A stretch of DNA of 64,000 bases. Source: Nitrospirota bacterium. GTDB taxonomy: Bacteria > Nitrospirota > Nitrospiria > Nitrospirales > Nitrospiraceae. Positions 1 to 64,000 of the stretch are shown here, piece by piece. Where the stretch lies: positions 1 through 64,000 of the forward strand of contig JAUXVD010000009.1 of the NCBI GenBank assembly GCA_030684575.1. Reading direction: 5' to 3'. Made by a program: the position numbers and the translations under genes. Numbering within the stretch: position 1 is the first letter of the stretch; every line of letters begins with the position of its first letter. Under the pieces are notes generated by a model that had not been told where the DNA came from, searched no databases, and saw nothing but the letters and a program-made list of their open reading frames with translations.

Positions 1-51
1 GGCGACCGTCCCCACGGAGACTTTTAAGAACTGCCTACGTGACAAAAACAT
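1..51 (-). CDS. Tat-exported protein, N-terminus only (cut by left edge)
   Basis: Only the first 17 codons are inside the window. The ATG is at 51-49 and reading runs leftward off the edge. The visible peptide starts MFLSRRQFLKVSVGTVA, a textbook twin-arginine signal (SRRQFLK followed by a hydrophobic stretch), so the mature protein is expected to be exported folded across the inner membrane, often with a cofactor. The start is supported by a strong Shine-Dalgarno AGGAGG (plus-strand 61-66), about 9 bases upstream. The function cannot be told from 17 residues; molybdopterin or other redox enzymes are common with this signal, but that is only a possibility. Confidence 0.75.
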   Translation of the reverse strand, partial: MFLSRRQFLKVSVGTVA

Positions 52-74
52 GGGTAACACCTCCTAAGAGTTGA

Positions 75-90
75 GGGCTTCAATAAGCCC
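75..90. other. Small hairpin between the 43-aa ORF and the Tat gene
   Basis: GGGCTT and AAGCCC form a 6-bp stem with a 4-base loop (CAAT on the plus strand). It lies just upstream of the ribosome-binding site of the Tat gene and downstream of the stop of the 43-aa ORF. There is no U-tract, so it is more likely an mRNA processing, stability or translation element than a terminator. Confidence 0.35.
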
Positions 91-98
91 ACGCGACT

Positions 99-230
99 TC
101 ACCAACGCACAGCGGAAAGTTCAGACCACCCCCCTTCCTGCAGAGCGATGCAAGAAAACAGAACAATCGAATAGTTTTCGACCGACGCATCGGCCAAACT
201 TGTCGATTTATCATGAATGCCAGGCATCAT
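99..230 (-). CDS. Small hypothetical protein, 43 aa
   Basis: The ATG at 230 is preceded by TTAGGAGACTT, a good Shine-Dalgarno with 4-base spacing, and the Tat gene begins 47 bases downstream with an almost identical site. The peptide (MMPGIHDKSTSLADAS... ending SELSAVRW) has one Cys, no membrane segment and no recognisable domain. The shared translation signals and orientation suggest it is a small upstream partner or leader of the Tat gene. A longer version from a TTG at 287 is possible but lacks a ribosome-binding site. It could also be non-coding. Confidence 0.4.
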   Translation of the reverse strand: MMPGIHDKSTSLADASVENYSIVLFSCIALQEGGWSELSAVRW

Positions 231-525
231 AAGTCTCCTAAGTTCGCAATATTCGCACCAAAGCCTGAAAACAATCCGTCTGAGCAAATGCGGTGTAAGT
301 TATTGAAATATAAAGTTAATACTATATTTTATTAGTCATTTAAATCGCGACGGATCTTCACAAGTGGGTACTTGCCGTATCAACTTCTCTACTGCGAACT
401 TCCAACATACTCTAAGCCTCAATAAATCAATGTCTTGCGTAAATCAATCGAGCGTTACCTTTCGGTAGCACTTCAGGGTGATTGTAACGAAGGTAACGGA
501 GGAAGAATGATGTTGTTCAGGTCGC
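231..525. other. Intergenic region, AT-rich, with a long inverted repeat
   Basis: No protein gene is supported here. Bases around 300-345 are strikingly AT-rich compared with the rest of the window and probably hold promoter elements for the minus-strand ORF, though I see no clear -35/-10 pair. At 453-461 and 490-498 the 9-base arms CGTTACCTT and AAGGTAACG form an inverted repeat with a 28-base loop; allowing one bulged T the pairing extends to 11 bp. It lies just upstream of the tRNA promoter. Its role is unknown (operator, or attenuation of transcription from the left). Confidence 0.4.
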
Positions 526-554
526 TTGACAGTCTCGTTCCTACTCAGTAGAAT
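526..554 (+). promoter_or_regulatory. Sigma-70 promoter of tRNA-Gly
   Basis: A perfect -35 TTGACA (526-531), a 17-base spacer and -10 TAGAAT (549-554). The expected start of transcription near 562 leaves a leader of about 20 bases before the tRNA at 582. Confidence 0.75.
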
Positions 555-581
555 CCCACCCCTTGCACCGACTGTGATTGG

Positions 582-656
582 GCGGGAATAGCTCAGTGGT
601 AGAGCATCGCCTTGCCAAGGCGAGGGTCGCGAGTTCAAATCTCGTTTCCCGCTCCA
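582..656 (+). tRNA. tRNA-Gly (anticodon GCC)
   Basis: Full cloverleaf. The acceptor arms GCGGGAA (582-588) and TTCCCGC (646-652) pair, followed by discriminator T and an encoded CCA (654-656). The D-arm starts with AGCTCAGTGGTAGAGC, the anticodon loop is TTGCCAA with GCC at 614-616, and the T-arm contains GTTCAAATC. The encoded CCA and a dedicated consensus promoter indicate a functional single tRNA gene. Confidence 0.97.
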
Positions 657-960
657 ATTTTACTGTCGGCCACGCTTCAGATACTTCCTCAAAGATATTC
701 CATCAACAGAAACTCAAGCCTCAACACCTCTTCTTTTTCACAATTCTCTGATGGACCTAGCTCTCCGTCGAAGCGATTCAACAGCCTGCCGACACAGGTA
801 CCGCTTCGCTGTTTCACCGATGTACCGTGAAGTGATCCCAGAGAGGGAGCGCAGGACGTCCAGCAGACGGGCCTGTACTTACCGGGAGGGAACGTGCAGT
901 GGACGCACGGCTCGCCATGCTTAATCAAAATCGTGAAAATCAGTCTATTAATTTGGCTTG
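657..960. other. Intergenic region without a recognised gene
   Basis: About 300 bases between tRNA-Gly and the end of the transglutaminase gene. A 79-codon minus-strand reading frame (689-928) has cysteine-rich composition but no ribosome-binding site or recognisable domain, so I do not call it. No strong terminator for the tRNA was found. Confidence 0.4.
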
Positions 961-3153
961 TTAGTGGATTGTACGCAGGATGGATTGCAGTCGTCCTACT
1001 TGTTCAGCTGCGCGGGAAAGTTCTTCCGGTAGGAGAGGGACGCGACTAAATCGTCCCTGATAATAGAGGGCGGTCACGTCCGCCACCATAGGCCCGGCCG
1101 CCGCCCATTTCTGCTCCACTTGTCTGGAGAATTCAGCGGCAGTAGCGGCTGGAAGCTTGGCCATGCCCTTCTTCTCCAACGTACGAAGCATGCGGGCATA
1201 GAGCTGTACGATCGCATGCTGTGAGGGTGCAATCGAGAGATGCATACTGGCCCAGAGGCCTATCCTGTCCCGGAGCATAAGCAGGAGCAAGGCCAAGCCA
1301 ACCACCACCATTCCCGTAATAAGTTCCAACACCCCCGGCTGGACGATTCGGGATATGCGCGCCAGCCGATTGAGTACATGGCCTATTGGAGTACTCAACG
1401 CCGAAATCCAGCCACTCACTCTCTCACGCAATGCGTCACTGCTTTCTCGAACTCCGTGAACAACTGCCAATTGATCCTTCCCGCTATAACGAACGAATAA
1501 ACGATCCCACTGTAATCGAAAGGATTCCCCAAATCGTCGAATAGACTCCCATCGAGAGGTCCCACCCGCTGCACTGACGCTGGGCGTAGGATCCATCGTG
1601 ACCCAACCTGATTGCGGAAAGTAGACCTCAACCCAGGCATGCGCGTCCCGTTGGCGCACAGTGAAGTACCCTCCAAACTCGTTCCATTCTGTGGCCAGAA
1701 ATCCTGTCACCAGTCGCGCGGGAATCCCTATCGTACGTAGCATCATGACCATCGCAGTTGCGTAATGCTCGCAGTATCCCGTTTTACGTACGAATAGAAA
1801 TTCATCGAGCGGATGACTCAGCGTTGCCGTATCGGCCTCAAGGCTGTACCGATAGTTTTCCAAAAGATGCTGCTGGATCGCGAGCGTTTGTCCAAATGGG
1901 GTCGAGACCTGCTGAACGACCCGATGCGCTAGGTCAGCAACCTGCTGTGACTCTACGGGAACTTGGAGGTAGCGGGAACGAATTGCGTCTGGATAGGCCA
2001 GAGCCATCGCGGCCCGGTCACCTGCAACGAGCTGCGGAATCTGAGAGGTGACGGAGTATCGTGAACGAGAAGAAGGAGAAAGAGGCAAGTGTAGGCCACT
2101 CATGCCATCAACCTGTACGGCGGGAAAATCGCCGCTCACAAGTTCCGCGAATGGGGCGGCAAATAGGATTGGGGTATCGAGCGTTTCCAGCAAAATATCT
2201 TGGCGGATCGCCACAGACAGGCTGTCCGGAGGACGGCTGCCAGCTGGGCGAGCAAGGAACACCCCATCCGCCACGAGACTCAACGAACGGCGTCTGGTTC
2301 CGCTATGGCTCCACGATCGTCCATTGTATTGATCGTACGCGAGGCCTCGCAAGTAGAGTCGATCTTTCGCAATAGTCGGTTGGTCAGGCAATTCAACTCG
2401 CATGACGATCTGAGGGTCCTGTTTGACAGACCCAATCGTCCCCAGGTCAACCCGATCGGAAAATCCTGTCGTCCGCAGAGCTTCCCCATGTGTTTTTTGT
2501 ATGACGCCGGCCCCGATACGAGGGATCACAAAAAAAATGGCAAATGTCAGACCAATCGTCATGACAGCGGTTCCGTTCGTCAACCAAAAGAAGCGGTGCG
2601 TGATCCTGCTCGGGCATGTTGCGTGACAGGCTGCCATGCTTGTGGGTATGACGACGGCAGAGGCTTCGACCTTTTCCTGGGTCAAGTGATACAGCAAGAG
2701 TGTCCAGACCGCCCCAAGCAGATACAGCAGAAAAATCGGCAGGTACCACGCATCGGTTGTGAGTGCGGCGGAGGCCAAGATTGCCATGAGGCTGATGGCA
2801 TAGAGGTGCCGATAATCACACCGCTGTTGAAGGGTGAGCAACTTGATGCCCAATAACATGACCAAGAAATGGATACCAGCCGGGAGAAGATCTTGTGATA
2901 CCACTGTCAGATCGATGAGAAATATGACAAAGGCACCGATCAACAGAACGTTCCACATGGCTGGGGAGACCGTGACCTGTGCCATCGCACGCCGAACGAA
3001 AGCAATCCCTCCCGCATCACACAATGTGATGATGAGGATGATCGCCGTCGGAAGGGCGATCCAGAGGGGGACACTTTGCGCAAACACCAGTCCGCTGAAC
3101 GCGATGATGGCGAGGAGGACGGAGCTGAGCTTAAAGGCTTGATCAAAAGGCAT
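961..3153 (-). CDS. Membrane-bound transglutaminase-like protease (TgpA/DUF3488 type)
   Basis: This 730-aa protein has the TgpA layout: several N-terminal membrane segments (residues about 8-210), a periplasmic region, a transglutaminase core and a further membrane helix near 615-640 before a cytoplasmic tail. The papain-like triad is visible as Cys461 (TGYCEHYATAM), His505 (DAHAWVEV) and Asp521 (MDPTPS). Members of the family are thought to act on envelope or secreted proteins, but the substrate is unknown. It is last in a moxR-DUF58-TgpA operon, overlapping the DUF58 gene by 11 bases, which implies translational coupling. The MoxR/DUF58 pair probably acts as a chaperone or assembly system for it. 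Confidence 0.88.
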   Translation of the reverse strand: MPFDQAFKLSSVLLAIIAFSGLVFAQSVPLWIALPTAIILIITLCDAGGIAFVRRAMAQVTVSPAMWNVLLIGAFVIFLIDLTVVSQDLLPAGIHFLVMLLGIKLLTLQQRCDYRHLYAISLMAILASAALTTDAWYLPIFLLYLLGAVWTLLLYHLTQEKVEASAVVIPTSMAACHATCPSRITHRFFWLTNGTAVMTIGLTFAIFFVIPRIGAGVIQKTHGEALRTTGFSDRVDLGTIGSVKQDPQIVMRVELPDQPTIAKDRLYLRGLAYDQYNGRSWSHSGTRRRSLSLVADGVFLARPAGSRPPDSLSVAIRQDILLETLDTPILFAAPFAELVSGDFPAVQVDGMSGLHLPLSPSSRSRYSVTSQIPQLVAGDRAAMALAYPDAIRSRYLQVPVESQQVADLAHRVVQQVSTPFGQTLAIQQHLLENYRYSLEADTATLSHPLDEFLFVRKTGYCEHYATAMVMMLRTIGIPARLVTGFLATEWNEFGGYFTVRQRDAHAWVEVYFPQSGWVTMDPTPSVSAAGGTSRWESIRRFGESFRLQWDRLFVRYSGKDQLAVVHGVRESSDALRERVSGWISALSTPIGHVLNRLARISRIVQPGVLELITGMVVVGLALLLLMLRDRIGLWASMHLSIAPSQHAIVQLYARMLRTLEKKGMAKLPAATAAEFSRQVEQKWAAAGPMVADVTALYYQGRFSRVPLLPEELSRAAEQVGRLQSILRTIH

Positions 3154-4291
3154 GGGTTAATTCTTCGAGTTGCGCCGCGTGGAGCACTCGATCCGCCTGT
3201 ACCATACTGGAAGATGCCACCTGCTCCGACCAGGGGACAACCGCCACCGTATAACCTCGGTCGGCTTCGTGAGGTAGCGAGAGGTACTCGCCGCCCTGGT
3301 TAGCCTCGCTCGTTTCAGGTGGATGCCGTTCGCAAAGCGCCAACAGGCGTAGCATCGCAAAGAGATGGGCGGATCCGGATCCGAGCCCCGAATCCTCCCT
3401 CCCAACGATCAGTCGCACGGGGTATGCCCGTTCAGTCAGTTGCCAGAGGAGCGATGCGACGAATGTCACGCTTCGTTCGAATAGCGGTTCGCTTTCGTCG
3501 GGAGCCACGATTGAAAGAGCGACCAGGATGCGGCGCTGATCTTCCGCTTCGGTTTCCCGCACGATGAGCTGGGATGTGCGGGCGGTCGTCATCCAATGAA
3601 TGGATCGCGAGTCATCGCCCGGTTGATAGAGGCGTAAGTTGTAGAGTTGTGTCCCATGTCCTCGTCGAGAGAGAGACTCTCCTTGCCCTTCGCTGACCAA
3701 TTCATCCATGAATCGCAGGGCGAGTGGCTTGATGGGAGGACTGACGAGCAGGTGCGCTTCCGTGGCGTAAAACCCTTTCTTGAGAAATAACCCGAATGGA
3801 AATAGCGTCTGCGCCCGGATACCTTCAAACCGAAGCCAGCCCCGTTTTGTCGCCAGCAGTGGGTAGGATAGGAGCATCGAGCTCTGTGCGGGGAGGTGGT
3901 GAATGGCGAGCCCTCGATCGACATCCTGGCCTTCGACAACATCAAGCAAACGCAGGGAAAAGCTGGGCAGGTGTCGATGCCGGTTGGCGACCGAGAGCGT
4001 GAGAGTGGTCGGCTCATTGGCCATGATGAGATCGGGCACATGCCGGCGAATTTCTAAACGGCGAAGACAATGCTCAGAGAGCAGTCCCGATACCACGATG
4101 AGGCTGAGCATCATCGCCAGCAGTAAGTAAAATAGATTGTTGCCGGTGTTAATGGCGGCAAGCCCGATCCCGAATGTAAACAGAAGAAACCTGGTCCCTT
4201 CGGGCGTCAGACGAATCGACCGCCGACGGGCCAGACCTCGCAGGGACGAAAAGACCGAAGAGACGTGGAGATTCAGGAGTGCCTGCATCAC
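3143..4291 (-). CDS. DUF58 family protein
   Basis: 382 aa. Two close membrane segments lie at residues about 34-72. The DUF58 signature is at 222-234 (YQPGDDSRSIHW, followed by TTARTSQL), in a region that resembles a von Willebrand factor A fold in this family. DUF58 proteins almost always sit beside a MoxR AAA+ ATPase and are thought to be its partner. Here the gene is sandwiched between moxR and tgpA. A moderately supported 47-codon ORF separates it from moxR. Confidence 0.9.
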   Translation of the reverse strand: MMQALLNLHVSSVFSSLRGLARRRSIRLTPEGTRFLLFTFGIGLAAINTGNNLFYLLLAMMLSLIVVSGLLSEHCLRRLEIRRHVPDLIMANEPTTLTLSVANRHRHLPSFSLRLLDVVEGQDVDRGLAIHHLPAQSSMLLSYPLLATKRGWLRFEGIRAQTLFPFGLFLKKGFYATEAHLLVSPPIKPLALRFMDELVSEGQGESLSRRGHGTQLYNLRLYQPGDDSRSIHWMTTARTSQLIVRETEAEDQRRILVALSIVAPDESEPLFERSVTFVASLLWQLTERAYPVRLIVGREDSGLGSGSAHLFAMLRLLALCERHPPETSEANQGGEYLSLPHEADRGYTVAVVPWSEQVASSSMVQADRVLHAAQLEELTHAF

Positions 4292-4295
4292 GCAT

Positions 4296-4439
4296 TCACC
4301 TCACCCAGTTGGCAAACAGCAGGATGCTCAAAAAGACCGTCCAGCAAGGCCCCGGCGAGTGAAGGCCCAAGGCATACACTCGGGGTACGTTGAGGGCCTG
4401 AGCGATGCGAGAACGAAGCTGGCGGGCCTTTCCTAGCAT
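4296..4439 (-). CDS. Possible small membrane peptide between moxR and the DUF58 gene, 47 aa
   Basis: An ATG at 4439 lies 4 bases after the moxR stop, and the ORF ends (TGA, 4298-4296) 4 bases before the DUF58 start, so it fills the gap exactly. The peptide starts MLGKARQLRSRIAQ and ends with a hydrophobic stretch (CWTVFLSILLFANWVR) that could be one membrane helix with a positive N-terminus. No convincing Shine-Dalgarno precedes the ATG, so it would rely on coupling to moxR. It matches no family I know. Confidence 0.4.
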   Translation of the reverse strand: MLGKARQLRSRIAQALNVPRVYALGLHSPGPCWTVFLSILLFANWVR

Positions 4440-4443
4440 CCTG

Positions 4444-5385
4444 CTAGACGGGGACGGAAACGGTCTCAACGATATCGAGGACCATGCGCTCAGCCTGTTC
4501 GAAGCTCTGGGTCCGCATCCCATGGGTCCGATTCAGCATGACACGGTGAGACAGCACGATCGGCGCGAGCTCCTTGATGTCGTCAGGAAGGCAATAGTCG
4601 CGTCCCCGGACGACCGCCAGTGCCTTGGCAGCCTTGCTCAGCGCTAGCGCTCCGCGGGTGCTGACGCCCAGAGAAAGAAGCTCACTCTGACGGGTCGCTT
4701 GCACAATCGCGAGCAGATAGTCCGTCAAGCCCTCTTCCATATGCACTTGATCGACGCGGGCCTGTAATACCAATACCTCGTGAGCCGTCAACACCGCGTC
4801 CAATGTTTCAGCCGGATGCAACGAATGTGGCCGATCGAGCACTTTCCGCTCTTCCTCAAGCGAGGGGTATCCAATAGAGAGGCGCATCAGAAACCTATCA
4901 AGTTGAGATTCCGGAAGGGGAAATGTCCCATGATATTCGGCAGGGTTCTGCGTCGCGATGACCATAAATGGCTGCTCAAGCGGATGGGTCTGATTATCGA
5001 CGGAAATCTGAGCCTCGCTCATCGCTTCCAGAAGACTGCTCTGAGTCTTCGGCGTGGTGCGATTAATCTCGTCGGCCAGTACAACATTGGCAAAGATTGG
5101 ACCCGGTATGAACTCGAACCCCTGTTTTTGCCGATTGAACATGGAGACGCCGACGATGTCGGAGGGCAAGAGATCGCTGGTGAATTGAATGCGCTTGAAC
5201 GAACAGTCGAGTGACCTGGCCAAGCTGTGCGCCAACGTGGTTTTACCGACCCCGGGTACATCTTCGAGCAGAAGATGGCCTCGAGCCAGAAGACAGACCA
5301 CCGCCATCTCGATCACATGGGCCTTCCCCTTGATGACCAGCCCAATATTGTCCTGGATCGCCCGGATGGTGTGAACTGAACTCAT
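4444..5385 (-). CDS. MoxR family AAA+ ATPase
   Basis: 313 aa. The Walker A motif is VPGVGKTT (residues 43-50), Walker B is VVLADE (101-106) followed by INRTTPKTQSSLLEAM, and the sensor segment is ATQNPAEYHGTFPLPE. All are typical of MoxR proteins, which act as chaperone-like ATPases for the maturation of partner complexes. It heads the minus-strand operon with the DUF58 and TgpA-like genes. The length is normal for the family and the catalytic motifs are intact. Confidence 0.95.
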   Translation of the reverse strand: MSSVHTIRAIQDNIGLVIKGKAHVIEMAVVCLLARGHLLLEDVPGVGKTTLAHSLARSLDCSFKRIQFTSDLLPSDIVGVSMFNRQKQGFEFIPGPIFANVVLADEINRTTPKTQSSLLEAMSEAQISVDNQTHPLEQPFMVIATQNPAEYHGTFPLPESQLDRFLMRLSIGYPSLEEERKVLDRPHSLHPAETLDAVLTAHEVLVLQARVDQVHMEEGLTDYLLAIVQATRQSELLSLGVSTRGALALSKAAKALAVVRGRDYCLPDDIKELAPIVLSHRVMLNRTHGMRTQSFEQAERMVLDIVETVSVPV

Positions 5386-5552
5386 GTTGAGATTAGTGAT
5401 CCTGGTGATTCAGGCATGCATGGTGATCTGACACGCTCGAAGTCTAGCAAAGGGTCTGGAGGCGGTCAATTTTCACGTGAGATTTTGCATCGACCAGTCT
5501 GGAACCGGCCACGCATAAGGATTTGCGATGGTGGGACGGTTCTATTCCCGGT

Positions 5553-6866
5553 CTATTCCGGCACGAGGATCAGCATCCAAGGAGGGGTCTCCTCGACCAT
5601 GTCAGAGAACCGTCTGGCGGTACTACTGGAAGGGATGCCTGAAAAGACGGCTCCACGACGAATCTGAACGGAGCGGAAACGATAGGTCGGGCCCTGCATC
5701 GGGAGAGGGGGAAGCACCCGTGGAATCTGCCTGCGTAACAGGCTGCAATCTGACAGGTTCAAGGTCTCGCCTTGCGCAAGGCTCGAGAGCCGCTCGAAGA
5801 TCTCGCCAAAAATCGTTGGAAGATTCCCTGCGGTAAAGGGCTGATCGTCCGGTCGATAGCGGGCCTCGTCGAGAAGTTGTGCAAGGACTTCCCAGAAGAC
5901 CTGAGTATCCACGGCTCCCAGGACACAGAGGAGGCCGCGGCGCGACAACAAGTCGAGCAGGGCCAGGGGACCTCGAATCTCAAACTTCCAGGGTGGAAAG
6001 AGCAATGCACGGTCCCCATGCTGAACCTCCAGGGCCGGTTCGCCTGCATAATGGGTTTGCCGGAACGTCCCTTTGGTGCGATGGAGCTCTTGCGTGATGG
6101 TCTGATCGGATAATCTGGTCGGTTCGTAGGCAAATGTGGGGGTCGCAGGAGCCCAGCAGGTTGCGATCGTATAGCGTGGTGCAAGCTTCCCGGCTTGATC
6201 CAGGTTACCCAGATCAAACATGTCGTGGTTTCCAAAGAATTGAAATGAAAGCCCAGTCCGGGACCGCAGACCGTTAAGTCGCTCCCGTTCCGGATGGAGT
6301 GGGCCGCCCAGCTGTGAGCCTGGCTGAAGGCGATCAAGTCCATGGAGAACCAATTCGCGCTGTCGCTGTTGAAGGGGAGCCACATATTGCTCAACCAGTT
6401 CAGTGGCAAACGAGAGGTCGCCAGCGCCTAGATCGAACAGAGACGCCACATCTGCATCGAGCAACAAGTCGAATGGATTTTCGTGGGAATGGGCGAATGC
6501 CTCAATTTCTTCGCTCCGCAGGGAGCTCATCGGCCATTGGGACGTCGGACCCTCAACAACACCGAGCCATACACACAAAGCCCGCACAGCTTTTGTCGGG
6601 GGCAGGCCTGTGAGTTCTTTGAGTCTAGGGCCAGGGAGATCCTGAATCCGTGCGGCTTCTGCATTTCCCAACGCCACGGTCATGGCGTCGCGGATGGTGA
6701 CAGACAGATCGGCACGATGGGCCTCCTCAATCAACCGTTTCAACGTCGCCGTGAGCCGGCTCGCCTCAACAAGTTTGCGTGAGGCCTCCCACTCCTTCTC
6801 TCGTTCCTGCAAGAGCTGTGTGACCTGTGAACGAAAGTCTGCAAGGACCTGTGCGGTGGAATTCAT
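5553..6866 (-). CDS. Hypothetical protein with a methyltransferase-like motif, 437 aa
   Basis: Residues 1-60 are charged and probably helical or coiled-coil. At 143-154 the segment LFDLGAGDLSFA looks like motif I (the SAM-binding glycine loop) of class I methyltransferases. Around residues 205-245 the sequence SFQFFGNHDMFDLG followed by an ATCWAPATPTFAYEP region could hold acceptor-side elements. I do not recognise the family, and the match is by eye only. It is 167 bases upstream of moxR on the same strand and may or may not share its transcript. A non-enzymatic Rossmann-like protein is an alternative. Confidence 0.6.
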   Translation of the reverse strand: MNSTAQVLADFRSQVTQLLQEREKEWEASRKLVEASRLTATLKRLIEEAHRADLSVTIRDAMTVALGNAEAARIQDLPGPRLKELTGLPPTKAVRALCVWLGVVEGPTSQWPMSSLRSEEIEAFAHSHENPFDLLLDADVASLFDLGAGDLSFATELVEQYVAPLQQRQRELVLHGLDRLQPGSQLGGPLHPERERLNGLRSRTGLSFQFFGNHDMFDLGNLDQAGKLAPRYTIATCWAPATPTFAYEPTRLSDQTITQELHRTKGTFRQTHYAGEPALEVQHGDRALLFPPWKFEIRGPLALLDLLSRRGLLCVLGAVDTQVFWEVLAQLLDEARYRPDDQPFTAGNLPTIFGEIFERLSSLAQGETLNLSDCSLLRRQIPRVLPPLPMQGPTYRFRSVQIRRGAVFSGIPSSSTARRFSDMVEETPPWMLILVPE

Positions 6867-7003
6867 GAGTCGATTGGTGCGAAATTCGTGTTAGTAGATC
6901 CGTCGATGTTCAGCCGGTGAATGTTTGTCAGCATAACGACCTGGGCCATGAGCGTCAAGGATCACGTCTTGCCGCATCGCGAGACCTATGTTAGGTAGAG
7001 ACC

Positions 7004-8029
7004 ATGCGTATCACTACTGTACCGTTCGCGAGGCACGCGATCATTGCTATGTGTCAACTGCTATTGGTCGTTGGAACCTTGTGGAGTTCCGTGGCCTGCA
7101 CGAGTGGGGGCGGAGCGGTATCTTCGATCTCCTCGCATGATAACCACCATACTCCGTTCCAAGAATGGCAGATCCTCGACACGGCGACGGGTCAACCGGT
7201 CTCTCTCGACCAGTGGACCTTGTTGTTACTGCAACAGGAGATCATCTATCTTGGCGAGGAACATCACAATCGATTTCACATTGATGCAGCAATAACGCTG
7301 CTGCGGAGGTTGCAGGCGGAGGGGCGCACACCCGTCTTAGCCATGGAAATGTTCGGCTGGGACGGCCAAGCAGCATTGGATCAGTATCTTTCCGATTCCG
7401 ACACAACCAGACAGGAATTCCTCGAGGCTGTCCGGTGGAAACAAAACTGGGGCGGCTCTTACGAGGACTACGAGCCGTTGGTCCTGTTAGCAAAGGCGCA
7501 ACATTGGACGGTTCGAGCCTTGAATCCCCCAAAGGCATTGGTCCGAAGCGTCGCGCAACATGGATTGGCTCAGGCACAATCTGATCCGGTTATGGCGGAA
7601 TGGGGCATGAAGGACGAAGCCATCGTCGATGACCCGGTCTACCGAGCCCGTATTCTCGAACAGCTCCAGGCCTGTCATGGCGGCGGGGATGACCGCCTCT
7701 ATCAAACAATGTATGAAGCCTCCATGGTCCGGGACGAAGCGATGGCCAAGACCCTAGTCAATCGCCTCAACCAGATTCGCGCTGGAACTGATTCGATGGC
7801 TGGACCGCTGGTGAGCTATACCGGAGGCGGACATATTCAGTATAACCTTCCGGTTCCGAAACGAGTGGTCCGCCGTCTGACAGGTCCAGCCCGCCAGGTG
7901 AGCGTCTACATGACATCGTTTGAGGTGGGACGTATCGAGGAACTACAAGAGATGATCCGTGAAAAGATTGCCGATTATCTCTGGCTGACTCCTGTCAGTA
8001 GCCAGGGCCCTCCCCGCCGTTGCCGATAG
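7004..8029 (+). CDS. ChaN family lipoprotein (haem/iron-associated)
   Basis: 341 aa. The N-terminus is a lipoprotein signal with lipobox SVAC and lipidated Cys32. The ChaN-type fold is indicated by IIYLGEEHHNRFHID (residues 80-94), AMEMFGWDGQ and, near the C-terminus, SYTGGGHIQYNLPVPKRV. Family members bind haem through conserved histidines and are proposed to act in iron acquisition; the EEHH motif may supply ligands here. The gene opens a short plus-strand block with the CDGSH gene. Start at ATG 7004, with a modest TTAGGTAGAG upstream. Confidence 0.82.
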   Translation: MRITTVPFARHAIIAMCQLLLVVGTLWSSVACTSGGGAVSSISSHDNHHTPFQEWQILDTATGQPVSLDQWTLLLLQQEIIYLGEEHHNRFHIDAAITLLRRLQAEGRTPVLAMEMFGWDGQAALDQYLSDSDTTRQEFLEAVRWKQNWGGSYEDYEPLVLLAKAQHWTVRALNPPKALVRSVAQHGLAQAQSDPVMAEWGMKDEAIVDDPVYRARILEQLQACHGGGDDRLYQTMYEASMVRDEAMAKTLVNRLNQIRAGTDSMAGPLVSYTGGGHIQYNLPVPKRVVRRLTGPARQVSVYMTSFEVGRIEELQEMIREKIADYLWLTPVSSQGPPRRCR

Positions 8030-8101
8030 AAACTCGATTCGTGAGTGGCACCGAACACTTCGTGGTGATCGCCTCTCACATGTATGGATAAAGGAGAAGT
8101 G

Positions 8102-8341
8102 ATGTCTGGAAAACCAGTGATTGCCCAGCGAACTCCCTGCACGTTAGAAGTTGGTCCGGGAACCATCTATTGGTGTAGATGTGGTCGCTCGAAGACGCAA
8201 CCATTTTGCGATGGTTCCCATACGGGGACTGAATTCTCGCCGATGGAAGTCCATTTTGAAGAAAAAAAACGGGTCTCGCTCTGCGGCTGTAAACACACGA
8301 AAAAGCCGCCTTTCTGCGACGGCTCCCACTCGAAGATCTAA
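8102..8341 (+). CDS. CDGSH iron-sulfur domain protein (two domains)
   Basis: A 79-aa protein with two CDGSH-type [2Fe-2S] motifs: WCRCGRSKTQPFCDGSH and CGCKHTKKPPFCDGSH. Each holds the three Cys and one His that bind the cluster, so a single chain carries two clusters (the bacterial tandem type). It probably acts in electron or cluster transfer in the cytoplasm. An in-frame ATG at 8084 exists, but the AAAGGAG at 8090-8096 places translation at 8102. It is separated from the ChaN lipoprotein gene by 72 bases, so shared iron physiology is plausible. Confidence 0.9.
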   Translation: MSGKPVIAQRTPCTLEVGPGTIYWCRCGRSKTQPFCDGSHTGTEFSPMEVHFEEKKRVSLCGCKHTKKPPFCDGSHSKI

Positions 8342-8530
8342 CGAATCGCCCTGCGTCTGGCGTGAGACAGCACTATCTGATTTCGAAGGATGGCACGTTG
8401 ATAACGACGGAGAATCTCGAGGCATCATGACTGCCGGTGAAAAACCGACGAACTCTTGACAGTTTAGTCGGCCCGTCTCAGACTACGCGGGAACATCAGT
8501 TGGAGTCGTTCGCGATTGGGAACACAGCGC

Positions 8531-9445
8531 ATGCGAAATAAGATCCCCTGCTCTGCTGAGCGGTTAAGCCTCCTGGACCCTCCCATGATCCAGGCAGTGG
8601 TGGATCGCAATGCCTTTCACATCGGCAGTCAGTACCTCTCCGAGAATCGCGTTCGGATTGTCGAGGCCGATGACGCGCAGATTTCGTCCGCCGTCATTGG
8701 AAATTCCGGCCTCTACGAACAGACGATCCGTCTCAAAGAGGGGCATCTCATCTCCAAGTGCAGCTGTTCATTGCCTGAAGAGCCCATGTGCCGCCATTGC
8801 ATCGCGGTTCTATTGGAGTATCATCGATGGGCGCAACCAAGGAACGGTCAACAAAAGAAGGCGAAGCCTTCCGCGGCCCCGCAGCCGGCACAGGCCCCTC
8901 CGAATAACAATGGTACGGCCACATCTACACCACCAACCGCCGCCGCGACGACGACGGACTTTAAGTTGGGAGAAGTGATGGCCTTCATTGAATGGCTTCA
9001 GCCCACGATCAAGGCATTGGAGCGAGGCCAACCATTGCCTGATTCACCAAAGCTCAGTGGCGAACTGGCTCCCTGGACTCAAGCCATTCGCAATTTAGAA
9101 GAACGCCGCCGCGAGAGCGAAGATGTGCGGATCAACCTGGAATCCGATATGCGGGACCGAGAGGCCTACGTCGGACGCTTAACGCAACAGCTGCAAGCCT
9201 CCATGGAAGAGATCAAATCCACCCAAGCCAGTACGCAAAGCCTGCAACAAGAGCTTACCGCTTGCAAGGAAATGCTGGCGAAGGTTTCCGAGGTGGCATC
9301 AGAGGTCGGGAGTTACGACAGTCAACTCAAATCTCTGTCTGGCGAGGTCTTATCAAAAGGGGCACAGCTCGACAAGCTGGCCAACTCATTCAGAGAAGTC
9401 TCAACGGCATTGAAGGCCCTGACCAAGCCCTCCGGCACCTCCTAG
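8531..9445 (+). CDS. SWIM zinc-finger protein with long coiled coil
   Basis: 304 aa from ATG 8531; a TTG at 8516 is an alternative, and neither has a strong ribosome-binding site. The SWIM signature is Cys77-x-Cys79, then Cys87-x-His89 (KCSCSLPEEPMCRHCIAV). A low-complexity Ala/Pro/Thr linker (about 105-145) follows, then a long charged helical region (about 175-300), likely a coiled coil. SWIM domains bind DNA or proteins, usually as an accessory to SWI2/SNF2 helicases. Here no helicase is adjacent, so the domain appears as a stand-alone adaptor. The function is unknown. Confidence 0.75.
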   Translation: MRNKIPCSAERLSLLDPPMIQAVVDRNAFHIGSQYLSENRVRIVEADDAQISSAVIGNSGLYEQTIRLKEGHLISKCSCSLPEEPMCRHCIAVLLEYHRWAQPRNGQQKKAKPSAAPQPAQAPPNNNGTATSTPPTAAATTTDFKLGEVMAFIEWLQPTIKALERGQPLPDSPKLSGELAPWTQAIRNLEERRRESEDVRINLESDMRDREAYVGRLTQQLQASMEEIKSTQASTQSLQQELTACKEMLAKVSEVASEVGSYDSQLKSLSGEVLSKGAQLDKLANSFREVSTALKALTKPSGTS

Positions 9446-9496
9446 CCCATACCGTTTCGCACCCTCTCCGACCCTCTTTTCTCATTACCAAAATTA

Positions 9497-9526
9497 TTGC
9501 GAATTGCTAGACGATTTCAGTATAAT
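9497..9526 (+). promoter_or_regulatory. Sigma-70 promoter of the small membrane protein gene
   Basis: -35 TTGCGA (9497-9502), an 18-base spacer and a perfect -10 TATAAT (9521-9526), about 41 bases upstream of the ATG at 9568. Confidence 0.6.
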
Positions 9527-9567
9527 GCGGCCCTTGTTCGTCTAATTGATGAAGGGAGGGTCGAGTG

Positions 9568-9759
9568 ATGAAAAAGATCGGAGCAGAGGTTTTCGTAACG
9601 GCTGGCATGGTCCTGTGGACTGGTGTCACCTATGTTCTAGCAAATGAACCGCACGGGGAGGGCGCACCAGACTATAGCGGTGTAACCAGTATCTATTACA
9701 CCTTGATCGGGCTGATCCTCGCCTATGGCTTCTACGACTCCTTCCTCAAAAAGTCCTAG
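9568..9759 (+). CDS. Small membrane protein, 63 aa
   Basis: An N-terminal hydrophobic segment (residues about 4-26, EVFVTAGMVLWTG...) could be a signal peptide or helix. It is followed by a short polar loop rich in Gly, Glu and Asp and a second membrane segment (SIYYTLIGLILAYGFYDSF) ending in KKS. An in-frame GTG lies at 9565, but the GGAGGG at 9555-9560 fits the ATG at 9568. A strong promoter upstream and a hairpin terminator downstream make it a single-gene unit, arguing that it is real and well expressed. No family is recognised. Confidence 0.75.
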   Translation: MKKIGAEVFVTAGMVLWTGVTYVLANEPHGEGAPDYSGVTSIYYTLIGLILAYGFYDSFLKKS

Positions 9760-9784
9760 TCCATACACAGATCAATTGAGTTCG

Positions 9785-9824
9785 GTCCCTGCCTGATGTG
9801 ATTTGTATTGGGCAGGGACTTTCT
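9785..9824. terminator. Intrinsic terminator between convergent genes
   Basis: A 9-bp perfect stem GTCCCTGCC (9785-9793) / GGCAGGGAC (9811-9819), followed on the plus strand by TTTCT. It ends transcription of the small membrane protein gene and, being symmetric, may also serve tesA from the other side. Confidence 0.7.
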
Positions 9825-9854
9825 CTCCCCTACTTTCCTCTTCGTGAGCCCCAG

Positions 9855-10595
9855 TCACCGGTTCCGCTGGAGTAATGGCTCAAGCGCTGGGAATATTTTC
9901 TCTACAATGACGCGATAGCCCTCTCCCGTCGGATGAATACCGTCTGCTTGATTGAGCAGCGAGGAGCCTGCCACGCCATCGAGAAAAAATGGAATCGTCG
10001 TGAGATGATATTGGCTCGCCAGTGCGCCATAGAGCGCCTCGAACCTTGCGGTGTACTCCATGCCATAATTGGGAGGGAGTTTCATCCCGGCTAACACAAC
10101 AGTGACCGACGACTGTTGAAGTTGCTGAATGATCCGCTCAAGGTTGTCCTTCGTCTCGTGAAGACTGAGGCCACGAAGCCCGTCATTGGCGCCTAACTCT
10201 ACGATGACGATCGAAGGCTTGCTCTTCATGACCCAGGGTACCCTCCTCAGTCCACCAGCCGTCGTCTCACCACTGACTCCTGCATTGATGACCCGATAGG
10301 GATAACCAACCACATCGAGTTTCTGCTGTAGTTGCGCAGGGTAGGATTCATGCTGTGCCACACCTAAGCCGGCCGTCAGGCTGTTGCCGAAGGCGACAAT
10401 CCGTGGCCGTTCGGCAGAGACTTGGGCCTTCGGTCGACCAAGCTGTGCCGTGACGTCAGTTCCCAGCTGTTGCCCAACGCCTTCGCGAGGAACACTTGAA
10501 GAGGGGGGAGAAGGCGCATTGGCGCGATCACAGCCGGATAGGCCGAAGAGGGAGAGGCAGAATAATAGTTTTGTGAGTACCCATAAATGACGCAT
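9855..10595 (-). CDS. tesA: TesA-like SGNH/GDSL esterase, lipoprotein
   Basis: 246 aa starting at MRHLWVL; an upstream in-frame start at 10661 would add a non-signal leader, so the shorter start is chosen. A lipoprotein signal ends in LSGC (Cys22). SGNH blocks are visible: block I FGNSLTAGLGV (Ser72), GVSGETTAGG, block III VELGANDGLRG and block V DGIHPTGEGY with the Asp/His pair. The family hydrolyses acyl-CoA, lysophospholipids or aryl esters in the periplasm. Block I reads GNSL instead of GDSL. It is divergent from ybbA-ybbP, the same gene grouping as in Escherichia coli. Confidence 0.88.
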   Translation of the reverse strand: MRHLWVLTKLLFCLSLFGLSGCDRANAPSPPSSSVPREGVGQQLGTDVTAQLGRPKAQVSAERPRIVAFGNSLTAGLGVAQHESYPAQLQQKLDVVGYPYRVINAGVSGETTAGGLRRVPWVMKSKPSIVIVELGANDGLRGLSLHETKDNLERIIQQLQQSSVTVVLAGMKLPPNYGMEYTARFEALYGALASQYHLTTIPFFLDGVAGSSLLNQADGIHPTGEGYRVIVEKIFPALEPLLQRNR

Positions 10596-10651
10596 ATTTG
10601 TTGAGTATAATATAGGCTTTACGCAGACGATACGGTAGGAGCCTGACGAAC

Positions 10652-11356
10652 ATGATCTCACTCGATCACCTCACGATGCGCTTGGCCGGCGGCGGTCATC
10701 AGATCACGATCCTTGATGATATCACCGTCTCAATCCCTGACAAGCAACGCGTGGCTATCGTCGGTCCATCAGGAAGCGGCAAGTCCACCTTGCTAGGCCT
10801 CATCGCGGGGCTGGATCAGCCAACGTCAGGATCCATCAAGATAGACGGAGTCGAGATCTCTACAATGCGAGAGAACGCCTTGGCGCGATATCGCCGCGAT
10901 CACATCGGCTATATCTTCCAATCCTTTCACCTTATTCCCACCCTCACGGCCCTGGAAAATGTCCTGGTGCCGTTAGAGTTGGCCGGGATACATGGAGCGC
11001 AGGCTCGTGCCACGGACCTGTTAGGAGCTGTTGGCCTTGCAAGTCGGTTGTCCCATTATCCCGTCCAACTATCTGGAGGCGAACAGCAACGGGTGGCTGT
11101 GGCCAGAGCGTTCGCCTGTCGCCCACCAATCCTGTTAGCAGACGAGCCAACCGGCAACTTGGATTCGGCCACAGGGCAACACATCATGAGTCTGCTCCTG
11201 TCGCTCCATCGCGATTTCGGCACCACCCTCGTCCTCGTCACGCATGATCGAGCCATGGCCTCTTCGATGGAACGCATCATTGCGTTGCGCGACGGTCGCA
11301 TCGAATCCGATAGCCTCAATGACCCAGAACCTTCGGTCGCAGAGTCACCGCGGTGA
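10652..11356 (+). CDS. ybbA: ABC transporter ATP-binding protein, YbbA/LolD type
   Basis: 234 aa. Walker A GPSGSGKST (38-46), Q-loop FQSFHLIPT, signature LSGGEQQ (141-147) and Walker B ILLADEP (161-167) are all intact, with an H-loop in VTHDRA. It pairs with the following FtsX-type permease (GTGA overlap). Such pairs act on lipids, lipoproteins or envelope substrates rather than as classical importers. Next to tesA this is the conserved tesA-ybbA-ybbP module, whose substrate is not firmly known. Start at ATG 10652 with AGGAG upstream. Confidence 0.93.
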   Translation: MISLDHLTMRLAGGGHQITILDDITVSIPDKQRVAIVGPSGSGKSTLLGLIAGLDQPTSGSIKIDGVEISTMRENALARYRRDHIGYIFQSFHLIPTLTALENVLVPLELAGIHGAQARATDLLGAVGLASRLSHYPVQLSGGEQQRVAVARAFACRPPILLADEPTGNLDSATGQHIMSLLLSLHRDFGTTLVLVTHDRAMASSMERIIALRDGRIESDSLNDPEPSVAESPR

Positions 11357-14019
11357 ACCCCTTCATCTTCAGAATGGCCTGGCGGGAAACCAGAGGTGCT
11401 TGGCGCCACTTTCTGTATTTCTTCGCTTGCATTGCGATCGGCGTCGGGGCCTTGGTCGGAGTATCGCTGTTTGGCATGAACGTGGATCGCGCCGTCACGA
11501 AAGAAGCGCGCGGTCTATTAGGTGGCGATGTCGAAATTCGCCTGACACATCCCCTGACTCTTGCGGGGCACAGGGTGCTGGACTCGCTGGGCGAGCGAAA
11601 CATCGTCTTCACCCATGTGAGCGAACTCATTGCGATGGCCGCGCGCACCACTCAACAGCCTTCCGGGGCCCAAGCGACTCAGATCATCGAACTCAAAGCC
11701 ATCGAATCGGCCTATCCCCTGTACGGGGCGATCCGACTCGACCCGGCTCAATCGCTCGATGTCCTCCTCCACCCGGATGAACATCGCTGTGGCGGACAGG
11801 CCTGCTTTGGAGCCGTGGTGCAGGAGTCGCTGCTGATCCGGATGGGCCTCTCCGTGGGAGATCAACTCAAGATCGGTCACGTGAGGTTTTTAATTACCGG
11901 CATCGTCCGGACCGAGCCGGATCGAATGGCCAATGCGTTCAGCTTAGGCCCACGGGTGATGATTGCCCAGGAGGGCCTACGGGCAGCGGAGCTGATCAAA
12001 CCGGGGAGCCGGGTGCGAGAGCGGTATCTCGTGAAGATACCGCCCGGCATAGCGCTGGAGCCCCTCATCACGGAACTGCGTGGCCGGCTGGCGACAGATT
12101 CCGTGCGCATATCCAGCTATCGCGCGGCCCAACCGCAGTTGAGGCAATTTCTCGACCAGCTCTCCCGTTATCTCGGGCTGATTGGGCTCACAGCGTTATT
12201 CATCGGTGGACTGGGGGTCGGAACCTCGATTCACGCGTTCTTGCGCGACAAACTGCGAACGATCGCGATCTTGAAAGCGCTTGGCGCCGATTCGACCATG
12301 GTAGTCTCGACCTACGTGGTCCAAACGATCATCTTAGGATCAGTGGGGAGCTTCGCGGGAATCCTCTTGGGGATCGGGCTTCAACGGGTATTCCCTCCGC
12401 TTATGGCCGGTCTATTTTCATCCAACCTCCTCGACCAATTGGGCGTCTCCTCAGAGCTGTCATGGTCCTCGATATGGCCCATAATGAAAGGGGCCACGTT
12501 GGGACTGTTGTCGACGCTACTGTTTACCCTGTGGCCTCTCTTGAAGACTCGAAACATTCACCCCGGTGCGATCTTTCGGCGTGATGCTGAGCAGGCATCG
12601 GTCGAGCAGAAGGCCGCCCCTTCACGATGGTGGGTGAGATGGGGACTGACCGATCGTGTCAATGTTGGCACAGCCGCAGGAATCATCCTCGGGCTCTGCG
12701 CACTCTCGGTGTGGCAAGCCGGCTCATGGTCGATCGGGTTCCTGTTTCTTGGAGCATTGTCATTCGCCATCGTCCTCCTCTTCCTCTGTGCGCGGATATT
12801 CGTACGACTGCTGGGCTGGATGCCGTTACCTCGAGTCTTGAGCCTTCGTTATGCCGTCGGCAATGTCGTGCGGCCAGGAGGACAGGCAGCGGGCATCATG
12901 GTCGCCATCGGTATCGGCGCCATGATGATTGTCACGGTGACGTTAGTGGAGCAGGCGTTGTTATACCAAGTGCAGGAAAGTCGACCGGCGGATGCCCCGA
13001 CCTTCTTCTTTATCGATATTCAGCCTGATCAAGCGCAGGAGTTCCTCTCGCTGGTACATCGTCAGATCGGAGAGGTGATTCCTGAACTCACGCCACTGGT
13101 ACGGTCACGCCTCCACGCGATCAATGGGCATATCATCGCCGCAGAAGAAGGAGTGCAGAAGGATGAGAAGCGATTGGAAGGCAAAGAAGAGCGCGGGAGA
13201 CAATGGTACCTCACCAGAGAATATGTATTGACCTTTCTAGAACAGCTCCCGAAAGATAATCGGCTCGTCAAGGGGGAATGGTGGAAACCCGGGCAGGTCT
13301 TCTCAACCCCTCAGGTCTCTATAGAAGAAGAGGCCGCCAATCACTTGGGTCTCGAGATTGGCTCACTCGTGGAACTCGATATTCAAGGGACCACCCTGTC
13401 GGCTGAAGTGAGTAGTGTCCGGAAAGTCGAGTGGGGAAATTTCTCGACGAACTTCTACATGATCTTCTCCCCGGGAGCGCTCGAAGGAGCGCCGCATACC
13501 TATGTGGCGACCGTGCGAGTCTCGCCGGATCAAGAGGTACCGCTGCAACAGGCCGTCGTGGCCTTATTTCCCAACGTCAGCGCGATTCATATCGGCGACG
13601 TACTCGATAGTTTTGCGCGAGTGCTCGATCGCCTGTCGCTGGCGATCAGGGCTGTCGCATTATTTTGCGTCGTGGCCGGCGGATTGGTCATGGCGGCGGC
13701 GCTCGCCGCAACACGATATCGGCGCCTCTATGAATCGGTGATCCTGAAAGCGCTCGGCGCCACTCGCGGCCTGATCGGTCGTGCGTTTGCCATCGAGTAC
13801 GTCTTATTAGGCACGGTGGCGGGGCTCATTGGTCTGTCGCTCGGAACAGTCTTGTCATGGGCGGTGTTGCGATATCTGTTCGATCTCCCCTGGACTTTGC
13901 ATCCACAGGTACTTGGCATAGGCCTCTTCCTGACCATGTTATTGACGTTAGTCGTAGGGTTTGCCAGCACCTATCGGATTCTAGGCCAGCGGCCGCTCGC
14001 CGTACTTCGACATGAGTAA
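11353..14019 (+). CDS. ybbP: FtsX-like permease, YbbP type
   Basis: 888 aa starting at a GTG that overlaps the ybbA stop (GTGA). It has one N-terminal membrane helix, a large periplasmic domain (residues about 45-270), three membrane helices near 275-400, a central membrane pair (about 440-550), a second extracytoplasmic region, and three C-terminal helices (about 760-880). This duplicated MacB/FtsX arrangement is typical of YbbP. A hydrophilic insert (about 600-625, KDEKRLEGKEERG) stands out. It probably forms a mechanotransmission or extraction complex with YbbA acting on envelope lipids, inferred from the family. Confidence 0.9.
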   Translation: MNPFIFRMAWRETRGAWRHFLYFFACIAIGVGALVGVSLFGMNVDRAVTKEARGLLGGDVEIRLTHPLTLAGHRVLDSLGERNIVFTHVSELIAMAARTTQQPSGAQATQIIELKAIESAYPLYGAIRLDPAQSLDVLLHPDEHRCGGQACFGAVVQESLLIRMGLSVGDQLKIGHVRFLITGIVRTEPDRMANAFSLGPRVMIAQEGLRAAELIKPGSRVRERYLVKIPPGIALEPLITELRGRLATDSVRISSYRAAQPQLRQFLDQLSRYLGLIGLTALFIGGLGVGTSIHAFLRDKLRTIAILKALGADSTMVVSTYVVQTIILGSVGSFAGILLGIGLQRVFPPLMAGLFSSNLLDQLGVSSELSWSSIWPIMKGATLGLLSTLLFTLWPLLKTRNIHPGAIFRRDAEQASVEQKAAPSRWWVRWGLTDRVNVGTAAGIILGLCALSVWQAGSWSIGFLFLGALSFAIVLLFLCARIFVRLLGWMPLPRVLSLRYAVGNVVRPGGQAAGIMVAIGIGAMMIVTVTLVEQALLYQVQESRPADAPTFFFIDIQPDQAQEFLSLVHRQIGEVIPELTPLVRSRLHAINGHIIAAEEGVQKDEKRLEGKEERGRQWYLTREYVLTFLEQLPKDNRLVKGEWWKPGQVFSTPQVSIEEEAANHLGLEIGSLVELDIQGTTLSAEVSSVRKVEWGNFSTNFYMIFSPGALEGAPHTYVATVRVSPDQEVPLQQAVVALFPNVSAIHIGDVLDSFARVLDRLSLAIRAVALFCVVAGGLVMAAALAATRYRRLYESVILKALGATRGLIGRAFAIEYVLLGTVAGLIGLSLGTVLSWAVLRYLFDLPWTLHPQVLGIGLFLTMLLTLVVGFASTYRILGQRPLAVLRHE

Positions 14020-14111
14020 GGTACACATATGGGTATGTCTCTGTTGTTCATGCCTACGTAGGGCAATCCAGCGGACCGGTTGGCTCGTGAATCAAGAAAA
14101 CAGGCCGGTAA

Positions 14112-14606
14112 TCAGACCGCGTAATCCGACAGACGCAGGTCGAGGATGCGACGAATGCGGCGTTCCTCTGAATGGAGAAATCCAGAAAACCGAAGACCAA
14201 CGCCGTCAGTAAAGCGGGCCCGCACGATCGCTTCGTCGATCATGATGGGAAGATCGTACTCACCGGACTGAAGCTCCAGCATCACGTGGCATCCCATCGG
14301 GAGTCGTTGATTCGTTCTGATACGGCATCCTCGCAGGGACAGATTCACCATGGTCCCTTCAACCACGACCCGTTGAGTCGGATCGTGCACGGGCCGAACC
14401 TGTGCCGGATACTGAACCGGGACACGCGCATAATTTCGCCGAGGGTTCGTTGTGAGCTTGCCGAGGAAAGTGGTAAACCGATGGGCACAGAGCTGACAGC
14501 GAAAGGGGTAGATGGTCAAGGCGCTAAGAAGTCGCTCTGTGGCTCCTGATCGAGGAGCCAATTTTGTTTTCGCGGTCCCGCACTTCGGACAGTTCGCAGT
14601 GCGCAT
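14112..14606 (-). CDS. PilZ domain protein with N-terminal zinc ribbon
   Basis: 164 aa. An N-terminal zinc-ribbon-like motif is formed by Cys6-x2-Cys9 (NCPKCG) and Cys37-x2-Cys40 (CQLC). The PilZ domain follows, with the c-di-GMP-binding RxxxR region at about 56-61 (RRNYAR) and the NLSLRG motif at 88-93. PilZ proteins bind cyclic di-GMP and relay it to motility, polysaccharide or secretion machinery. The zinc-ribbon/PilZ combination suggests a nucleic-acid- or protein-binding output controlled by c-di-GMP (inference). It is convergent with ybbP and likely a single gene. Confidence 0.85.
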   Translation of the reverse strand: MRTANCPKCGTAKTKLAPRSGATERLLSALTIYPFRCQLCAHRFTTFLGKLTTNPRRNYARVPVQYPAQVRPVHDPTQRVVVEGTMVNLSLRGCRIRTNQRLPMGCHVMLELQSGEYDLPIMIDEAIVRARFTDGVGLRFSGFLHSEERRIRRILDLRLSDYAV

Positions 14607-14809
14607 GGTCGGTCAACACTCCCGTGATTCGCCGTTGAGGGACGATGGTAGTCCGTTCATCGGAAAGCATAGTGTACCGACACCTTCTGCCACGCAACAA
14701 GCCCTCGTTCAGGGGGGGCGTGAGGCGAAGGTGGGCATCAGCCTACGTCCTGTCAGCCCTACAACAAATGGGTCACAGCTGTCCCTGCTTCCCCCTCTTT
14801 CCTCTCATT

Positions 14810-17557
14810 TTACAACCGTGTATCAACGATCTTGATGTACTGACGTAACACGGCCCCATCCCGTTCCCGCACGTTTACCGTAATCCTTAGCTGCTCCAGG
14901 TACTGTTCCAAGGTTTTCCCACCGAGATCGATCTTCCCTGAGACAAAGAACTCCCGCACGCCTTGTTCGAGTGTTGGGGTGGCGAGGTTGACAATCCCCC
15001 CGCACATGCGACGCAGACCCTGCTTGGGAAATAACCGGTCCATCTGTTCCCAGTTTGTTTTCACAAAATCCCATGCGAGTTCTCTGCCATAGACATTGCC
15101 CATAACGGCGCTGATGAGGAAAGGCGCGTCTTGTGTGCGGATATCTCCGCTGATCGTGCGGGCGAGTGTACGTTGGAGCAAGGCCTTCGGTTGGAACGCG
15201 GCGAGCGAGAAGAGATAGCGACGTTCTTCCTGGGGGGTGGAGGCAGCACGAAACCTATCGTGAAATTCGTCGTACCGGGCTTCGTCGCCGGTATGTGCAA
15301 GAATCGCGACAAGCGCCGGCACAACATTAGGATCGACCGCTGTCGCATCCTGCCTGTAAACCACGTACAGCTCTGCTGCGCGGCTTTGGATCGCGGCATC
15401 ATTACCAAGTTTTCCTAGCGCCCCGATCAACTCACCTCGTAATTGTTTCGTCCCTTCGCTCTCGCCGCTCCGAGGGGCCCATCCCAACTCTGCCACGGCG
15501 GGACCGAGTCGCGCGCGTACTAATGCTTCCATGGCTGGTCGATCCTCTACTGCAATGATCTTGTTGAGGAATGAAAAAGAATCTACCAAAATAGCCCAGA
15601 CATTCTTGTCCCGTTCCCCAGTGAAACGAGCTGTCAGATCCAGATATTCCGTGAGGGGCATGAGGCCTGCGACGGTCGTGGCCCAGGCATCATTGATGAG
15701 GTTGAACCGTTCTGTGACGGCGAGTCGGTCGATGCCGGCGCTCAAGAGCCGATCGAGCAAGTCTGGCGCATAACGCACTCGATAGAACCCATGGCCTCCC
15801 TCATTCAGGAATATGGACTCCCAATCTTTCGGGAGGGGAATGGCCGTATCTTTCTCCGTCAGTAACATGCGGGTGGTACGGCTCTTACCACCGATGATGA
15901 TTCGCATCTGGAGGGGGATCTGCCACCGCTGGCCCGATGATGGGCTGGACGGTTCATCGCCCAGATAGCTGAACCGTTGTTGGGTGACGGTCAGTTCTGA
16001 TGACGAACTGACCGTGGCGGTCACGAGTGGAAATCCCGGTTGAAAGATCCATCCGTTCATGAGTTCAGGCACCGGCTGTTTGGCGATCTTCCCCAGCGAC
16101 ACCCAGAGATCGTTCGTATCCGCATTGCCATAGGCATGTGCCTGCAGGTAATCCCGTACCCCGTCGCGGAAAACCGTCGGACCGATATGTTGCTCCAGCA
16201 TGCGTAATACCGACGCGCCCTTTTCATAGGTCAACACGTCGAACATGGCATCGGCATCCTTGGGCGCCTGCACCGGATATTCGATCGGTCTGGTGCTGCG
16301 CAGACCATCAACAGAAAACGCTGCGGCGCGCGAGACGCCGAAACTGTTCCATCGTTTCCATTCCGGCTTCCAGGCATCCACGGCCAGCATTTCCATAAAC
16401 GTGGCGAAGGCTTCGTTCAGCCACAGACCGTTCCACCAGGACATGGTGACCAAGTCTCCGAACCACATATGCGCGTTTTCATGGGCCACCACATCGGCCA
16501 CGCGCTCCAGCTCGCTATGCGTGGCACTCTGTCGATCGACCAGTAAGGCGGTTTCGCGGTAAGTAATCGCGCCCAGGTTTTCCATGGCACCTGAAGCAAA
16601 GTCAGGAATGGCGAGCAGATCGAGCTTGTCGCCGGGGTATGGGATCCCGTAGTAGCTTTCAAAGAAGGAGAGTGATGCCCCCGCTATGTCTTGGCCAAAT
16701 CGCGCAAGATGTCTTTTCCCAGGAACGGCCCAGAGGCGAAGCGGGGTCTGGCCGACCATGGTCGGTTCGGTCGGCTCAATCTTCCCTACGATGAAGGCAA
16801 CCAGGTACGTCGACATTTTCATGGTGTCGGCAAACCGCACCACCTTCTTCCCGCCCTCACGCGTTTCAGATGTCATGGTGCTGTTGGAAACAGCGGTCAA
16901 GGTTGGATCGATGACCAACGTGGTCGCAAAGACGGCTTTGAAATCCGGTTCATCCCAACAGGGAAAAGCTCGGCGGGCATCAGTGGCCTCGAACTGTGTC
17001 GCTGCCATATTATGTGTCGCCCCATTCTCGTCTTTGTAGGTGCTGCGATAGAAGCCACGGAGCTTGTCGTTGAGGGTGCCTGAGAACTGAATGGTCAATC
17101 TCCAGTTGCCTGGCGACAAAGGCTCGGCAAACGTGAGATGGCAGCGTTGGAGGGCTGCATCCAATGTAATCGTCGCCTCTCTGGACGGACCTGACTCTCC
17201 GTCTATCTTCGCCGAAGCGATGTCCAGCTCAATGGCATTGAGGACGATGTCAGCGGTCGGCTGATGGACCGTAACGGTGATGGTTTCTTGACCAGCAAAA
17301 CTCGCGGTCGCCAGGTCTGGCTCCAATCTCAAATCGTATCGAGTCGGGACCACATGCCTGGGAAGCCGGTATGGATCAAGCACACCTGGAGAAGAAACCT
17401 GGTTCATCGTTGTACCTTTCGGTCGTTCGGTCATCGTAGGAGCAAAGGGACGCTGGAGGCACGAGCTGAAAAATGGTGCGAGTGGAAGGGCCAGAATGAA
17501 TCGAACATGTGCGGTGAGGCGCTGTAGGGTTTGCCGTCTGCTGAGCGGCTCGGTCAT
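14810..17557 (-). CDS. M1 family aminopeptidase (exported)
   Basis: 915 aa. The M1 hallmarks are intact: GAMEN exopeptidase motif at 323-327, HENAH zinc site at 359-363 and the third ligand Glu382 (WLNEAFA). A C-terminal ERAP1-like helical domain follows. The N-terminus has a Tat-like SRRQTLQ, a hydrophobic run and FFSSC (Cys33), so the protein may be a Tat-exported lipoprotein, in contrast to cytosolic PepN. A cytosolic form from the Met at residue 51 is the alternative. The start overlaps the rpiA stop as ATGA. It is last in the sugar-phosphate run. Confidence 0.92.
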   Translation of the reverse strand: MTEPLSRRQTLQRLTAHVRFILALPLAPFFSSCLQRPFAPTMTERPKGTTMNQVSSPGVLDPYRLPRHVVPTRYDLRLEPDLATASFAGQETITVTVHQPTADIVLNAIELDIASAKIDGESGPSREATITLDAALQRCHLTFAEPLSPGNWRLTIQFSGTLNDKLRGFYRSTYKDENGATHNMAATQFEATDARRAFPCWDEPDFKAVFATTLVIDPTLTAVSNSTMTSETREGGKKVVRFADTMKMSTYLVAFIVGKIEPTEPTMVGQTPLRLWAVPGKRHLARFGQDIAGASLSFFESYYGIPYPGDKLDLLAIPDFASGAMENLGAITYRETALLVDRQSATHSELERVADVVAHENAHMWFGDLVTMSWWNGLWLNEAFATFMEMLAVDAWKPEWKRWNSFGVSRAAAFSVDGLRSTRPIEYPVQAPKDADAMFDVLTYEKGASVLRMLEQHIGPTVFRDGVRDYLQAHAYGNADTNDLWVSLGKIAKQPVPELMNGWIFQPGFPLVTATVSSSSELTVTQQRFSYLGDEPSSPSSGQRWQIPLQMRIIIGGKSRTTRMLLTEKDTAIPLPKDWESIFLNEGGHGFYRVRYAPDLLDRLLSAGIDRLAVTERFNLINDAWATTVAGLMPLTEYLDLTARFTGERDKNVWAILVDSFSFLNKIIAVEDRPAMEALVRARLGPAVAELGWAPRSGESEGTKQLRGELIGALGKLGNDAAIQSRAAELYVVYRQDATAVDPNVVPALVAILAHTGDEARYDEFHDRFRAASTPQEERRYLFSLAAFQPKALLQRTLARTISGDIRTQDAPFLISAVMGNVYGRELAWDFVKTNWEQMDRLFPKQGLRRMCGGIVNLATPTLEQGVREFFVSGKIDLGGKTLEQYLEQLRITVNVRERDGAVLRQYIKIVDTRL

Positions 17558-18249
17558 GCCCTCGTCGCAGGATATGTTTCGACTCCGTTGGCGGTGCCCA
17601 CGATGAGCAGATCTGTTCGTCCCACAAAGAGTCCGGTCTCGACGACGCCTGGAATGAGGTTCAGAGCGATCTCCAGTTCTCGCGGATTGTCGATCCGTGG
17701 GAGATGGACATCCAGAATCACGTGGCCTGCTTCCGTATTGAAGGGCGCTCCGTCCCGTTCACGAAGTACCACCGGGCTCTTCGTCAGGGCTTCGATTTCT
17801 CTGGCCGTACTGCCCCAGCCGAAGGGGATGACCTCGACCGGAAGAGGGAATGATCCACCCAATACCGGCACTCGCTTGGTCTGATCCACCAACACGATGA
17901 ACTGTTTGGCCGACGCCGCCACAATCTTTTCCTTCAGGAGCGCGCCGCCGCCGCCCTTGATGAGATTGAAGCCGGGGTCGACCTGGTCCGCCCCATCGAT
18001 CGCCACATCGATCACCCAGGCATGATCGGCATCGATGAGCGTAATGCCCTGTTGCTTGGCGAGCGTGGCCGTTTCCTTGGACGTGGGCACTCCACGAAGT
18101 CTCATGCCCGCACGAACCTTAGCCCCCAGTGCGACGATCATATGTTTCGCCGTTGAACCGGTCCCGAGTCCCACGACCATTCCATCACGGACATATTCAA
18201 CGGCAGCCAGCGCCGCCGCCCGTTTCAGCGAATCGAGATCTGTGGCCAT
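17554..18249 (-). CDS. rpiA: Ribose-5-phosphate isomerase A
   Basis: 231 aa, the usual RpiA length. Phosphate-binding GLGTGSTAKH (27-36), IDGADQVDPGFNLIKGGGGALLKEK and the segment VVLRERDGAPF are characteristic. It interconverts ribose 5-phosphate and ribulose 5-phosphate in the cytosolic pentose-phosphate pathway. The start overlaps the glk stop (TAATG) and its stop overlaps the aminopeptidase start, so translation is coupled on both sides. Confidence 0.96.
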   Translation of the reverse strand: MATDLDSLKRAAALAAVEYVRDGMVVGLGTGSTAKHMIVALGAKVRAGMRLRGVPTSKETATLAKQQGITLIDADHAWVIDVAIDGADQVDPGFNLIKGGGGALLKEKIVAASAKQFIVLVDQTKRVPVLGGSFPLPVEVIPFGWGSTAREIEALTKSPVVLRERDGAPFNTEAGHVILDVHLPRIDNPRELEIALNLIPGVVETGLFVGRTDLLIVGTANGVETYPATRA

Positions 18250-19319
18250 TATGCGGTCTGCCGTGCGAGGTGGGCTGCAAATGCGGCGGCGCCGAGCAAG
18301 GCCGTATGTTGGTTCATCACCACTTTGACCGGAATTGAACTCATCAAACGCTTGTAGCGGCCCTTATTGGTAAACGACTTCATAAACGTACCGTCCTTGA
18401 GTTTCGCAAGCAGCTTCGGTGCGATGCCACCGCCTAAATAGACGCCGTTGAGCGACATGGCTTTCAGCGCAAGATTGCCGGCTTCGGCACCGTAGATAGA
18501 GGCAAACAGATCGAGTGCCTGCTTGGCGATTTCCGCCTGGCCTTTGAGCCCGGCTGCTGCAATCACCGCCGCCGGGTCACCGGCTTTGATTTGCTCTGAG
18601 AGCCAGGTGGGCTCGTTCTTCCTGCTGTCACGAACATAGTCATAGATGGCATGCAGGCCTGGTCCTGACAGCACCCGCTCGTAACTGACGTGCATGTAAT
18701 GGCCACGCAGATGGTGCAGGAGTCCGATCTCGTTATCGTTATTCGGCGCAAAGTCCGCATGACCGCCTTCCGACGGCATCGGTTGATAGCGGGAGCCGTT
18801 CCAGAAGAGGATCGCTTCACCCAATCCGGTTCCCGCGGCAATCAGGGCAAGTGCCTGATTGTGAGGCGGGGGAGTTCCGGCATTCAGCACTTCGACTTCG
18901 TCCGCTCGGAGCAGCAAGATGCCGTGGGCCATAGCTTCGAGATCGTTGAGGAGCCGCACGTTCGGGATCTCGAAACGTTTCGCCAGCACTGCGCCATCGA
19001 CTACCCACGGGAGGTTGGTCGTTTGGCAATGGTTCTGAATGACGGGTCCGGCAATACCGAAACATGCCGCCTCGATCTTCAGTGGTACCTCCGCTGGACG
19101 CTCTCCTTCTGGTTCGGCATCGCCGTCCTTCTCGGCTTCGTATTCGTCGATCGGTGTCGGAGGTTTCGGAGGGACAAGAAATTCCGTGAGCATGTCCTCA
19201 AGGCAGGTGTAGTCAGCACTGTGAAACGACTCTAGTCGGACAGGATCGACGCGGTCCTTCTTCCAGTCGTACAACGCTAAGTGAGTTTTCGTGCCCCCAA
19301 TATCACCGGCTACAATCAT
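18249..19319 (-). CDS. glk: Glucokinase
   Basis: 356 aa, with the ROK/Glk phosphate-1 motif GDIGGTKTHLALYDW at the N-terminus, an inserted acidic loop (about 55-80), LLNDLEAMAHGI and an AAGTGLGEA adenosine motif. It phosphorylates glucose to glucose 6-phosphate. It is slightly longer than Escherichia coli Glk because of the acidic loop. It lies 24 bases after pgl and overlaps rpiA, within a gene set that routes hexose phosphate to the pentose pathway. Confidence 0.92.
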   Translation of the reverse strand: MIVAGDIGGTKTHLALYDWKKDRVDPVRLESFHSADYTCLEDMLTEFLVPPKPPTPIDEYEAEKDGDAEPEGERPAEVPLKIEAACFGIAGPVIQNHCQTTNLPWVVDGAVLAKRFEIPNVRLLNDLEAMAHGILLLRADEVEVLNAGTPPPHNQALALIAAGTGLGEAILFWNGSRYQPMPSEGGHADFAPNNDNEIGLLHHLRGHYMHVSYERVLSGPGLHAIYDYVRDSRKNEPTWLSEQIKAGDPAAVIAAAGLKGQAEIAKQALDLFASIYGAEAGNLALKAMSLNGVYLGGGIAPKLLAKLKDGTFMKSFTNKGRYKRLMSSIPVKVVMNQHTALLGAAAFAAHLARQTA

Positions 19320-19343
19320 CGAGTCCTCATGTGGAATCGTCCG

Positions 19344-20102
19344 CTATCGATCCATCGAAAGTTCCTCGGCAGCCGCTTGATCGAGAAGCCAGACAAGGCG
19401 CCCCTCTTCTGGCCTGACCAACGAAGCCGGGAGCTGTCTTTCAGACTCGGTCTTCGGATCGAGTATGGCTCTCACGACTCCGGCTTTGCCGGCTCCCGCG
19501 ACGAGAAACAGTATCACACTCGCCCGGTTGATCACACCTAGGGTCATGGTTAATCTGGTCGGTGGATCGTTCGGAGATTGGGTGACTGCAATTACACGTT
19601 GACGGTCCTGCACAGGTGGTGTTCCGGGAAAGAGAGAAGCCGTATGGCCATCCTCTCCCAACCCTAAGAGGATAAGATCCAAGCGTGGCTGAGTCTGGGC
19701 TGTCGTCTTGGTCGCGCGCCTCAGCTGCTGTTCATATTCAAAGGCCGCCGCCTGCGGGTCAGGTGATTCCCCTGCCATACGATAGATCTGTGCGGGCGCA
19801 ATGTGCAGAGGAGTGAACAACGTGTTGTGCGCGAGCGCGTAGTTACTTCGAGGGTCACCTGGAAGGACGCACCGTTCGTCGCTGAAGAAAAATACGGTTC
19901 TGGACCAATCGAATCGCCCGGCGTACGAGGGGGAGGTAAGCGCCCGATACAGAGCTTCCGGCGTCTTGCCACCGGAGAGTGCGATGAGGAACTCTCCCTT
20001 CGCGCGAATAGCCTCTTGACCCACCGCTTGCACAAACTCTGCTGCTGCGAGAGCCCAGGTGTGGCTGTTCTCTGAGATGCGGATGTCGGGGACGGCAGGC
20101 AT
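19344..20102 (-). CDS. pgl: 6-phosphogluconolactonase
   Basis: 252 aa of the DevB/SOL family, with LSGGKTPEALYRAL near residue 44, FFFSDERCVLPGDPRSNY and LGLGEDGHTASLFPGTPP. It hydrolyses 6-phosphogluconolactone in the oxidative pentose-phosphate pathway. It starts one base after the pgi stop and is followed by glk. The partner dehydrogenases (zwf, gnd) are not in the window. Confidence 0.94.
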   Translation of the reverse strand: MPAVPDIRISENSHTWALAAAEFVQAVGQEAIRAKGEFLIALSGGKTPEALYRALTSPSYAGRFDWSRTVFFFSDERCVLPGDPRSNYALAHNTLFTPLHIAPAQIYRMAGESPDPQAAAFEYEQQLRRATKTTAQTQPRLDLILLGLGEDGHTASLFPGTPPVQDRQRVIAVTQSPNDPPTRLTMTLGVINRASVILFLVAGAGKAGVVRAILDPKTESERQLPASLVRPEEGRLVWLLDQAAAEELSMDR

Positions 20103-20103
20103 C

Positions 20104-21798
20104 TTACTTCTTACGGACGCGGCCGGATCGGGTTATGGAGGAACGGCCTGATGGAGCGCGAAGCGCAAGGGATTTCGTGAGCGCCTGTATCGTGGCAATC
20201 GGGTTTTTGCCCAAAGGCAGGACGATGGCTTGTCGATCGTGCGCCTGCAGCGCCTGTATGTCGCCGGCTGCCTGCGCGCGAGCGAGGGTGCCAAAGGTCA
20301 CGGCTGCTCCCGGGATCGCCATATCGGGACTCATCTGGTCCATGAGCTGCAGAAACACTCCGCTATCTGGGCCTCCTTTATGAAGCTGGCCTGTCGAGTG
20401 GAGATAGCGCGGTCCATACCCAGCCGTCGTGGTCACATGGTGACGGGAGACGAGCATTCTCCGCAGCGAACGAATGGCCTGCTCCATCTTGAGCGAAGGA
20501 GTCGTATAGGCCAAGATCGCGACATAGACACCAGGATGGCATTGACGCTGCAACTGTATCGCAGCTTTCGCCGGAGTGACGGTGACCTGTTTCGGTAACT
20601 TGCCGGTAGACTCGATTATTTTCAGCACGCGGGCGGTGTTGTCTTTACTTTCCTGGACATTCGGTTGATCGAACGGGTGAATGCCCAACAGATGGCCTGC
20701 AACGGCTGTGGCAACTTCCCATCGGAAAAACTCTGTCGCGAGATCGTAACGGTCTTTGAGCGTGAACGTCAGGACCGGATGTCCCTGTCGCGCGAGTTTG
20801 GCGACCTGCTGGTCGAGCGGCCGATTGAGATCGTTTTTGAGCCGGAGATACACGAAGAGTCGGTCGGTGCCATAGGCGGTCGGGGAGACGATTGGTTCAT
20901 GTGCAACGGGGATCAGGCCGGTTCCTTCCTTGCCCGTGCTTTCCGCGAGAAGCTGCTCCGCCCATAAACCAAATGCCGAGATCTGGGGTGAGGTGATGAG
21001 TGTGACTTTGTTTCGTCCCGCTTGGGCGAGTGCGGCCATCGTCGCGCCAAGGTCGGCGCCGGGGTTGTGTTCGAGCGGGGACTGAACATGGCAGACTCGA
21101 GCCATCATTGCAGCACGTGCCAGCAACTCTGCCACATCGATCCCCATCAACGCCGCCGGGACTAATCCGAAATAGGACAGAACCGAGTACCTCCCACCGA
21201 TGTCCGGAGGACTGGTAAAGGTGCGCAGGAACTGATGCTCCGTTGCGAGTGTTTCTAACCCCGTGCCCGGATCGGTAATGGCGATAAATTGTTTCCCGCC
21301 TTGATGGCCGGTGGTTTTCTGCACAAGATCCCAAAAGTGGGCGAAGAGGGACATGACCTCGATCGTTCCGCCGGACTTGCTCGCGAGGATGAACAGACTT
21401 CGAGCAGGGTCGATCGCCTTCGTGACCTGTCCAATCCATCCCGGGACGGTGGAGTCGAGGACCCACAGACGCGGAAAGCCACGGCCTGATCCAAACGAAG
21501 CCCGCAACACTTCCGGCCCCAAACTGCTGCCACCCATTCCCAGCAGGACGACATCGCGGATACCGCGCTGCTTCACCGAGTTTGCGAAAACCCGCAATTC
21601 CTCGGTTCGGTCTTTCATCTCGTCGATGACGGTCAGCCAGCCGAGACGATTGGTGATGTCGGTAGGGTCTTGTTTCCAGAGTCGATGGTCTCGCGCCCAG
21701 AGTCGCTCGACCGCATGGCTGGCAGTGAGCCGTACCTGTGCCGCAGCAACCAGGGATTGCAGATCTAAGGAAAACGATCGATCAGTCTTACCCTTCAT
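20104..21798 (-). CDS. pgi: Glucose-6-phosphate isomerase
   Basis: 564 aa from ATG 21798, which has GGAAGGGG upstream; a longer frame from 21843 lacks a ribosome-binding site. GMGGSSLGPEVLRASFG, ILASKSGGTIEVMS, ITDPGTGLETLA and FDQPNVQESK mark the SIS-type PGI fold. It interconverts glucose 6-phosphate and fructose 6-phosphate. The form resembles the isomerase half of transaldolase/PGI fusions; here the transaldolase half is absent. Confidence 0.92.
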   Translation of the reverse strand: MKGKTDRSFSLDLQSLVAAAQVRLTASHAVERLWARDHRLWKQDPTDITNRLGWLTVIDEMKDRTEELRVFANSVKQRGIRDVVLLGMGGSSLGPEVLRASFGSGRGFPRLWVLDSTVPGWIGQVTKAIDPARSLFILASKSGGTIEVMSLFAHFWDLVQKTTGHQGGKQFIAITDPGTGLETLATEHQFLRTFTSPPDIGGRYSVLSYFGLVPAALMGIDVAELLARAAMMARVCHVQSPLEHNPGADLGATMAALAQAGRNKVTLITSPQISAFGLWAEQLLAESTGKEGTGLIPVAHEPIVSPTAYGTDRLFVYLRLKNDLNRPLDQQVAKLARQGHPVLTFTLKDRYDLATEFFRWEVATAVAGHLLGIHPFDQPNVQESKDNTARVLKIIESTGKLPKQVTVTPAKAAIQLQRQCHPGVYVAILAYTTPSLKMEQAIRSLRRMLVSRHHVTTTAGYGPRYLHSTGQLHKGGPDSGVFLQLMDQMSPDMAIPGAAVTFGTLARAQAAGDIQALQAHDRQAIVLPLGKNPIATIQALTKSLALRAPSGRSSITRSGRVRKK

Positions 21799-21857
21799 GA
21801 CACCCCTTCCGTACATCTTAGATATCGGATGAGTGAAACACAAACATAAGACCTCTC

Positions 21858-22499
21858 CTATGGCGTCATGGATCGACGGACAAGAAAGGGCATGCCTTCG
21901 ACCACCGTCCAGGCGAGAGATTGTGCATGCTCGTGAGACACAGTGAGATCAAGGGAAGGGGGAGACAGAGTCGGGTCTCCCGTCCTCAGCATCTTTCCCC
22001 AGACTGTGAGCCTCCGCCACCATGCGCGCCCTCGTTGCATGGTCCATTGCCAGGGATCGCCATCGGCATTCGAGAATACGAGGATCTTCATCGGGGGCGA
22101 AAATAGCAGTGTAAACGTTGTCGGCATATCCCCAAGTGAGATGGGCTCCTGTTCTGCTTCGGCCGTGGGATCAATTTTTCGACGATTCACTGGAGGACGT
22201 TCGCGCAGTCGGTATGCAGTCATAAATTGATCGAGGTGTGAGGCCGACCAACTTTCGATTGGAATGCGGTGGAGTTCGACGCCCCGGCCCTTGATCAGGA
22301 TGACGTTGGACGCGAGGTCAATGAACACATAGGTCTGTGGCCTGGACGCAAGCTTGATCTCTTCTTCTAACACGCGGGTGGCTTCTTGGAGCGCGACGGG
22401 ATCGGTTCTGTCTACTGTAGGGGTTACGTCTGGTTCTACCGCCCAGCTTATCGTCGTAAGGGATAGGAAAATGGAGAGTCCTGCGCAGAGAAAAATCAT
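21858..22499 (-). CDS. L,D-transpeptidase-like exported protein lacking the catalytic motif
   Basis: 213 aa. It has an N-terminal signal peptide (about 1-20, ending ISWA). Residues about 52-75 (YVFIDLASNVILIKG) align by eye with the YkuD N-terminal strand of the neighbouring enzyme (YILVDTARNHLYIKR). The His/S-H-G-C-x-R catalytic motif is missing, and the C-terminal half is unrelated. It may be a degenerate paralogue or a non-catalytic partner of the two transpeptidases directly upstream (27-base gap). Confidence 0.65.
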   Translation of the reverse strand: MIFLCAGLSIFLSLTTISWAVEPDVTPTVDRTDPVALQEATRVLEEEIKLASRPQTYVFIDLASNVILIKGRGVELHRIPIESWSASHLDQFMTAYRLRERPPVNRRKIDPTAEAEQEPISLGDMPTTFTLLFSPPMKILVFSNADGDPWQWTMQRGRAWWRRLTVWGKMLRTGDPTLSPPSLDLTVSHEHAQSLAWTVVEGMPFLVRRSMTP

Positions 22500-22526
22500 A
22501 GGGGGACTGCGCCAGTGCGAGGACGG

Positions 22527-23159
22527 TTAGAAAATCAAGATCGGTGTGCCGACCTTGGCAAGCCGATACACACTTCTTAGATCGTCGTCGTTGAGTCGAA
22601 TACAGCCATGCGTCACATTTTTCCCAAGGAGGCGGGTATAGAGCGTGCCATGGATAAAATAGCCCTTCCCGAATCCGAGGGCATATTCGCCGAGCACTCC
22701 AGATTCAAGACGGTCGGCTTGACTCTTGGGGACTTCGAGTCCTTCTTCAATAAAAGCCCAGTCGGGCTTCACCCAGACGGGGTTGGTCAATTTAGATTGT
22801 ACGGTAAATTCTCCCCGAGGTGTATCGAAGATCCACTGTCCTTTTGAATCGCCAGGCTTATCGAGAATCGTGCCGCTGCCTGTGGAAGCCAATGCATCCA
22901 ACAGCACCTGGTCACCCCGTTTGATATAGAGATGATTCCTGGCCGTATCGACGAGAATATAGGGTTGCGTCGGCATTAACTGGGTCAGCTGTTTGACGAG
23001 CGTCTTATAGCGCGCTTGGAGTGCCTGAGAACCAGCATGGTCGAACGCGGTGAGCTGAATGGTTACCGCATCCGACTGCGGCAAGCCGCTGCTCTGCACA
23101 AGGGTGACGAGGAAGAGGCTCATCACGACAGACCACAGAGACAGGAGGACGCGCTTCAT
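22527..23159 (-). CDS. L,D-transpeptidase (YkuD)
   Basis: 210 aa with a signal peptide (about 1-24). The YkuD domain is complete: His170 (YFIHGTLY) and the catalytic THGCIRL with His184, Cys186 and Arg188. It makes 3-3 crosslinks in peptidoglycan or attaches proteins to it in the periplasm. It lies 9 bases after the larger transpeptidase gene and is the canonical member of the trio. The C-terminus ends in VGTPILIF, typical of the fold. Confidence 0.93.
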   Translation of the reverse strand: MKRVLLSLWSVVMSLFLVTLVQSSGLPQSDAVTIQLTAFDHAGSQALQARYKTLVKQLTQLMPTQPYILVDTARNHLYIKRGDQVLLDALASTGSGTILDKPGDSKGQWIFDTPRGEFTVQSKLTNPVWVKPDWAFIEEGLEVPKSQADRLESGVLGEYALGFGKGYFIHGTLYTRLLGKNVTHGCIRLNDDDLRSVYRLAKVGTPILIF

Positions 23160-23168
23160 GGATCCGCC

Positions 23169-24317
23169 TCAGGTTTCTTTTCTTTGCACACCGAGTATCT
23201 CTAAGGTTTGTGCCACAGAGTTCTGCTCATGTAAGGCTCCGACGATAGTCACCGGCGTTCCCTTCTCGACCCGATCAAAGAGGAGGACCATCTGCGGATT
23301 GTCGAGCATGACGCACCCCAGAGTTTGGGCCATCAATTCGTTCTCGACTCCGTGGATTTCGATTTGCCCCCCGATCGCTCGCGATGCCGGGATCTGTCCC
23401 GTCTTCTGTTCGATCCGGTAACGGCGTCGATCCTCTTCGTTGGGATAGTCGAGCACCAAGGCACGATAAAACTGAGTCTGCCCCTGTCCGCGCTTATTGC
23501 TGACCCGATACCGGCCTTCCGGGGTAGCACCGTCGCCCTGGTATCGTTTCTCTCGAATGCCATTAAATCCAAGGCGGACGGGATAGGATACCATTTTTTG
23601 CCCGTTTCTATAGAGGGTCAAGACTCGATCGGCCTTGTTCACCACAATAGCCGAGGCTCGATGGATGCGTGACCAGGTGATGGTGTCCTTGGCCATCTGC
23701 TGCCAGCCAACGATTTGATCCCGATTGGCATATCGCCCTAATTCATGACTCAACAAGACTGCTTGGGCAGCCAAATTCTGCGCAGCCCGGTCCGCTGCGT
23801 CCAGGGAGCGATCGTATTGCCCTTGCGCATAGAAGGCATGGGCCTGTTTCATGAGCAGATCGGTTTCGACAGGTTTTTGTCCCAGAACGAGCCGGCTATC
23901 AATGCCGCTGACCTGCAGGGTGATCATCCGTGACCGGTCCTCAACCTGCGCTATTTTGTTTTCAGCTGAATGGCGCAATGTTTCGCGCTCTTTTGTGAGG
24001 CGAGTAACCGTGTGGGCCCCTTCTTTTTGTAGCTGACGAAGAGCGATTTCTAAGTCATTGGGCTCCCAAGGCCATCGGATCAGATCTTCGTCGGCCTGAA
24101 CCCGACTTTTTAGCGCCATCCATTGGTGCGCAAACTGAGCATAGTCGTTGGGCGAAAACTCAGCCGCCCGTAGTTGCATTAAGTCTCGATCAATATTTTC
24201 GACCGCCTCGATCGCGTCTTGGGGCACAGCCTCTACGCAGCCGGGAAGCGAACCGGCTAATGCCAGTGCTCCCCACCCCAAGACGATCGATGTTACTCGT
24301 AGACCGTAACCAGGCAT
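23169..24317 (-). CDS. L,D-transpeptidase-family lipoprotein with variant catalytic motif
   Basis: 382 aa with lipobox LPGC (Cys27), a helical region rich in Asp, Gln and Arg (about 30-200), and a C-terminal YkuD-like domain. His322 (IEIHGVENEL) and Cys335 in TLGCVMLD are present, but the usual second His and Arg (SHGCxR) are replaced by Leu and Met. That relaxed pattern resembles YafK-type transpeptidases as I recall them. It is probably anchored to the outer membrane and acts on peptidoglycan. It is 15 bases after the DUF4398-like gene. Confidence 0.8.
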   Translation of the reverse strand: MPGYGLRVTSIVLGWGALALAGSLPGCVEAVPQDAIEAVENIDRDLMQLRAAEFSPNDYAQFAHQWMALKSRVQADEDLIRWPWEPNDLEIALRQLQKEGAHTVTRLTKERETLRHSAENKIAQVEDRSRMITLQVSGIDSRLVLGQKPVETDLLMKQAHAFYAQGQYDRSLDAADRAAQNLAAQAVLLSHELGRYANRDQIVGWQQMAKDTITWSRIHRASAIVVNKADRVLTLYRNGQKMVSYPVRLGFNGIREKRYQGDGATPEGRYRVSNKRGQGQTQFYRALVLDYPNEEDRRRYRIEQKTGQIPASRAIGGQIEIHGVENELMAQTLGCVMLDNPQMVLLFDRVEKGTPVTIVGALHEQNSVAQTLEILGVQRKET

Positions 24318-24332
24318 TATGATCAGTCTATC

Positions 24333-24950
24333 CTATTTCTTCTTCGCCGCCGCGGGTTTTCCTTTTCCGATCTTGGCAAGCGCTGCCTCGATTTCGTGCG
24401 AGACAGCCTGACTCTTCTCGTGAATGGCGACCGCCTTCGTTTGTGCGACCGGATAGTCTGCGGTGTCGATGGCCATTTGTACCTGATTGAGGGATGCCTT
24501 AAGAGCCTCAGCATCGGCCTTGATGGATTCCAATGCTGCGCGATCTTTTCCCGTAGGCGCTTTGGCAACTAACGCGAGTGTGGCCGCGACGGCCTCTTGG
24601 GCAACTTGTTGCGCTTGAAGTGCAGCGGCTTTGGCTTCGTCCTTTTTCTTAGTCGCCTCCGCTTTAAGTCGTTCCGCATCGCTCTTCGCTGCCACGGCAA
24701 GCTGTTCGACTTTGCCGTAGTCGCGGAATATTGCGAGTTTGCCGTCTTGATCGCTTACTTCTTTCTTGAGCGCGGCAAGTGAGCCTTGAACTTTGGCATA
24801 TTCGTCCGCGACATAGGTTGACGCGCCACTCTGTTGCGCGTCTGACACGGCTTTTTCTGCTGCCTCGATCTGTTCCGTCGGCGGCTTCGCACAGGCCGTG
24901 AGTATCAGAAGGGCGCACAGGACTGGTACCATCGTGGATCGTGAATTCAT
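24333..24950 (-). CDS. DUF4398-like lipoprotein
   Basis: 205 aa from ATG 24950, chosen because of the GAGGAGG ribosome-binding site. The signal ends in LTAC (Cys20), followed by KPPTEQIEAAEKAV, a typical DUF4398 start, and then an almost entirely helical, Ala/Lys/Glu-rich coiled coil to residue 200 with a Lys-rich tail. It is probably a periplasmic or outer-membrane-anchored coiled coil. It heads the nine-gene minus-strand run, directly before the transpeptidases, so an envelope scaffolding role is likely. Confidence 0.8.
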   Translation of the reverse strand: MNSRSTMVPVLCALLILTACAKPPTEQIEAAEKAVSDAQQSGASTYVADEYAKVQGSLAALKKEVSDQDGKLAIFRDYGKVEQLAVAAKSDAERLKAEATKKKDEAKAAALQAQQVAQEAVAATLALVAKAPTGKDRAALESIKADAEALKASLNQVQMAIDTADYPVAQTKAVAIHEKSQAVSHEIEAALAKIGKGKPAAAKKK

Positions 24951-25306
24951 GGTTTTTCTCCTCCTCAAGTTGCCGACCAATAGTCAGCATGTATGTGACG
25001 TTCGACTGCGGTCAATGCTTTTTGCATACAAGATGCTGAGAACCTTATTGAATTCGCAAGGGTAATGCCAGTGAATCCATGAAGATAGATGCTAAAAGTA
25101 TCAGCTCTTACAATGACTTGTGTATAACATGGTTATACAATTGCGAAATCATGGGGCGATCTAGCCCATACTTCAACAAAAGTGCCTCAATTATAATGTG
25201 TACCTAGCGAATACATAGCGGGATGACAACGCCTCCTTTTAATGAGATAGCGTACAGGCATTCATGCTTTTATTAAAAACCTGTCCGTTTCTGATACGCA
25301 AGGAGT
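24951..25306. other. Candidate chromosomal origin (oriC) region
   Basis: Non-coding and AT-rich relative to the neighbours. It contains TGTGTATAA (25119-25127), the reverse complement of the perfect DnaA box TTATACACA, and 6 bases away TTATACAAT (25133-25141, 7/9 match) in the opposite orientation. AT-rich tracts follow. Coding polarity changes here (a long minus-strand run to the left, plus-strand rpmH...parB to the right) and parS sites lie 6-7 kb away. There is no dnaA beside it. Two boxes alone are few for an origin, so this is a proposal. Confidence 0.4.
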
Positions 25307-25335
25307 TTGACAGGGTACAACCCCATCTCTATAAT
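25307..25335 (+). promoter_or_regulatory. Consensus sigma-70 promoter of rpmH
   Basis: Perfect TTGACA (25307-25312), a 17-base spacer and perfect TATAAT (25330-25335), leaving a leader of about 35 bases before the rpmH ATG. It is one of the best promoters in the window. Confidence 0.85.
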
Positions 25336-25377
25336 ACCCCGTTCGTCTGTGAGTCTTCTTAGGCAAGGAGTGAACGC

Positions 25378-25515
25378 ATGTCATTTACATCAGCGCAGCC
25401 ATCGAACCTCAAGAGAAAGCGTGAGCATGGATTCCGTAAACGGATGAGCACAAAAAATGGCCGTAGAGTCATTGCTCGTCGTCGCGCAAAGGGTCGAGCC
25501 CGCTTAACCGTATAG
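25378..25515 (+). CDS. rpmH: 50S ribosomal protein L34
   Basis: 45 aa, short and very basic, with the L34 signature [14 protein letters not shown], then TKNGRRVI and [11 protein letters not shown]. It is a structural protein of the large ribosomal subunit. An AAGGAG sits 7 bases upstream of the ATG. It is followed by rnpA, the almost universal neighbour near replication origins. Confidence 0.97.
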
Positions 25516-25675
25516 GTTGACCAGAGCTCCAGCTCAGCTTTGCGAGGAATCTTGCCCCTCGGTACGTGTCCCAACACTGACGTTCCCGCTACAGGATGAC
25601 GGTAGGCGGTCATGATCGAGTCCGGAGATCTGGTCTCGAAATGGTATTCTTCTGCACCGTGGCCTTCGTCCCAGG

Positions 25676-26047
25676 ATGATCGTGATGTTACAGGGTGGAG
25701 GTGACAGGGCTCTATTCCTGAAGCGAAGCCGCGACATCGAATATGCCAAGAAGAACGGTCGTCGGATTTCGACCGCCTTCTTTAACATGATGATTTGCCC
25801 GACTGATGTCAGTGGGAGTCGTGTCGGTATTGTGGTGGGGAAACGATTCGGGGGAGCCGTGAGCCGAAATCGGGTCAAACGCCTGTTTCGAGAACTCACG
25901 CGCCACGTGCAAGGTCAATTGCTTCAGGGGCAATCCCTTGTGGTCTTCCCAAAGCGGGATTCGATTGTGCAGCCATTTGCTGTATTGAAAGAAGCATGGC
26001 TGTTGACACTCCAACGCCAACGGCTGCTGCGGACCCATGAGAACTAG
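25676..26047 (+). CDS. rnpA: Ribonuclease P protein component
   Basis: 123 aa. The RNA-binding helix [19 protein letters not shown] (the RNR motif) and the N-terminal [18 protein letters not shown] are diagnostic. It partners the RNase P RNA in tRNA 5' maturation. The first ATG at 25676 is used; no strong ribosome-binding site is seen, and coupling to rpmH is unlikely across 160 bases. It overlaps yidD by 11 bases. Confidence 0.94.
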
Positions 26048-26258
26048 TGTGCGCCAATGTTGCCTAACTCTGCTAGCTGGTTACCGCTATTGGGTTTCGC
26101 CGTTCCTGGGGCCTGCCTGCCGCTTCGATCCAACCTGTTCTGAATATGCGACTACGGCGATCGGTCGATACGGACCGCTCCGTGGCCTTAAGCTTGCGGT
26201 CTGCCGCCTCCTGAAGTGCCATCCGTTTCATCCCGGAGGAATAGACCCTGTGAAGTAA
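26037..26258 (+). CDS. yidD: Membrane protein insertion efficiency factor YidD
   Basis: 73 aa with the family core [27 protein letters not shown] and the C-terminal [12 protein letters not shown]. It assists YidC in inserting inner-membrane proteins. It overlaps the rnpA 3' end and precedes yidC, the conserved order. Confidence 0.96.
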
Positions 26259-26295
26259 CAGGATCTTGATCGTTCACATCGGATACTAATTGGTC

Positions 26296-27993
26296 ATGGA
26301 AAAACGCGTCGTCATCTTTCTCGTCCTGTCGTTAGCAATTATCTTGGGGTACGATCTGCTTCTCAAGCAGATGGGATGGCTCCCTGAGCCGCCTCCTATA
26401 CAGAGTTCTTCCGCTCGGGGTTCCTCGTCCTCCAACGAGACAGAATCAACTCCTACGACGGAACAGGATAACACCTCGCTCGACGTGAACGTCCCACCTC
26501 AATCAGGTCAAAAGCCTGGCGTGACATCGTCGGATGCGGCACTCGCGACATCTGAACAGACGGTCACGGTGGAAACAGATCTAGTCCGAGTCGGTCTGTC
26601 AAATCGTGGTGGCGTCATTCGAAGCTGGGAACTGAAGCGGTACCATACCGCAGCGCCTGAAGAGAAGCCGGTACAACTCGTGTACCAAGGGGGGAAGTTT
26701 AGAGGCCCTCTCTCCATCACGGTTGCGAACGCGGACATTGAGAAGACGATTCGAGAAGGCCTTTATTCCATCGACAAGGATTTCACCCTCCTTGATGCCT
26801 CACATCCCGTCGGGCATGTCACGATGCAGTTTCACGACCCCGTCACTCATCTCGGCGTAGAGAAACGGCTAACCTTTCATCATGATAGTTACGTCGTGGA
26901 TGTCGCGGTTGCCCTGGAAGGAGTGACTGAATCCTACGATGTGGGATTGGGGACGAACTTTGGCATCGTGGAATGGGGCGAAGGGTTCATCGGGTTGATT
27001 GGATCGGCTTCACTGGTTGACGACAAAGTTGAAAAAGAAACTCCAGATACGGAACTTGAACGGAAAGGCTCAGTACAGTGGGTCGCGTTACAGGACAAGT
27101 ACTTCATTTCCGTATTGATGCCAAAACAGGCGACCTCTGCCTTGGCCAAGAAGGAAGGCGATAAGGTTGTCTCAGCCGGCGTGCGGATGCCGGCTCCTGG
27201 TGCAGGATCCTCGATCGCGCTTCAGCTCTATGCGGGCCCCAAGGAGTACGACACCCTTCGGTCCTTAAACGTAGGCTTGGAAGATACCATCGATTTTGGA
27301 TGGTTCATCTTCGGCAGTTGGACGGTGGTGAAATCCGTCGCCAAACCCATCTTCTATGTGCTGCGATTCATCCATGACTACACCTACAACTATGGGGTCA
27401 CCATCATCCTGCTGACGATGGCGATTAAGTTGTTGTTTGTCCCGTTACAGTACAAGAGCTATAAGTCGATGAAAATGATGCAGCTGATCCAACCCAAGGT
27501 CGCTGCAGTGCAAGAAAAGTTTAAAGACGACCGAGACCGACTGAACAAAGAATTGATCAAGCTCTATCGCGACCAGAAAGTAAATCCTGTTGGCGGCTGC
27601 CTGCCGATGGTGTTACAGATGCCTGTCTTCGTGGCTCTGTTTAACATCCTCTACATGACGATCGATTTGCGCCAAGCCCCTTTCATGCTCTGGATTACCG
27701 ATTTGTCGGTGCAGGATCCCTACTATGTACTGCCGGTGATCATGGGAGCGACGATGGTCATCCAACAGAAGATTACCCCCACCACGATGGATCCGACACA
27801 GGCGAAGATCATGTTGGTGCTCCCGGTGTTTATGACGTTTCTGTTCGTAAATTTTCCTGCAGGTCTTGTGTTGTATTGGCTGACAAACAACGTCCTGACC
27901 ATCTCCCAGCAAGTATTCACGGATCGATTTTTATTTCGCAACAAGACTCTCATTACGACGGGCCCGGAGCTGAGCAGCGGGACAAAGTCCTAA
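26296..27993 (+). CDS. yidC: Membrane protein insertase YidC
   Basis: 565 aa. It has an N-terminal membrane segment (MEKRVVIFLVLSLAI), a large periplasmic domain (about 55-330) and the conserved Oxa1 domain with five membrane helices (from YNYGVTIILLTMAIK to the C-terminus), including NPVGGCLPMVLQMP. This is the Gram-negative YidC form. It inserts and folds inner-membrane proteins, including F0 subunit c. A TTG at 26290 is in frame, but the ATG at 26296 is preferred. Confidence 0.96.
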   Translation: MEKRVVIFLVLSLAIILGYDLLLKQMGWLPEPPPIQSSSARGSSSSNETESTPTTEQDNTSLDVNVPPQSGQKPGVTSSDAALATSEQTVTVETDLVRVGLSNRGGVIRSWELKRYHTAAPEEKPVQLVYQGGKFRGPLSITVANADIEKTIREGLYSIDKDFTLLDASHPVGHVTMQFHDPVTHLGVEKRLTFHHDSYVVDVAVALEGVTESYDVGLGTNFGIVEWGEGFIGLIGSASLVDDKVEKETPDTELERKGSVQWVALQDKYFISVLMPKQATSALAKKEGDKVVSAGVRMPAPGAGSSIALQLYAGPKEYDTLRSLNVGLEDTIDFGWFIFGSWTVVKSVAKPIFYVLRFIHDYTYNYGVTIILLTMAIKLLFVPLQYKSYKSMKMMQLIQPKVAAVQEKFKDDRDRLNKELIKLYRDQKVNPVGGCLPMVLQMPVFVALFNILYMTIDLRQAPFMLWITDLSVQDPYYVLPVIMGATMVIQQKITPTTMDPTQAKIMLVLPVFMTFLFVNFPAGLVLYWLTNNVLTISQQVFTDRFLFRNKTLITTGPELSSGTKS

Positions 27994-28073
27994 CATAACA
28001 ACCTCCCCACGGGCGCGACACAAGAGCGCACGACCAGCCGACAGTGGGAGCGATCACGCGGTGAAAAAGCGCC

Positions 28074-29501
28074 ATGCAGGGAGGACTCGAGGATACCATC
28101 TGTGCCATTGCGACTCCCGCAGGAGAAGGCGGCATAGGGATCGTTCGCCTGAGTGGTCCTCAATCCCTCGTCGTAGCGTCTCGAGTTGTTCGATTGCGTT
28201 CCGGTCGTCCGCTCTCATCGGTTTCCTCTCATACGCTTCATCTTGCCGATCTTGTGAGCCCTGCAGCAGTCGAACGGAAAGACCTCAGACTCGGTCAGGT
28301 ACGGACGCCCGCAATAGACCTTCTTGACGAAGCACTCGTGGTCTATATGAAAGCTCCGAGGTCTTTTACCGCAGAGGATGTCGTAGAAATTCAGTCTCAT
28401 GGCGGGGCATTGGTGCTCGGGATGGTCTGCAAGGTCTGCGTCGCGTCTGGTGCAAGGATGGCTGAGCCTGGCGAGTTTACAAAGCGAGCGTTCCTCAATG
28501 GACGATTAGACCTCTCACAAGCAGAAGCGGTGCTCGACACCATCAGGGCAACATCGATGGCCGGCTTGAACATCGCACAGCGCCATCTGCGGGGAGATCT
28601 TGCACGGGAGGTGGAACAGACTCGGGCCTCTCTCTTGACGGTATTAGCCCATGTTGAAGCAGGTATCGATTTTGTGGGCGAAGATATTTCATTTCTTCAA
28701 CGTGAGGAACTCGTGCGCATCGTCAGTCAGGCCTGTGCCGTCGCTCAGAAGCTGGAGTCGACGGCGCAGGAGGGGCGGATCTTGCGGGAAGGGGCCTCTG
28801 TCGTTATCCTTGGACGCCCGAATGTCGGTAAATCCAGTCTCTTAAACCGGCTCTTAAAGGAAGAGCGGGCGATCGTCACCGCCGTTCCTGGTACTACGAG
28901 GGACGTGATTGAGGAATCCATCGATCTTGATGGACTAATGATTCGTTTGGTTGATACGGCCGGCATGCGGGAAACGGATGATGTCGTTGAGCGGGAAGGC
29001 ATAAAACGTACATGGATTGCACAAGACGAGGCGGATCTCTTGTTGGTCGTGCTGGATGGAACGGTACCCCTCACCAACGATGACCGAGAGCTATTACACC
29101 TCGTCATGGATCGTAAGCATATCGTGGTGCTAAACAAGTCGGACCTAACCGATACGATGGAGATAGACTCAGCATTCGCAGACCATATGGCGTACCGTAT
29201 ATCGGCAAAAACTGGTTCGGGGATTGAGACGGTGAAGTCCGCCCTTCGTACTCAGCTCATATCCGAGGGCTTTGAGTCGGCGGAAACCGCCAGGGTCACA
29301 AATGTACGGCATCGTGACGCATTACGCCGGGCGGTTGAATCCTTAGGCCAGGCTCTTGAGTCCGTGCAATGTGGGATGCCCGGGGAGCTGGTCTCGATCG
29401 ATGTGCGTAACGCGGCAGACGCACTTGGGGAAATTACCGGCGCCATTACAACCGACGAAATTCTGGGACAGATTTTTTCACAATTCTGCATCGGCAAGTA
29501 G
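28074..29501 (+). CDS. mnmE: tRNA uridine-5-carboxymethylaminomethyl(34) synthesis GTPase MnmE
   Basis: 475 aa. An N-terminal folate-binding domain, the G1 loop GRPNVGKSS (about 247-255), [10 protein letters not shown] (switch II), NKSD and the C-terminal FCIGK, whose Cys is characteristic, are all present. With MnmG it modifies U34 of tRNAs, acting in the cytosol. mnmG follows after 13 bases. Confidence 0.97.
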
Positions 29502-29514
29502 AAGCGGGGTAAAC

Positions 29515-31413
29515 GTGGGACAGGTCGTGGACGTCATTGTCGTGGGGGGAGGCCATGCCGGCTGTGAAGCCGCTTTGGCTGCGGCGCGCATGGGTGCGCA
29601 AACCTTGCTGCTCACGATGGATCATGACCGCATTGCCCAAATGTCGTGCAACCCTGCGATCGGGGGAATTGCCAAAGGGCATCTGGTCAAGGAAATCGAT
29701 GCACTAGGCGGAGAGATGGCGCGGAACACCGATCAAGCGGGTATTCAATTCCGATTCATCAATACGAGTAAAGGCCCGGCAGTGCGGGCCCTCCGCGTTC
29801 AATGCGACAAGAAACTCTATCGAAACGCCATGCAGCGAACGCTCCGCCTGCAGGCAGGCCTAACAATCGCTGAAGGAACAGTCGATCGCTTGCTCACGCA
29901 TGCCGGCGCCATTACAGGTGTGGTGACGGGTCACGGCGATCACATTCCGGCAAAGGCCGTAATCCTAACATCAGGAACATTCCTTAAGGGTCTTATCCAT
30001 ATCGGCTTGAATCATTTTCCGGCAGGACGAGCTGGAGAAGCATCCGCAGAGCACCTGTCTGATTGTATGCGCGACCTGGGGTTCGAACTAGGCCGGCTCA
30101 AAACCGGTACACCTCCTCGCTTGGATGGGGCGACTATCGATTTTTCCGTCATGGTGCCTCAGCCAGGGGATAATCCGCCACCGCCATTTTCATATCGGAC
30201 CGATCGGATAGACAATCGCCAGCTCCCTTGTCATTTGACTCACACCAATCGCACCACGCATGAGTTAATCCAGCAGAATCTGGACAGGTCGCCGCTCTAC
30301 AGCGGCATTATTGAGTCGATAGGACCGCGGTATTGTCCGTCGATCGAAGACAAAGTCGTACGCTTCGCGGATAAAGAACGGCACCAGATCTTTATCGAAC
30401 CAGAAGGGTTGGACACACCTGAGTTTTATCCCAATGGGATCTCCACAAGCCTTCCGGTTGATGTACAGGCTGCAATACTGAAGACAATTCCCGGGTTAGA
30501 GCATGCCACCATGCTCAAACCTGGCTATGCGATCGAGTACGATTACTTTCCACCACGACAACTACACCAGACGCTGGAGACCAAAAATATCGCTGGCCTC
30601 TACCATGCAGGACAGATCAATGGGACATCAGGATATGAAGAAGCGGCCGCTCAGGGCCTGATGGCTGGAATCAACGCTGTCTTGAAAATCCAAGAGGAGC
30701 CTCCACTTATACTCGACCGTTCGCAGGCCTATATCGGTGTATTAATTGATGATCTCATTACAAAAGATGCTCGCGAGCCCTACCGTATGTTTACTTCGAG
30801 GGCGGAATATCGTCTTTTGCTCCGCCATGGAAATGCGGATCTTCGGTTAACGGATATTGGGCGGCAGGTCGGATTGATTGGTGATGAAATCTATGCACGC
30901 TTTCAAGTAAAGCAGAAAGCCATTGAAACTGAACTCATCCGCCTCGAAGAGTTTCGACCAAGGCTCACAGAAGCTGTTCGTGAGCGGCTGACAATAGCCA
31001 AAATTGAAGAAATATCCGGGCCTTGCACCGCAGCCCAGCTCTTACGACGGCAGGGAGCAGATTATAAGACTCTACTAGAAGCACTTGAGATTGAATCTGT
31101 TCAAGACATTGAAACCTATGAAGAAATAGAGCTACAAATCAAGTATGCAGGCTATATTAAACGACAACTCCAGCAGATCGGGCGGTTCAAAAAGCTTGAG
31201 TCAAAGCCCATTCCAATAGCATTTAGTTATGATGGAACTCCTGGGTTTTCACGCGAAGTCCGTGAAAAGCTCAACAAAGTTCGACCTGCTTCCATTGGCC
31301 AAGCCTCAAGAATTTCAGGTGTCACTCCAGCGGCGATTTCACTCCTCCTTGTCGCACTTGAAAAATACAGGGGAGAATCTAGCCAAAACAGTCTGCTGCA
31401 CATCTCATCCTAG
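29515..31413 (+). CDS. mnmG: tRNA modification enzyme MnmG (GidA)
   Basis: 632 aa from a GTG at 29515, 13 bases after mnmE; earlier in-frame starts would overlap mnmE deeply. The FAD fold [22 protein letters not shown] lies at the very N-terminus, with [34 protein letters not shown] and [15 protein letters not shown] following. It forms a complex with MnmE for cmnm5U34 synthesis. Confidence 0.96.
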
Positions 31414-31479
31414 CGGTAAAACACACAGTTCTTGCCGTCCGTTTCGGAATGTCTTGACCTCAGCTGTTGATTCACGTAA

Positions 31480-32136
31480 TTGTTCCACGTGGAACATGAA
31501 CAAGAATTGAGCGAATTCACAATTACTTCCATACGGGAGCTTGGTCTGACTATCGTGGAGAGCCAGGCCAAGCAGTTCATGAGTTATCTCGCTCATCTCA
31601 TTACATGGAACAAAACTATTAATCTCACCGCAATTACCGATCACAAAGAAATTATTATCAAACACTTCGTTGACTCACTTGCTGCCCTAACCTCAACAAA
31701 GTTTCCGCTAAATGGCGCTGTACTTGATGTGGGGTCCGGAGGAGGGTTCCCTGGCATCCCTCTTAAAATTATCCGACCTGACTTACGACTAGTCTTAATT
31801 GATCCCGTTCAGAAAAAATGCTCATTTCTTAACTCAATGATTGGACTGTTAACGCTTCATGATATATCCACGTTTAATGGCAACATCGAACAATATGCTA
31901 ACCGTACGCTCGGCCATGCTATCGATATGGTCGTCGTGCGGGCGTTGAAATTTCATGACATTAGAGAACACCTCCCCGCAGTACTCAACTCAAATGGGAA
32001 GGTTGTCTTATATCGAGCAGAGCCCATCACGCATCAAGAATTAGATGGAAAGTTTCATCTTGTAAGTGAAACCACCCTAGACCTTCCGCTGAAATCTGGG
32101 AAAAGAGTCATCTCAGTGATAGGGATGGCACATTGA
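31480..32136 (+). CDS. rsmG: 16S rRNA (guanine527-N7)-methyltransferase RsmG
   Basis: 218 aa from TTG 31480; GTG 31489 is an alternative. SAM motif I LDVGSGGGFPGIPLKI and the following LVLIDPVQKKCSFL are diagnostic of RsmG. The 5' end of the gene coincides with a parS palindrome (31481-31496), so the first residues MFHVEHE are encoded by parS itself if TTG is used. It lies between mnmG and parA in the usual order. It methylates G527 of 16S rRNA. Confidence 0.93.
   Translation: MFHVEHEQELSEFTITSIRELGLTIVESQAKQFMSYLAHLITWNKTINLTAITDHKEIIIKHFVDSLAALTSTKFPLNGAVLDVGSGGGFPGIPLKIIRPDLRLVLIDPVQKKCSFLNSMIGLLTLHDISTFNGNIEQYANRTLGHAIDMVVVRALKFHDIREHLPAVLNSNGKVVLYRAEPITHQELDGKFHLVSETTLDLPLKSGKRVISVIGMAH
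31481..31496. promoter_or_regulatory. parS site 1
   Basis: The 16-base perfect palindrome TGTTCCACGTGGAACA is a close variant of the well-known parS TGTTTCACGTGAAACA. ParB binds parS to organise the origin region. The site overlaps the rsmG start. Confidence 0.88.
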
Positions 32137-32160
32137 TAATATGATCAATGCCATATGATA

Positions 32161-32176
32161 TGTTCCACGTGGAACA
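32161..32176. promoter_or_regulatory. parS site 2
   Basis: An identical 16-base palindrome TGTTCCACGTGGAACA, 664 bases downstream of site 1 (last base to first base), in the intergenic gap just before parA. It may also autoregulate parAB. Confidence 0.88.
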
Positions 32177-32217
32177 TGATCGATGTATCTGAGATAATGT
32201 TTGGCTCACCCTGATAT

Positions 32218-32994
32218 ATGGCAAAAATTGTAGCGATCGCAAATCAAAAGGGCGGAGTAGGGAAGACCACAACGGCCGTGAACCTTGCCGCTGGCGTCGC
32301 ACTCCTCGGTAAGCGCGTATTACTTGTGGATATGGATCCACAAGGAAACGCCACGAGCGGGCTAGGTGTTGACCCACGCTCTCTGCAGACAACGGTCTAC
32401 AACTGCCTGATTAATTATGTAAAGTTTCATGACGCTGTGCATGTCACAGAAGTGAACGGTTTGTCACTTTTGCCGGCAAATGCTGACCTGTCAGGGGCAG
32501 AAGTCGAACTGGTGAACGTTGAAGAACGTGAAAAGATTCTTCGAAGCTATTTGCGAGACGTTGAGCCACTATTCGACGTTATCTTCCTCGACTGCCCACC
32601 GACATTGGGGATCCTCACAGTGAATGCACTGGTCGCAGCACGTAGCGTTTTAGTCCCTGTTCAATGTGAGTACTATGCCATGGAGGGATTAAGCCGCTTG
32701 GTGGGTAACATCGAACGCGTTCGTCAGTCATTCAACCCTGACCTGAATCTGGAGGGGATCGTCTTGACAATGTTTGATGCGAGGAATACGTTGGCTCGCC
32801 AAGTCGTTGAGCAAGTTCGTGAGCATTTCAAAGATGCCGTCTATCGAACCGTGATCCCTCGAAATGTGACACTCGCTGAGGCTCCGAGTTACGGACGTCC
32901 GGCCATGTTATATAACGTTGCATCAGCAGGATCCCAAGCCTATCTGTCTTTAGCCAAGGAGTTTGTCAGTCATGGAGAAAAAAGCGCTGGGTAG
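32218..32994 (+). CDS. parA: Chromosome partitioning ATPase ParA (Soj)
   Basis: 258 aa. The deviant Walker A KGGVGKTTTA (residues 11-20), DMDPQGNATSGLG and LDCPPTLGILTVNA mark a chromosomal ParA. It drives origin segregation with ParB. The 3' end overlaps parB, and a parS lies 42 bases upstream. Confidence 0.97.
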   Translation: MAKIVAIANQKGGVGKTTTAVNLAAGVALLGKRVLLVDMDPQGNATSGLGVDPRSLQTTVYNCLINYVKFHDAVHVTEVNGLSLLPANADLSGAEVELVNVEEREKILRSYLRDVEPLFDVIFLDCPPTLGILTVNALVAARSVLVPVQCEYYAMEGLSRLVGNIERVRQSFNPDLNLEGIVLTMFDARNTLARQVVEQVREHFKDAVYRTVIPRNVTLAEAPSYGRPAMLYNVASAGSQAYLSLAKEFVSHGEKSAG

Positions 32995-33820
32995 GGGGCT
33001 CGATGCACTATTGCCTTCAGTCAAGGCTACACCGATGCCTGAATCAGCAGAGGTTCAACGATTACGTGTCGATGCCATTGTGCCGAATCGATATCAGCCA
33101 CGACAAACGTTTGCACCTCATGAGCTGGCAGAACTTACAGAGTCCTTGAAGCAAAATGGGTTGCTGCAACCAATTTTGGTGCGCCGCAAGGGTGACGGAA
33201 TCTACGAACTCATCTCTGGTGAACGGCGGTGGCGCGCAACGAAAGACGCGGGGATAGAAACAATTCAAGCCGTCATTCGTAACTGCGGAGACGAAGAATC
33301 CATTGTCCTTGCTCTCGTAGAGAATCTTCAGCGAACAGATCTCAATCCTATGGAAATGGCAAGAGCCTATCATCGAATGATGAACGAATTTGGACTGACT
33401 CAGGACATAATTGCCCAACAAGTCAGTTGCGAAAGATCCACAATCGCGAATGTCGTACGTCTTATCAATCTTCCCTTAGAGATTCAGCAGCTGATTGAAA
33501 CCAATCAGCTCTCCATGGGTCACGCCAAAGTGATTCTTGGTCTTCCTGGCCAGAGTGAACAGCTTCGGATCGCCCAGCTCGTGGTTTCAGGGACCCTCTC
33601 AGTGAGAGAGACTGAAAAACTCGTAGAATCATCACCGGTTGCAAAAAAACGAGTGACAAAAGACTTACGCCGAACACCATGGACTGATGTTGAAGAGCGT
33701 TTACAAAAAAGATTTGGGACCAAAGTCACGATTCAAAAAGGAAGACGTGGCGGAAAAATTGTCATTCACTACTTCTCTCCCCCTGAGCTCGACGGGATTC
33801 TTGAAGCACTTCTGAATTAG
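32972..33820 (+). CDS. parB: Chromosome partitioning protein ParB (Spo0J)
   Basis: 282 aa from ATG 32972. N-terminal GRGLDALLP, NRYQPR, the CTPase motif GERRWRATKDAG, LVENLQRTDLNPMEMARAY and the HTH region (LTQDIIAQQVSCERSTIANVVRL split across it) are present. It binds the two parS sites nearby and spreads as a CTP-dependent clamp (family knowledge). It overlaps parA by 23 bases. Confidence 0.96.
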   Translation: MEKKALGRGLDALLPSVKATPMPESAEVQRLRVDAIVPNRYQPRQTFAPHELAELTESLKQNGLLQPILVRRKGDGIYELISGERRWRATKDAGIETIQAVIRNCGDEESIVLALVENLQRTDLNPMEMARAYHRMMNEFGLTQDIIAQQVSCERSTIANVVRLINLPLEIQQLIETNQLSMGHAKVILGLPGQSEQLRIAQLVVSGTLSVRETEKLVESSPVAKKRVTKDLRRTPWTDVEERLQKRFGTKVTIQKGRRGGKIVIHYFSPPELDGILEALLN

Positions 33821-33852
33821 CACATCTGTTTTTCTGACTCGTAAACTCGCGA

Positions 33853-33882
33853 GAGCATGAGGCATATTTATTGCTCATGCTC
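33853..33882. terminator. Hairpin downstream of parB
   Basis: Perfect 9-bp arms GAGCATGAG (33853-33861) and CTCATGCTC (33874-33882) with a 12-base loop. There is no U-run after it, so it is a plausible but unproven terminator of the parAB transcript. Confidence 0.4.
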
Positions 33883-33978
33883 AATGCGTGACTGAACCCT
33901 TCCTTCATAACCTACTTAACCATAACTGCGTCACCAGTCGCGACGAAGTTAATGTGATGAACTCGAGGAGGCGTACTC

Positions 33979-34473
33979 ATGTGGGGTCAGGAGAAACAGC
34001 CGGAAACGAGCGAGACCGAACCAGATCGTGAAGAGACCAGCGACATAGCTACTGGACTGGCGGCCGAAAATACGGAGGGCATTATCGCCTTCGTCGGGAA
34101 AGGCGTCGAGTTTAAAGGCACCATCTCGTATAGCGGAACCGTCAGAATAGACGGATATCTCGACGGGGAAATTCACACAGAGGGCATACTCTTGGTGGGT
34201 GAGGATGCCGTCATCCAGGCAAAAATCACGGCTGGAACGGTCGTATGTAAAGGGAAAATAACCGGTAATATTGTGGCGAAAGAACGCGTAAAGCTTCGCG
34301 CCCCGGCGGTGGTGAGCGGCAGCGTAAAGACGCCTGTCCTTTCAATGGAAGACGGCGTGTTATTCAATGGTGATCTCGAGATGGCTCACACCGTGCGTGA
34401 GCTTCCACGGGAAGCCCCCTTGCGGCCGGTTGGGGTCATCGCGCAACCAGACATCAAACGCAGCAACGGCTAA
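33979..34473 (+). CDS. Bactofilin family cytoskeletal protein (copy 1)
   Basis: 164 aa. A polar N-terminal tail leads into the beta-helix core GKGVEFKGTISYSGTVRIDGYLDGEIHTEG, repeated as GTVVCKGKITGNIV and APAVVSGSVKTP. Bactofilins polymerise without nucleotide into cytoplasmic or membrane-attached filaments that organise cell shape or polarity, including ParABS positioning in some bacteria. It is downstream of parAB and followed by a paralogue. The start carries GAGGAGG upstream. Confidence 0.92.
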   Translation: MWGQEKQPETSETEPDREETSDIATGLAAENTEGIIAFVGKGVEFKGTISYSGTVRIDGYLDGEIHTEGILLVGEDAVIQAKITAGTVVCKGKITGNIVAKERVKLRAPAVVSGSVKTPVLSMEDGVLFNGDLEMAHTVRELPREAPLRPVGVIAQPDIKRSNG

Positions 34474-34556
34474 ATCATTAATTAATACGTAAGTATATTT
34501 TACAAATATGGACGCGACCAGCTGTGCGCGCAGTGAAAGAGTCGGAGGAGGCCATT

Positions 34557-34985
34557 ATGTGGGCAATGAAAGAGCGAAGCCAGCAGTCGGAATCAGATAA
34601 CGAGAATTTCACACTCCTGGGTAAAGGAGTGGACTTTAAGGGGATCGTCAGTTTTGATGGAACCGTACGGGTAGATGGTCGCGTCGAAGGGGAAATCCAT
34701 ACAACCGGGACGTTAATCGTCGGAGAGCATGCCGTGATCAAGGGCATCATATCGGTCGGCGTGCTCATGAATAGTGGCAAGATCAATGGGGTCATCACGG
34801 CCACTGAGAAGATCGAGATTTTAAAGCCCGGCACGCTCATCGGTGATATTCGAACCCCCGTCATTGCGATTCAAGAAGGCTCCCATTTCCATGGCATGTG
34901 CGATATGGGCGCTCATCTCTGGAACGAAGAACGTGCCATTTCAGTCAGAACGCCTCACAGCCCTGCCGCAGCCGCTGCACATTAG
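34557..34985 (+). CDS. Bactofilin family cytoskeletal protein (copy 2)
   Basis: 142 aa from ATG 34557, preceded by GGAGGAGG. The N-terminus MWAMKERS matches copy 1 (MWGQEKQP), supporting this start over an upstream frame at 34524. The core GKGVDFKGIVSFDGTVRVDG and SGKINGVITATEK shows the same beta-helix repeats. The tandem pair probably co-polymerises or forms distinct filaments. Confidence 0.92.
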   Translation: MWAMKERSQQSESDNENFTLLGKGVDFKGIVSFDGTVRVDGRVEGEIHTTGTLIVGEHAVIKGIISVGVLMNSGKINGVITATEKIEILKPGTLIGDIRTPVIAIQEGSHFHGMCDMGAHLWNEERAISVRTPHSPAAAAAH

Positions 34986-35041
34986 TGGCGGTTCCCTCCC
35001 TCTAGCCCTTTCGCACTCGACTTCAGTACAATAGCCACATT

Positions 35042-36124
35042 ATGACTCGTCCTACAGTTCTTCTCGGCATGAGCGGTGGAGTGGATAGCTCTGTGGCGGC
35101 AGCGCTTCTGGTTCGCCAGGGCTACGACGTCCATGGCGTCACACTACAAGTCTGGGAACATGAAGATGACACCGTCGCGGCGTCCAAGAAATGGGAAGAG
35201 CGTGGATGCTGTAAGGTCGGCATTGCCCGATACGTCGCGCAGACATTGAAAGTTCCACATGAAGTGGTCGACACCAAACAAACCTTTCGCACTGGGGTGA
35301 TCGACGACTTTCTGGCCGGCTATCTCGACGGTACCACCCCCAATCCCTGTGTCCGTTGCAATGAGCGAGTCAAACTGAGGGGACTCATCGAACTTGCCGA
35401 CGCACGCGGAATCAACTATGTCGCCACAGGCCACTATGTCCGCATTGGCGAGTCCGAAGGACTACCAACACTTCAGCGAGCGGCCGACCTCAAAAAAGAT
35501 CAAAGCTATTTTCTCTATCGACTGCGCCAATCATGGCTTTCACGCCTGCTCTTTCCAGTAGGAGCCATGCAAAAAACAGAAGTCTGGCAGGAAGCAGAAG
35601 CCCTAGGCCTTCCTGCGGATGAATTGAAAGAAAGTCAGGAAATTTGTTTTGTCAGTCACGGCGATTATCGAACCTTCATTGAGAAAGAAGCCCCAAAGGC
35701 CAAGAAGCCAGGGTCATTCGTCGATGAGACAGGTCAGTACTTAGGAGATCACGAAGGGATTGCCTTCTATACGCCTGGCCAACGACGAGGCCTCGGTATT
35801 GCGACCGGCCGCAGACTCTACGTTCAGCAGGTACAGCCAGCCACGAATACGGTCGTGCTTGGGACGGAAGAGTCTTTGCGTCGCAGCCACTGTGATATCG
35901 GGGATTTGAACCTCTTCGATCCGTCCTTACTCACAGGCACCACAGAGGTAGAGGTGAAAGTGCGGTATGCCACGCCTGCCGCTAACGCAACCGTCCAGTC
36001 ACTATCGGAGGGCACCCTTCGAATTCATTTCCGTGAGCCCCAGCGGGCGTTGAGTCCTGGTCAGTCTGCTGTGTTCTATCGAAACGATCGGGTCATCGGT
36101 GGCGGAATCATCCAATCAGTCTAG
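35042..36124 (+). CDS. mnmA: tRNA 2-thiouridylase MnmA
   Basis: 360 aa. The PP-loop SGGVDSSVAAALL (11-23), Cys103 and Cys106 (NPCVRCNE) and the second catalytic Cys202 (ESQEICFVS) are present, with ATGHYVR and PGQRRGLG. It adds sulfur to U34 of Glu, Gln and Lys tRNAs, the same position modified by MnmE and MnmG. It lies 56 bases after the bactofilin pair. Confidence 0.97.
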   Translation: MTRPTVLLGMSGGVDSSVAAALLVRQGYDVHGVTLQVWEHEDDTVAASKKWEERGCCKVGIARYVAQTLKVPHEVVDTKQTFRTGVIDDFLAGYLDGTTPNPCVRCNERVKLRGLIELADARGINYVATGHYVRIGESEGLPTLQRAADLKKDQSYFLYRLRQSWLSRLLFPVGAMQKTEVWQEAEALGLPADELKESQEICFVSHGDYRTFIEKEAPKAKKPGSFVDETGQYLGDHEGIAFYTPGQRRGLGIATGRRLYVQQVQPATNTVVLGTEESLRRSHCDIGDLNLFDPSLLTGTTEVEVKVRYATPAANATVQSLSEGTLRIHFREPQRALSPGQSAVFYRNDRVIGGGIIQSV

Positions 36125-36149
36125 TCACTACACGGCCAGACCCTCTGTA

Positions 36150-36178
36150 TTGACAGCCCTCATCCGCCAATGCTAACT
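36150..36178 (+). promoter_or_regulatory. Probable promoter of the ATP synthase F1 operon
   Basis: Perfect TTGACA (36150-36155), a 17-base spacer and a weak -10 CTAACT (36173-36178), about 75 bases before the preferred atpH start. Confidence 0.4.
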
Positions 36179-36251
36179 TGGCGCGCCTCTTTTCGTGCAG
36201 ACGCACGAAGGCTTTCCTTTTGTCAAAAAGAAGAACGAACGGATCAGCATA

Positions 36252-36791
36252 GTGATCAAGACAGCAGTTGCCCGACGTTATGCACAGGCACTCTTCGAGC
36301 TCCTCGACGCATCCACCATTGAGTCCACCCGCGCAGCCTTAACGGGATTAGGTGAGGCGATCAAAGACTCCGTCTCGCTGCGCCATGTCGTGGCCTCGCC
36401 GACGTTTGGTGCCGAAGGAAAAATCGCCGTTCTCGCAGAGCTCGGCACACGTCTCGGATGCCCTCCAGTCGGAAGAACATTTCTCGCACAGCTCGTAAAA
36501 AAGAATCGTGTCGGCTTTCTTCCGGAAATTGCTGAGGCCTTTGCGAAACTAGCTGATGCGTCAAAAGGCACTCAACAAATTACCGTGTCTTCGGCGGCGG
36601 CGTTACCCCCAGCCGAACAAGATCGAATCAGCTCTCGCTTGCGCGAGATGCTCAAACGTCAGGTTGACGTGACCTTTCACACGGATGCCCGCCATCTCGC
36701 CGGCGTTCAGATTCAACTCGGCAGCACGGTGGTCGATAGCACCGTCCGTGGGCGGTTACAAGCGATGCAGAGTTTGTTGACTAAGGAGTAG
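36252..36791 (+). CDS. atpH: ATP synthase F1 subunit delta
   Basis: 179 aa from GTG 36252, the typical delta length; an upstream GTG at 36195 would add an unusual tail. The N-terminal [29 protein letters not shown] and the C-terminal [22 protein letters not shown] are characteristic. The subunit joins F1 to the peripheral stalk. Unusually, no F0 genes (atpB, E, F) precede it. Confidence 0.93.
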
Positions 36792-36793
36792 CC

Positions 36794-38311
36794 ATGCAGA
36801 TCAAGGCAGATGAAATCAGTTCGATCATCAAAGAAAAAATCAAAGGCTTCGACAAACAGGTCGACGTCAAAGAGACCGGCTCAGTCATCCAGGTCGGAGA
36901 CGGAATCGCCAAGGTCTACGGTCTCGACGGTGCGATGGCCGGAGAAATGCTTGAATTCCCAGGCGGCCTCTACGGCATTGCGCTGAACCTAGAAGAGGAT
37001 AACGTGGGCGCCGTGCTGATGGGCGATGATGTCGGCGTGAAGGAAGGCGATCCGGTCAAGCGAACTGGACGTATTGCAGAGGTTCCAGTCGGTGAAGCCT
37101 TGATCGGTCGTGTGGTCAACGCAATCGGCCAGCCTATCGACGGAAAAGGTCCCATCAACTCCACACTCTCGTCCCGCATCGAAGTGGTGGCCCCCGGCGT
37201 GAATACACGTCAGTCCGTGCGCGAACCTTTGCAAACCGGCATCAAGGCCATCGACGCCATGATCCCCATCGGCCGTGGTCAGCGTGAATTGATCATCGGC
37301 GACCGGCAAACCGGCAAAACCGCCATTGCCGTCGATACGATCATCAATCAAAAGGGCCTCAACGTATTTTGCATCTATGTCGCCATCGGACAGAAGCGCT
37401 CCACCGTGGCACGCGTCGTCAAGACGCTCGAAGAGAACCACGCTATGGAATACACCATCGTCGTGGCAGCCACCGCGAGCGACGCAGCCCCGATGCAATA
37501 CCTGGCGCCGTTCTCGGGAGCAGCCATCGGCGAATATTTCCGAGATAACGGTAAGCATGCTTTGATCGTCTACGACGACCTCTCTAAACATGCTGTCGCC
37601 TATCGTCAGTTGTCCCTGTTGCTCCGTCGTCCGCCGGGACGCGAGGCCTATCCGGGCGACGTGTTTTATCTCCACTCCCGACTCTTGGAGCGCGCAGCCA
37701 AGCTCAGCGATAAACTCGGGGGAGGAAGCCTCACGGCCTTGCCCATTATTGAAACACAAGCCGGTGACGTGTCCGCGTACATTCCAACCAACGTCATCTC
37801 GATCACCGATGGCCAGATCTATCTCGGGAGCGATCTGTTCTACTCCGGTATCCGACCGGCCATTAACGTCGGTCTGTCGGTCTCACGCGTCGGAGGTTCG
37901 GCCCAAATCAAGACCATGAAGCAGGTGGCTGGTACCCTTCGGCTCGACTTGGCCCAGTATCGTGAAATGGCTGCCTTTTCACAGTTCGGCAGCGAACTCG
38001 ATAAAGCGACTCAGATGCAGCTCGCTCGCGGTGTGCGCATGGTCGAATTGCTGAAACAGGGACAATACAAGCCGATGCCCGTTGCCGACCAGGTTCTCTC
38101 CATCTATGCCGGCGTCAACGGTTATTTGGACGATGTCGCTGTCGACAAAGTCCAGCAATTCGAGGCCGACCTCCTGCATTACGTGCAGCAGAATCATGCG
38201 GAGCTGAAAAAGGAGCTCGCGAGCATCGGGAAAATCGACGATAAGGTTGGCGCCAGACTGAAAGAGATTATCTCGACCTTTAAACAGAAGATGGGATACG
38301 GCGCTAAGTAG
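36794..38311 (+). CDS. atpA: ATP synthase F1 subunit alpha
   Basis: 505 aa with the P-loop [11 protein letters not shown] (169-179), [15 protein letters not shown] near residue 35 and [18 protein letters not shown]. It is a non-catalytic nucleotide-binding subunit of the F1 hexamer. It starts 2 bases after atpH. Confidence 0.98.
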
Positions 38312-38341
38312 CTGCTGGCAGATAGAGAAGAGATCTAGACC

Positions 38342-39220
38342 ATGCCGAGTTTACAGAGTCTGCGCCGTAAAATTGCGGCGTTTAAAAATACGCAAAAGAT
38401 TACGAAGGCCATGAAAATGGTGGCCGCGGCGAAGCTGAAACGTTCGCAGGATCGCATCTTGGCGGCGCGGCCCTATGCGCTGAAGATGAGGGCCGTGGTC
38501 AGCAACTTGAGCCAACGTGTGAATCGATCCTCCCATCCCCTACTGCAAAAGCGTGAAGGCAAGAAGGTCGAAGTACTCGTCATCACGAGTGACCGCGGAT
38601 TGTGCGGCGGCTTCAACGGCAATATTGCGCGGAAGACTTCCGAGTTTGTACGGGAATGTGAAGCCCGAGGGTTGCAAGTAAATTTAAGCATCGTCGGACG
38701 CAAGGGCCGCGACTATTTCCGCCGTCGTACCTGGCCAATTCGGCAGGAATGGACCGGCATCTTCGATAAGCTCACGTTCGAACATGCCATCGACATCGGC
38801 GGCGACCTCACCGACCACTTCGTCAAGGGTACGTTCGACGAACTCTACATCGTCTATAACGAATTTAAATCGGCCATTCAGCAGCGCGTGATCGTAGAAA
38901 AACTATTTCCAGTCGATACCGCAGCCGAGTTTGGAACGGCACAAGCGGAAGGCACGACCGGCGGCAGTTATTTCTACGAGCCGGATGAGGCCGAGCTGTT
39001 GAACGTTTTTATTCCAAAACATTTCCAGATACAAACATTTCGTATCCTCTTGGAATCTGCCGCGGCGGAGCATGGCGCCCGTATGGCGGCGATGGACGGT
39101 GCGACCAGGAACGCAGGCCAGTTGATCAAGAAAGTAACCTTGCATTATAACAAGACCCGTCAGACCGCCATTACCAAAGAATTGATGGACATCGTCGGCG
39201 GTGCCGAAGCGCTGAAATAG
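38342..39220 (+). CDS. atpG: ATP synthase F1 subunit gamma
   Basis: 292 aa. The N-terminal RKIAAFKNTQKITKAMKMVAAAKL helix segment and the C-terminal NKTRQTAITKELMDIVGGAEAL are diagnostic of the rotor shaft subunit. ITSDRGLCGGFNGN lies in the middle. It is 30 bases after atpA. Confidence 0.97.
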   Translation: MPSLQSLRRKIAAFKNTQKITKAMKMVAAAKLKRSQDRILAARPYALKMRAVVSNLSQRVNRSSHPLLQKREGKKVEVLVITSDRGLCGGFNGNIARKTSEFVRECEARGLQVNLSIVGRKGRDYFRRRTWPIRQEWTGIFDKLTFEHAIDIGGDLTDHFVKGTFDELYIVYNEFKSAIQQRVIVEKLFPVDTAAEFGTAQAEGTTGGSYFYEPDEAELLNVFIPKHFQIQTFRILLESAAAEHGARMAAMDGATRNAGQLIKKVTLHYNKTRQTAITKELMDIVGGAEALK

Positions 39221-39244
39221 TCCGCCACGTTGAAGAAGGAGTGA

Positions 39245-40690
<1,446 letters not shown>

Positions 40691-40818
40691 CCAGCAGGCG
40701 AATCGAGCGCCCTCCTTGCTCGCGCAACGCGCGGTCTCGGAAGACCCTCGTTGGACGCGCGCAGTAGAGGACGCATCGATCCTCCCGCTTTTTGAGTGGA
40801 AGTAAGGAAATAGGGAAC

Positions 40819-41238
40819 ATGGCAGGGAAGATTCTATTAGAAGTGGTGACACCGGAGAAGCTGCTCTTGAGCCAGCAGGTGGATGAAGTCATCGCACCAG
40901 GTTCAGAGGGTGAATTCGGCGTATTGCCAGGACATTGTCATTTTCTTACGACCTTACGCATCGGTGAGCTTCGCTATCGCGTTGGAGAGCAGACCACCCA
41001 TATGGCGATTCTTTGGGGTTTCGCAGAAGTCACACCGACCAAAGTCACCATCATGGCCGAGATCGCTGAAAAGGCAGAAGACATTGACGTCGAGCGGGCT
41101 CAGGAGGCCTTCGTGAAGGCCGAACAGCAGCTTAAGGCTGGCGGGCTGCCCTCCGAAGTGAAAGAAGCAGAAATCAGTCTCGAAAAAGCCAGACTCCGCA
41201 AAAAGATCGCCGACCGTGCCCGCAAGGTTCACGCATAA
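40819..41238 (+). CDS. atpC: ATP synthase F1 subunit epsilon
   Basis: 139 aa from ATG 40819 (AAGGAAATAGGG upstream); an earlier in-frame start at 40792 is not preferred. The beta-sandwich shows LEVVTPEKLLLSQQVDEVIAPG and GEFGVLPGH. The C-terminal helical pair is ERAQEAFVKAEQQL and EISLEKARLRKKIADR. It is the rotor subunit that can inhibit ATP hydrolysis. Confidence 0.96.
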   Translation: MAGKILLEVVTPEKLLLSQQVDEVIAPGSEGEFGVLPGHCHFLTTLRIGELRYRVGEQTTHMAILWGFAEVTPTKVTIMAEIAEKAEDIDVERAQEAFVKAEQQLKAGGLPSEVKEAEISLEKARLRKKIADRARKVHA

Positions 41239-41374
41239 GTTTCCGCTCCACATCGTTCAGACATACTCCTCTCCCACGCCTCTTGGAGCAACCAGTCCGG
41301 TAAGCCTCCAGATTGCAATTTCGCCTCGCGCACAGTAGCGTGGCCTGAACCTACTGGTGAGGTCAATTCGTTCA

Positions 41375-42340
41375 ATGGTGACAGAATTTGTTGTAACGAC
41401 CGGCGAGCAACCCAAACGGTTGGATGTCTTCCTGGTCAATCGTGAGCCGAATTTATCGCGATCCGCCTTGCAACGATTAATCGGTCAAGGCCGGGTGCGG
41501 ATCAACGGTCAGGTCGTCAAACCAAGCCAAAAGATCAAGCCAGGCGACAACATCGCTTTCGACATTCCAAAAGCAGAGCCGCTGGAACTCAAAGGTGAAG
41601 CAATCCCTCTGGAAATCCTCTACGAGGACGATGTGCTGTTGCTCTTGAATAAACCATCAGGCCTCGTCGTCCATCCTGCGCCCGGGCATTGGGCAGGCAC
41701 ATTGGTGAATGCCCTCCTCCACCACTTTCAAACCTCCGGCGGTACGGTCTCGACAATCGGAGGGAAAGAGCGGCCCGGTCTGGTCCATCGCCTGGACAAA
41801 GATACGTCTGGGGTCATGATCATCGCCAAGACAGACCAGGCCCACCGCGCCCTTTCCGCTCAATTCAAACTACATACGATCACGCGAGTATACGAGGCAC
41901 TGATCACGGGCATACCGAAAAAAGGACATGGCTTGATCGAATTGGCCATCGGTCGGGATAAAAAGGAGCGGAAAAAGTTCTCAGCCCACACGGCGAGACC
42001 CAAGGAGTCCGTGACGGAATACAAGGTCGACCACCGATTCGGCAAACTGGCCGCTCATGTGCTCTTGTACCCGCGCACAGGCAGGACCCATCAACTCCGT
42101 GTCCATCTCACCTCTCTGGGCCATCCGATACTGGGAGATCAGACCTATGGGGGAAAGAAGGTCTGCGAAGTCGAGGGCGTTGAGATTCCCCGTGTCATGT
42201 TGCATGCCAGGACCCTGGGGTTCCGGCATCCCACTACGGGAGAATTCCAGGAATATACAAAGCCATTTCCCACCGATATGGAGCAGGTAGTGCAGGCACT
42301 CGAAGCGCTCACGCCTCCTCTGGGTGCTAAGAAATCTTGA
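41375..42340 (+). CDS. rluD: 23S rRNA pseudouridine synthase, RluD type
   Basis: 321 aa from ATG 41375 (an in-frame GTG lies at 41357). The N-terminal S4-like domain contains LSRSALQRLIGQGRVRING and the catalytic HRLDKDTSG has Asp141. LNKPSGLVVHPAPGHW and GRTHQLRVH complete the fold. It isomerises uridines in helix 69 of 23S rRNA if a true RluD; RluA-family members with other targets are possible. Confidence 0.9.
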   Translation: MVTEFVVTTGEQPKRLDVFLVNREPNLSRSALQRLIGQGRVRINGQVVKPSQKIKPGDNIAFDIPKAEPLELKGEAIPLEILYEDDVLLLLNKPSGLVVHPAPGHWAGTLVNALLHHFQTSGGTVSTIGGKERPGLVHRLDKDTSGVMIIAKTDQAHRALSAQFKLHTITRVYEALITGIPKKGHGLIELAIGRDKKERKKFSAHTARPKESVTEYKVDHRFGKLAAHVLLYPRTGRTHQLRVHLTSLGHPILGDQTYGGKKVCEVEGVEIPRVMLHARTLGFRHPTTGEFQEYTKPFPTDMEQVVQALEALTPPLGAKKS

Positions 42341-42388
42341 CAGGCCTCTTAACTTGGCGTATGCAATGCTCCCGCGAAGGATGGTCTC

Positions 42389-42811
42389 ATGCAAACAGCC
42401 GATGTGCTCGACGCGATAGGTGGATTGGTGGCTCAGTTGAAAGTATATGCCGCCAAGCTGCCACCGATTGTGCATTTGTCGGCAGTGCCGACCGGTGTCA
42501 AACCTAAGTTTGAAGCCGTTGAGGAATATGAAGAAATCGTCTCTCGCTTTCGTAATCAGAGCTCTGGAACTGCCTACAAAGGATTGAACGATTTATTCGT
42601 AGAATCGCTGGAGGCCTTCGAAGTCGGTCGATTACTCGGCTCCGTCCAACCACTCTTGACGGTGCTCGACCATCTTGATCGGATGCAACGAGATAAAGAA
42701 ATCGAGATTGGACGAATCGACGAAAAGCGAACCGGCGAATATCGCTCGGTGCTGAACAAGATTCTTCCAGGCAACAAGCCCGAGTTAGACGGCGCAGGGC
42801 GAGGGATGTAA
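42389..42811 (+). CDS. Hypothetical protein, 140 aa
   Basis: A mostly helical, soluble protein with no signal peptide or membrane segment. It starts MQTADVLDAIGGLVAQLK, with charged residues EYEEIVSRFR near the middle and DRMQRDKEIEIGRIDEKR towards the C-terminus. I do not recognise a family. It is 48 bases after rluD on the same strand, so it may be co-transcribed with it. Confidence 0.65.
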   Translation: MQTADVLDAIGGLVAQLKVYAAKLPPIVHLSAVPTGVKPKFEAVEEYEEIVSRFRNQSSGTAYKGLNDLFVESLEAFEVGRLLGSVQPLLTVLDHLDRMQRDKEIEIGRIDEKRTGEYRSVLNKILPGNKPELDGAGRGM

Positions 42812-42823
42812 TTGAGCCGTGAA

Positions 42824-42876
42824 GCACTCAGCTGTCAGCTTCTGGAGTGAACATCCAAAGGCTGAGAGCTGATTGC
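42824..42876. repeat. Imperfect inverted repeat between convergent genes
   Basis: The 18-base arms at 42824-42841 and 42859-42876 pair at 15 of 18 positions around a 17-base loop. They contain repeated AGCTGA-like units, with TGCTGATAGC immediately after. It lies between the 140-aa gene (plus) and the zinc-ribbon gene (minus), so it may be a REP-like element and/or a bidirectional terminator. Confidence 0.5.
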
Positions 42877-42897
42877 TGTATGCTGATAGCACTATAG

Positions 42898-43077
42898 TCA
42901 GTGGCCCATTTTTGGGCCAGCCGCATTGGCTCCCTGCGAAACGAGGGAGAAACGAACGCTCGACCCACAATGCGGACATTTGGCTCGCACCGTCGTCTCA
43001 TCGAGGAGTTCGTATTGATGCTCTGTCAGCCACATCAGTTGAGCGCACTTGGGGCAGCTACGGACTTGCGTTGTCAT
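42898..43077 (-). CDS. Small zinc-ribbon protein, 59 aa
   Basis: MTTQVRSCPKCAQLMWL with Cys8-x2-Cys11 and CPHC with Cys34-x2-Cys37 form a probable zinc ribbon. The ATG at 43077 is preceded by CGAGGAAC, a good ribosome-binding site, so the longer in-frame reading from 43149 is rejected. The small size suggests a DNA-, RNA- or protein-binding helper; the function is unknown. It is divergent from the acetyltransferase gene. Confidence 0.75.
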   Translation of the reverse strand: MTTQVRSCPKCAQLMWLTEHQYELLDETTVRAKCPHCGSSVRFSLVSQGANAAGPKMGH

Positions 43078-43139
43078 GATGTTCCTCGTACACTCCGCGT
43101 GATTTTCAATGCTCTCGCTAGGAGATAATCTAGTACAAG

Positions 43140-43571
43140 ATGCCCCCAACCCTCAAGCCCGCCATCACCTTCGCCGAGAAGAAAGACCTCGACCCCGCCA
43201 AACTCGTCCGCCTCTACCAGCAAGCACCCTGGGCTAAAGGGCGAACGCTTGAAGACGCACGTGAGATGTTGCGCCACACCGATGTGGCCGTGACAGCTTG
43301 GGAAGGTGAGGCGCTCATCGGATTTGGACGGGTATTAACGGACTATATCTACCGGGCGACCATCTGGGATGTGATTGTCGATAAAGCCTACCAGGGCCAG
43401 GGCATCGGCACCGATATCGTTCAGCGTATTCTGAAGCACCCCCGCCTCAAGAAAGTTGAACTCTTCTGGCTCTGCACCCGCATACCTGGGTTTTATGAAA
43501 AGCTTGGCTTTAGTTCGAAGGAGCAGACCGGGATGGTCTGGAGCCGGTCAAAACAAGGCCAAACGGAGTAA
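43140..43571 (+). CDS. GNAT family N-acetyltransferase
   Basis: 143 aa. Motif A VIVDKAYQGQGIGTDIVQRIL contains the acetyl-CoA loop (QGQGIG), preceded by GEALIGFGRVLTD and followed by motif B-like IPGFYEKLGFS. It acetylates an unknown amine substrate in the cytosol. It is divergent from the small zinc-ribbon gene, sharing a 62-base promoter region. Confidence 0.9.
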   Translation: MPPTLKPAITFAEKKDLDPAKLVRLYQQAPWAKGRTLEDAREMLRHTDVAVTAWEGEALIGFGRVLTDYIYRATIWDVIVDKAYQGQGIGTDIVQRILKHPRLKKVELFWLCTRIPGFYEKLGFSSKEQTGMVWSRSKQGQTE

Positions 43572-43582
43572 TCCAGTTCTAC

Positions 43583-43617
43583 GACGCGGAAACCTCCTCG
43601 GTCGGAGATTCCGCGTC
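43583..43617. terminator. Bidirectional hairpin between convergent genes
   Basis: Perfect 9-bp outer arms GACGCGGAA (43583-43591) and TTCCGCGTC (43609-43617) with an inner CTCC/GGAG pairing. It lies between the acetyltransferase (plus) and outer-membrane barrel (minus) genes. No U-run is present. Confidence 0.5.
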
Positions 43618-43638
43618 ATATTCCCGAACTTCTACCCG

Positions 43639-44271
43639 CTAAAAGAAGAGTTTCGCACCGAAGAGAAAGCCGAACGAAGAGGCATTCCAATCGTTGTTAC
43701 GACTGCCGTTCACTGTCGCATGCCCGTCGTTCCGCTTATAGGCCATTTCCGTGTTCAACGCGAACTGTTTGGTCAGCATGTAGTCTGCACCCCAGCCAAG
43801 CCGCCAGGCGAAGGTATTGCTGGGAGAGATACGCGTCGAACTATTTTCACCGAAACTATTCACATTCACCCCGAAGCTCATGTTGGCATAGGGGCTGATC
43901 GGCCCAAATCGAACCGGTCGAACTTCGACGGTCGGGAGTACCGACACCGTGTCTTGATGGCCCCAATCCCTATACGGACGCTCTTGATCCACGCCATGGC
44001 GTTCCCACTCTAGCATCATCCCGACCAAGAGCCAGGTATTGAGACTGTACAACCCCTGGAAACTAACCAAGGAGCCCACGGCGGTTGAGCTATTAGCCGT
44101 TAACGATTGGGTCAAGGGCGCAAAGCCTGCCCGCATACCGAGCACGAATTTTCCTGGTTCAATTCCGCCCTGTTCCATCTTCCACTCTTCCGCTATCGCG
44201 TGGCTGCTAAATACAAACGCACTTGCCAGCAAGAAGCCCAGTAAACCAACACGAGCCAAATTGAGACTCAT
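43639..44271 (-). CDS. Outer-membrane beta-barrel protein, 210 aa
   Basis: A signal peptide (about 1-27, ending SSHAIAEEW) is followed by alternating amphipathic strands. These include FVLGMRAGFAP, YANMSFGVNVNSF and WRLGWGADYML, with a C-terminal phenylalanine (GFLFGAKLFF), the hallmark of BAM-assembled barrels. ATG 44271 has GGAGGG upstream and replaces a longer frame from 44349. No specific family is assigned. A promoter with a palindrome in its spacer lies upstream. Confidence 0.8.
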   Translation of the reverse strand: MSLNLARVGLLGFLLASAFVFSSHAIAEEWKMEQGGIEPGKFVLGMRAGFAPLTQSLTANSSTAVGSLVSFQGLYSLNTWLLVGMMLEWERHGVDQERPYRDWGHQDTVSVLPTVEVRPVRFGPISPYANMSFGVNVNSFGENSSTRISPSNTFAWRLGWGADYMLTKQFALNTEMAYKRNDGHATVNGSRNNDWNASSFGFLFGAKLFF

Positions 44272-44574
44272 ATATAAACCCTCCGTGGTGTCATGATGTA
44301 AAAAGACAACAGAATATGTTCGCGCGAACTGGCGGTGCAAGATTAGCACCTCTATTTCCCATTCCCCTTGAGAGTCGAATGTTGCCTGAAAAGACAGAAG
44401 ACCGTCTGATCAATATTGACCGGTTTCGAAGAAATACGATGGGAAACGCAACATTCAATGTTGAGATGACGTGAATCCCTACACCGGCTATCGATCGTAC
44501 GATTGTGAAGAAAAGACTCATGAATGACACAGGCCCTGTACGCTTGGGCCTACAGTGAGATGCCCTTGAGATGA
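44272..44574. other. Intergenic region upstream of the outer-membrane barrel gene
   Basis: Holds the barrel-gene promoter and palindrome (44311-44340). Further out are the inverted 9-base segments GAATGTTGC and GCAACATTC, roughly 70 bases apart. No protein gene is supported. Confidence 0.45.
44311..44340 (-). promoter_or_regulatory. Promoter with palindromic operator for the outer-membrane barrel gene
   Basis: Read on the minus strand: -35 TTGCAC (44340-44335), an 18-base spacer and -10 TATTCT (44316-44311). The spacer contains the perfect 12-base palindrome GTTCGCGCGAAC (44318-44329), positioned where a bound repressor would block RNA polymerase. The regulator is not known. Confidence 0.5.
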
Positions 44575-45405
44575 TTAATGCGCGTGGGCCTGAACTGCGT
44601 GCTTCATCCTCTTCGGAGATAAAAGCACCGAGATGAAAAAAACAGTGGTGGCAAGGAGAACAATCGCAGGGCCTGATGGTACATCCCACGTGGCTGATAT
44701 CACCACACCAGCGACGGCTGTGGTAACACCGATGACGATGGAGTAGAGGGTGAGCGTCCTGAGGCTGGAGGTCAACTGATAGGCCGTTGAGGCAGGAATC
44801 AGGATCATGGCAAAGACCAGAATGGCACCGACCGTTTTCAGCGAGACGACGACGGTGAGGGCGACCAAGGTGAGCAGAAGAAAAAATATTCGTCGTGCTG
44901 GAACACCAGAGGCTTCGGCCATTTCTTGATCGAAGGCAATAAAATACAGTTCCTTCGAAAACAGTACGATGAGGCCGAGCACAAGAACACTCAACCCGCC
45001 GATGACGCGCAGCTCTTCAGTGGTGACCGAGAGTACGCTCCCGAATAGATAGCCATACACTTCTGCATTGTAGGTTTTCATCAAGCCAATGAAGAGAATG
45101 GCTAAGGCCATTGTCGTGGTATAGAGAATACCGATCGAGACGTCCAGCTTCATCCGGCCTTTTTCTTCAACCCAGCCCGTGATCCAGACCGTGGCCAGAC
45201 CAAAAAGAATCGCCAGCACCAGCGGCGGCCAGCCCATAAGATACCCCAGCGCCACACCGGCAAAAGCTGCATGCGCCGTCCCTGCCCCAACAAACGCAAG
45301 TCCTCGTAGGACGACGAACACGCCGACAACCGAGCAGAGCCCTCCTACCATCGCGGCGGCAAGCAAAGACCGTTGCATGAAGTCGTACGTGAAGAGCTCA
45401 ATCAT
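44575..45405 (-). CDS. znuB: Zinc (or manganese) ABC transporter permease
   Basis: 276 aa of the ABC-3 family, with about eight membrane helices. It includes MVGGLCSVVGVFVVLRGLAFVGAGTAHAAFAGVALGY (given in pieces of the conserved N-terminal region) and KTVGAILVFAMILIPAS. It starts 12 bases after znuC. Zinc rather than manganese is inferred from the histidine-rich binding protein. Confidence 0.93.
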   Translation of the reverse strand: MIELFTYDFMQRSLLAAAMVGGLCSVVGVFVVLRGLAFVGAGTAHAAFAGVALGYLMGWPPLVLAILFGLATVWITGWVEEKGRMKLDVSIGILYTTTMALAILFIGLMKTYNAEVYGYLFGSVLSVTTEELRVIGGLSVLVLGLIVLFSKELYFIAFDQEMAEASGVPARRIFFLLLTLVALTVVVSLKTVGAILVFAMILIPASTAYQLTSSLRTLTLYSIVIGVTTAVAGVVISATWDVPSGPAIVLLATTVFFISVLLSPKRMKHAVQAHAH

Positions 45406-45417
45406 GATGCCGCCCGG

Positions 45418-46209
45418 TCAATGATGATGGTGATAGTCCTCAACAATGATGAGATCTTTATCTGTAATCACCAGATCTTTTCCGTAAACCTGGCTGAGGA
45501 TCTCCGGTTTCAACACCTCGGCAGGAGGCCCCGCGGCATACAGGCGTGTCTTGAGGAGCACGAGTCGGTCCACCCGAAAGCGGATCATATTGATGTCATG
45601 AGTGATCAGCACAATCGTCAGCCTCAGCTCATCGTGCAATTGCTCGATGAGTTCAATCACATTATGCTGAGCGGTCATGTCCAGCCCGGTCGTCGGTTCG
45701 TCGAGCAGAAGGACTTTTGGCTGTTGAGCTAACGCCCGCGCGATAAAGACCCGCTGCTGCTGACCGCCTGACAGATGGCCTAGAGCCGTGTCTTTATGCT
45801 TGTCCATCTCAACATGGGAGAGTGCCTCCAAGGCAATCGCTCGATCATTCGACCCTGGACGCGTGAAAAGGCCCAAGGCTCCATATCGACCCATCATGAC
45901 CGTTTCAAGGACCGTGACCGGGAAGTTGCGATCGACGACACCTTTTTGCGGAAGGTACCCGATCTTGGCCCTGTGATGGCAACGTAAGGCATCACAGGCG
46001 CAATCGAAGATATGGAGGTGGCCCTCAACGGGAGCCATGAGACCTAAGATGGCGCGGCAAAGTGTGGTTTTTCCGGATCCGTTCGGGCCGATGACGCCGA
46101 TGAATTCGCCCGCATGGATGGAGAGCGAGATATCCTTGAGCGCGATGACGCCGGGAAATCCAAACGAGGCATGGTCAAACCGAATGATAGGCTCGAGGGA
46201 GTCTGACAC
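45418..46209 (-). CDS. znuC: Zinc (or manganese) ABC transporter ATP-binding protein
   Basis: 263 aa. Walker A GPNGSGKTTL, signature LSGGQQQRVFIARAL and Walker B VLLLDEPTTGLD are intact. The C-terminus ends in YHHHH, a short His tail that might bind zinc and is notable in a transporter ATPase. It energises ZnuB in the cytoplasm. Confidence 0.94.
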   Translation of the reverse strand: MSDSLEPIIRFDHASFGFPGVIALKDISLSIHAGEFIGVIGPNGSGKTTLCRAILGLMAPVEGHLHIFDCACDALRCHHRAKIGYLPQKGVVDRNFPVTVLETVMMGRYGALGLFTRPGSNDRAIALEALSHVEMDKHKDTALGHLSGGQQQRVFIARALAQQPKVLLLDEPTTGLDMTAQHNVIELIEQLHDELRLTIVLITHDINMIRFRVDRLVLLKTRLYAAGPPAEVLKPEILSQVYGKDLVITDKDLIIVEDYHHHH

Positions 46210-46255
46210 GGAACCAGGCGCTCCTTCCGGCGCAAAAAGATGGCCCGTAGAGCCG

Positions 46256-47182
46256 TTATGGAGACTCTAGCGCATTGGCCAATTGGAGCACATTATAGCG
46301 AAGCATGTCGAGGTAGGTCTCGGTCCCTGGCAGGCCTCCAGGCAACGTGGTCAACACGATGACTTTGGTCTTCGTTTCTTTTGCCAGAAGATCTGGGATC
46401 TTTTGACTGAGCTGAATCTCCGACACGATGACTTTGATCCGGTCCTTTTTGATCTTGCCGATCAGGGTCTGAAGCTGAAGTGCTGAAGGTTCTGAGCCGG
46501 ATTGCATTTGAATCGTGGCAGCCACGTCGAAGCCAAACCGCCTCGCAAAGTAGGGCCAAGCCGGATGATGCGCAACAAATCGACGGTCGGCCAGGACTGC
46601 GACCCGCTCACTCAACTTCACCCGTAATTGGTCCAGTTGCCGAAGATACGAGGCCTGATTGGATCGAAACTCCGTCGCATGCGTGGGATCTGCCTGAATA
46701 AGCGCTTCGGTAATATGACGCATCATCGTCATCGCATTCTCAGGATCCATCCAGACATGAGGGTTTCCCTGTTCGCCTTCTCCGCCAGCATGGTTCGCTC
46801 CTTCGTGGCCTGATTCGTCGCGGAGCAATGCGATGCCTTTGGACGTGGTGACGACGCGGAGCGAGGAGCTGCCGGCATTCTTGACCAATGAGGAAACCCA
46901 AACCTCGAGACCGATACCCACTTCGAACAGCACCCGAGCCTTCCGAACGGCGACAAGATCGCTCGGTTTAGGGGAATAGGTGTGCTCGTTCTCGTAGCCG
47001 CTCAGAAGGGATGTCACGCGAACATAGGGGCCACCGACTTGTTCGGCCAGATCCTTCAAAACGGGAATGGTCACCACGATATTGAGCGGTTCAGTCGGCG
47101 GAACAGCAAGGGCAAGAGGTGCCGTGAGCAGACCCTGACTGATGATGGCCAAAAATAGGAGCAGACGCCGCAAATTCAACAT
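46256..47182 (-). CDS. znuA: Zinc ABC transporter substrate-binding protein
   Basis: About 308 aa from ATG 47182 (an ATG at 47203 is also in frame; neither has a clear ribosome-binding site). A signal peptide (MLNLRRLLLFLAII...) is followed by the cluster A-I family sequence: ENEHTYSPKPSD (ligand His), the His/Glu-rich loop GHEGANHAGGEGEQG typical of zinc ZnuA, HVWMDPENAM and RFVAHHPAWPYFAR. It binds zinc in the periplasm and delivers it to ZnuBC. No Zur box was recognised upstream. Confidence 0.93.
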   Translation of the reverse strand: MLNLRRLLLFLAIISQGLLTAPLALAVPPTEPLNIVVTIPVLKDLAEQVGGPYVRVTSLLSGYENEHTYSPKPSDLVAVRKARVLFEVGIGLEVWVSSLVKNAGSSSLRVVTTSKGIALLRDESGHEGANHAGGEGEQGNPHVWMDPENAMTMMRHITEALIQADPTHATEFRSNQASYLRQLDQLRVKLSERVAVLADRRFVAHHPAWPYFARRFGFDVAATIQMQSGSEPSALQLQTLIGKIKKDRIKVIVSEIQLSQKIPDLLAKETKTKVIVLTTLPGGLPGTETYLDMLRYNVLQLANALESP

Positions 47183-47367
47183 GATGGGCGCGGACGGTAA
47201 CATTGGGGTCCCTGGTTGTCAACGAAATGCCTGGAGATCTGTGCCACTCTACGGGATTATAGGGGCCAAGGATACGATGGATTATCCACGGGACATGTAG
47301 CAAGAGGCCGCCCGGAAAACGCATACGATTCTCCTTGTATTCTCTGCCTCCCAAGCCATATTGATAA

Positions 47368-47396
47368 TTGACTTTTTTCGCCCCCCCCAGTATGCT
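47368..47396 (+). promoter_or_regulatory. Promoter of rplI with C8 tract in the spacer
   Basis: TTGACT (47368-47373), a 17-base spacer ending in CCCCCCCCAG, then TATGCT (47391-47396), about 32 bases upstream of the rplI start. The homopolymeric C tract could change length by slippage and alter promoter strength. Confidence 0.5.
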
Positions 47397-47427
47397 CACT
47401 CCCTTTCCAACAGAAGGAGTTATGGGC

Positions 47428-47901
47428 ATGAAAGTCATTCTACAAGAAACGATGGAAGGGGTCGGCCACCTCGGCGATCTCCTCGATGTCAAAGACGGAT
47501 ACGCACGGAACTTTCTACTTCCTCGCAAAAAAGCAGTACTAGCCGACAGCCGCAGCATCAAAGCGTTTGAGCATATCAAGCGCGTGGCGGTCGAGCGGGC
47601 AAAGAAAGAAAAAGTCGAGATCGAAACCCATGCCAAGAGCATTTCCGCCGTGTCCCTTACAGTGGAAACCAAGGTCGGCAAGGACGACAAGATGTTCGGA
47701 TCGGTCACGGTCAAGGACATTGCAGAAGGATTAGCCGAAAAAGGATTCGTAGTGGATCGGCGCAAGATCCAGCTGGAACAGCCGATCAAAGAACTCGGCA
47801 CCTTCACTGTGCCGATCAAGCTCCCGCGAGATGTGACCGCAACGGTAGTCATCCACGTCGTGAAGATACAGGAAGCCGAAGCGGCCCCAGCCGAGGCCTA
47901 A
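47428..47901 (+). CDS. rplI: 50S ribosomal protein L9
   Basis: 157 aa. [32 protein letters not shown] (described in pieces) is the L9 N-terminal domain, linked by a helix to the C-terminal domain containing [20 protein letters not shown] 47428 sits 8 bases from AAGGAG; the ATG at 47422 is too close to it. The first gene of the rplI-glyA-nrdR run; the usual rpsF and rpsR partners are not beside it. Confidence 0.96.
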
Positions 47902-47917
47902 GAGGGAATACGTCGTC

Positions 47918-49180
47918 ATGAACGATGCGGTTGGTTCCTTAGACGCACTCAAAACCACAGACCCGGATGTCTATGCTGCAATTGCCGCCGAGGAGGAGCG
48001 TCAGCGTCACAAGCTGCTCCTGATCGCCTCGGAGAATTTCGCCAGCCCCGCGGTCCTAGCCGCTCAGGGCTCCCTCATGACGAACAAGTACGCCGAAGGG
48101 TACCCGGGTAAACGGTACTATGGCGGCTGTCAACATGTGGACACCGTTGAATCGCTCGCCATCGATCGCTGTAAGCAAATATTCGGCGCCGAGCACGTGA
48201 ACGTGCAGCCCCACTCGGGATCGCAGGCCAATATGGCGGCCTACTTCTCCGTGCTGAAAGCCGGCGACACCATCCTGGGGATGGACCTCGCGCAAGGCGG
48301 TCACCTCACTCATGGTAGCAAGGTCAATTTTTCAGGCATCCTGTTTCGCGCATTTTCCTATGGTGTGGATCGTGAAACCGAAACCATCAACTATGACGCG
48401 GTACAGAAGCTGGCAGAAGAATGCCGGCCCCGTATGCTCGTCGTAGGCGCCAGCGCCTATGCGCGAACCCTGGACTTCCCACGATTCCAACAGATCGCCA
48501 AATCAGTTGGTGCCTATTTGATGGTCGACATCGCCCATATCGCCGGCCTGATCGCTGCGGGACTCCACCCGAATCCTGTCCCCTATGCCGACTTTGTCAC
48601 GACGACGACCCACAAAACCCTGAGGGGACCCCGTGGTGGTGTCGTCATGTGCAAGGCCGAACATGCAAAAGCGGTCGACAAGTTTATCTTCCCAGGAATG
48701 CAAGGCGGGCCCTTGATGCACGTGATCGCTGCTAAGGCCGTCGCGTTCAAGGAGGCGCTCTCGCCCTCGTTTACGCGGTACCAACAGCAGGTCATCGCCA
48801 ATGCAAAAGTCCTGGCCCAAGGGCTCCTCGACCGAGGATATAAGATCGTCTCGGGCGGTACGGATACGCATCTCATGCTGGTCAATCTATCCAACAAAGG
48901 TATTACCGGCAAAGAGGCGGATGCCGCGTTGGACGCCGCCGGCATTATCGTGAACAAGAACGCCGTGCCCTACGACGAGAAACCCCCAGCCGTGGCCAGT
49001 GGGATTCGACTGGGAACTCCCATTGTCTCGACCAGAGGGATGCGGGAAACCGAGATGAAAGAGATTGTAGACTTGGTCGACCAGGTACTGCAGCATCGAC
49101 AAGATCCCGCAATGCTCGAGAAAGTTCGTTCGCAGGCCAAAGCGCTCTGCAGCCGCTTTCCAATCTTTCACACCTACTAA
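47918..49180 (+). CDS. glyA: Serine hydroxymethyltransferase
   Basis: 420 aa with [46 protein letters not shown] and the PLP lysine motif [13 protein letters not shown]. It interconverts serine and glycine while charging tetrahydrofolate in the cytosol. It lies 16 bases after rplI and just before nrdR. Confidence 0.98.
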
Positions 49181-49210
49181 GCCGCGTCAGACGGGGCAGG
49201 ATCACCGCCT

Positions 49211-49675
49211 GTGAAATGTCCGTTCTGCGATGAACTCGAAGACAAAGTCGTCGACTCGCGTATGGCGAAGGAAGGCGAAGTCATTCGCCGTCGGCGCGAA
49301 TGTCTCGGCTGCAAACGCCGCTACACAACCTACGAACGTGTTGAAGAAATCCTTCCCGTGGTGGTGAAAAAGGACGGCCGCCGGGAGTCGTTTGACCGCA
49401 GTAAGATTCTTGCCGGCCTCAAGAAAGCCTGTGAAAAACGGCCCATCAGCACGGCTACCATCGAAATGGTGACGGACCGTATTGAAAAACGCATTCAAGA
49501 GATGGGGGAGACAGAAATAGAAAGCCGGATCGTGGGCGAAGAGTTGATGAAAGAGCTGCATCAACTGGATCAGGTCGCCTATGTTCGCTTTGCCTCTGTC
49601 TACCGTGAATTTAAAGATATTGACCAGTTCATGGACGAGCTGAGAACGTTGGCTCAGCAACGCCGCGACCGGTGA
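49211..49675 (+). CDS. nrdR: Transcriptional repressor NrdR
   Basis: 154 aa, starting at GTG 49211. The N-terminal zinc ribbon uses Cys3, Cys6, Cys31 and Cys34 ([30 protein letters not shown]). The ATP-cone domain (about 48-138) begins [16 protein letters not shown]. It represses ribonucleotide reductase genes in response to dNTP/ATP levels. None of its target genes is in the window. Confidence 0.97.
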
Positions 49676-49776
49676 GGGCCGCGGAACCCATTCTCTCTCC
49701 TCATCGTCCTCTCCCTATCCTTCCCTGGTTCGCCGGTTAACAACATGGTGCGGGTCCACTGTACGCAGGTATCAAC

Positions 49777-50892
49777 ATGCCGATAACCAAGCCCAAAGCC
49801 AAGACTCCCAAACGACCACGCAAGGCACATGCGCCAACTGGCACGCATGTCGCGATCATCGGCGCAGGTCGTGGCGGCACAGCACTGATTGAAATATTTG
49901 CAACAGACCCATTAGTGCAAATCGTCGGCGTGGCTGAAGTCCAGAAAAATGCACCGGGTATCGCACTGGCGAAACGGCTCGGTATCCCTGTGACTCGCGA
50001 TTACCGGAAGCTTCTGGATCTTGAACGGGTGGATCTCATCATTGACGTATCGGGCAATGCCAAAGTCTGGCAGTTACTCCAAGACTTTCACCGCATGGGC
50101 GTGACGATCATCGGCGGGGCGAGCGCGAAATTCATGTGGGAACTGATCGAGGCGCGCATCCGCGCCACGGCAGAAATCGAGAAGACCTTAAATAAATACC
50201 AATCGCTCTATCGGCTCTACGTCAAGGAAACGGGAGTTGCGGTGACGGAGGAACGTACGCGCATTGCCTGTGAAATGCACGACGGTCTTGTGCAGAGCTT
50301 AGCCGGGGTGAACTTCAAGCTGGATCTGAGCCAACAACTGATTCGAAAAGACCCGAAAGCCAGTCTAGCTACTTTGCGCGAAAGCAAAGCCCAGTTGAAA
50401 CTGGCCATCCAGGAGGCGCGGCAAGTCATTTTTAATCTTCGGCCGCTCCACTACGATAAGATGGAGCTGCTACCCGCCCTGACCAACTACCTCACCTCGT
50501 ACGAAATCCAGTATCACATCAAGACGCAGTTCCGCGTATCCGGCGATGAACAAATCTTGTTTCCTCGTACAAAGATCTTTCTCTTTCGTATTGTGCAAGA
50601 AGCCCTCAGCAACGTGGAGAGACATGCAAAAGCGACTCGAGTCACCGTGGAACTAGACATCGACCCCGAACGGCTCCGTATCACGATCGGGGACAACGGC
50701 GTGGGATTCGACATGGACACGGTGCTACGTGATCCCGATAAATGGGATCACTTCGGGATTCGAGGCATTCTGGAACGGGCTCGCCTGGTAGGAGGCGAGG
50801 GCAAGATTGATTCAAAGAAAGGGCGGGGAACGACAATAGTCGTCGACGTCCCGTTGATGAAAAAGGAGACGAGAGCCGATGGAGAAGATTAA
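49777..50892 (+). CDS. Histidine kinase with N-terminal nucleotide-binding (Rossmann) domain
   Basis: 371 aa. The N-terminal domain (about 22-130) has a dinucleotide-fold loop VAIIGAGRGG (25-34) and a dehydrogenase-like continuation (LVQIVGVAEV, VDLIIDVSG). After a helical linker, a HisKA_3-type phosphoacceptor has His168 (CEMHDGLVQSLAGV) and the ATPase domain shows N-box EALSNVERHA and GDNGVGFD (305-312), then HFGIRGILERA. There is no membrane segment, so it is a soluble sensor that may read NAD(P)(H) or a related metabolite. It overlaps its regulator by 14 bases. Confidence 0.85.
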   Translation: MPITKPKAKTPKRPRKAHAPTGTHVAIIGAGRGGTALIEIFATDPLVQIVGVAEVQKNAPGIALAKRLGIPVTRDYRKLLDLERVDLIIDVSGNAKVWQLLQDFHRMGVTIIGGASAKFMWELIEARIRATAEIEKTLNKYQSLYRLYVKETGVAVTEERTRIACEMHDGLVQSLAGVNFKLDLSQQLIRKDPKASLATLRESKAQLKLAIQEARQVIFNLRPLHYDKMELLPALTNYLTSYEIQYHIKTQFRVSGDEQILFPRTKIFLFRIVQEALSNVERHAKATRVTVELDIDPERLRITIGDNGVGFDMDTVLRDPDKWDHFGIRGILERARLVGGEGKIDSKKGRGTTIVVDVPLMKKETRADGED

Positions 50893-51550
50893 GGTATTGA
50901 TCGCGGACGATCATCGGGTCGTGCGTGAAGGACTGGCCGCGATTCTCAAGACGAAAGACGACATTCTGATCGTGGGGGAAGCCCAGGATGGCATGGAAGC
51001 CGTCGAAAAGGTGAAAACGTTGGTACCTGACGTGGTACTCATGGACGTAAGCATGCCCAGAATGGGCGGGGTCGAAGCGACCAGACAGATTAAGCGTGAA
51101 TTCCCTCACATCGGCATCGTGGCCCTCACCATGTATGACGAGCAACAATACATCTTTGATTTAGTACGTGCCGGCGCCACCGGATATCTCTTGAAAGATT
51201 CTGAGTCCTCTCAGATCGTCGCCGCGATACGCGCAATCTACAAAGGTGAATCCCTCATCCATCCCTCAGTCGCAAGCAAGATTTTAGCGGAGTTCTCGTT
51301 GATGTCCCAGAAAAAGGGCAAGAAGCCAGGGTGGGTCGAGCACGATCTGACAGAGCGAGAGATCACCGTCCTACGGTTGGTTGCTGACGGCAAGACCAAC
51401 AAAGAAATTGCCAACAATTTGGATCTGAGCGAAAAAACCGTCAAGAACCATGTCCGGAATATTTTTCACAAGCTCCAAGTCTACGATCGGACACAGGCCG
51501 CCATCCTAGCCATTCGGAAAGGCCTCATCGAATTGGACCCTCGACCCTAG
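50879..51550 (+). CDS. NarL/FixJ-type response regulator
   Basis: 223 aa. The receiver domain has phospho-Asp56 (DVVLMDVSMPRMGG), acidic LIADDHR near residue 8 and Lys in YLLKDSE. A LuxR-type HTH (LTEREITVLRLVADGKTNKEIA, NLDLSEKTVKNHVRNI) lies at about 155-210. It is the cognate partner of the Rossmann kinase, by overlap. It may control the small-ORF chain downstream, but no binding site is proven. Confidence 0.93.
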   Translation: MEKIKVLIADDHRVVREGLAAILKTKDDILIVGEAQDGMEAVEKVKTLVPDVVLMDVSMPRMGGVEATRQIKREFPHIGIVALTMYDEQQYIFDLVRAGATGYLLKDSESSQIVAAIRAIYKGESLIHPSVASKILAEFSLMSQKKGKKPGWVEHDLTEREITVLRLVADGKTNKEIANNLDLSEKTVKNHVRNIFHKLQVYDRTQAAILAIRKGLIELDPRP

Positions 51551-51923
51551 CAGCTTGGTTCATGACAATATTTAAGGACACTTCTAAAAACTAGGGAAGC
51601 TTTCCCAAAATAAGAAAACAGTTCTGCGTCTCGCGTTCAAGCCTGGCTAGTTTCCTCTGTCAATCATTCCTATAAAAGAAAAACTTCCAAGCTCTAGCGG
51701 ATAGCTTTGTCGTACGACCTCACCGGCCTACCTCAGTCTAATCTAAAGAGGCGTTACCATCGATCAGAGTGCGGCTCTCTACACCTGGCGCTGACAATGC
51801 CGCCAACTGAGCAGCGAGCCCGCATGCGCAGCTTGCGCGGGATCGTGTAGGCGTGTAGGTTTGTGTTACATCAGAGATGATAAGACTGAAGAGGATGTAT
51901 TTGGGCTGGCCGAAGGACTCGCC
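51551..51923. other. Intergenic region before the small-ORF chain
   Basis: About 370 bases, AT-richer in the first part. A TATAAA at about 51671 could be a -10 element, but there is no convincing -35. GGGAA/TTCCC flank a short loop near 51594-51606. An open plus-strand frame extends into this region (from about 51795), but the best start for the next ORF is at 51924. No recognised gene. Confidence 0.4.
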
Positions 51924-52091
51924 ATGGGGGTACGCGTGGTGAGGAACGCCGAATCGTGGGCACTGTTCTATCTCAAGCACCAAAGGGAGGTTGAGGAAGT
52001 CCTGCAGTTCCTGGTCGATCGGGTCGATCGGACGCCGGAAACTGACTTCCAGGAACGGACAGGTGTAACGGGCAACGAGGTACAGACATGA
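51924..52091 (+). CDS. Small ORF 1 of the three-gene chain, 55 aa, unknown
   Basis: ATG 51924 is preceded by GAAGGACTCGCC, a good ribosome-binding site; an upstream TTG at 51861 would extend it to 76 aa. The peptide (MGVRVVRNAESWALFYLKHQ...) is helical and charged, with no signal, membrane helix or known domain. Its TGA overlaps the ATG of the next ORF (ATGA), a sign of coupled translation. Confidence 0.5.
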   Translation: MGVRVVRNAESWALFYLKHQREVEEVLQFLVDRVDRTPETDFQERTGVTGNEVQT

Positions 52092-52213
52092 GCGTCGAAG
52101 AGAATCGGAGAAAACCCAAGCCGGTGCTGATGGATACCTATTGTCCAGGTTATGATCTGCCTTATGATCAGTCGATGCGATATGGAAGATCGCAAGGAGT
52201 CTATGTGCCCTAA
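52088..52213 (+). CDS. Small ORF 2 of the chain, 41 aa, unknown
   Basis: It starts MSVEENRRKPKPVLMD and is rich in Tyr and Gly in its second half (TYCPGYDLPYDQSMRYG). The start is coupled to ORF 1 and GAGG lies 7 bases upstream. Its last codons contain the ribosome-binding site and ATG of ORF 3. It could itself be a modified-peptide substrate or a small partner; no family is recognised. Confidence 0.4.
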   Translation: MSVEENRRKPKPVLMDTYCPGYDLPYDQSMRYGRSQGVYVP

Positions 52214-52451
52214 AGAGAAAGATGACCAGCTAGAATGGAGTGGCCCTCGATCTGAGACCGGGAAGAAGCCCTACACACCGCCGCAACTTTTTCGAGTGGA
52301 GATCACCCCGGAACAAGCTATTCTGACGGCCTGCAGCCTGACGACAACCAGCGCGTTCAACGGGGGAAACCGGAGTTGCCGAGGTGCCGGTGGCGGACAA
52401 TGTAAGAACCGGTCAGGCAACAACGGCGACAGCGGCCCGCGCCAATCCTAA
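52203..52451 (+). CDS. RiPP-precursor-like peptide, 82 aa
   Basis: The ATG at 52203 follows AAGGAG by 3 bases and lies inside the end of ORF 2. Residues 21-45 (KKPYTPPQLFRVEIT followed by PEQAILTACS) match a leader-like pattern, K-P-Y-x-P-x-L-x-x-V-x-L-x-P-E-Q-A-x-L-x-x-C. I recall this pattern in small peptides near radical-SAM or PqqD-type genes. The tail (53-82) is rich in Gly, Asn, Ser and Arg, with Cys59 and Cys67, and looks like a core peptide. No modifying enzyme or transporter is in the window, so the RiPP assignment is inference. Confidence 0.55.
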   Translation: MCPKEKDDQLEWSGPRSETGKKPYTPPQLFRVEITPEQAILTACSLTTTSAFNGGNRSCRGAGGGQCKNRSGNNGDSGPRQS

Positions 52452-52762
52452 GTCACCCAATGGTGTCTCGGAATGGCAATCGAGTGGCGCGAGAGATCAT
52501 CCGAAAGAATGGCCGCCTCGTACGCACTCCTGATTTGCGGGGCGTTGCCCCTGGCGCTCCAAGGATATGACGCACAGAATTTCGGGAGAAAATAAACAGG
52601 GCATGATTGGAGAGAAACAGGCCTGTCCGTCCCAATATTCTGTCGGTATGGAGGGTACGAGTTGACGCGGGCGGAGGATCGAGGTGGTTGTGATCGACAA
52701 GAGATTCTGATGAATATTGTTACGTGGCCTCGTTGGTCTGGAGCTCGGACAGGAGAAACAAA
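52452..52762. other. Intergenic region before the antiporter gene
   Basis: About 310 bases. A hairpin GGGGC (52539-52543) / GCCCC (52547-52551) lies downstream of the RiPP-like gene, without a U-run. A 36-codon plus-strand ORF (52460-52570, MVSRNGNRVAREII...) lacks a ribosome-binding site and is not called. Nothing else was recognised. Confidence 0.4.
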
Positions 52763-54001
52763 TTGCCGCTAATCCATACGCTGACAATTCTGATCTGTCT
52801 GGCGGCACTGTTCAGCTATGTGAATCATCGTCTCTTGAAGCTGCCGATCACGATCGGGCTCATGGCAGTGGCGCTCGTCTTCTCTCTGGTGTTACTGGCA
52901 TTGGGTAAGCTGGGATTTGGGATTGAAGCAGAAGCGCAACGATTCATTGGCGCCATCGATTTCAACGAGGCGCTCATACACGGCATGTTGGGGTTTCTCC
53001 TCTTTGCCGGCGCCCTGCACGTCAAGCTGGATGAGCTGCTGGATCTCAAGTGGGTGATCGGCACGCTGGCCGTCGTGGGCACGATTTTATCGTGCCTGAT
53101 CATTGGCGGTCTGGGATACTTTTTGTTCGATCTCGTTGGTCTCCCTCTCCCCTTTCTCTATTGCCTATTATTCGGAGCATTGATTTCGCCGACCGATCCC
53201 ATCGCCGTGATGAGCATTCTCCGGCAGGCCCGCCTCCCGAAGGCACTCGAAATGAAAATCGTCGGAGAGTCGCTATTCAACGACGGCGTCGGCGTGGTGA
53301 TTTTTCTCGTCGTCTTGAATCTGTTGCCCAAGGCGTCGATCAGTGTGGGCGACGTCCTGCTGCTGTTTGCGGAAGAGGTGATCGGTGGCGTGGTCTTGGG
53401 TCTGACCCTTGGCTATGCCGCCTATCGTATGCTTCGGTCTGTCGATAACTATCAGGTCGAAATCTTGCTCACACTGGCCTTGGTGATGGGCAGCTTTGGC
53501 CTCGCGGACATCCTCCATACGTCCGGACCGATCGCCGTCGTGGTCGCGGGCCTATTGATCGGGAATCACGGCCGGCAATGGGCCATGTCCGACACGACGA
53601 GAGAGCATCTCGATAATTTCTGGGAATTGCTCGATGAGTTGCTGAATGCCGTGCTGTTCGTGCTCATCGGATTGGAAGTGCTGGTGCTGAACTTTCAGCA
53701 GTCGTATCTATTGGCTGGCCTGGTCGCCATTCCACTGGTGCTCGTAGCGCGCTGGATGAGCGTCTTCGTACAAGTGAAAGCCTTCAGCTTCGCCCGGGAA
53801 TTTAGCGAACGGACCATTACGATTCTGACATGGGGCGGGCTGCGCGGCGGAATTTCCGTGGCGTTAGCCTTGTCACTGCCGGTTGGACCGGAACGCGGCG
53901 CGTTGATCACGATTACCTATGCGGTGGTAGTCTTCTCGATTCTGGTACAGGGGCTCACGATCAATCGAGTACTAGGAGATCACGCCATGGGGGTAGAATA
54001 G
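52763..54001 (+). CDS. Na+/H+ antiporter, CPA1 (NhaP) family
   Basis: 412 aa from TTG 52763, chosen because AGGAGA lies 6 bases upstream; a longer frame starts at 52724. About twelve membrane helices are visible, with the CPA1 hallmarks [17 protein letters not shown] and [18 protein letters not shown] (the DG pair expected in the transport site), and [18 protein letters not shown]. It exchanges Na+ or K+ for H+ across the inner membrane. The SOD pair follows, after 82 bases. Confidence 0.92.
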
Positions 54002-54083
54002 ACGAGCGTTCTATCCAGCCGATAGATGGAATGTCCCTATTCGTTGTGCCAATCGCAATGAACATACGAAAGGAAGCCAACTC

Positions 54084-54716
54084 ATGACCTATCGAGTGAA
54101 GCGTTTCGACCATCTAAAGGGCCTGCGGGATTTCAGCGATCAGTTAATGGCCAACCACCTTACGCTCTACCAGGGGTACGTGAAAAATACGAACCAGTTG
54201 GCAGCGCTTCTCTTGAACATGGTGAAGCTCGGAAAGGCCAATACGATGGAATATGCCGAGCTAAAGCGGCGGTTCGGCTGGGAGTTCAACGGCATGAGGC
54301 TCCATGAGCTGTATTTCGAAAATCTTTCCAAGCGGCCGGTTCCTATTCGGAAGACATCCCCGCTATACGAAAAGCTTTGGCAGGACTTTAATCAGTTCAG
54401 CAGCTGGGAACGAGGGTTCATGGGGGTCGGCGGTATGCGGGGTATCGGATGGGCGGTGCTCACCCGTGATCCAGCGACTGGCCACCTGTTCAATGTCTGG
54501 ATGGACGAACACGACGCAGGATTTTTGGTGGGGTCAACGCCATTGCTCGTCATGGACGTGTTCGAACATGCCTACCTGCAAGAGTTCGGCATGAATCGGA
54601 CTGCGTATGTGCAGGCCTTTATGAAGGCGATCGATTGGTCGGTGGTGGAACGGCGGTTCGAGGGGGCTGCATTGCCCCCACTCCAACCGGTCTCGGTCAG
54701 AAAAAAGGCATCATGA
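54084..54716 (+). CDS. Fe/Mn superoxide dismutase family protein (copy 1)
   Basis: 210 aa. Candidate metal ligands are His25 (NHLTLYQGYVKNTN), His74 (MRLHELYFENL), Asp158 and His162 (MDVFEHAY), and the C-terminus has the family's AFMKAIDW. The classical HHxxHHxxYV is replaced by NHLTLYQGYV, a divergent branch, so activity is not certain. No signal peptide, so cytosolic. The stop overlaps copy 2 as ATGA. Same length as copy 2. Confidence 0.75.
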   Translation: MTYRVKRFDHLKGLRDFSDQLMANHLTLYQGYVKNTNQLAALLLNMVKLGKANTMEYAELKRRFGWEFNGMRLHELYFENLSKRPVPIRKTSPLYEKLWQDFNQFSSWERGFMGVGGMRGIGWAVLTRDPATGHLFNVWMDEHDAGFLVGSTPLLVMDVFEHAYLQEFGMNRTAYVQAFMKAIDWSVVERRFEGAALPPLQPVSVRKKAS

Positions 54717-55345
54717 ATGATTACAGCGCGAAAGCTTTCGACCATCTCTTTACGTTGCCCGGGTTCAGCGAACAGTCCGTGCGTACACACCTGACGCTCT
54801 ATCAGGGCTACGTGAACAATACCAACTTGCTTGCCGAAATGATGCGTGAGTGGCTGACAGTCGGGAAAAGCGGCACGATCGAATGGGCGGAGGTGAAGCG
54901 GCGGTTCGCCTGGGAGTTCAACGGCATGCGGCTCCATGAATTGTATTTTGAGAACCTCACGGCGACGGCGATGGCCTTGGATCACCAGTCAACACTCTAT
55001 CAAAAAATCGAAGCCGACTTCGGCCCCTATGAGCTGTGGGAGCGAGGGTTCAAAGGAACAGGTGGGATGCGCGGTGTCGGATGGGTCATTCTGGCATTCG
55101 AGCCATACACCGGCCGATTGTTTAATGTATGGATGGACGAGCACGATACCGGTCTGTTGCTGGGAACACAACCGCTCCTCGTCATGGATATGTTCGAGCA
55201 CGCGTATCTCCCGGATTACGGGTTGAAGCGTAACGACTATATTGAGTCATTTTTCAACGTGATCAATTGGGCTGAAGTTGAGAAACGGCTGGCGGTTTGT
55301 CTGAAGGACCAGCCCGCCGTTAAGGGCAGCTCCACTCCGGGCTAG
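54713..55345 (+). CDS. Fe/Mn superoxide dismutase family protein (copy 2)
   Basis: 210 aa from ATG 54713, overlapping the copy 1 stop; an earlier in-frame start at 54635 lies inside copy 1 and is rejected. Candidate ligands are His26 (THLTLYQGYVNNTN), His75 (MRLHELYFENL), Asp159 and His163 (MDMFEHAY). IESFFNVINWAEVEKRL matches the family C-terminus. Strong local identity to copy 1 indicates a tandem duplication; the two products may form a heterodimer or differ in metal use. Confidence 0.78.
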   Translation: MNDYSAKAFDHLFTLPGFSEQSVRTHLTLYQGYVNNTNLLAEMMREWLTVGKSGTIEWAEVKRRFAWEFNGMRLHELYFENLTATAMALDHQSTLYQKIEADFGPYELWERGFKGTGGMRGVGWVILAFEPYTGRLFNVWMDEHDTGLLLGTQPLLVMDMFEHAYLPDYGLKRNDYIESFFNVINWAEVEKRLAVCLKDQPAVKGSSTPG

Positions 55346-55562
55346 CCGTCTTCAATGCGACGATAGTAGGAAGCGCTATCCAGTCTACGAACGGACCGCA
55401 AACGGCGTCCAGCGCCACCGGCAGGGACGGGTAGCTGATGGCATCCAGTTAGCCAAAGCCCCTGCTCACGAGGATTGTCCGAGCCAGGAGAGCTGCGCGA
55501 TGCCAACGCACCAACTATCGATCTCTCGTACTAGGCATCCTCATACATTACGTCGTACTCGG

Positions 55563-56939
55563 TCATCTCTCCTGCTCCTGGTCCTTCCTTTCGTCAGGTG
55601 TTGCGGGACGGATACGCCGCGCGATGGCTTTCCGTCCAACCCAGATCAGAAGCGCTGACAATGCCAGGGAGACAGGCACGGTCAGCCCAGAGGCCGTGAC
55701 ATCGTCCGCGAGCCAGCCCGCTTGTGACAGCGCCTTCCAAACATAACTTGCGAGTCCCGTCAGGTAGTACGCGAGTACAATGACCGACAGGGCCTCGACT
55801 GTATGCTGAAGCACGGTTTGGTTTGTCGTGGTCTGGTCGACGCGACGGAGTAGCCGGATGTTTTGCTCTTGCAGTAACAAATCGGCTCGAGTGCGAATCA
55901 TGACAACCAGACCTTGGAAATCGCTTTTGAGCGCAGCGATCCGCCGCAGCAATTCTTGATAGCCGTCGACGATACCCGAAATGCGATGGAACACGTAATT
56001 TGACAGAGGGCGAAACGGCTGATGCGGCGTTTCCTGGAACGACCGAATCGTCGCTTCCACGATGGTGAGGTATGGACTGGTGGCTGCCAGTTTAAAGCGC
56101 ATAGATTCTGAAAGCCGGCTGACTTCGAGAAATCCAGTTCCCAGCTCCTTGACCCAACCGCTCAATGCCGAGGCCGTGGCTGACGGCAACTGTTCCATGA
56201 CAAGTGTTTGTTGTGTGAGATGGGCCCGCTCGAGTGCATGGATACGGTCGACGGCTTGAGCAAAGTCAGGCAGAGGGAGCAGGATCAAGTGGTAATAGTT
56301 CTCGATGGTCGCAATACCATCAACGACTTCGAGCATGTGTTGCCGTAGGGATTCCCGATTGGGGCCCATGACCAAATAGCGTTCTCGATCGGCGCCATCA
56401 GGGGTAAAACTCGTGAAAACCGAAACGTCATCCGCGAAGAGGCGGCTGCCGTATACCCGCGCTCCCGGCAGCATCATTCGAATCGTGTCGGCGGACCAGA
56501 CTGCGTCAGGATGGATGACGATATCGAGCGCGTTGATCTTCAGCCCAAATGGGGTGAACGGAAAGTTGAAGTCAGGATACGTCAATGGCCCGAACTGCAC
56601 CGGACTCGCTCCCTTTGCCGGAATGTGCCAGACCTGGTAGCTATAGTATTCGGTGTGTGTTTCCCAGACCACGATTAGCCGGTCTCCGTCCTGGTGGGTC
56701 AGCGCGCCGTAGCCGAACTGATCACCCATAAAGGTATCGTCTTCGCGAATTTCGAGGCAGCGGATGAGCTGTTCGAATTCCTGGCGTATAAGCACCCGTT
56801 CACGCGGGGGATTCGTCATACGATAGGAGGCATGATGAACATGCGCAGGCGCATCAACCCATTCATGCAGAAACCGCTTGGGTCGTTCGTGAATACGGTG
56901 AAGGAATGTTTGGCGAGGATCCATGGGCATCGTGGACAT
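55563..56939 (-). CDS. DUF3422 family membrane protein
   Basis: 458 aa from ATG 56939 (a TTG at 56963 is upstream). A DUF3422-like start HRIHERPKRFLHEWVDAPAHV, VVWETHTEYYSYQVW, SRLFADDVSVF and RRIAALKSDFQGLV are seen. Two C-terminal membrane helices (about 395-445, VLAYYLTGLASYVWKAL and LALSALLIWVGRKAI) anchor it, with a charged tail. The family function is unknown. It lies on the minus strand, convergent with the SOD pair. Confidence 0.85.
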   Translation of the reverse strand: MSTMPMDPRQTFLHRIHERPKRFLHEWVDAPAHVHHASYRMTNPPRERVLIRQEFEQLIRCLEIREDDTFMGDQFGYGALTHQDGDRLIVVWETHTEYYSYQVWHIPAKGASPVQFGPLTYPDFNFPFTPFGLKINALDIVIHPDAVWSADTIRMMLPGARVYGSRLFADDVSVFTSFTPDGADRERYLVMGPNRESLRQHMLEVVDGIATIENYYHLILLPLPDFAQAVDRIHALERAHLTQQTLVMEQLPSATASALSGWVKELGTGFLEVSRLSESMRFKLAATSPYLTIVEATIRSFQETPHQPFRPLSNYVFHRISGIVDGYQELLRRIAALKSDFQGLVVMIRTRADLLLQEQNIRLLRRVDQTTTNQTVLQHTVEALSVIVLAYYLTGLASYVWKALSQAGWLADDVTASGLTVPVSLALSALLIWVGRKAIARRIRPATPDERKDQEQER

Positions 56940-57302
56940 GAGCATGCCTTTCTCGACTCTCAACGGAGGCCGATCCTCCGGTCCTCAGCGCGACCGTGAT
57001 CTCGGCTTCTGTTCAGCCGCTAAGAACCATCTTGCAACTCAAAGAACTGTAGCTGGACACACGGGGCAGATTGCTCGGTCGAACGACCGGAGGCGCCGAG
57101 ACTATCGGCACCACTTGGGCACACGCATTTCTTCAACAGCATAATACGCACCCTCTTTCGGTATCACTACCTGCCGTTGAGGTGGAATCGACGAGAGGAA
57201 AAGGTTCGCTCTATGTGATGAGCATGTCTGGGTATTCAGACATGTAATAGATAAGGCCGATTTCCCGGAAGTCAACCCATAAGATGTCGATTATATTACG
57301 TT
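56940..57302. other. Intergenic region between the K+ channel and DUF3422 genes
   Basis: About 360 bases. A perfect 8-bp hairpin CATGTCTG (57223-57230) / CAGACATG (57237-57244) with a 6-base loop lies downstream of the K+ channel gene (minus strand), possibly as a weak terminator. It also probably holds the DUF3422 promoter, which I could not place. No gene. Confidence 0.4.
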
Positions 57303-58397
57303 TTATAGTTTGCGATCATCAGATTTCTTGCCGCTGGTCAGCAAGACCAGGATATCGCCTGCTTGCAACTGTCCGATCTGGTCTAACTCTGAGAGTGAAA
57401 GGATGGTAGAGCCTCGGTAGAGCCTGAGCAAGACATCCGGCTTGAGATTCGCTGGTGTTATTCCGATTTCATCAGGCCGAACCGTCCGTTCGATCAGCCC
57501 GACCCGACCTCCTGCTGTCAGGAGGTCGTCGAGGTAATGCACCATATGGCCATGGTCCACGGCAGCGGCAATGATATAGCCGCCGAACGTGGCAGGGGAG
57601 ACGATGGTGTCGGCGCCGCCCTGCTTGAAGAGTTTCACATTTTCCTCATTTTTGGCGCTGACGATGATGCGAACGTTGGAGTTCAAATGGCGGGCGGTCA
57701 ACAGCATCAACGCGCTCGAGTCGTCACGACCGGCCGCAATGATAATGGCTTTCGCTTTGTCGATGATGGCCTCGCGCAACACGGCTTCGTGAGTGGCATC
57801 GGCCTGAAATGCCGCCACACCCAATGAACCGGCCAACTGAACCCGCTCCTCGTCCCTGTCGACGACGACAATCTGGTCTGCCCGGGTGCCACGGGACAGC
57901 AATTCCTTCGTCGTCGACAATCCGGTATGGCCGAAACCGCAGATGATGATATGCCGGTCCAATGTCCCCTGTAGTTTCGCCATGCGGTACCCCTCCATAT
58001 ATTTCCGGAGAATCAGTTGGTAGGCCGTTCCGAGAAACAAAAACCAGATACCGAACCGGATCGGTGTGACGATCAAGGCATCGATCAGCCTGGCGCGCGT
58101 GGAGACAGGCACGATGTCTCCATAGCCCACCGTGCTCACCGTGATCATCGTGAAATACACGACGTCCGTGAAAGAAACCTCGCCGTCAATCTGATCCCGT
58201 AGCCCGTCCCGATCCCACCAGAGGAGGCTAAAGACCAGAAAAAATAGCAACGCGGTGAGGCCGAGCCTCGTAGCCAAGGTCCTGGTAGGAGACCAGGCAT
58301 TCGGCGTGACGATCACACGAGGCTCGCTCTGGCCTCTCCGATTTCCCGGTACGCCTCTTAACTTAGCCATCCAATTTTGTCCTGAGACAGTTTTCAT
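57303..58397 (-). CDS. Two-helix potassium channel with RCK (TrkA-N) domain
   Basis: 364 aa. Two membrane helices flank the pore, with the selectivity filter TVSTVGYGD (86-94). The RCK domain begins at IIICGFGHTGLSTTKELL (about 148) with the NAD/ligand-binding GFGHTG, then VVVDRDEERVQLA and a C-terminal TrkA-C-like portion. It is a K+ channel gated by cytosolic ligands, in the inner membrane. Confidence 0.93.
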   Translation of the reverse strand: MKTVSGQNWMAKLRGVPGNRRGQSEPRVIVTPNAWSPTRTLATRLGLTALLFFLVFSLLWWDRDGLRDQIDGEVSFTDVVYFTMITVSTVGYGDIVPVSTRARLIDALIVTPIRFGIWFLFLGTAYQLILRKYMEGYRMAKLQGTLDRHIIICGFGHTGLSTTKELLSRGTRADQIVVVDRDEERVQLAGSLGVAAFQADATHEAVLREAIIDKAKAIIIAAGRDDSSALMLLTARHLNSNVRIIVSAKNEENVKLFKQGGADTIVSPATFGGYIIAAAVDHGHMVHYLDDLLTAGGRVGLIERTVRPDEIGITPANLKPDVLLRLYRGSTILSLSELDQIGQLQAGDILVLLTSGKKSDDRKL

Positions 58398-58431
58398 AAC
58401 ACGACGGAGCCTCGTCTGGTGAATGGCACGA

Positions 58432-59796
58432 TCATCTCTTCAGAGATTGCCCTGCTGCGCTTTCCAAATTGAGCACCGCCCGTTGATGGCCGTATAGGGC
58501 GTCCAGGTAATCATCTTTCGTTTCGCTGGTCGTGCGAAACGCGTCCACCAATTCCAGGATGTTCACCTCATTCGTTTCATAGGCCTTCTTCGTGCGATCG
58601 AGCAGGGTCAATGAGCGGTCGAGCACTCCCGCATTGTAGGTTTCGATGAGGCGGCGTGTTTGTATCAAACGATGGTACGCGAGATCCAGTTCGTTGAGCG
58701 CCTGATTGAGGGCCCGCCGATACTCGGCTTCTCCGGATTCCACGCCGATGGTTGCCTGTGCAATGCCGCCCTGGTTACGATTGAACAGCGGGAGGGGGAC
58801 GCTCAACCCTGCCGCCCATTGCTGTTGGTTGTCCGGCCCCGTAGGGCCTTGCAGCATCACTCCGGCTCCTACCGTCACATCGGGGTAGGCCAGCGCCGTG
58901 GCCAGCTTCAATTCGCGTTCTCGCTTGGCCCGTAACAGGCGTTTAGCTTTCACATCCGGACGTCGATCACCCACCTGGAGGCGCAACGTCTCGATATCGG
59001 GATGATAGGGCCGATAGAGCAGCGGCGTCGTGAGATCGAGCTGAAAATCAGGAGGCAGCGCGAGAAGAACCCGGAGATCCGAGAGGCCATTCTCGACCTC
59101 GCGCTCATGCTTGATCAATTGATGCTCCGACTTTGCCAAGAGCAGCTCCAGCCGGATCTTCTGCCGTTCGTTCGGAATCGGCCTGAGGAGCGGTGTGGCA
59201 CCAGCGATGATGCCGGCGAGTTGGTCTCGAATCTTGCGATCGACCCGAAGATGTTCGCGCTCGACCTGCACGCGGTAGTAGGAGTCGTTCACCGAGAGCG
59301 AGAGCGTGCGGACCGTGTCCTCAAACAGGGCTTCGCTTGCCCAGGCTCCCAGTTCGGCGCTCTCCATGCGAAAGCCCCGCTTCCCGGCAACCAGAAATAG
59401 TTGGCCTACCTGCGGCATGACCCCCCCGCACCGACCGGCGGTGCACCCCTGCGTGAAAGAGCTGAATAGCCCGACTGACAGCACGGGGTTGGGAAACAGG
59501 CCCGCCGTAATTTGTTGTGCGCGGGCGTCGTCGACGCCATATCGTGCGCGGAGGAGGACGAAGCTGTTTCGTGAGAACAAGGCCATGGCTTCTTCGATAC
59601 TCAACTTCTGAGGGGCAGAAGCAGCGGACCGATAGTCGTCACGGGGCGGTGGCTCGGCCGATCCAAGCGCAGGGTGCACGAGGGCGATGATGAGCCAGCA
59701 GACGAGCGAAGCCGTCTGCTCCCGCCATGGGCTCGACAGGTACTTCACGGGAGTCGTGTTACGGACGACAGGGCCGCCCATAGAATGCATGTCCAT
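58432..59796 (-). CDS. TolC family outer-membrane efflux protein
   Basis: 454 aa with a signal peptide-like N-terminus. Two repeats of the outer-membrane efflux fold are visible, including SIEEAMALFSRNSFVLLRARY, PVLSVGLFSSF, PLPLFNRNQGGIAQA and ELDLAYHRLIQTRRLIETYN. It forms the outer-membrane duct of a tripartite RND or metal (CzcC-like) efflux system. The inner-membrane and periplasmic partners are not in the window. It lies 34 bases upstream of the K+ channel gene on the same strand. Confidence 0.88.
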   Translation of the reverse strand: MDMHSMGGPVVRNTTPVKYLSSPWREQTASLVCWLIIALVHPALGSAEPPPRDDYRSAASAPQKLSIEEAMALFSRNSFVLLRARYGVDDARAQQITAGLFPNPVLSVGLFSSFTQGCTAGRCGGVMPQVGQLFLVAGKRGFRMESAELGAWASEALFEDTVRTLSLSVNDSYYRVQVEREHLRVDRKIRDQLAGIIAGATPLLRPIPNERQKIRLELLLAKSEHQLIKHEREVENGLSDLRVLLALPPDFQLDLTTPLLYRPYHPDIETLRLQVGDRRPDVKAKRLLRAKRERELKLATALAYPDVTVGAGVMLQGPTGPDNQQQWAAGLSVPLPLFNRNQGGIAQATIGVESGEAEYRRALNQALNELDLAYHRLIQTRRLIETYNAGVLDRSLTLLDRTKKAYETNEVNILELVDAFRTTSETKDDYLDALYGHQRAVLNLESAAGQSLKR

Positions 59797-59886
59797 TGGA
59801 TTGAGACTTGACCCGTAGATTTTGTCGCGCCGATCGGCTCACTCATTAGTTAGAACCAGTGGATAGGCCGTTGCCGCATCCCGCGA

Positions 59887-60192
59887 TCATGATGCAGGAG
59901 GCCGCGTATGTTCGCGGGAAAGGCGGTGGGCCTCTTCCAACTCGCGAATATGCGTTCCCTGGGATTCGACGGTGGATTCAAGGGTTCGTATGGCGCGACT
60001 CCGCTTCCATCGGCGACCGAGGGATGCGAGAAAGGTCAGCACAATTCCCGACCCTACCGAGCCGAGAATGACCAACACCAACGACGTCTGGTACTCCCAG
60101 AGGAACAAGCGAACGGTCACCGCTTCCGTGTTCTGGAGCGCAAACGCGGCAGTCAGCACCGCCAAGATCAATGCAAGAAACACAAATCCCAT
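59887..60192 (-). CDS. LapA (DUF1049) domain protein
   Basis: 101 aa from ATG 60192, which follows GGGAGG. It has two membrane helices (MGFVFLALILAVLTAAFALQN, then SLVLVILGSVGSGIVLTFLAS) with the LapA-type QNTEAVTVRLFLWEYQ between them, and a cytoplasmic coiled-coil tail. LapA-type proteins are linked to LPS/LapB envelope control in other bacteria; the role here is inferred only. Confidence 0.82.
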   Translation of the reverse strand: MGFVFLALILAVLTAAFALQNTEAVTVRLFLWEYQTSLVLVILGSVGSGIVLTFLASLGRRWKRSRAIRTLESTVESQGTHIRELEEAHRLSREHTRPPAS

Positions 60193-60314
60193 CACATACC
60201 TCCCGAACGTAAATATGTATTCGTCTCGCGGTCACGGCATCCTGCCAGCGGCGAATCACCTGCCATGAACATACTAAGCCGCGTAAAACCCTGTATCGTG
60301 CCAATGACTCCCAC

Positions 60315-61208
60315 TTACGAAGTCGCCTGGGACGAGGGCGGCGCTACTACGGTCCCGCTACGAATATGGAGGTCCCGCTGCGGAAAGGGGATCTCAATGC
60401 TCTGCTCTTTGAACGTGTTGTTGATCATGAAATTGAGATCGCTCCGAAGCACACCCGGAGTGGTGGCGTGCTGTCTGGTCCAGACCCGGAGAATGAAATT
60501 CAGCGAGCTATCGCCGAACTCTTGCAGCAGCGCGTCAGGTTTCGGGTCCTTCAACACACCCGGATGCTGGTCGGCGACCTGGAGGAGCAGCCGGCGGACC
60601 TGCTCCGGATCCGATCGATACGACACGCCGACCGGAAAATTGAACCGTACATCACGGTTGGTGTAGCTCCAGTTTGTCACTTTAGAAGAGACGAATTCGG
60701 AGTTTGGAACGATGATGGCGATGTTATCGTTGGTGACCACGGTCGTGGCCCGCAACGAAATGCTCACGACATCTCCGGTGACGGTTCCCACTTCGATGCG
60801 GTCGCCGACTTTGATGGGCCGTTCAATCAGGAGGATGAGCCCGCTAACAAGATTGTTGGTGATGTTCTGCAGACCGAATCCGACGCCGACGCCGAGGGCG
60901 CCAGCCAGAATGGTCAGGGTGCTCAGATCGATGCCCATCGTCTGGAGGATGGCCATCAGTCCGACGGCAAGGACCAGGTAACGGATGATTGTGGCCACGG
61001 CGAGCCGCACACCCAGCTCCACCTTGCTCTTGGCCAGGAGACGGGTGACGATCCAGATCTTCAGCCAGCCGGTGACGGAGAAGAGCAGTAGGATCAAGAT
61101 GATCAGCCAGAGCAGGGTCCAAATCGTGATGGCGGAGGTGCCGTCAGAGAAGAGGGGAACATTGAGAAATGATTTGATCTGCACGAACAGGTGCTGAAGG
61201 ATGTCCAT
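60315..61208 (-). CDS. MscS family mechanosensitive channel
   Basis: 297 aa. Three to four membrane helices (residues about 25-115) lead into the MscS pore and beta domain: LAGALGVGVGFGLQNITNNLVSGL and IERPIKVGDRIEVGTVTGDV, with VVTNDNIAIIVPNSEFVSSKVTNWS. It releases osmolytes on hypo-osmotic shock. A second MscS relative begins at the right edge. Confidence 0.93.
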   Translation of the reverse strand: MDILQHLFVQIKSFLNVPLFSDGTSAITIWTLLWLIILILLLFSVTGWLKIWIVTRLLAKSKVELGVRLAVATIIRYLVLAVGLMAILQTMGIDLSTLTILAGALGVGVGFGLQNITNNLVSGLILLIERPIKVGDRIEVGTVTGDVVSISLRATTVVTNDNIAIIVPNSEFVSSKVTNWSYTNRDVRFNFPVGVSYRSDPEQVRRLLLQVADQHPGVLKDPKPDALLQEFGDSSLNFILRVWTRQHATTPGVLRSDLNFMINNTFKEQSIEIPFPQRDLHIRSGTVVAPPSSQATS

Positions 61209-61281
61209 AGTGAGACGTTACGCTATCTCCCCGGATTCACCACCGGGGTTCGAATGGGATGGAGGATGACAAACTTTTCTG

Positions 61282-61989
61282 TCACGGGGTAGACCTAAAT
61301 GAGATCCGGCACCAGAGCGATTCTGCCTGCGCCTCGGTATGTTGCGAGTTGATCTGGATTCTGATGCCGACAGCTCTCTCCGGCTCCTTGCCGTACAGTT
61401 GCTTGTAGTCTTCGAAGACGTTCCGTGATTCAGTAATCCACCGGCCCATATCTGTTTGACCAGAGCGTATGACGACGGCCTTCATCTTGACCAGCGGGAG
61501 GAGGTCTGCCGCCGCCGTATCCCCCATCGTGCCGATGGGAAATGTATTCCCCCAAATGTAGGACACAGACTTCCGGAGCTCCCAGAAACGTTTCGAAAAA
61601 GCGATGATGAGCTGCGCGGGCTGATCATCTTGCTCGGTGTTCGTGAAGTCCCCCTGTTTCGGCACCGCGGTGACTTTCCATTGCCAGACCAGCCATGGTG
61701 TGCGCGTGAGATCGACGTCGATTTCTTTTTGCATGGAAAATGACGATTTGTCGGCATGGAGTTTGAGGGCCGGGCCGACATCTTCACGAATTTTTTCTAA
61801 TCCAGCGGTGCCGTGATGAGTTGCCAATTCCCAGCCTGGTGGGACTGCCTGATCTGGTCGTTCGTCAACCTCCAATAGCGGAATTTCTTCTGCTGCCGCA
61901 AGCGGATTCACAAGAGGGAAGCAGAAACCTGCCGCAATTGCAGCGAAGAGGCAGATGCGTAGGCAGCATCGGTGCGCGCTCAGATTCAT
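61282..61989 (-). CDS. DUF3047 family exported protein
   Basis: 235 aa from ATG 61989. A signal peptide (about 1-32, ending NPLAAAEE) precedes a domain with PWLVWQWKVTAVPKQGDF, PAQLIIAFSKRFW and SYIWGNTFPIG, typical of DUF3047. These periplasmic proteins have no known function and resemble a concanavalin-like fold (my inference). It is 73 bases from the MscS gene on the same strand. Confidence 0.85.
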   Translation of the reverse strand: MNLSAHRCCLRICLFAAIAAGFCFPLVNPLAAAEEIPLLEVDERPDQAVPPGWELATHHGTAGLEKIREDVGPALKLHADKSSFSMQKEIDVDLTRTPWLVWQWKVTAVPKQGDFTNTEQDDQPAQLIIAFSKRFWELRKSVSYIWGNTFPIGTMGDTAAADLLPLVKMKAVVIRSGQTDMGRWITESRNVFEDYKQLYGKEPERAVGIRIQINSQHTEAQAESLWCRISFRSTP

Positions 61990-62145
61990 GCTGTGATTGT
62001 ACACCAACGTTATCTGCTAAGCATCAATCCGGACCACGGAACGGCAAGCCTGCCACGTATCCGTTGGCAAGGGGACGCCCTCGGCCACTTTTCTATAAGA
62101 CTGGGGTAAACATGGCGTCAGGTGCGGATCTCGCTGCATGTAGGT

Positions 62146-63339
62146 TTATCGGTCCAACGACCACACGACGGAGAGCAATAGCAGGTGCTGTTCCTGTGCC
62201 AGGCCGATGACGCCTGGGGAGATCTCTCCACGCTTGAAAAACCCGCCGCCGACGCCAGAGGATTCATCGTAACGATGTTCCAGTCTTAGAAGCGCCGTCT
62301 GCCAGGGGTGGGTCCATTTATATTCCAGGGTGGTCGTCATGGCTTTTAATAGTTGCTCGGATCCGGAAATCCGACCATTGCGGTCCCAATAGAGTTCCGG
62401 GCGTACCGCCACACTCCAGGGGCCGCTGATGTTCCAATGCGCATACAATGCCCCCGCTGTCCAAAAGGTCCGGGGTTGGCCCGGCCGTTCCGCAGCGTTT
62501 TCCGTGCCGATGTCGTAGGCTGCGGCAAGGATAAGCGGTCCGTCTTTCCATTCGACGATGCTGTCGGAAAAGAATCGCCAGAATTCGATCGCGGTATTCG
62601 ACTGGTCCGGCCCGTAATACAGATTTTCTGTGACGGTCAGCCGGGAGGCCGGTTTCCAGATGAGCTGTGTGCCGTAGCTGGGTTGGTCGTTCTGATGGGA
62701 CAGATAGTTGTAGCCATTGATCACGTAGAGGCCGAGTTGCAGGCTGTCACTCAGCGGGTACTGCGCGCCCAGGCCGAACATGAAGTAGGGTGCGTTGTCG
62801 GCCATGTAGGACCGGGTATAGTTCAGGTTGTTTTTCGCATAGATCGATTGGTAGCCGATGAAGCTGTTGAACAGCCCCGCCGTCAGCGTGAGGCCGTTGC
62901 CGACCGGCGCCAGATAGGACAGATTGGCCCGTGATAGATGCCGGAGGCTGTCGGCTCCGTCCACGGGCTTTTCCCTGCCGGGATTCGGCTCCGGTACCAG
63001 TGCATTGGTGTCATAGCCTGCTTGCAGGCCAAGCTCCATCCCCCATCGCGAAGTCTCGGAAACATCTTTACGAACGTATCCCTGCACCATATTGGGAGCC
63101 AGTTCGTTGACTCTGGGAGTCGTGCCTTTGCTGCGCCAACGGTGGTTCTCAGGGAAGTTAAAGTCGAGCGCATAGCTCAGATCAACCGTCGCTCCATAGT
63201 GCCAATCGGACGACGAGACGGAAGATTCCTCTCCGAAGGCTAGGCCCAGGTTCAGGACAGGAAAAAGCAGCGCAAGCCATAATGCTCCAGCCCTTCGCAG
63301 ACCTTGGCAATGGGTTGTCGTGCATCCAAACGCGATCAA
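62146..63339 (-). CDS. Outer-membrane porin, BBP2-like
   Basis: 397 aa starting with a TTG that overlaps the stop of the upstream channel gene (TTGA). A signal peptide (about 1-35, GALWLALLFPVLNLGLAFG) precedes a beta-barrel with NGLTLTAGLFNSFIGYQSIYAKNN, GLYVINGYNYLSHQNDQPSYG and EFWRFFSDSIVEW. This matches the BBP2 (OmpL-like) pattern. It may pass solutes released by the MscS-type channel (inference from coupling). Confidence 0.83.
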   Translation of the reverse strand: MIAFGCTTTHCQGLRRAGALWLALLFPVLNLGLAFGEESSVSSSDWHYGATVDLSYALDFNFPENHRWRSKGTTPRVNELAPNMVQGYVRKDVSETSRWGMELGLQAGYDTNALVPEPNPGREKPVDGADSLRHLSRANLSYLAPVGNGLTLTAGLFNSFIGYQSIYAKNNLNYTRSYMADNAPYFMFGLGAQYPLSDSLQLGLYVINGYNYLSHQNDQPSYGTQLIWKPASRLTVTENLYYGPDQSNTAIEFWRFFSDSIVEWKDGPLILAAAYDIGTENAAERPGQPRTFWTAGALYAHWNISGPWSVAVRPELYWDRNGRISGSEQLLKAMTTTLEYKWTHPWQTALLRLEHRYDESSGVGGGFFKRGEISPGVIGLAQEQHLLLLSVVWSLDR

Positions 63340-64000
63340 GCCTGGCGACCTTCTGACGGTCCAACCAGCTGGACCTTGATCTCGGGGGTTTCGACGAGAT
63401 GGAAGGTGGCGGAGGCCAGCGCCACGCGGCCGTTGGTCTGATCCACTTCTTCCAGAATGCGGGTGAACAGCTGATCCTTCGTGATGCGGCGCTTCTTATA
63501 ATCCACGATGTAGCGCAGGGTAAACTCCATCCAATTGTCGTTGGCGACGAGGAAGACGCGGGGATCGATCTCGGTGGGATCCACTCGGTACTGATGAATC
63601 AGCTCCGTCCAGCTGGCCTTGGCCTGAGTGGAATATTCGCCGGTAACCTCGACCAGGACCCGCTGAAAGATGTCCCGGGACAAGCGGTAGTCGCAGCCAT
63701 ACTTGACGGGGACTGTTACTTCATCCCACAAAAATGGAAAGTCGCCGGAGTAATTAAAAACCGGCTCCTTGAAGACGAAGCTGTTGGCGATCTTGACGAT
63801 ACGGCCATTGTACAAATCCGCATTCACCCATTGGCCGATTTCCATCATCGTCGTCCGCAACATGCCGATGTCGATGACGTCTCCTTTGATGCCACCCAAC
63901 TGAACTCGGTCGCCGGTGTTGTAGAAGTTGCCGAACGAGATGGCCACCCAGCCGGCGAGGCTGGCGATGACTTCCTGCAAAGCAAAGGCGATTCCCGCGC
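63336..64000 (-). CDS. MscS-like mechanosensitive channel, C-terminal part (cut by right edge)
   Basis: The reading frame continues upstream past base 64000; the visible part starts within the pore region (GIAFALQEVIASLAGW) and runs through the beta domain NTGDRVQLGGIKGDVIDIG and a C-terminal cytoplasmic vestibule region. The first residues and membrane helices are outside the window. Its stop overlaps the porin start (TTGA), so the two are translationally coupled. Confidence 0.88.
   Translation of the reverse strand, partial: AGIAFALQEVIASLAGWVAISFGNFYNTGDRVQLGGIKGDVIDIGMLRTTMMEIGQWVNADLYNGRIVKIANSFVFKEPVFNYSGDFPFLWDEVTVPVKYGCDYRLSRDIFQRVLVEVTGEYSTQAKASWTELIHQYRVDPTEIDPRVFLVANDNWMEFTLRYIVDYKKRRITKDQLFTRILEEVDQTNGRVALASATFHLVETPEIKVQLVGPSEGRQA

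Follow-up and report, generated by a model that had tools for sequence, protein, structure and literature searches.

Phosphorylation of peptides by HprK-like kinases is known from the lasso peptides paeninodin and pseudomycoidin, in which the kinase (PadeK/PsmK) phosphorylates the C-terminal serine and PsmN adds a hexose (PMC9266682). A related set of enzymes has been described for the linear polyphosphorylated peptides (LPP) of the lpp cluster of Paenibacillus alginolyticus, whose precursor bears a YxxP leader and is processed by an RRE, a kinase, an NTP transferase and a SipW-like peptidase; the class was described as restricted to Bacillota (PMC13381572). HprK-related, PqqD-related and radical SAM/SPASM proteins also come together in the SynChlorMet cassette of NCBIfam (TIGR04248-04251, ScmC-ScmF). 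Within the openly accessible literature searched, we found no paper on ‘SynChlorMet’ and none joining radical SAM enzymes, an HPr kinase (HprK) and an RRE or PqqD protein. The genus Nitrospira includes major nitrite oxidisers and comammox bacteria. Its peptide natural products are on record as generic RiPP clusters only (PMC9765116).

The 64,000-nucleotide stretch of Nitrospirota DNA analysed here (the window) carries, on the forward strand, three consecutive short reading frames: ORF1 (51924-52091, 55 aa, in a frame open from 51795), ORF2 (52088-52213, 41 aa) and ORF3 (52203-52451, 82 aa, with an inferred start at 52203 and further possible starts at 52152 and 52182). An earlier note had described ORF3 as resembling a RiPP precursor, with a leader-like motif and a Gly/Asn-rich tail bearing two cysteines, and this description holds: C59 and C67 lie in the tail, a further cysteine, C44, ends the leader motif, and across homologues a constant leader is followed by a variable core. 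ORF3 matches the family profile with an E-value of 2e-26, and by profile and protein searches 46 of 175 Nitrospiraceae genomes carry family members, in 10 genera. Homologues also stand at 19 named loci, among them loci of named Nitrospira MAGs and one of a Rokubacteria MAG, and weaker relatives occur in three other Nitrospirota families. In an alignment of 19 copies, the leader-type region KKPYTPPQLFRVEITPEQAILTACSL (52263..52340, + strand), which contains a YxxPxL motif, is invariant at K22, Y24, P27, L29, V32, E37-L41 and A43-L46, giving the pattern K, Y, P, L, V, EQAIL, ACSL. The variable core and tail (52341..52448, + strand) keep C59-R60, C67-K68 and D76-S77-G78 in all copies, and every complete row ends in serine, Ser82 in ORF3; copies from the more distant families likewise end in serine or, in G381, in threonine. 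ORF3 retains all 21 family-invariant residues and the C-terminal serine. It is thus a real and intact RiPP precursor of a Nitrospiraceae family, displaced from its usual setting and, as the earlier note had suggested, an orphan at its own locus: modification genes are encoded beside its homologues and none near ORF3.

What surrounds the homologues? Nearly always, and in many genera, they sit in a fixed cluster between rSAM_B and an HprK-like kinase. Read from the loci long enough to show the whole set, contig C23 of the source genome included, the order is GT, MT (methyltransferase), PqqD/RRE, rSAM_A, rSAM_B, one to three precursors in tandem, HprK-like kinase, rSAM_C, NTP_transf_5 and a SipW-like (S24/S26-type) peptidase. 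An ECF sigma-like gene and an anti-sigma-like gene often come next, and the MT or the peptidase is undetectable at a few loci. The PqqD protein matches PF05402 above the cut-off (E 9.5e-16), its best NCBIfam match is the lasso PqqD, and its AlphaFold model (best-model pLDDT 83) is most similar to leader-bound lasso B1 proteins (TbiB1, E 6e-5), so that its predicted fold is RRE-like. Among the radical SAM proteins, rSAM_B and rSAM_C exceed the PF04055 cut-off (E 2.5e-21 and 2.3e-27) and rSAM_A is matched by NCBIfam rSAM models; CxxxCxxC is conserved in all three beside homologous precursors, and they are candidate enzymes for modifying the precursor peptide. The kinase is matched by HprK_rel_B (E 1e-9) and Hpr_kinase_C, both below cut-off, with a conserved SGxGKST and an AlphaFold model of HprK/PEPCK-type fold at modest TM-scores. 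The NTP_transf_5 protein lies above the cut-off of PF14907 (E 2e-30) and conserves SDVD, and the peptidase conserves its S/H/D residues and scores 44 bits against a TIGR02228 cut-off of 51.85 (E 2e-11). Homologous loci combine a constant leader, a variable core, adjoining modification enzymes and a PqqD-type RRE, as expected for RiPP precursors with an RRE-dependent leader.

Loci outside the Nitrospiraceae resemble this cluster. At L144, L145 and L146, from other Nitrospirota families, precursors of the type KKPYKKPEIxxVxLKPEEAVLxACK have a short core and lie beside PqqD, rSAM and HprK genes, two of the three loci also having the SipW-like peptidase gene; these are possibly a simpler relative of the cluster. 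The Rokubacteria MAG contig (L080, QHSR01000126.1) has PqqD, rSAM_A, rSAM_B, precursor, HprK and rSAM_C arranged as in Nitrospira, which may stem from a transfer or from a binning error.

The cluster shares features with LPP. Both have a discrete RRE, an HprK-like kinase, an uncharacterised NTP transferase and a SipW/archaeal-type signal peptidase, here the presumed leader peptidase, and both have a YxxP leader and no macrolactam cyclase; the joint presence of SpI-like peptidase, discrete RRE, HprK kinase and NTP transferase that marks LPP is found in the Nitrospiraceae cluster as well. However, the LPP leader YxxPxVLxHQxIxFETxxS is not matched beyond YxxP, the remainder of the Nitrospiraceae leader reading LFRVELNQEQAILSAC and ending in VxLxxEQAILxAC. 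The LPP kinase targets a serine at core position 3, whereas the Nitrospiraceae precursors have a cysteine-bearing core and a conserved C-terminal serine. Unlike LPP, the Nitrospiraceae cluster has three radical SAM enzymes and GT and MT genes. An MsbA-like transporter as in LPP was not seen among the conserved neighbours listed for the precursor. With the paeninodin- and pseudomycoidin-type lasso peptides (PadeK/ThcoK/PsmK, PsmN) the cluster shares an HprK-like kinase together with a nucleotidyltransferase, the conserved C-terminal serine and a PqqD-type B1 RRE, but family scans of the cluster proteins detect neither the lasso macrolactam synthetase (C) nor the B2 protease, and radical SAM enzymes are found instead. 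The likeness to the SynChlorMet cassette lies in the joint occurrence of its three protein types and in weak model matches, all well below cut-off (ScmD 28 versus 100 bits, ScmC 22 versus 125 bits); compared with that cassette, the Nitrospiraceae cluster has three radical SAM proteins plus the nucleotidyltransferase and the peptidase.

By analogy with paeninodin/pseudomycoidin and LPP, we infer that the cluster makes a radical-SAM-modified, C-terminally phosphorylated peptide. In such a pathway, the discrete PqqD-type RRE would bind the YxxPxL leader, and at least one of the three radical SAM proteins would modify the cysteine-containing core. The HprK-like kinase would then phosphorylate the conserved C-terminal serine as in paeninodin-type peptides, possibly followed by addition of a sugar to the phosphate by the NTP_transf_5 protein, and the SipW/archaeal-type signal peptidase homologue would remove the leader. 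How does an orphan fit into this scheme? The earlier note had looked to radical SAM or PqqD genes elsewhere with the same leader motif as possible support, and the source genome does contain them: the C23 cluster (locus L049) is intact and encodes a precursor of a longer type that shares the leader motif of ORF3. This makes the suggested processing in trans plausible, and we consider it probable that ORF3 is, or recently was, matured by the C23 cluster. The broader proposal is more tentative, perhaps a little short of an even call: that these loci define a class of RiPPs, widespread in Nitrospiraceae and extending to Rokubacteria, with a cysteine-bearing core modified by three radical SAM enzymes, a lasso/LPP-type module (RRE, HprK kinase, nucleotidyltransferase, SipW-like peptidase) serving phosphorylation and perhaps glycosylation of the C-terminal serine as well as leader removal, and maturation in trans of one intact orphan or more. 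If true, the ten-gene cluster would carry the lasso/LPP phosphorylation module beyond Bacillota and join it to radical SAM chemistry, and the intact orphan would let both leader specificity and maturation in trans be examined in a naturally occurring case.

The orphan lies in the scar of a deleted trehalose operon. The segment 51758..51857 (+ strand) has 80-83% DNA identity to the sequence directly upstream of otsB in four relatives (L054, L052, L051, L058; 83% in L054) and reads as a relic of the otsA (trehalose-6-phosphate synthase) 3' end, lying in a frame different from that of ORF1; its frame-2 peptide LHLALTMPPTEQRARMRSLRGIV presumably corresponds to the OtsA C-terminus. It adjoins the 3' end of otsB (trehalose-phosphatase; 51858..52043, + strand), which is overlapped by ORF1 and has 69% DNA identity to the otsB 3' end of L052 and L059. 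In a search of 32 genomes of the genus, ORF1 matched some dozen relatives, in each at the C-terminal region of an open frame of 270-400 aa, with 52-59% protein identity to the C-termini of 298-398-aa frames; its relative in L055 scores as Trehalose_PPase (PF02358, 2e-24), and ORF1 has no other match within the source genome. About 700 bp between the otsA and otsB ends (positions ~734 to ~1435 in L054/L052) are absent from the window. Because the two matches adjoin with this segment missing, and because otsB in the relative G016 is directly followed by the same antiporter gene as the scar, we read ORF1 as a deletion scar: by homology it is what a deletion has left of otsA and otsB, their 3' ends fused, a gene relic rather than the conserved small gene it might have been. 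The right boundary is a gene at 52764..54001 (+ strand; 52724-54001 in the comparison with G016) that we take, from the appearance of its sequence, to encode a Na+/H+ antiporter and that has 80% DNA identity to L055 1876-3088, placing ORF3 inside the scar, between the otsB stump and this gene. Further downstream, at 54084-55345, are two adjacent similar ORFs of 210 and 236 aa, whose C-termini we assume to resemble Fe/Mn superoxide dismutase.

Could the orphan itself be a very recent pseudogene, a copy thrown from the cluster into the otsAB scar, unexpressed and not yet decayed? Its surroundings are relics, it sits on a long branch (0.43) of a mostly unresolved precursor tree, where its closest neighbours along the branches are G028 copy 1, G016 copy 2 and G019 copy 1, and both remaining orphans of the family (G005, G037) are degenerate. 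The expression signals point the same way. Cluster copies start right at the leader (MTEKKPY), while the orphan has no leader-proximal start codon and its nearest usable ATG is displaced upstream by 18 codons relative to where copies usually start, behind an RBS at poor spacing; translation may therefore be weak or absent. A promoter and terminator scan of the locus gave a single promoter-like site, no more than expected by chance, and no Rfam match to a known RNA was found there. The region upstream of the leader (52045-52256), considered as a tandem-precursor remnant, aligned locally no better than shuffled sequence (best fraction 0.08) and was rejected as such. Against decay, however, the ORF3 frame is intact with all conserved residues kept. 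Compared with cluster copies, pN is 0.23-0.40 and pS 0.53-0.90, and dN/dS is 0.17-0.31 where dS is not saturated. In neutral-decay simulations starting from a cluster copy, none of the 20,000 runs made at the observed divergence, and none of the 20,000 at half of it, kept all 22 conserved residues. ORF3 has been under past selection, in a test that spans the whole time since the last ancestor shared with the cluster copies and that a very recent loss would escape. We therefore regard a recent pseudogene as unlikely, though a rival to be taken seriously, and favour an intact precursor that is, or recently was, probably matured in trans.

The earlier note had gone further and suggested that all three ORFs, each with its own RBS, belong to one system, possibly controlled by the two-component system next to them. 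The 4-base overlap of ORF1 and ORF2 (ATGA) and the 11-base overlap of ORF2 and ORF3 are as claimed, and RBS-like sequences are present, but the AAGGAG of ORF3 stands merely 3 bases before the ATG at 52203. Nor is the architecture improbable by chance, as had been supposed: counting ORFs of at least 40 aa with overlaps of 1-20 bases, the 64-kb window contains 36 comparable three-ORF chains and each of five base shuffles of it 9-20. ORF1 is an otsA-otsB relic, and ORF2 is without a close homologue, with no match at E<=0.1 in the 31 other genomes of the genus. Its weak matches in the wider family (best E 0.0018) include the tails of small CxxC...CPxC proteins, and when the window is scanned with an HMM of these, the ORF2 frame comes out on top (E 0.0023 over 22 aa); one of the two CPxC cysteines is lost. 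ORF2, too, is probably debris, and with modest confidence it may be a relic of the C-terminus of such a protein. The CxxC...CPxC proteins form a large family with many paralogues across Nitrospiraceae genomes (L162, L163, L171-L200). The two-component system consists of a histidine kinase (49777-50892) next to a response regulator (50879-51550). The regulator is conserved in relatives, but there the system lies on other contigs than the precursor (for example C69 versus C68 in G027, C3 versus C13 in G028, C21 versus C2 in G007), and its proposed control of the precursor family finds no support. The three-ORF chain is not a unit, and a single system of three co-translated genes is highly improbable. 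The histidine kinase has an unusual input domain: besides HisKA_3 and HATPase_c, it carries an N-terminal NAD-binding Rossmann-like domain with DapB_N and GFO_IDH_MocA matches.

That ORF3 encodes an unmodified secreted or structural small protein resembling a precursor by accident would accord with no product having been detected, but we give it hardly any credence given homologues that in many genera are nearly always flanked by rSAM_B and the HprK kinase, have a PqqD/RRE gene close by, and combine a YxxPxL leader with a variable core. Of the other two orphan precursors, one (L041, G005:C206, 4145-4330) has an in-frame TGA in the core, and the other (L152, G037:C1, around 9960) is reduced to a 31-aa frame.
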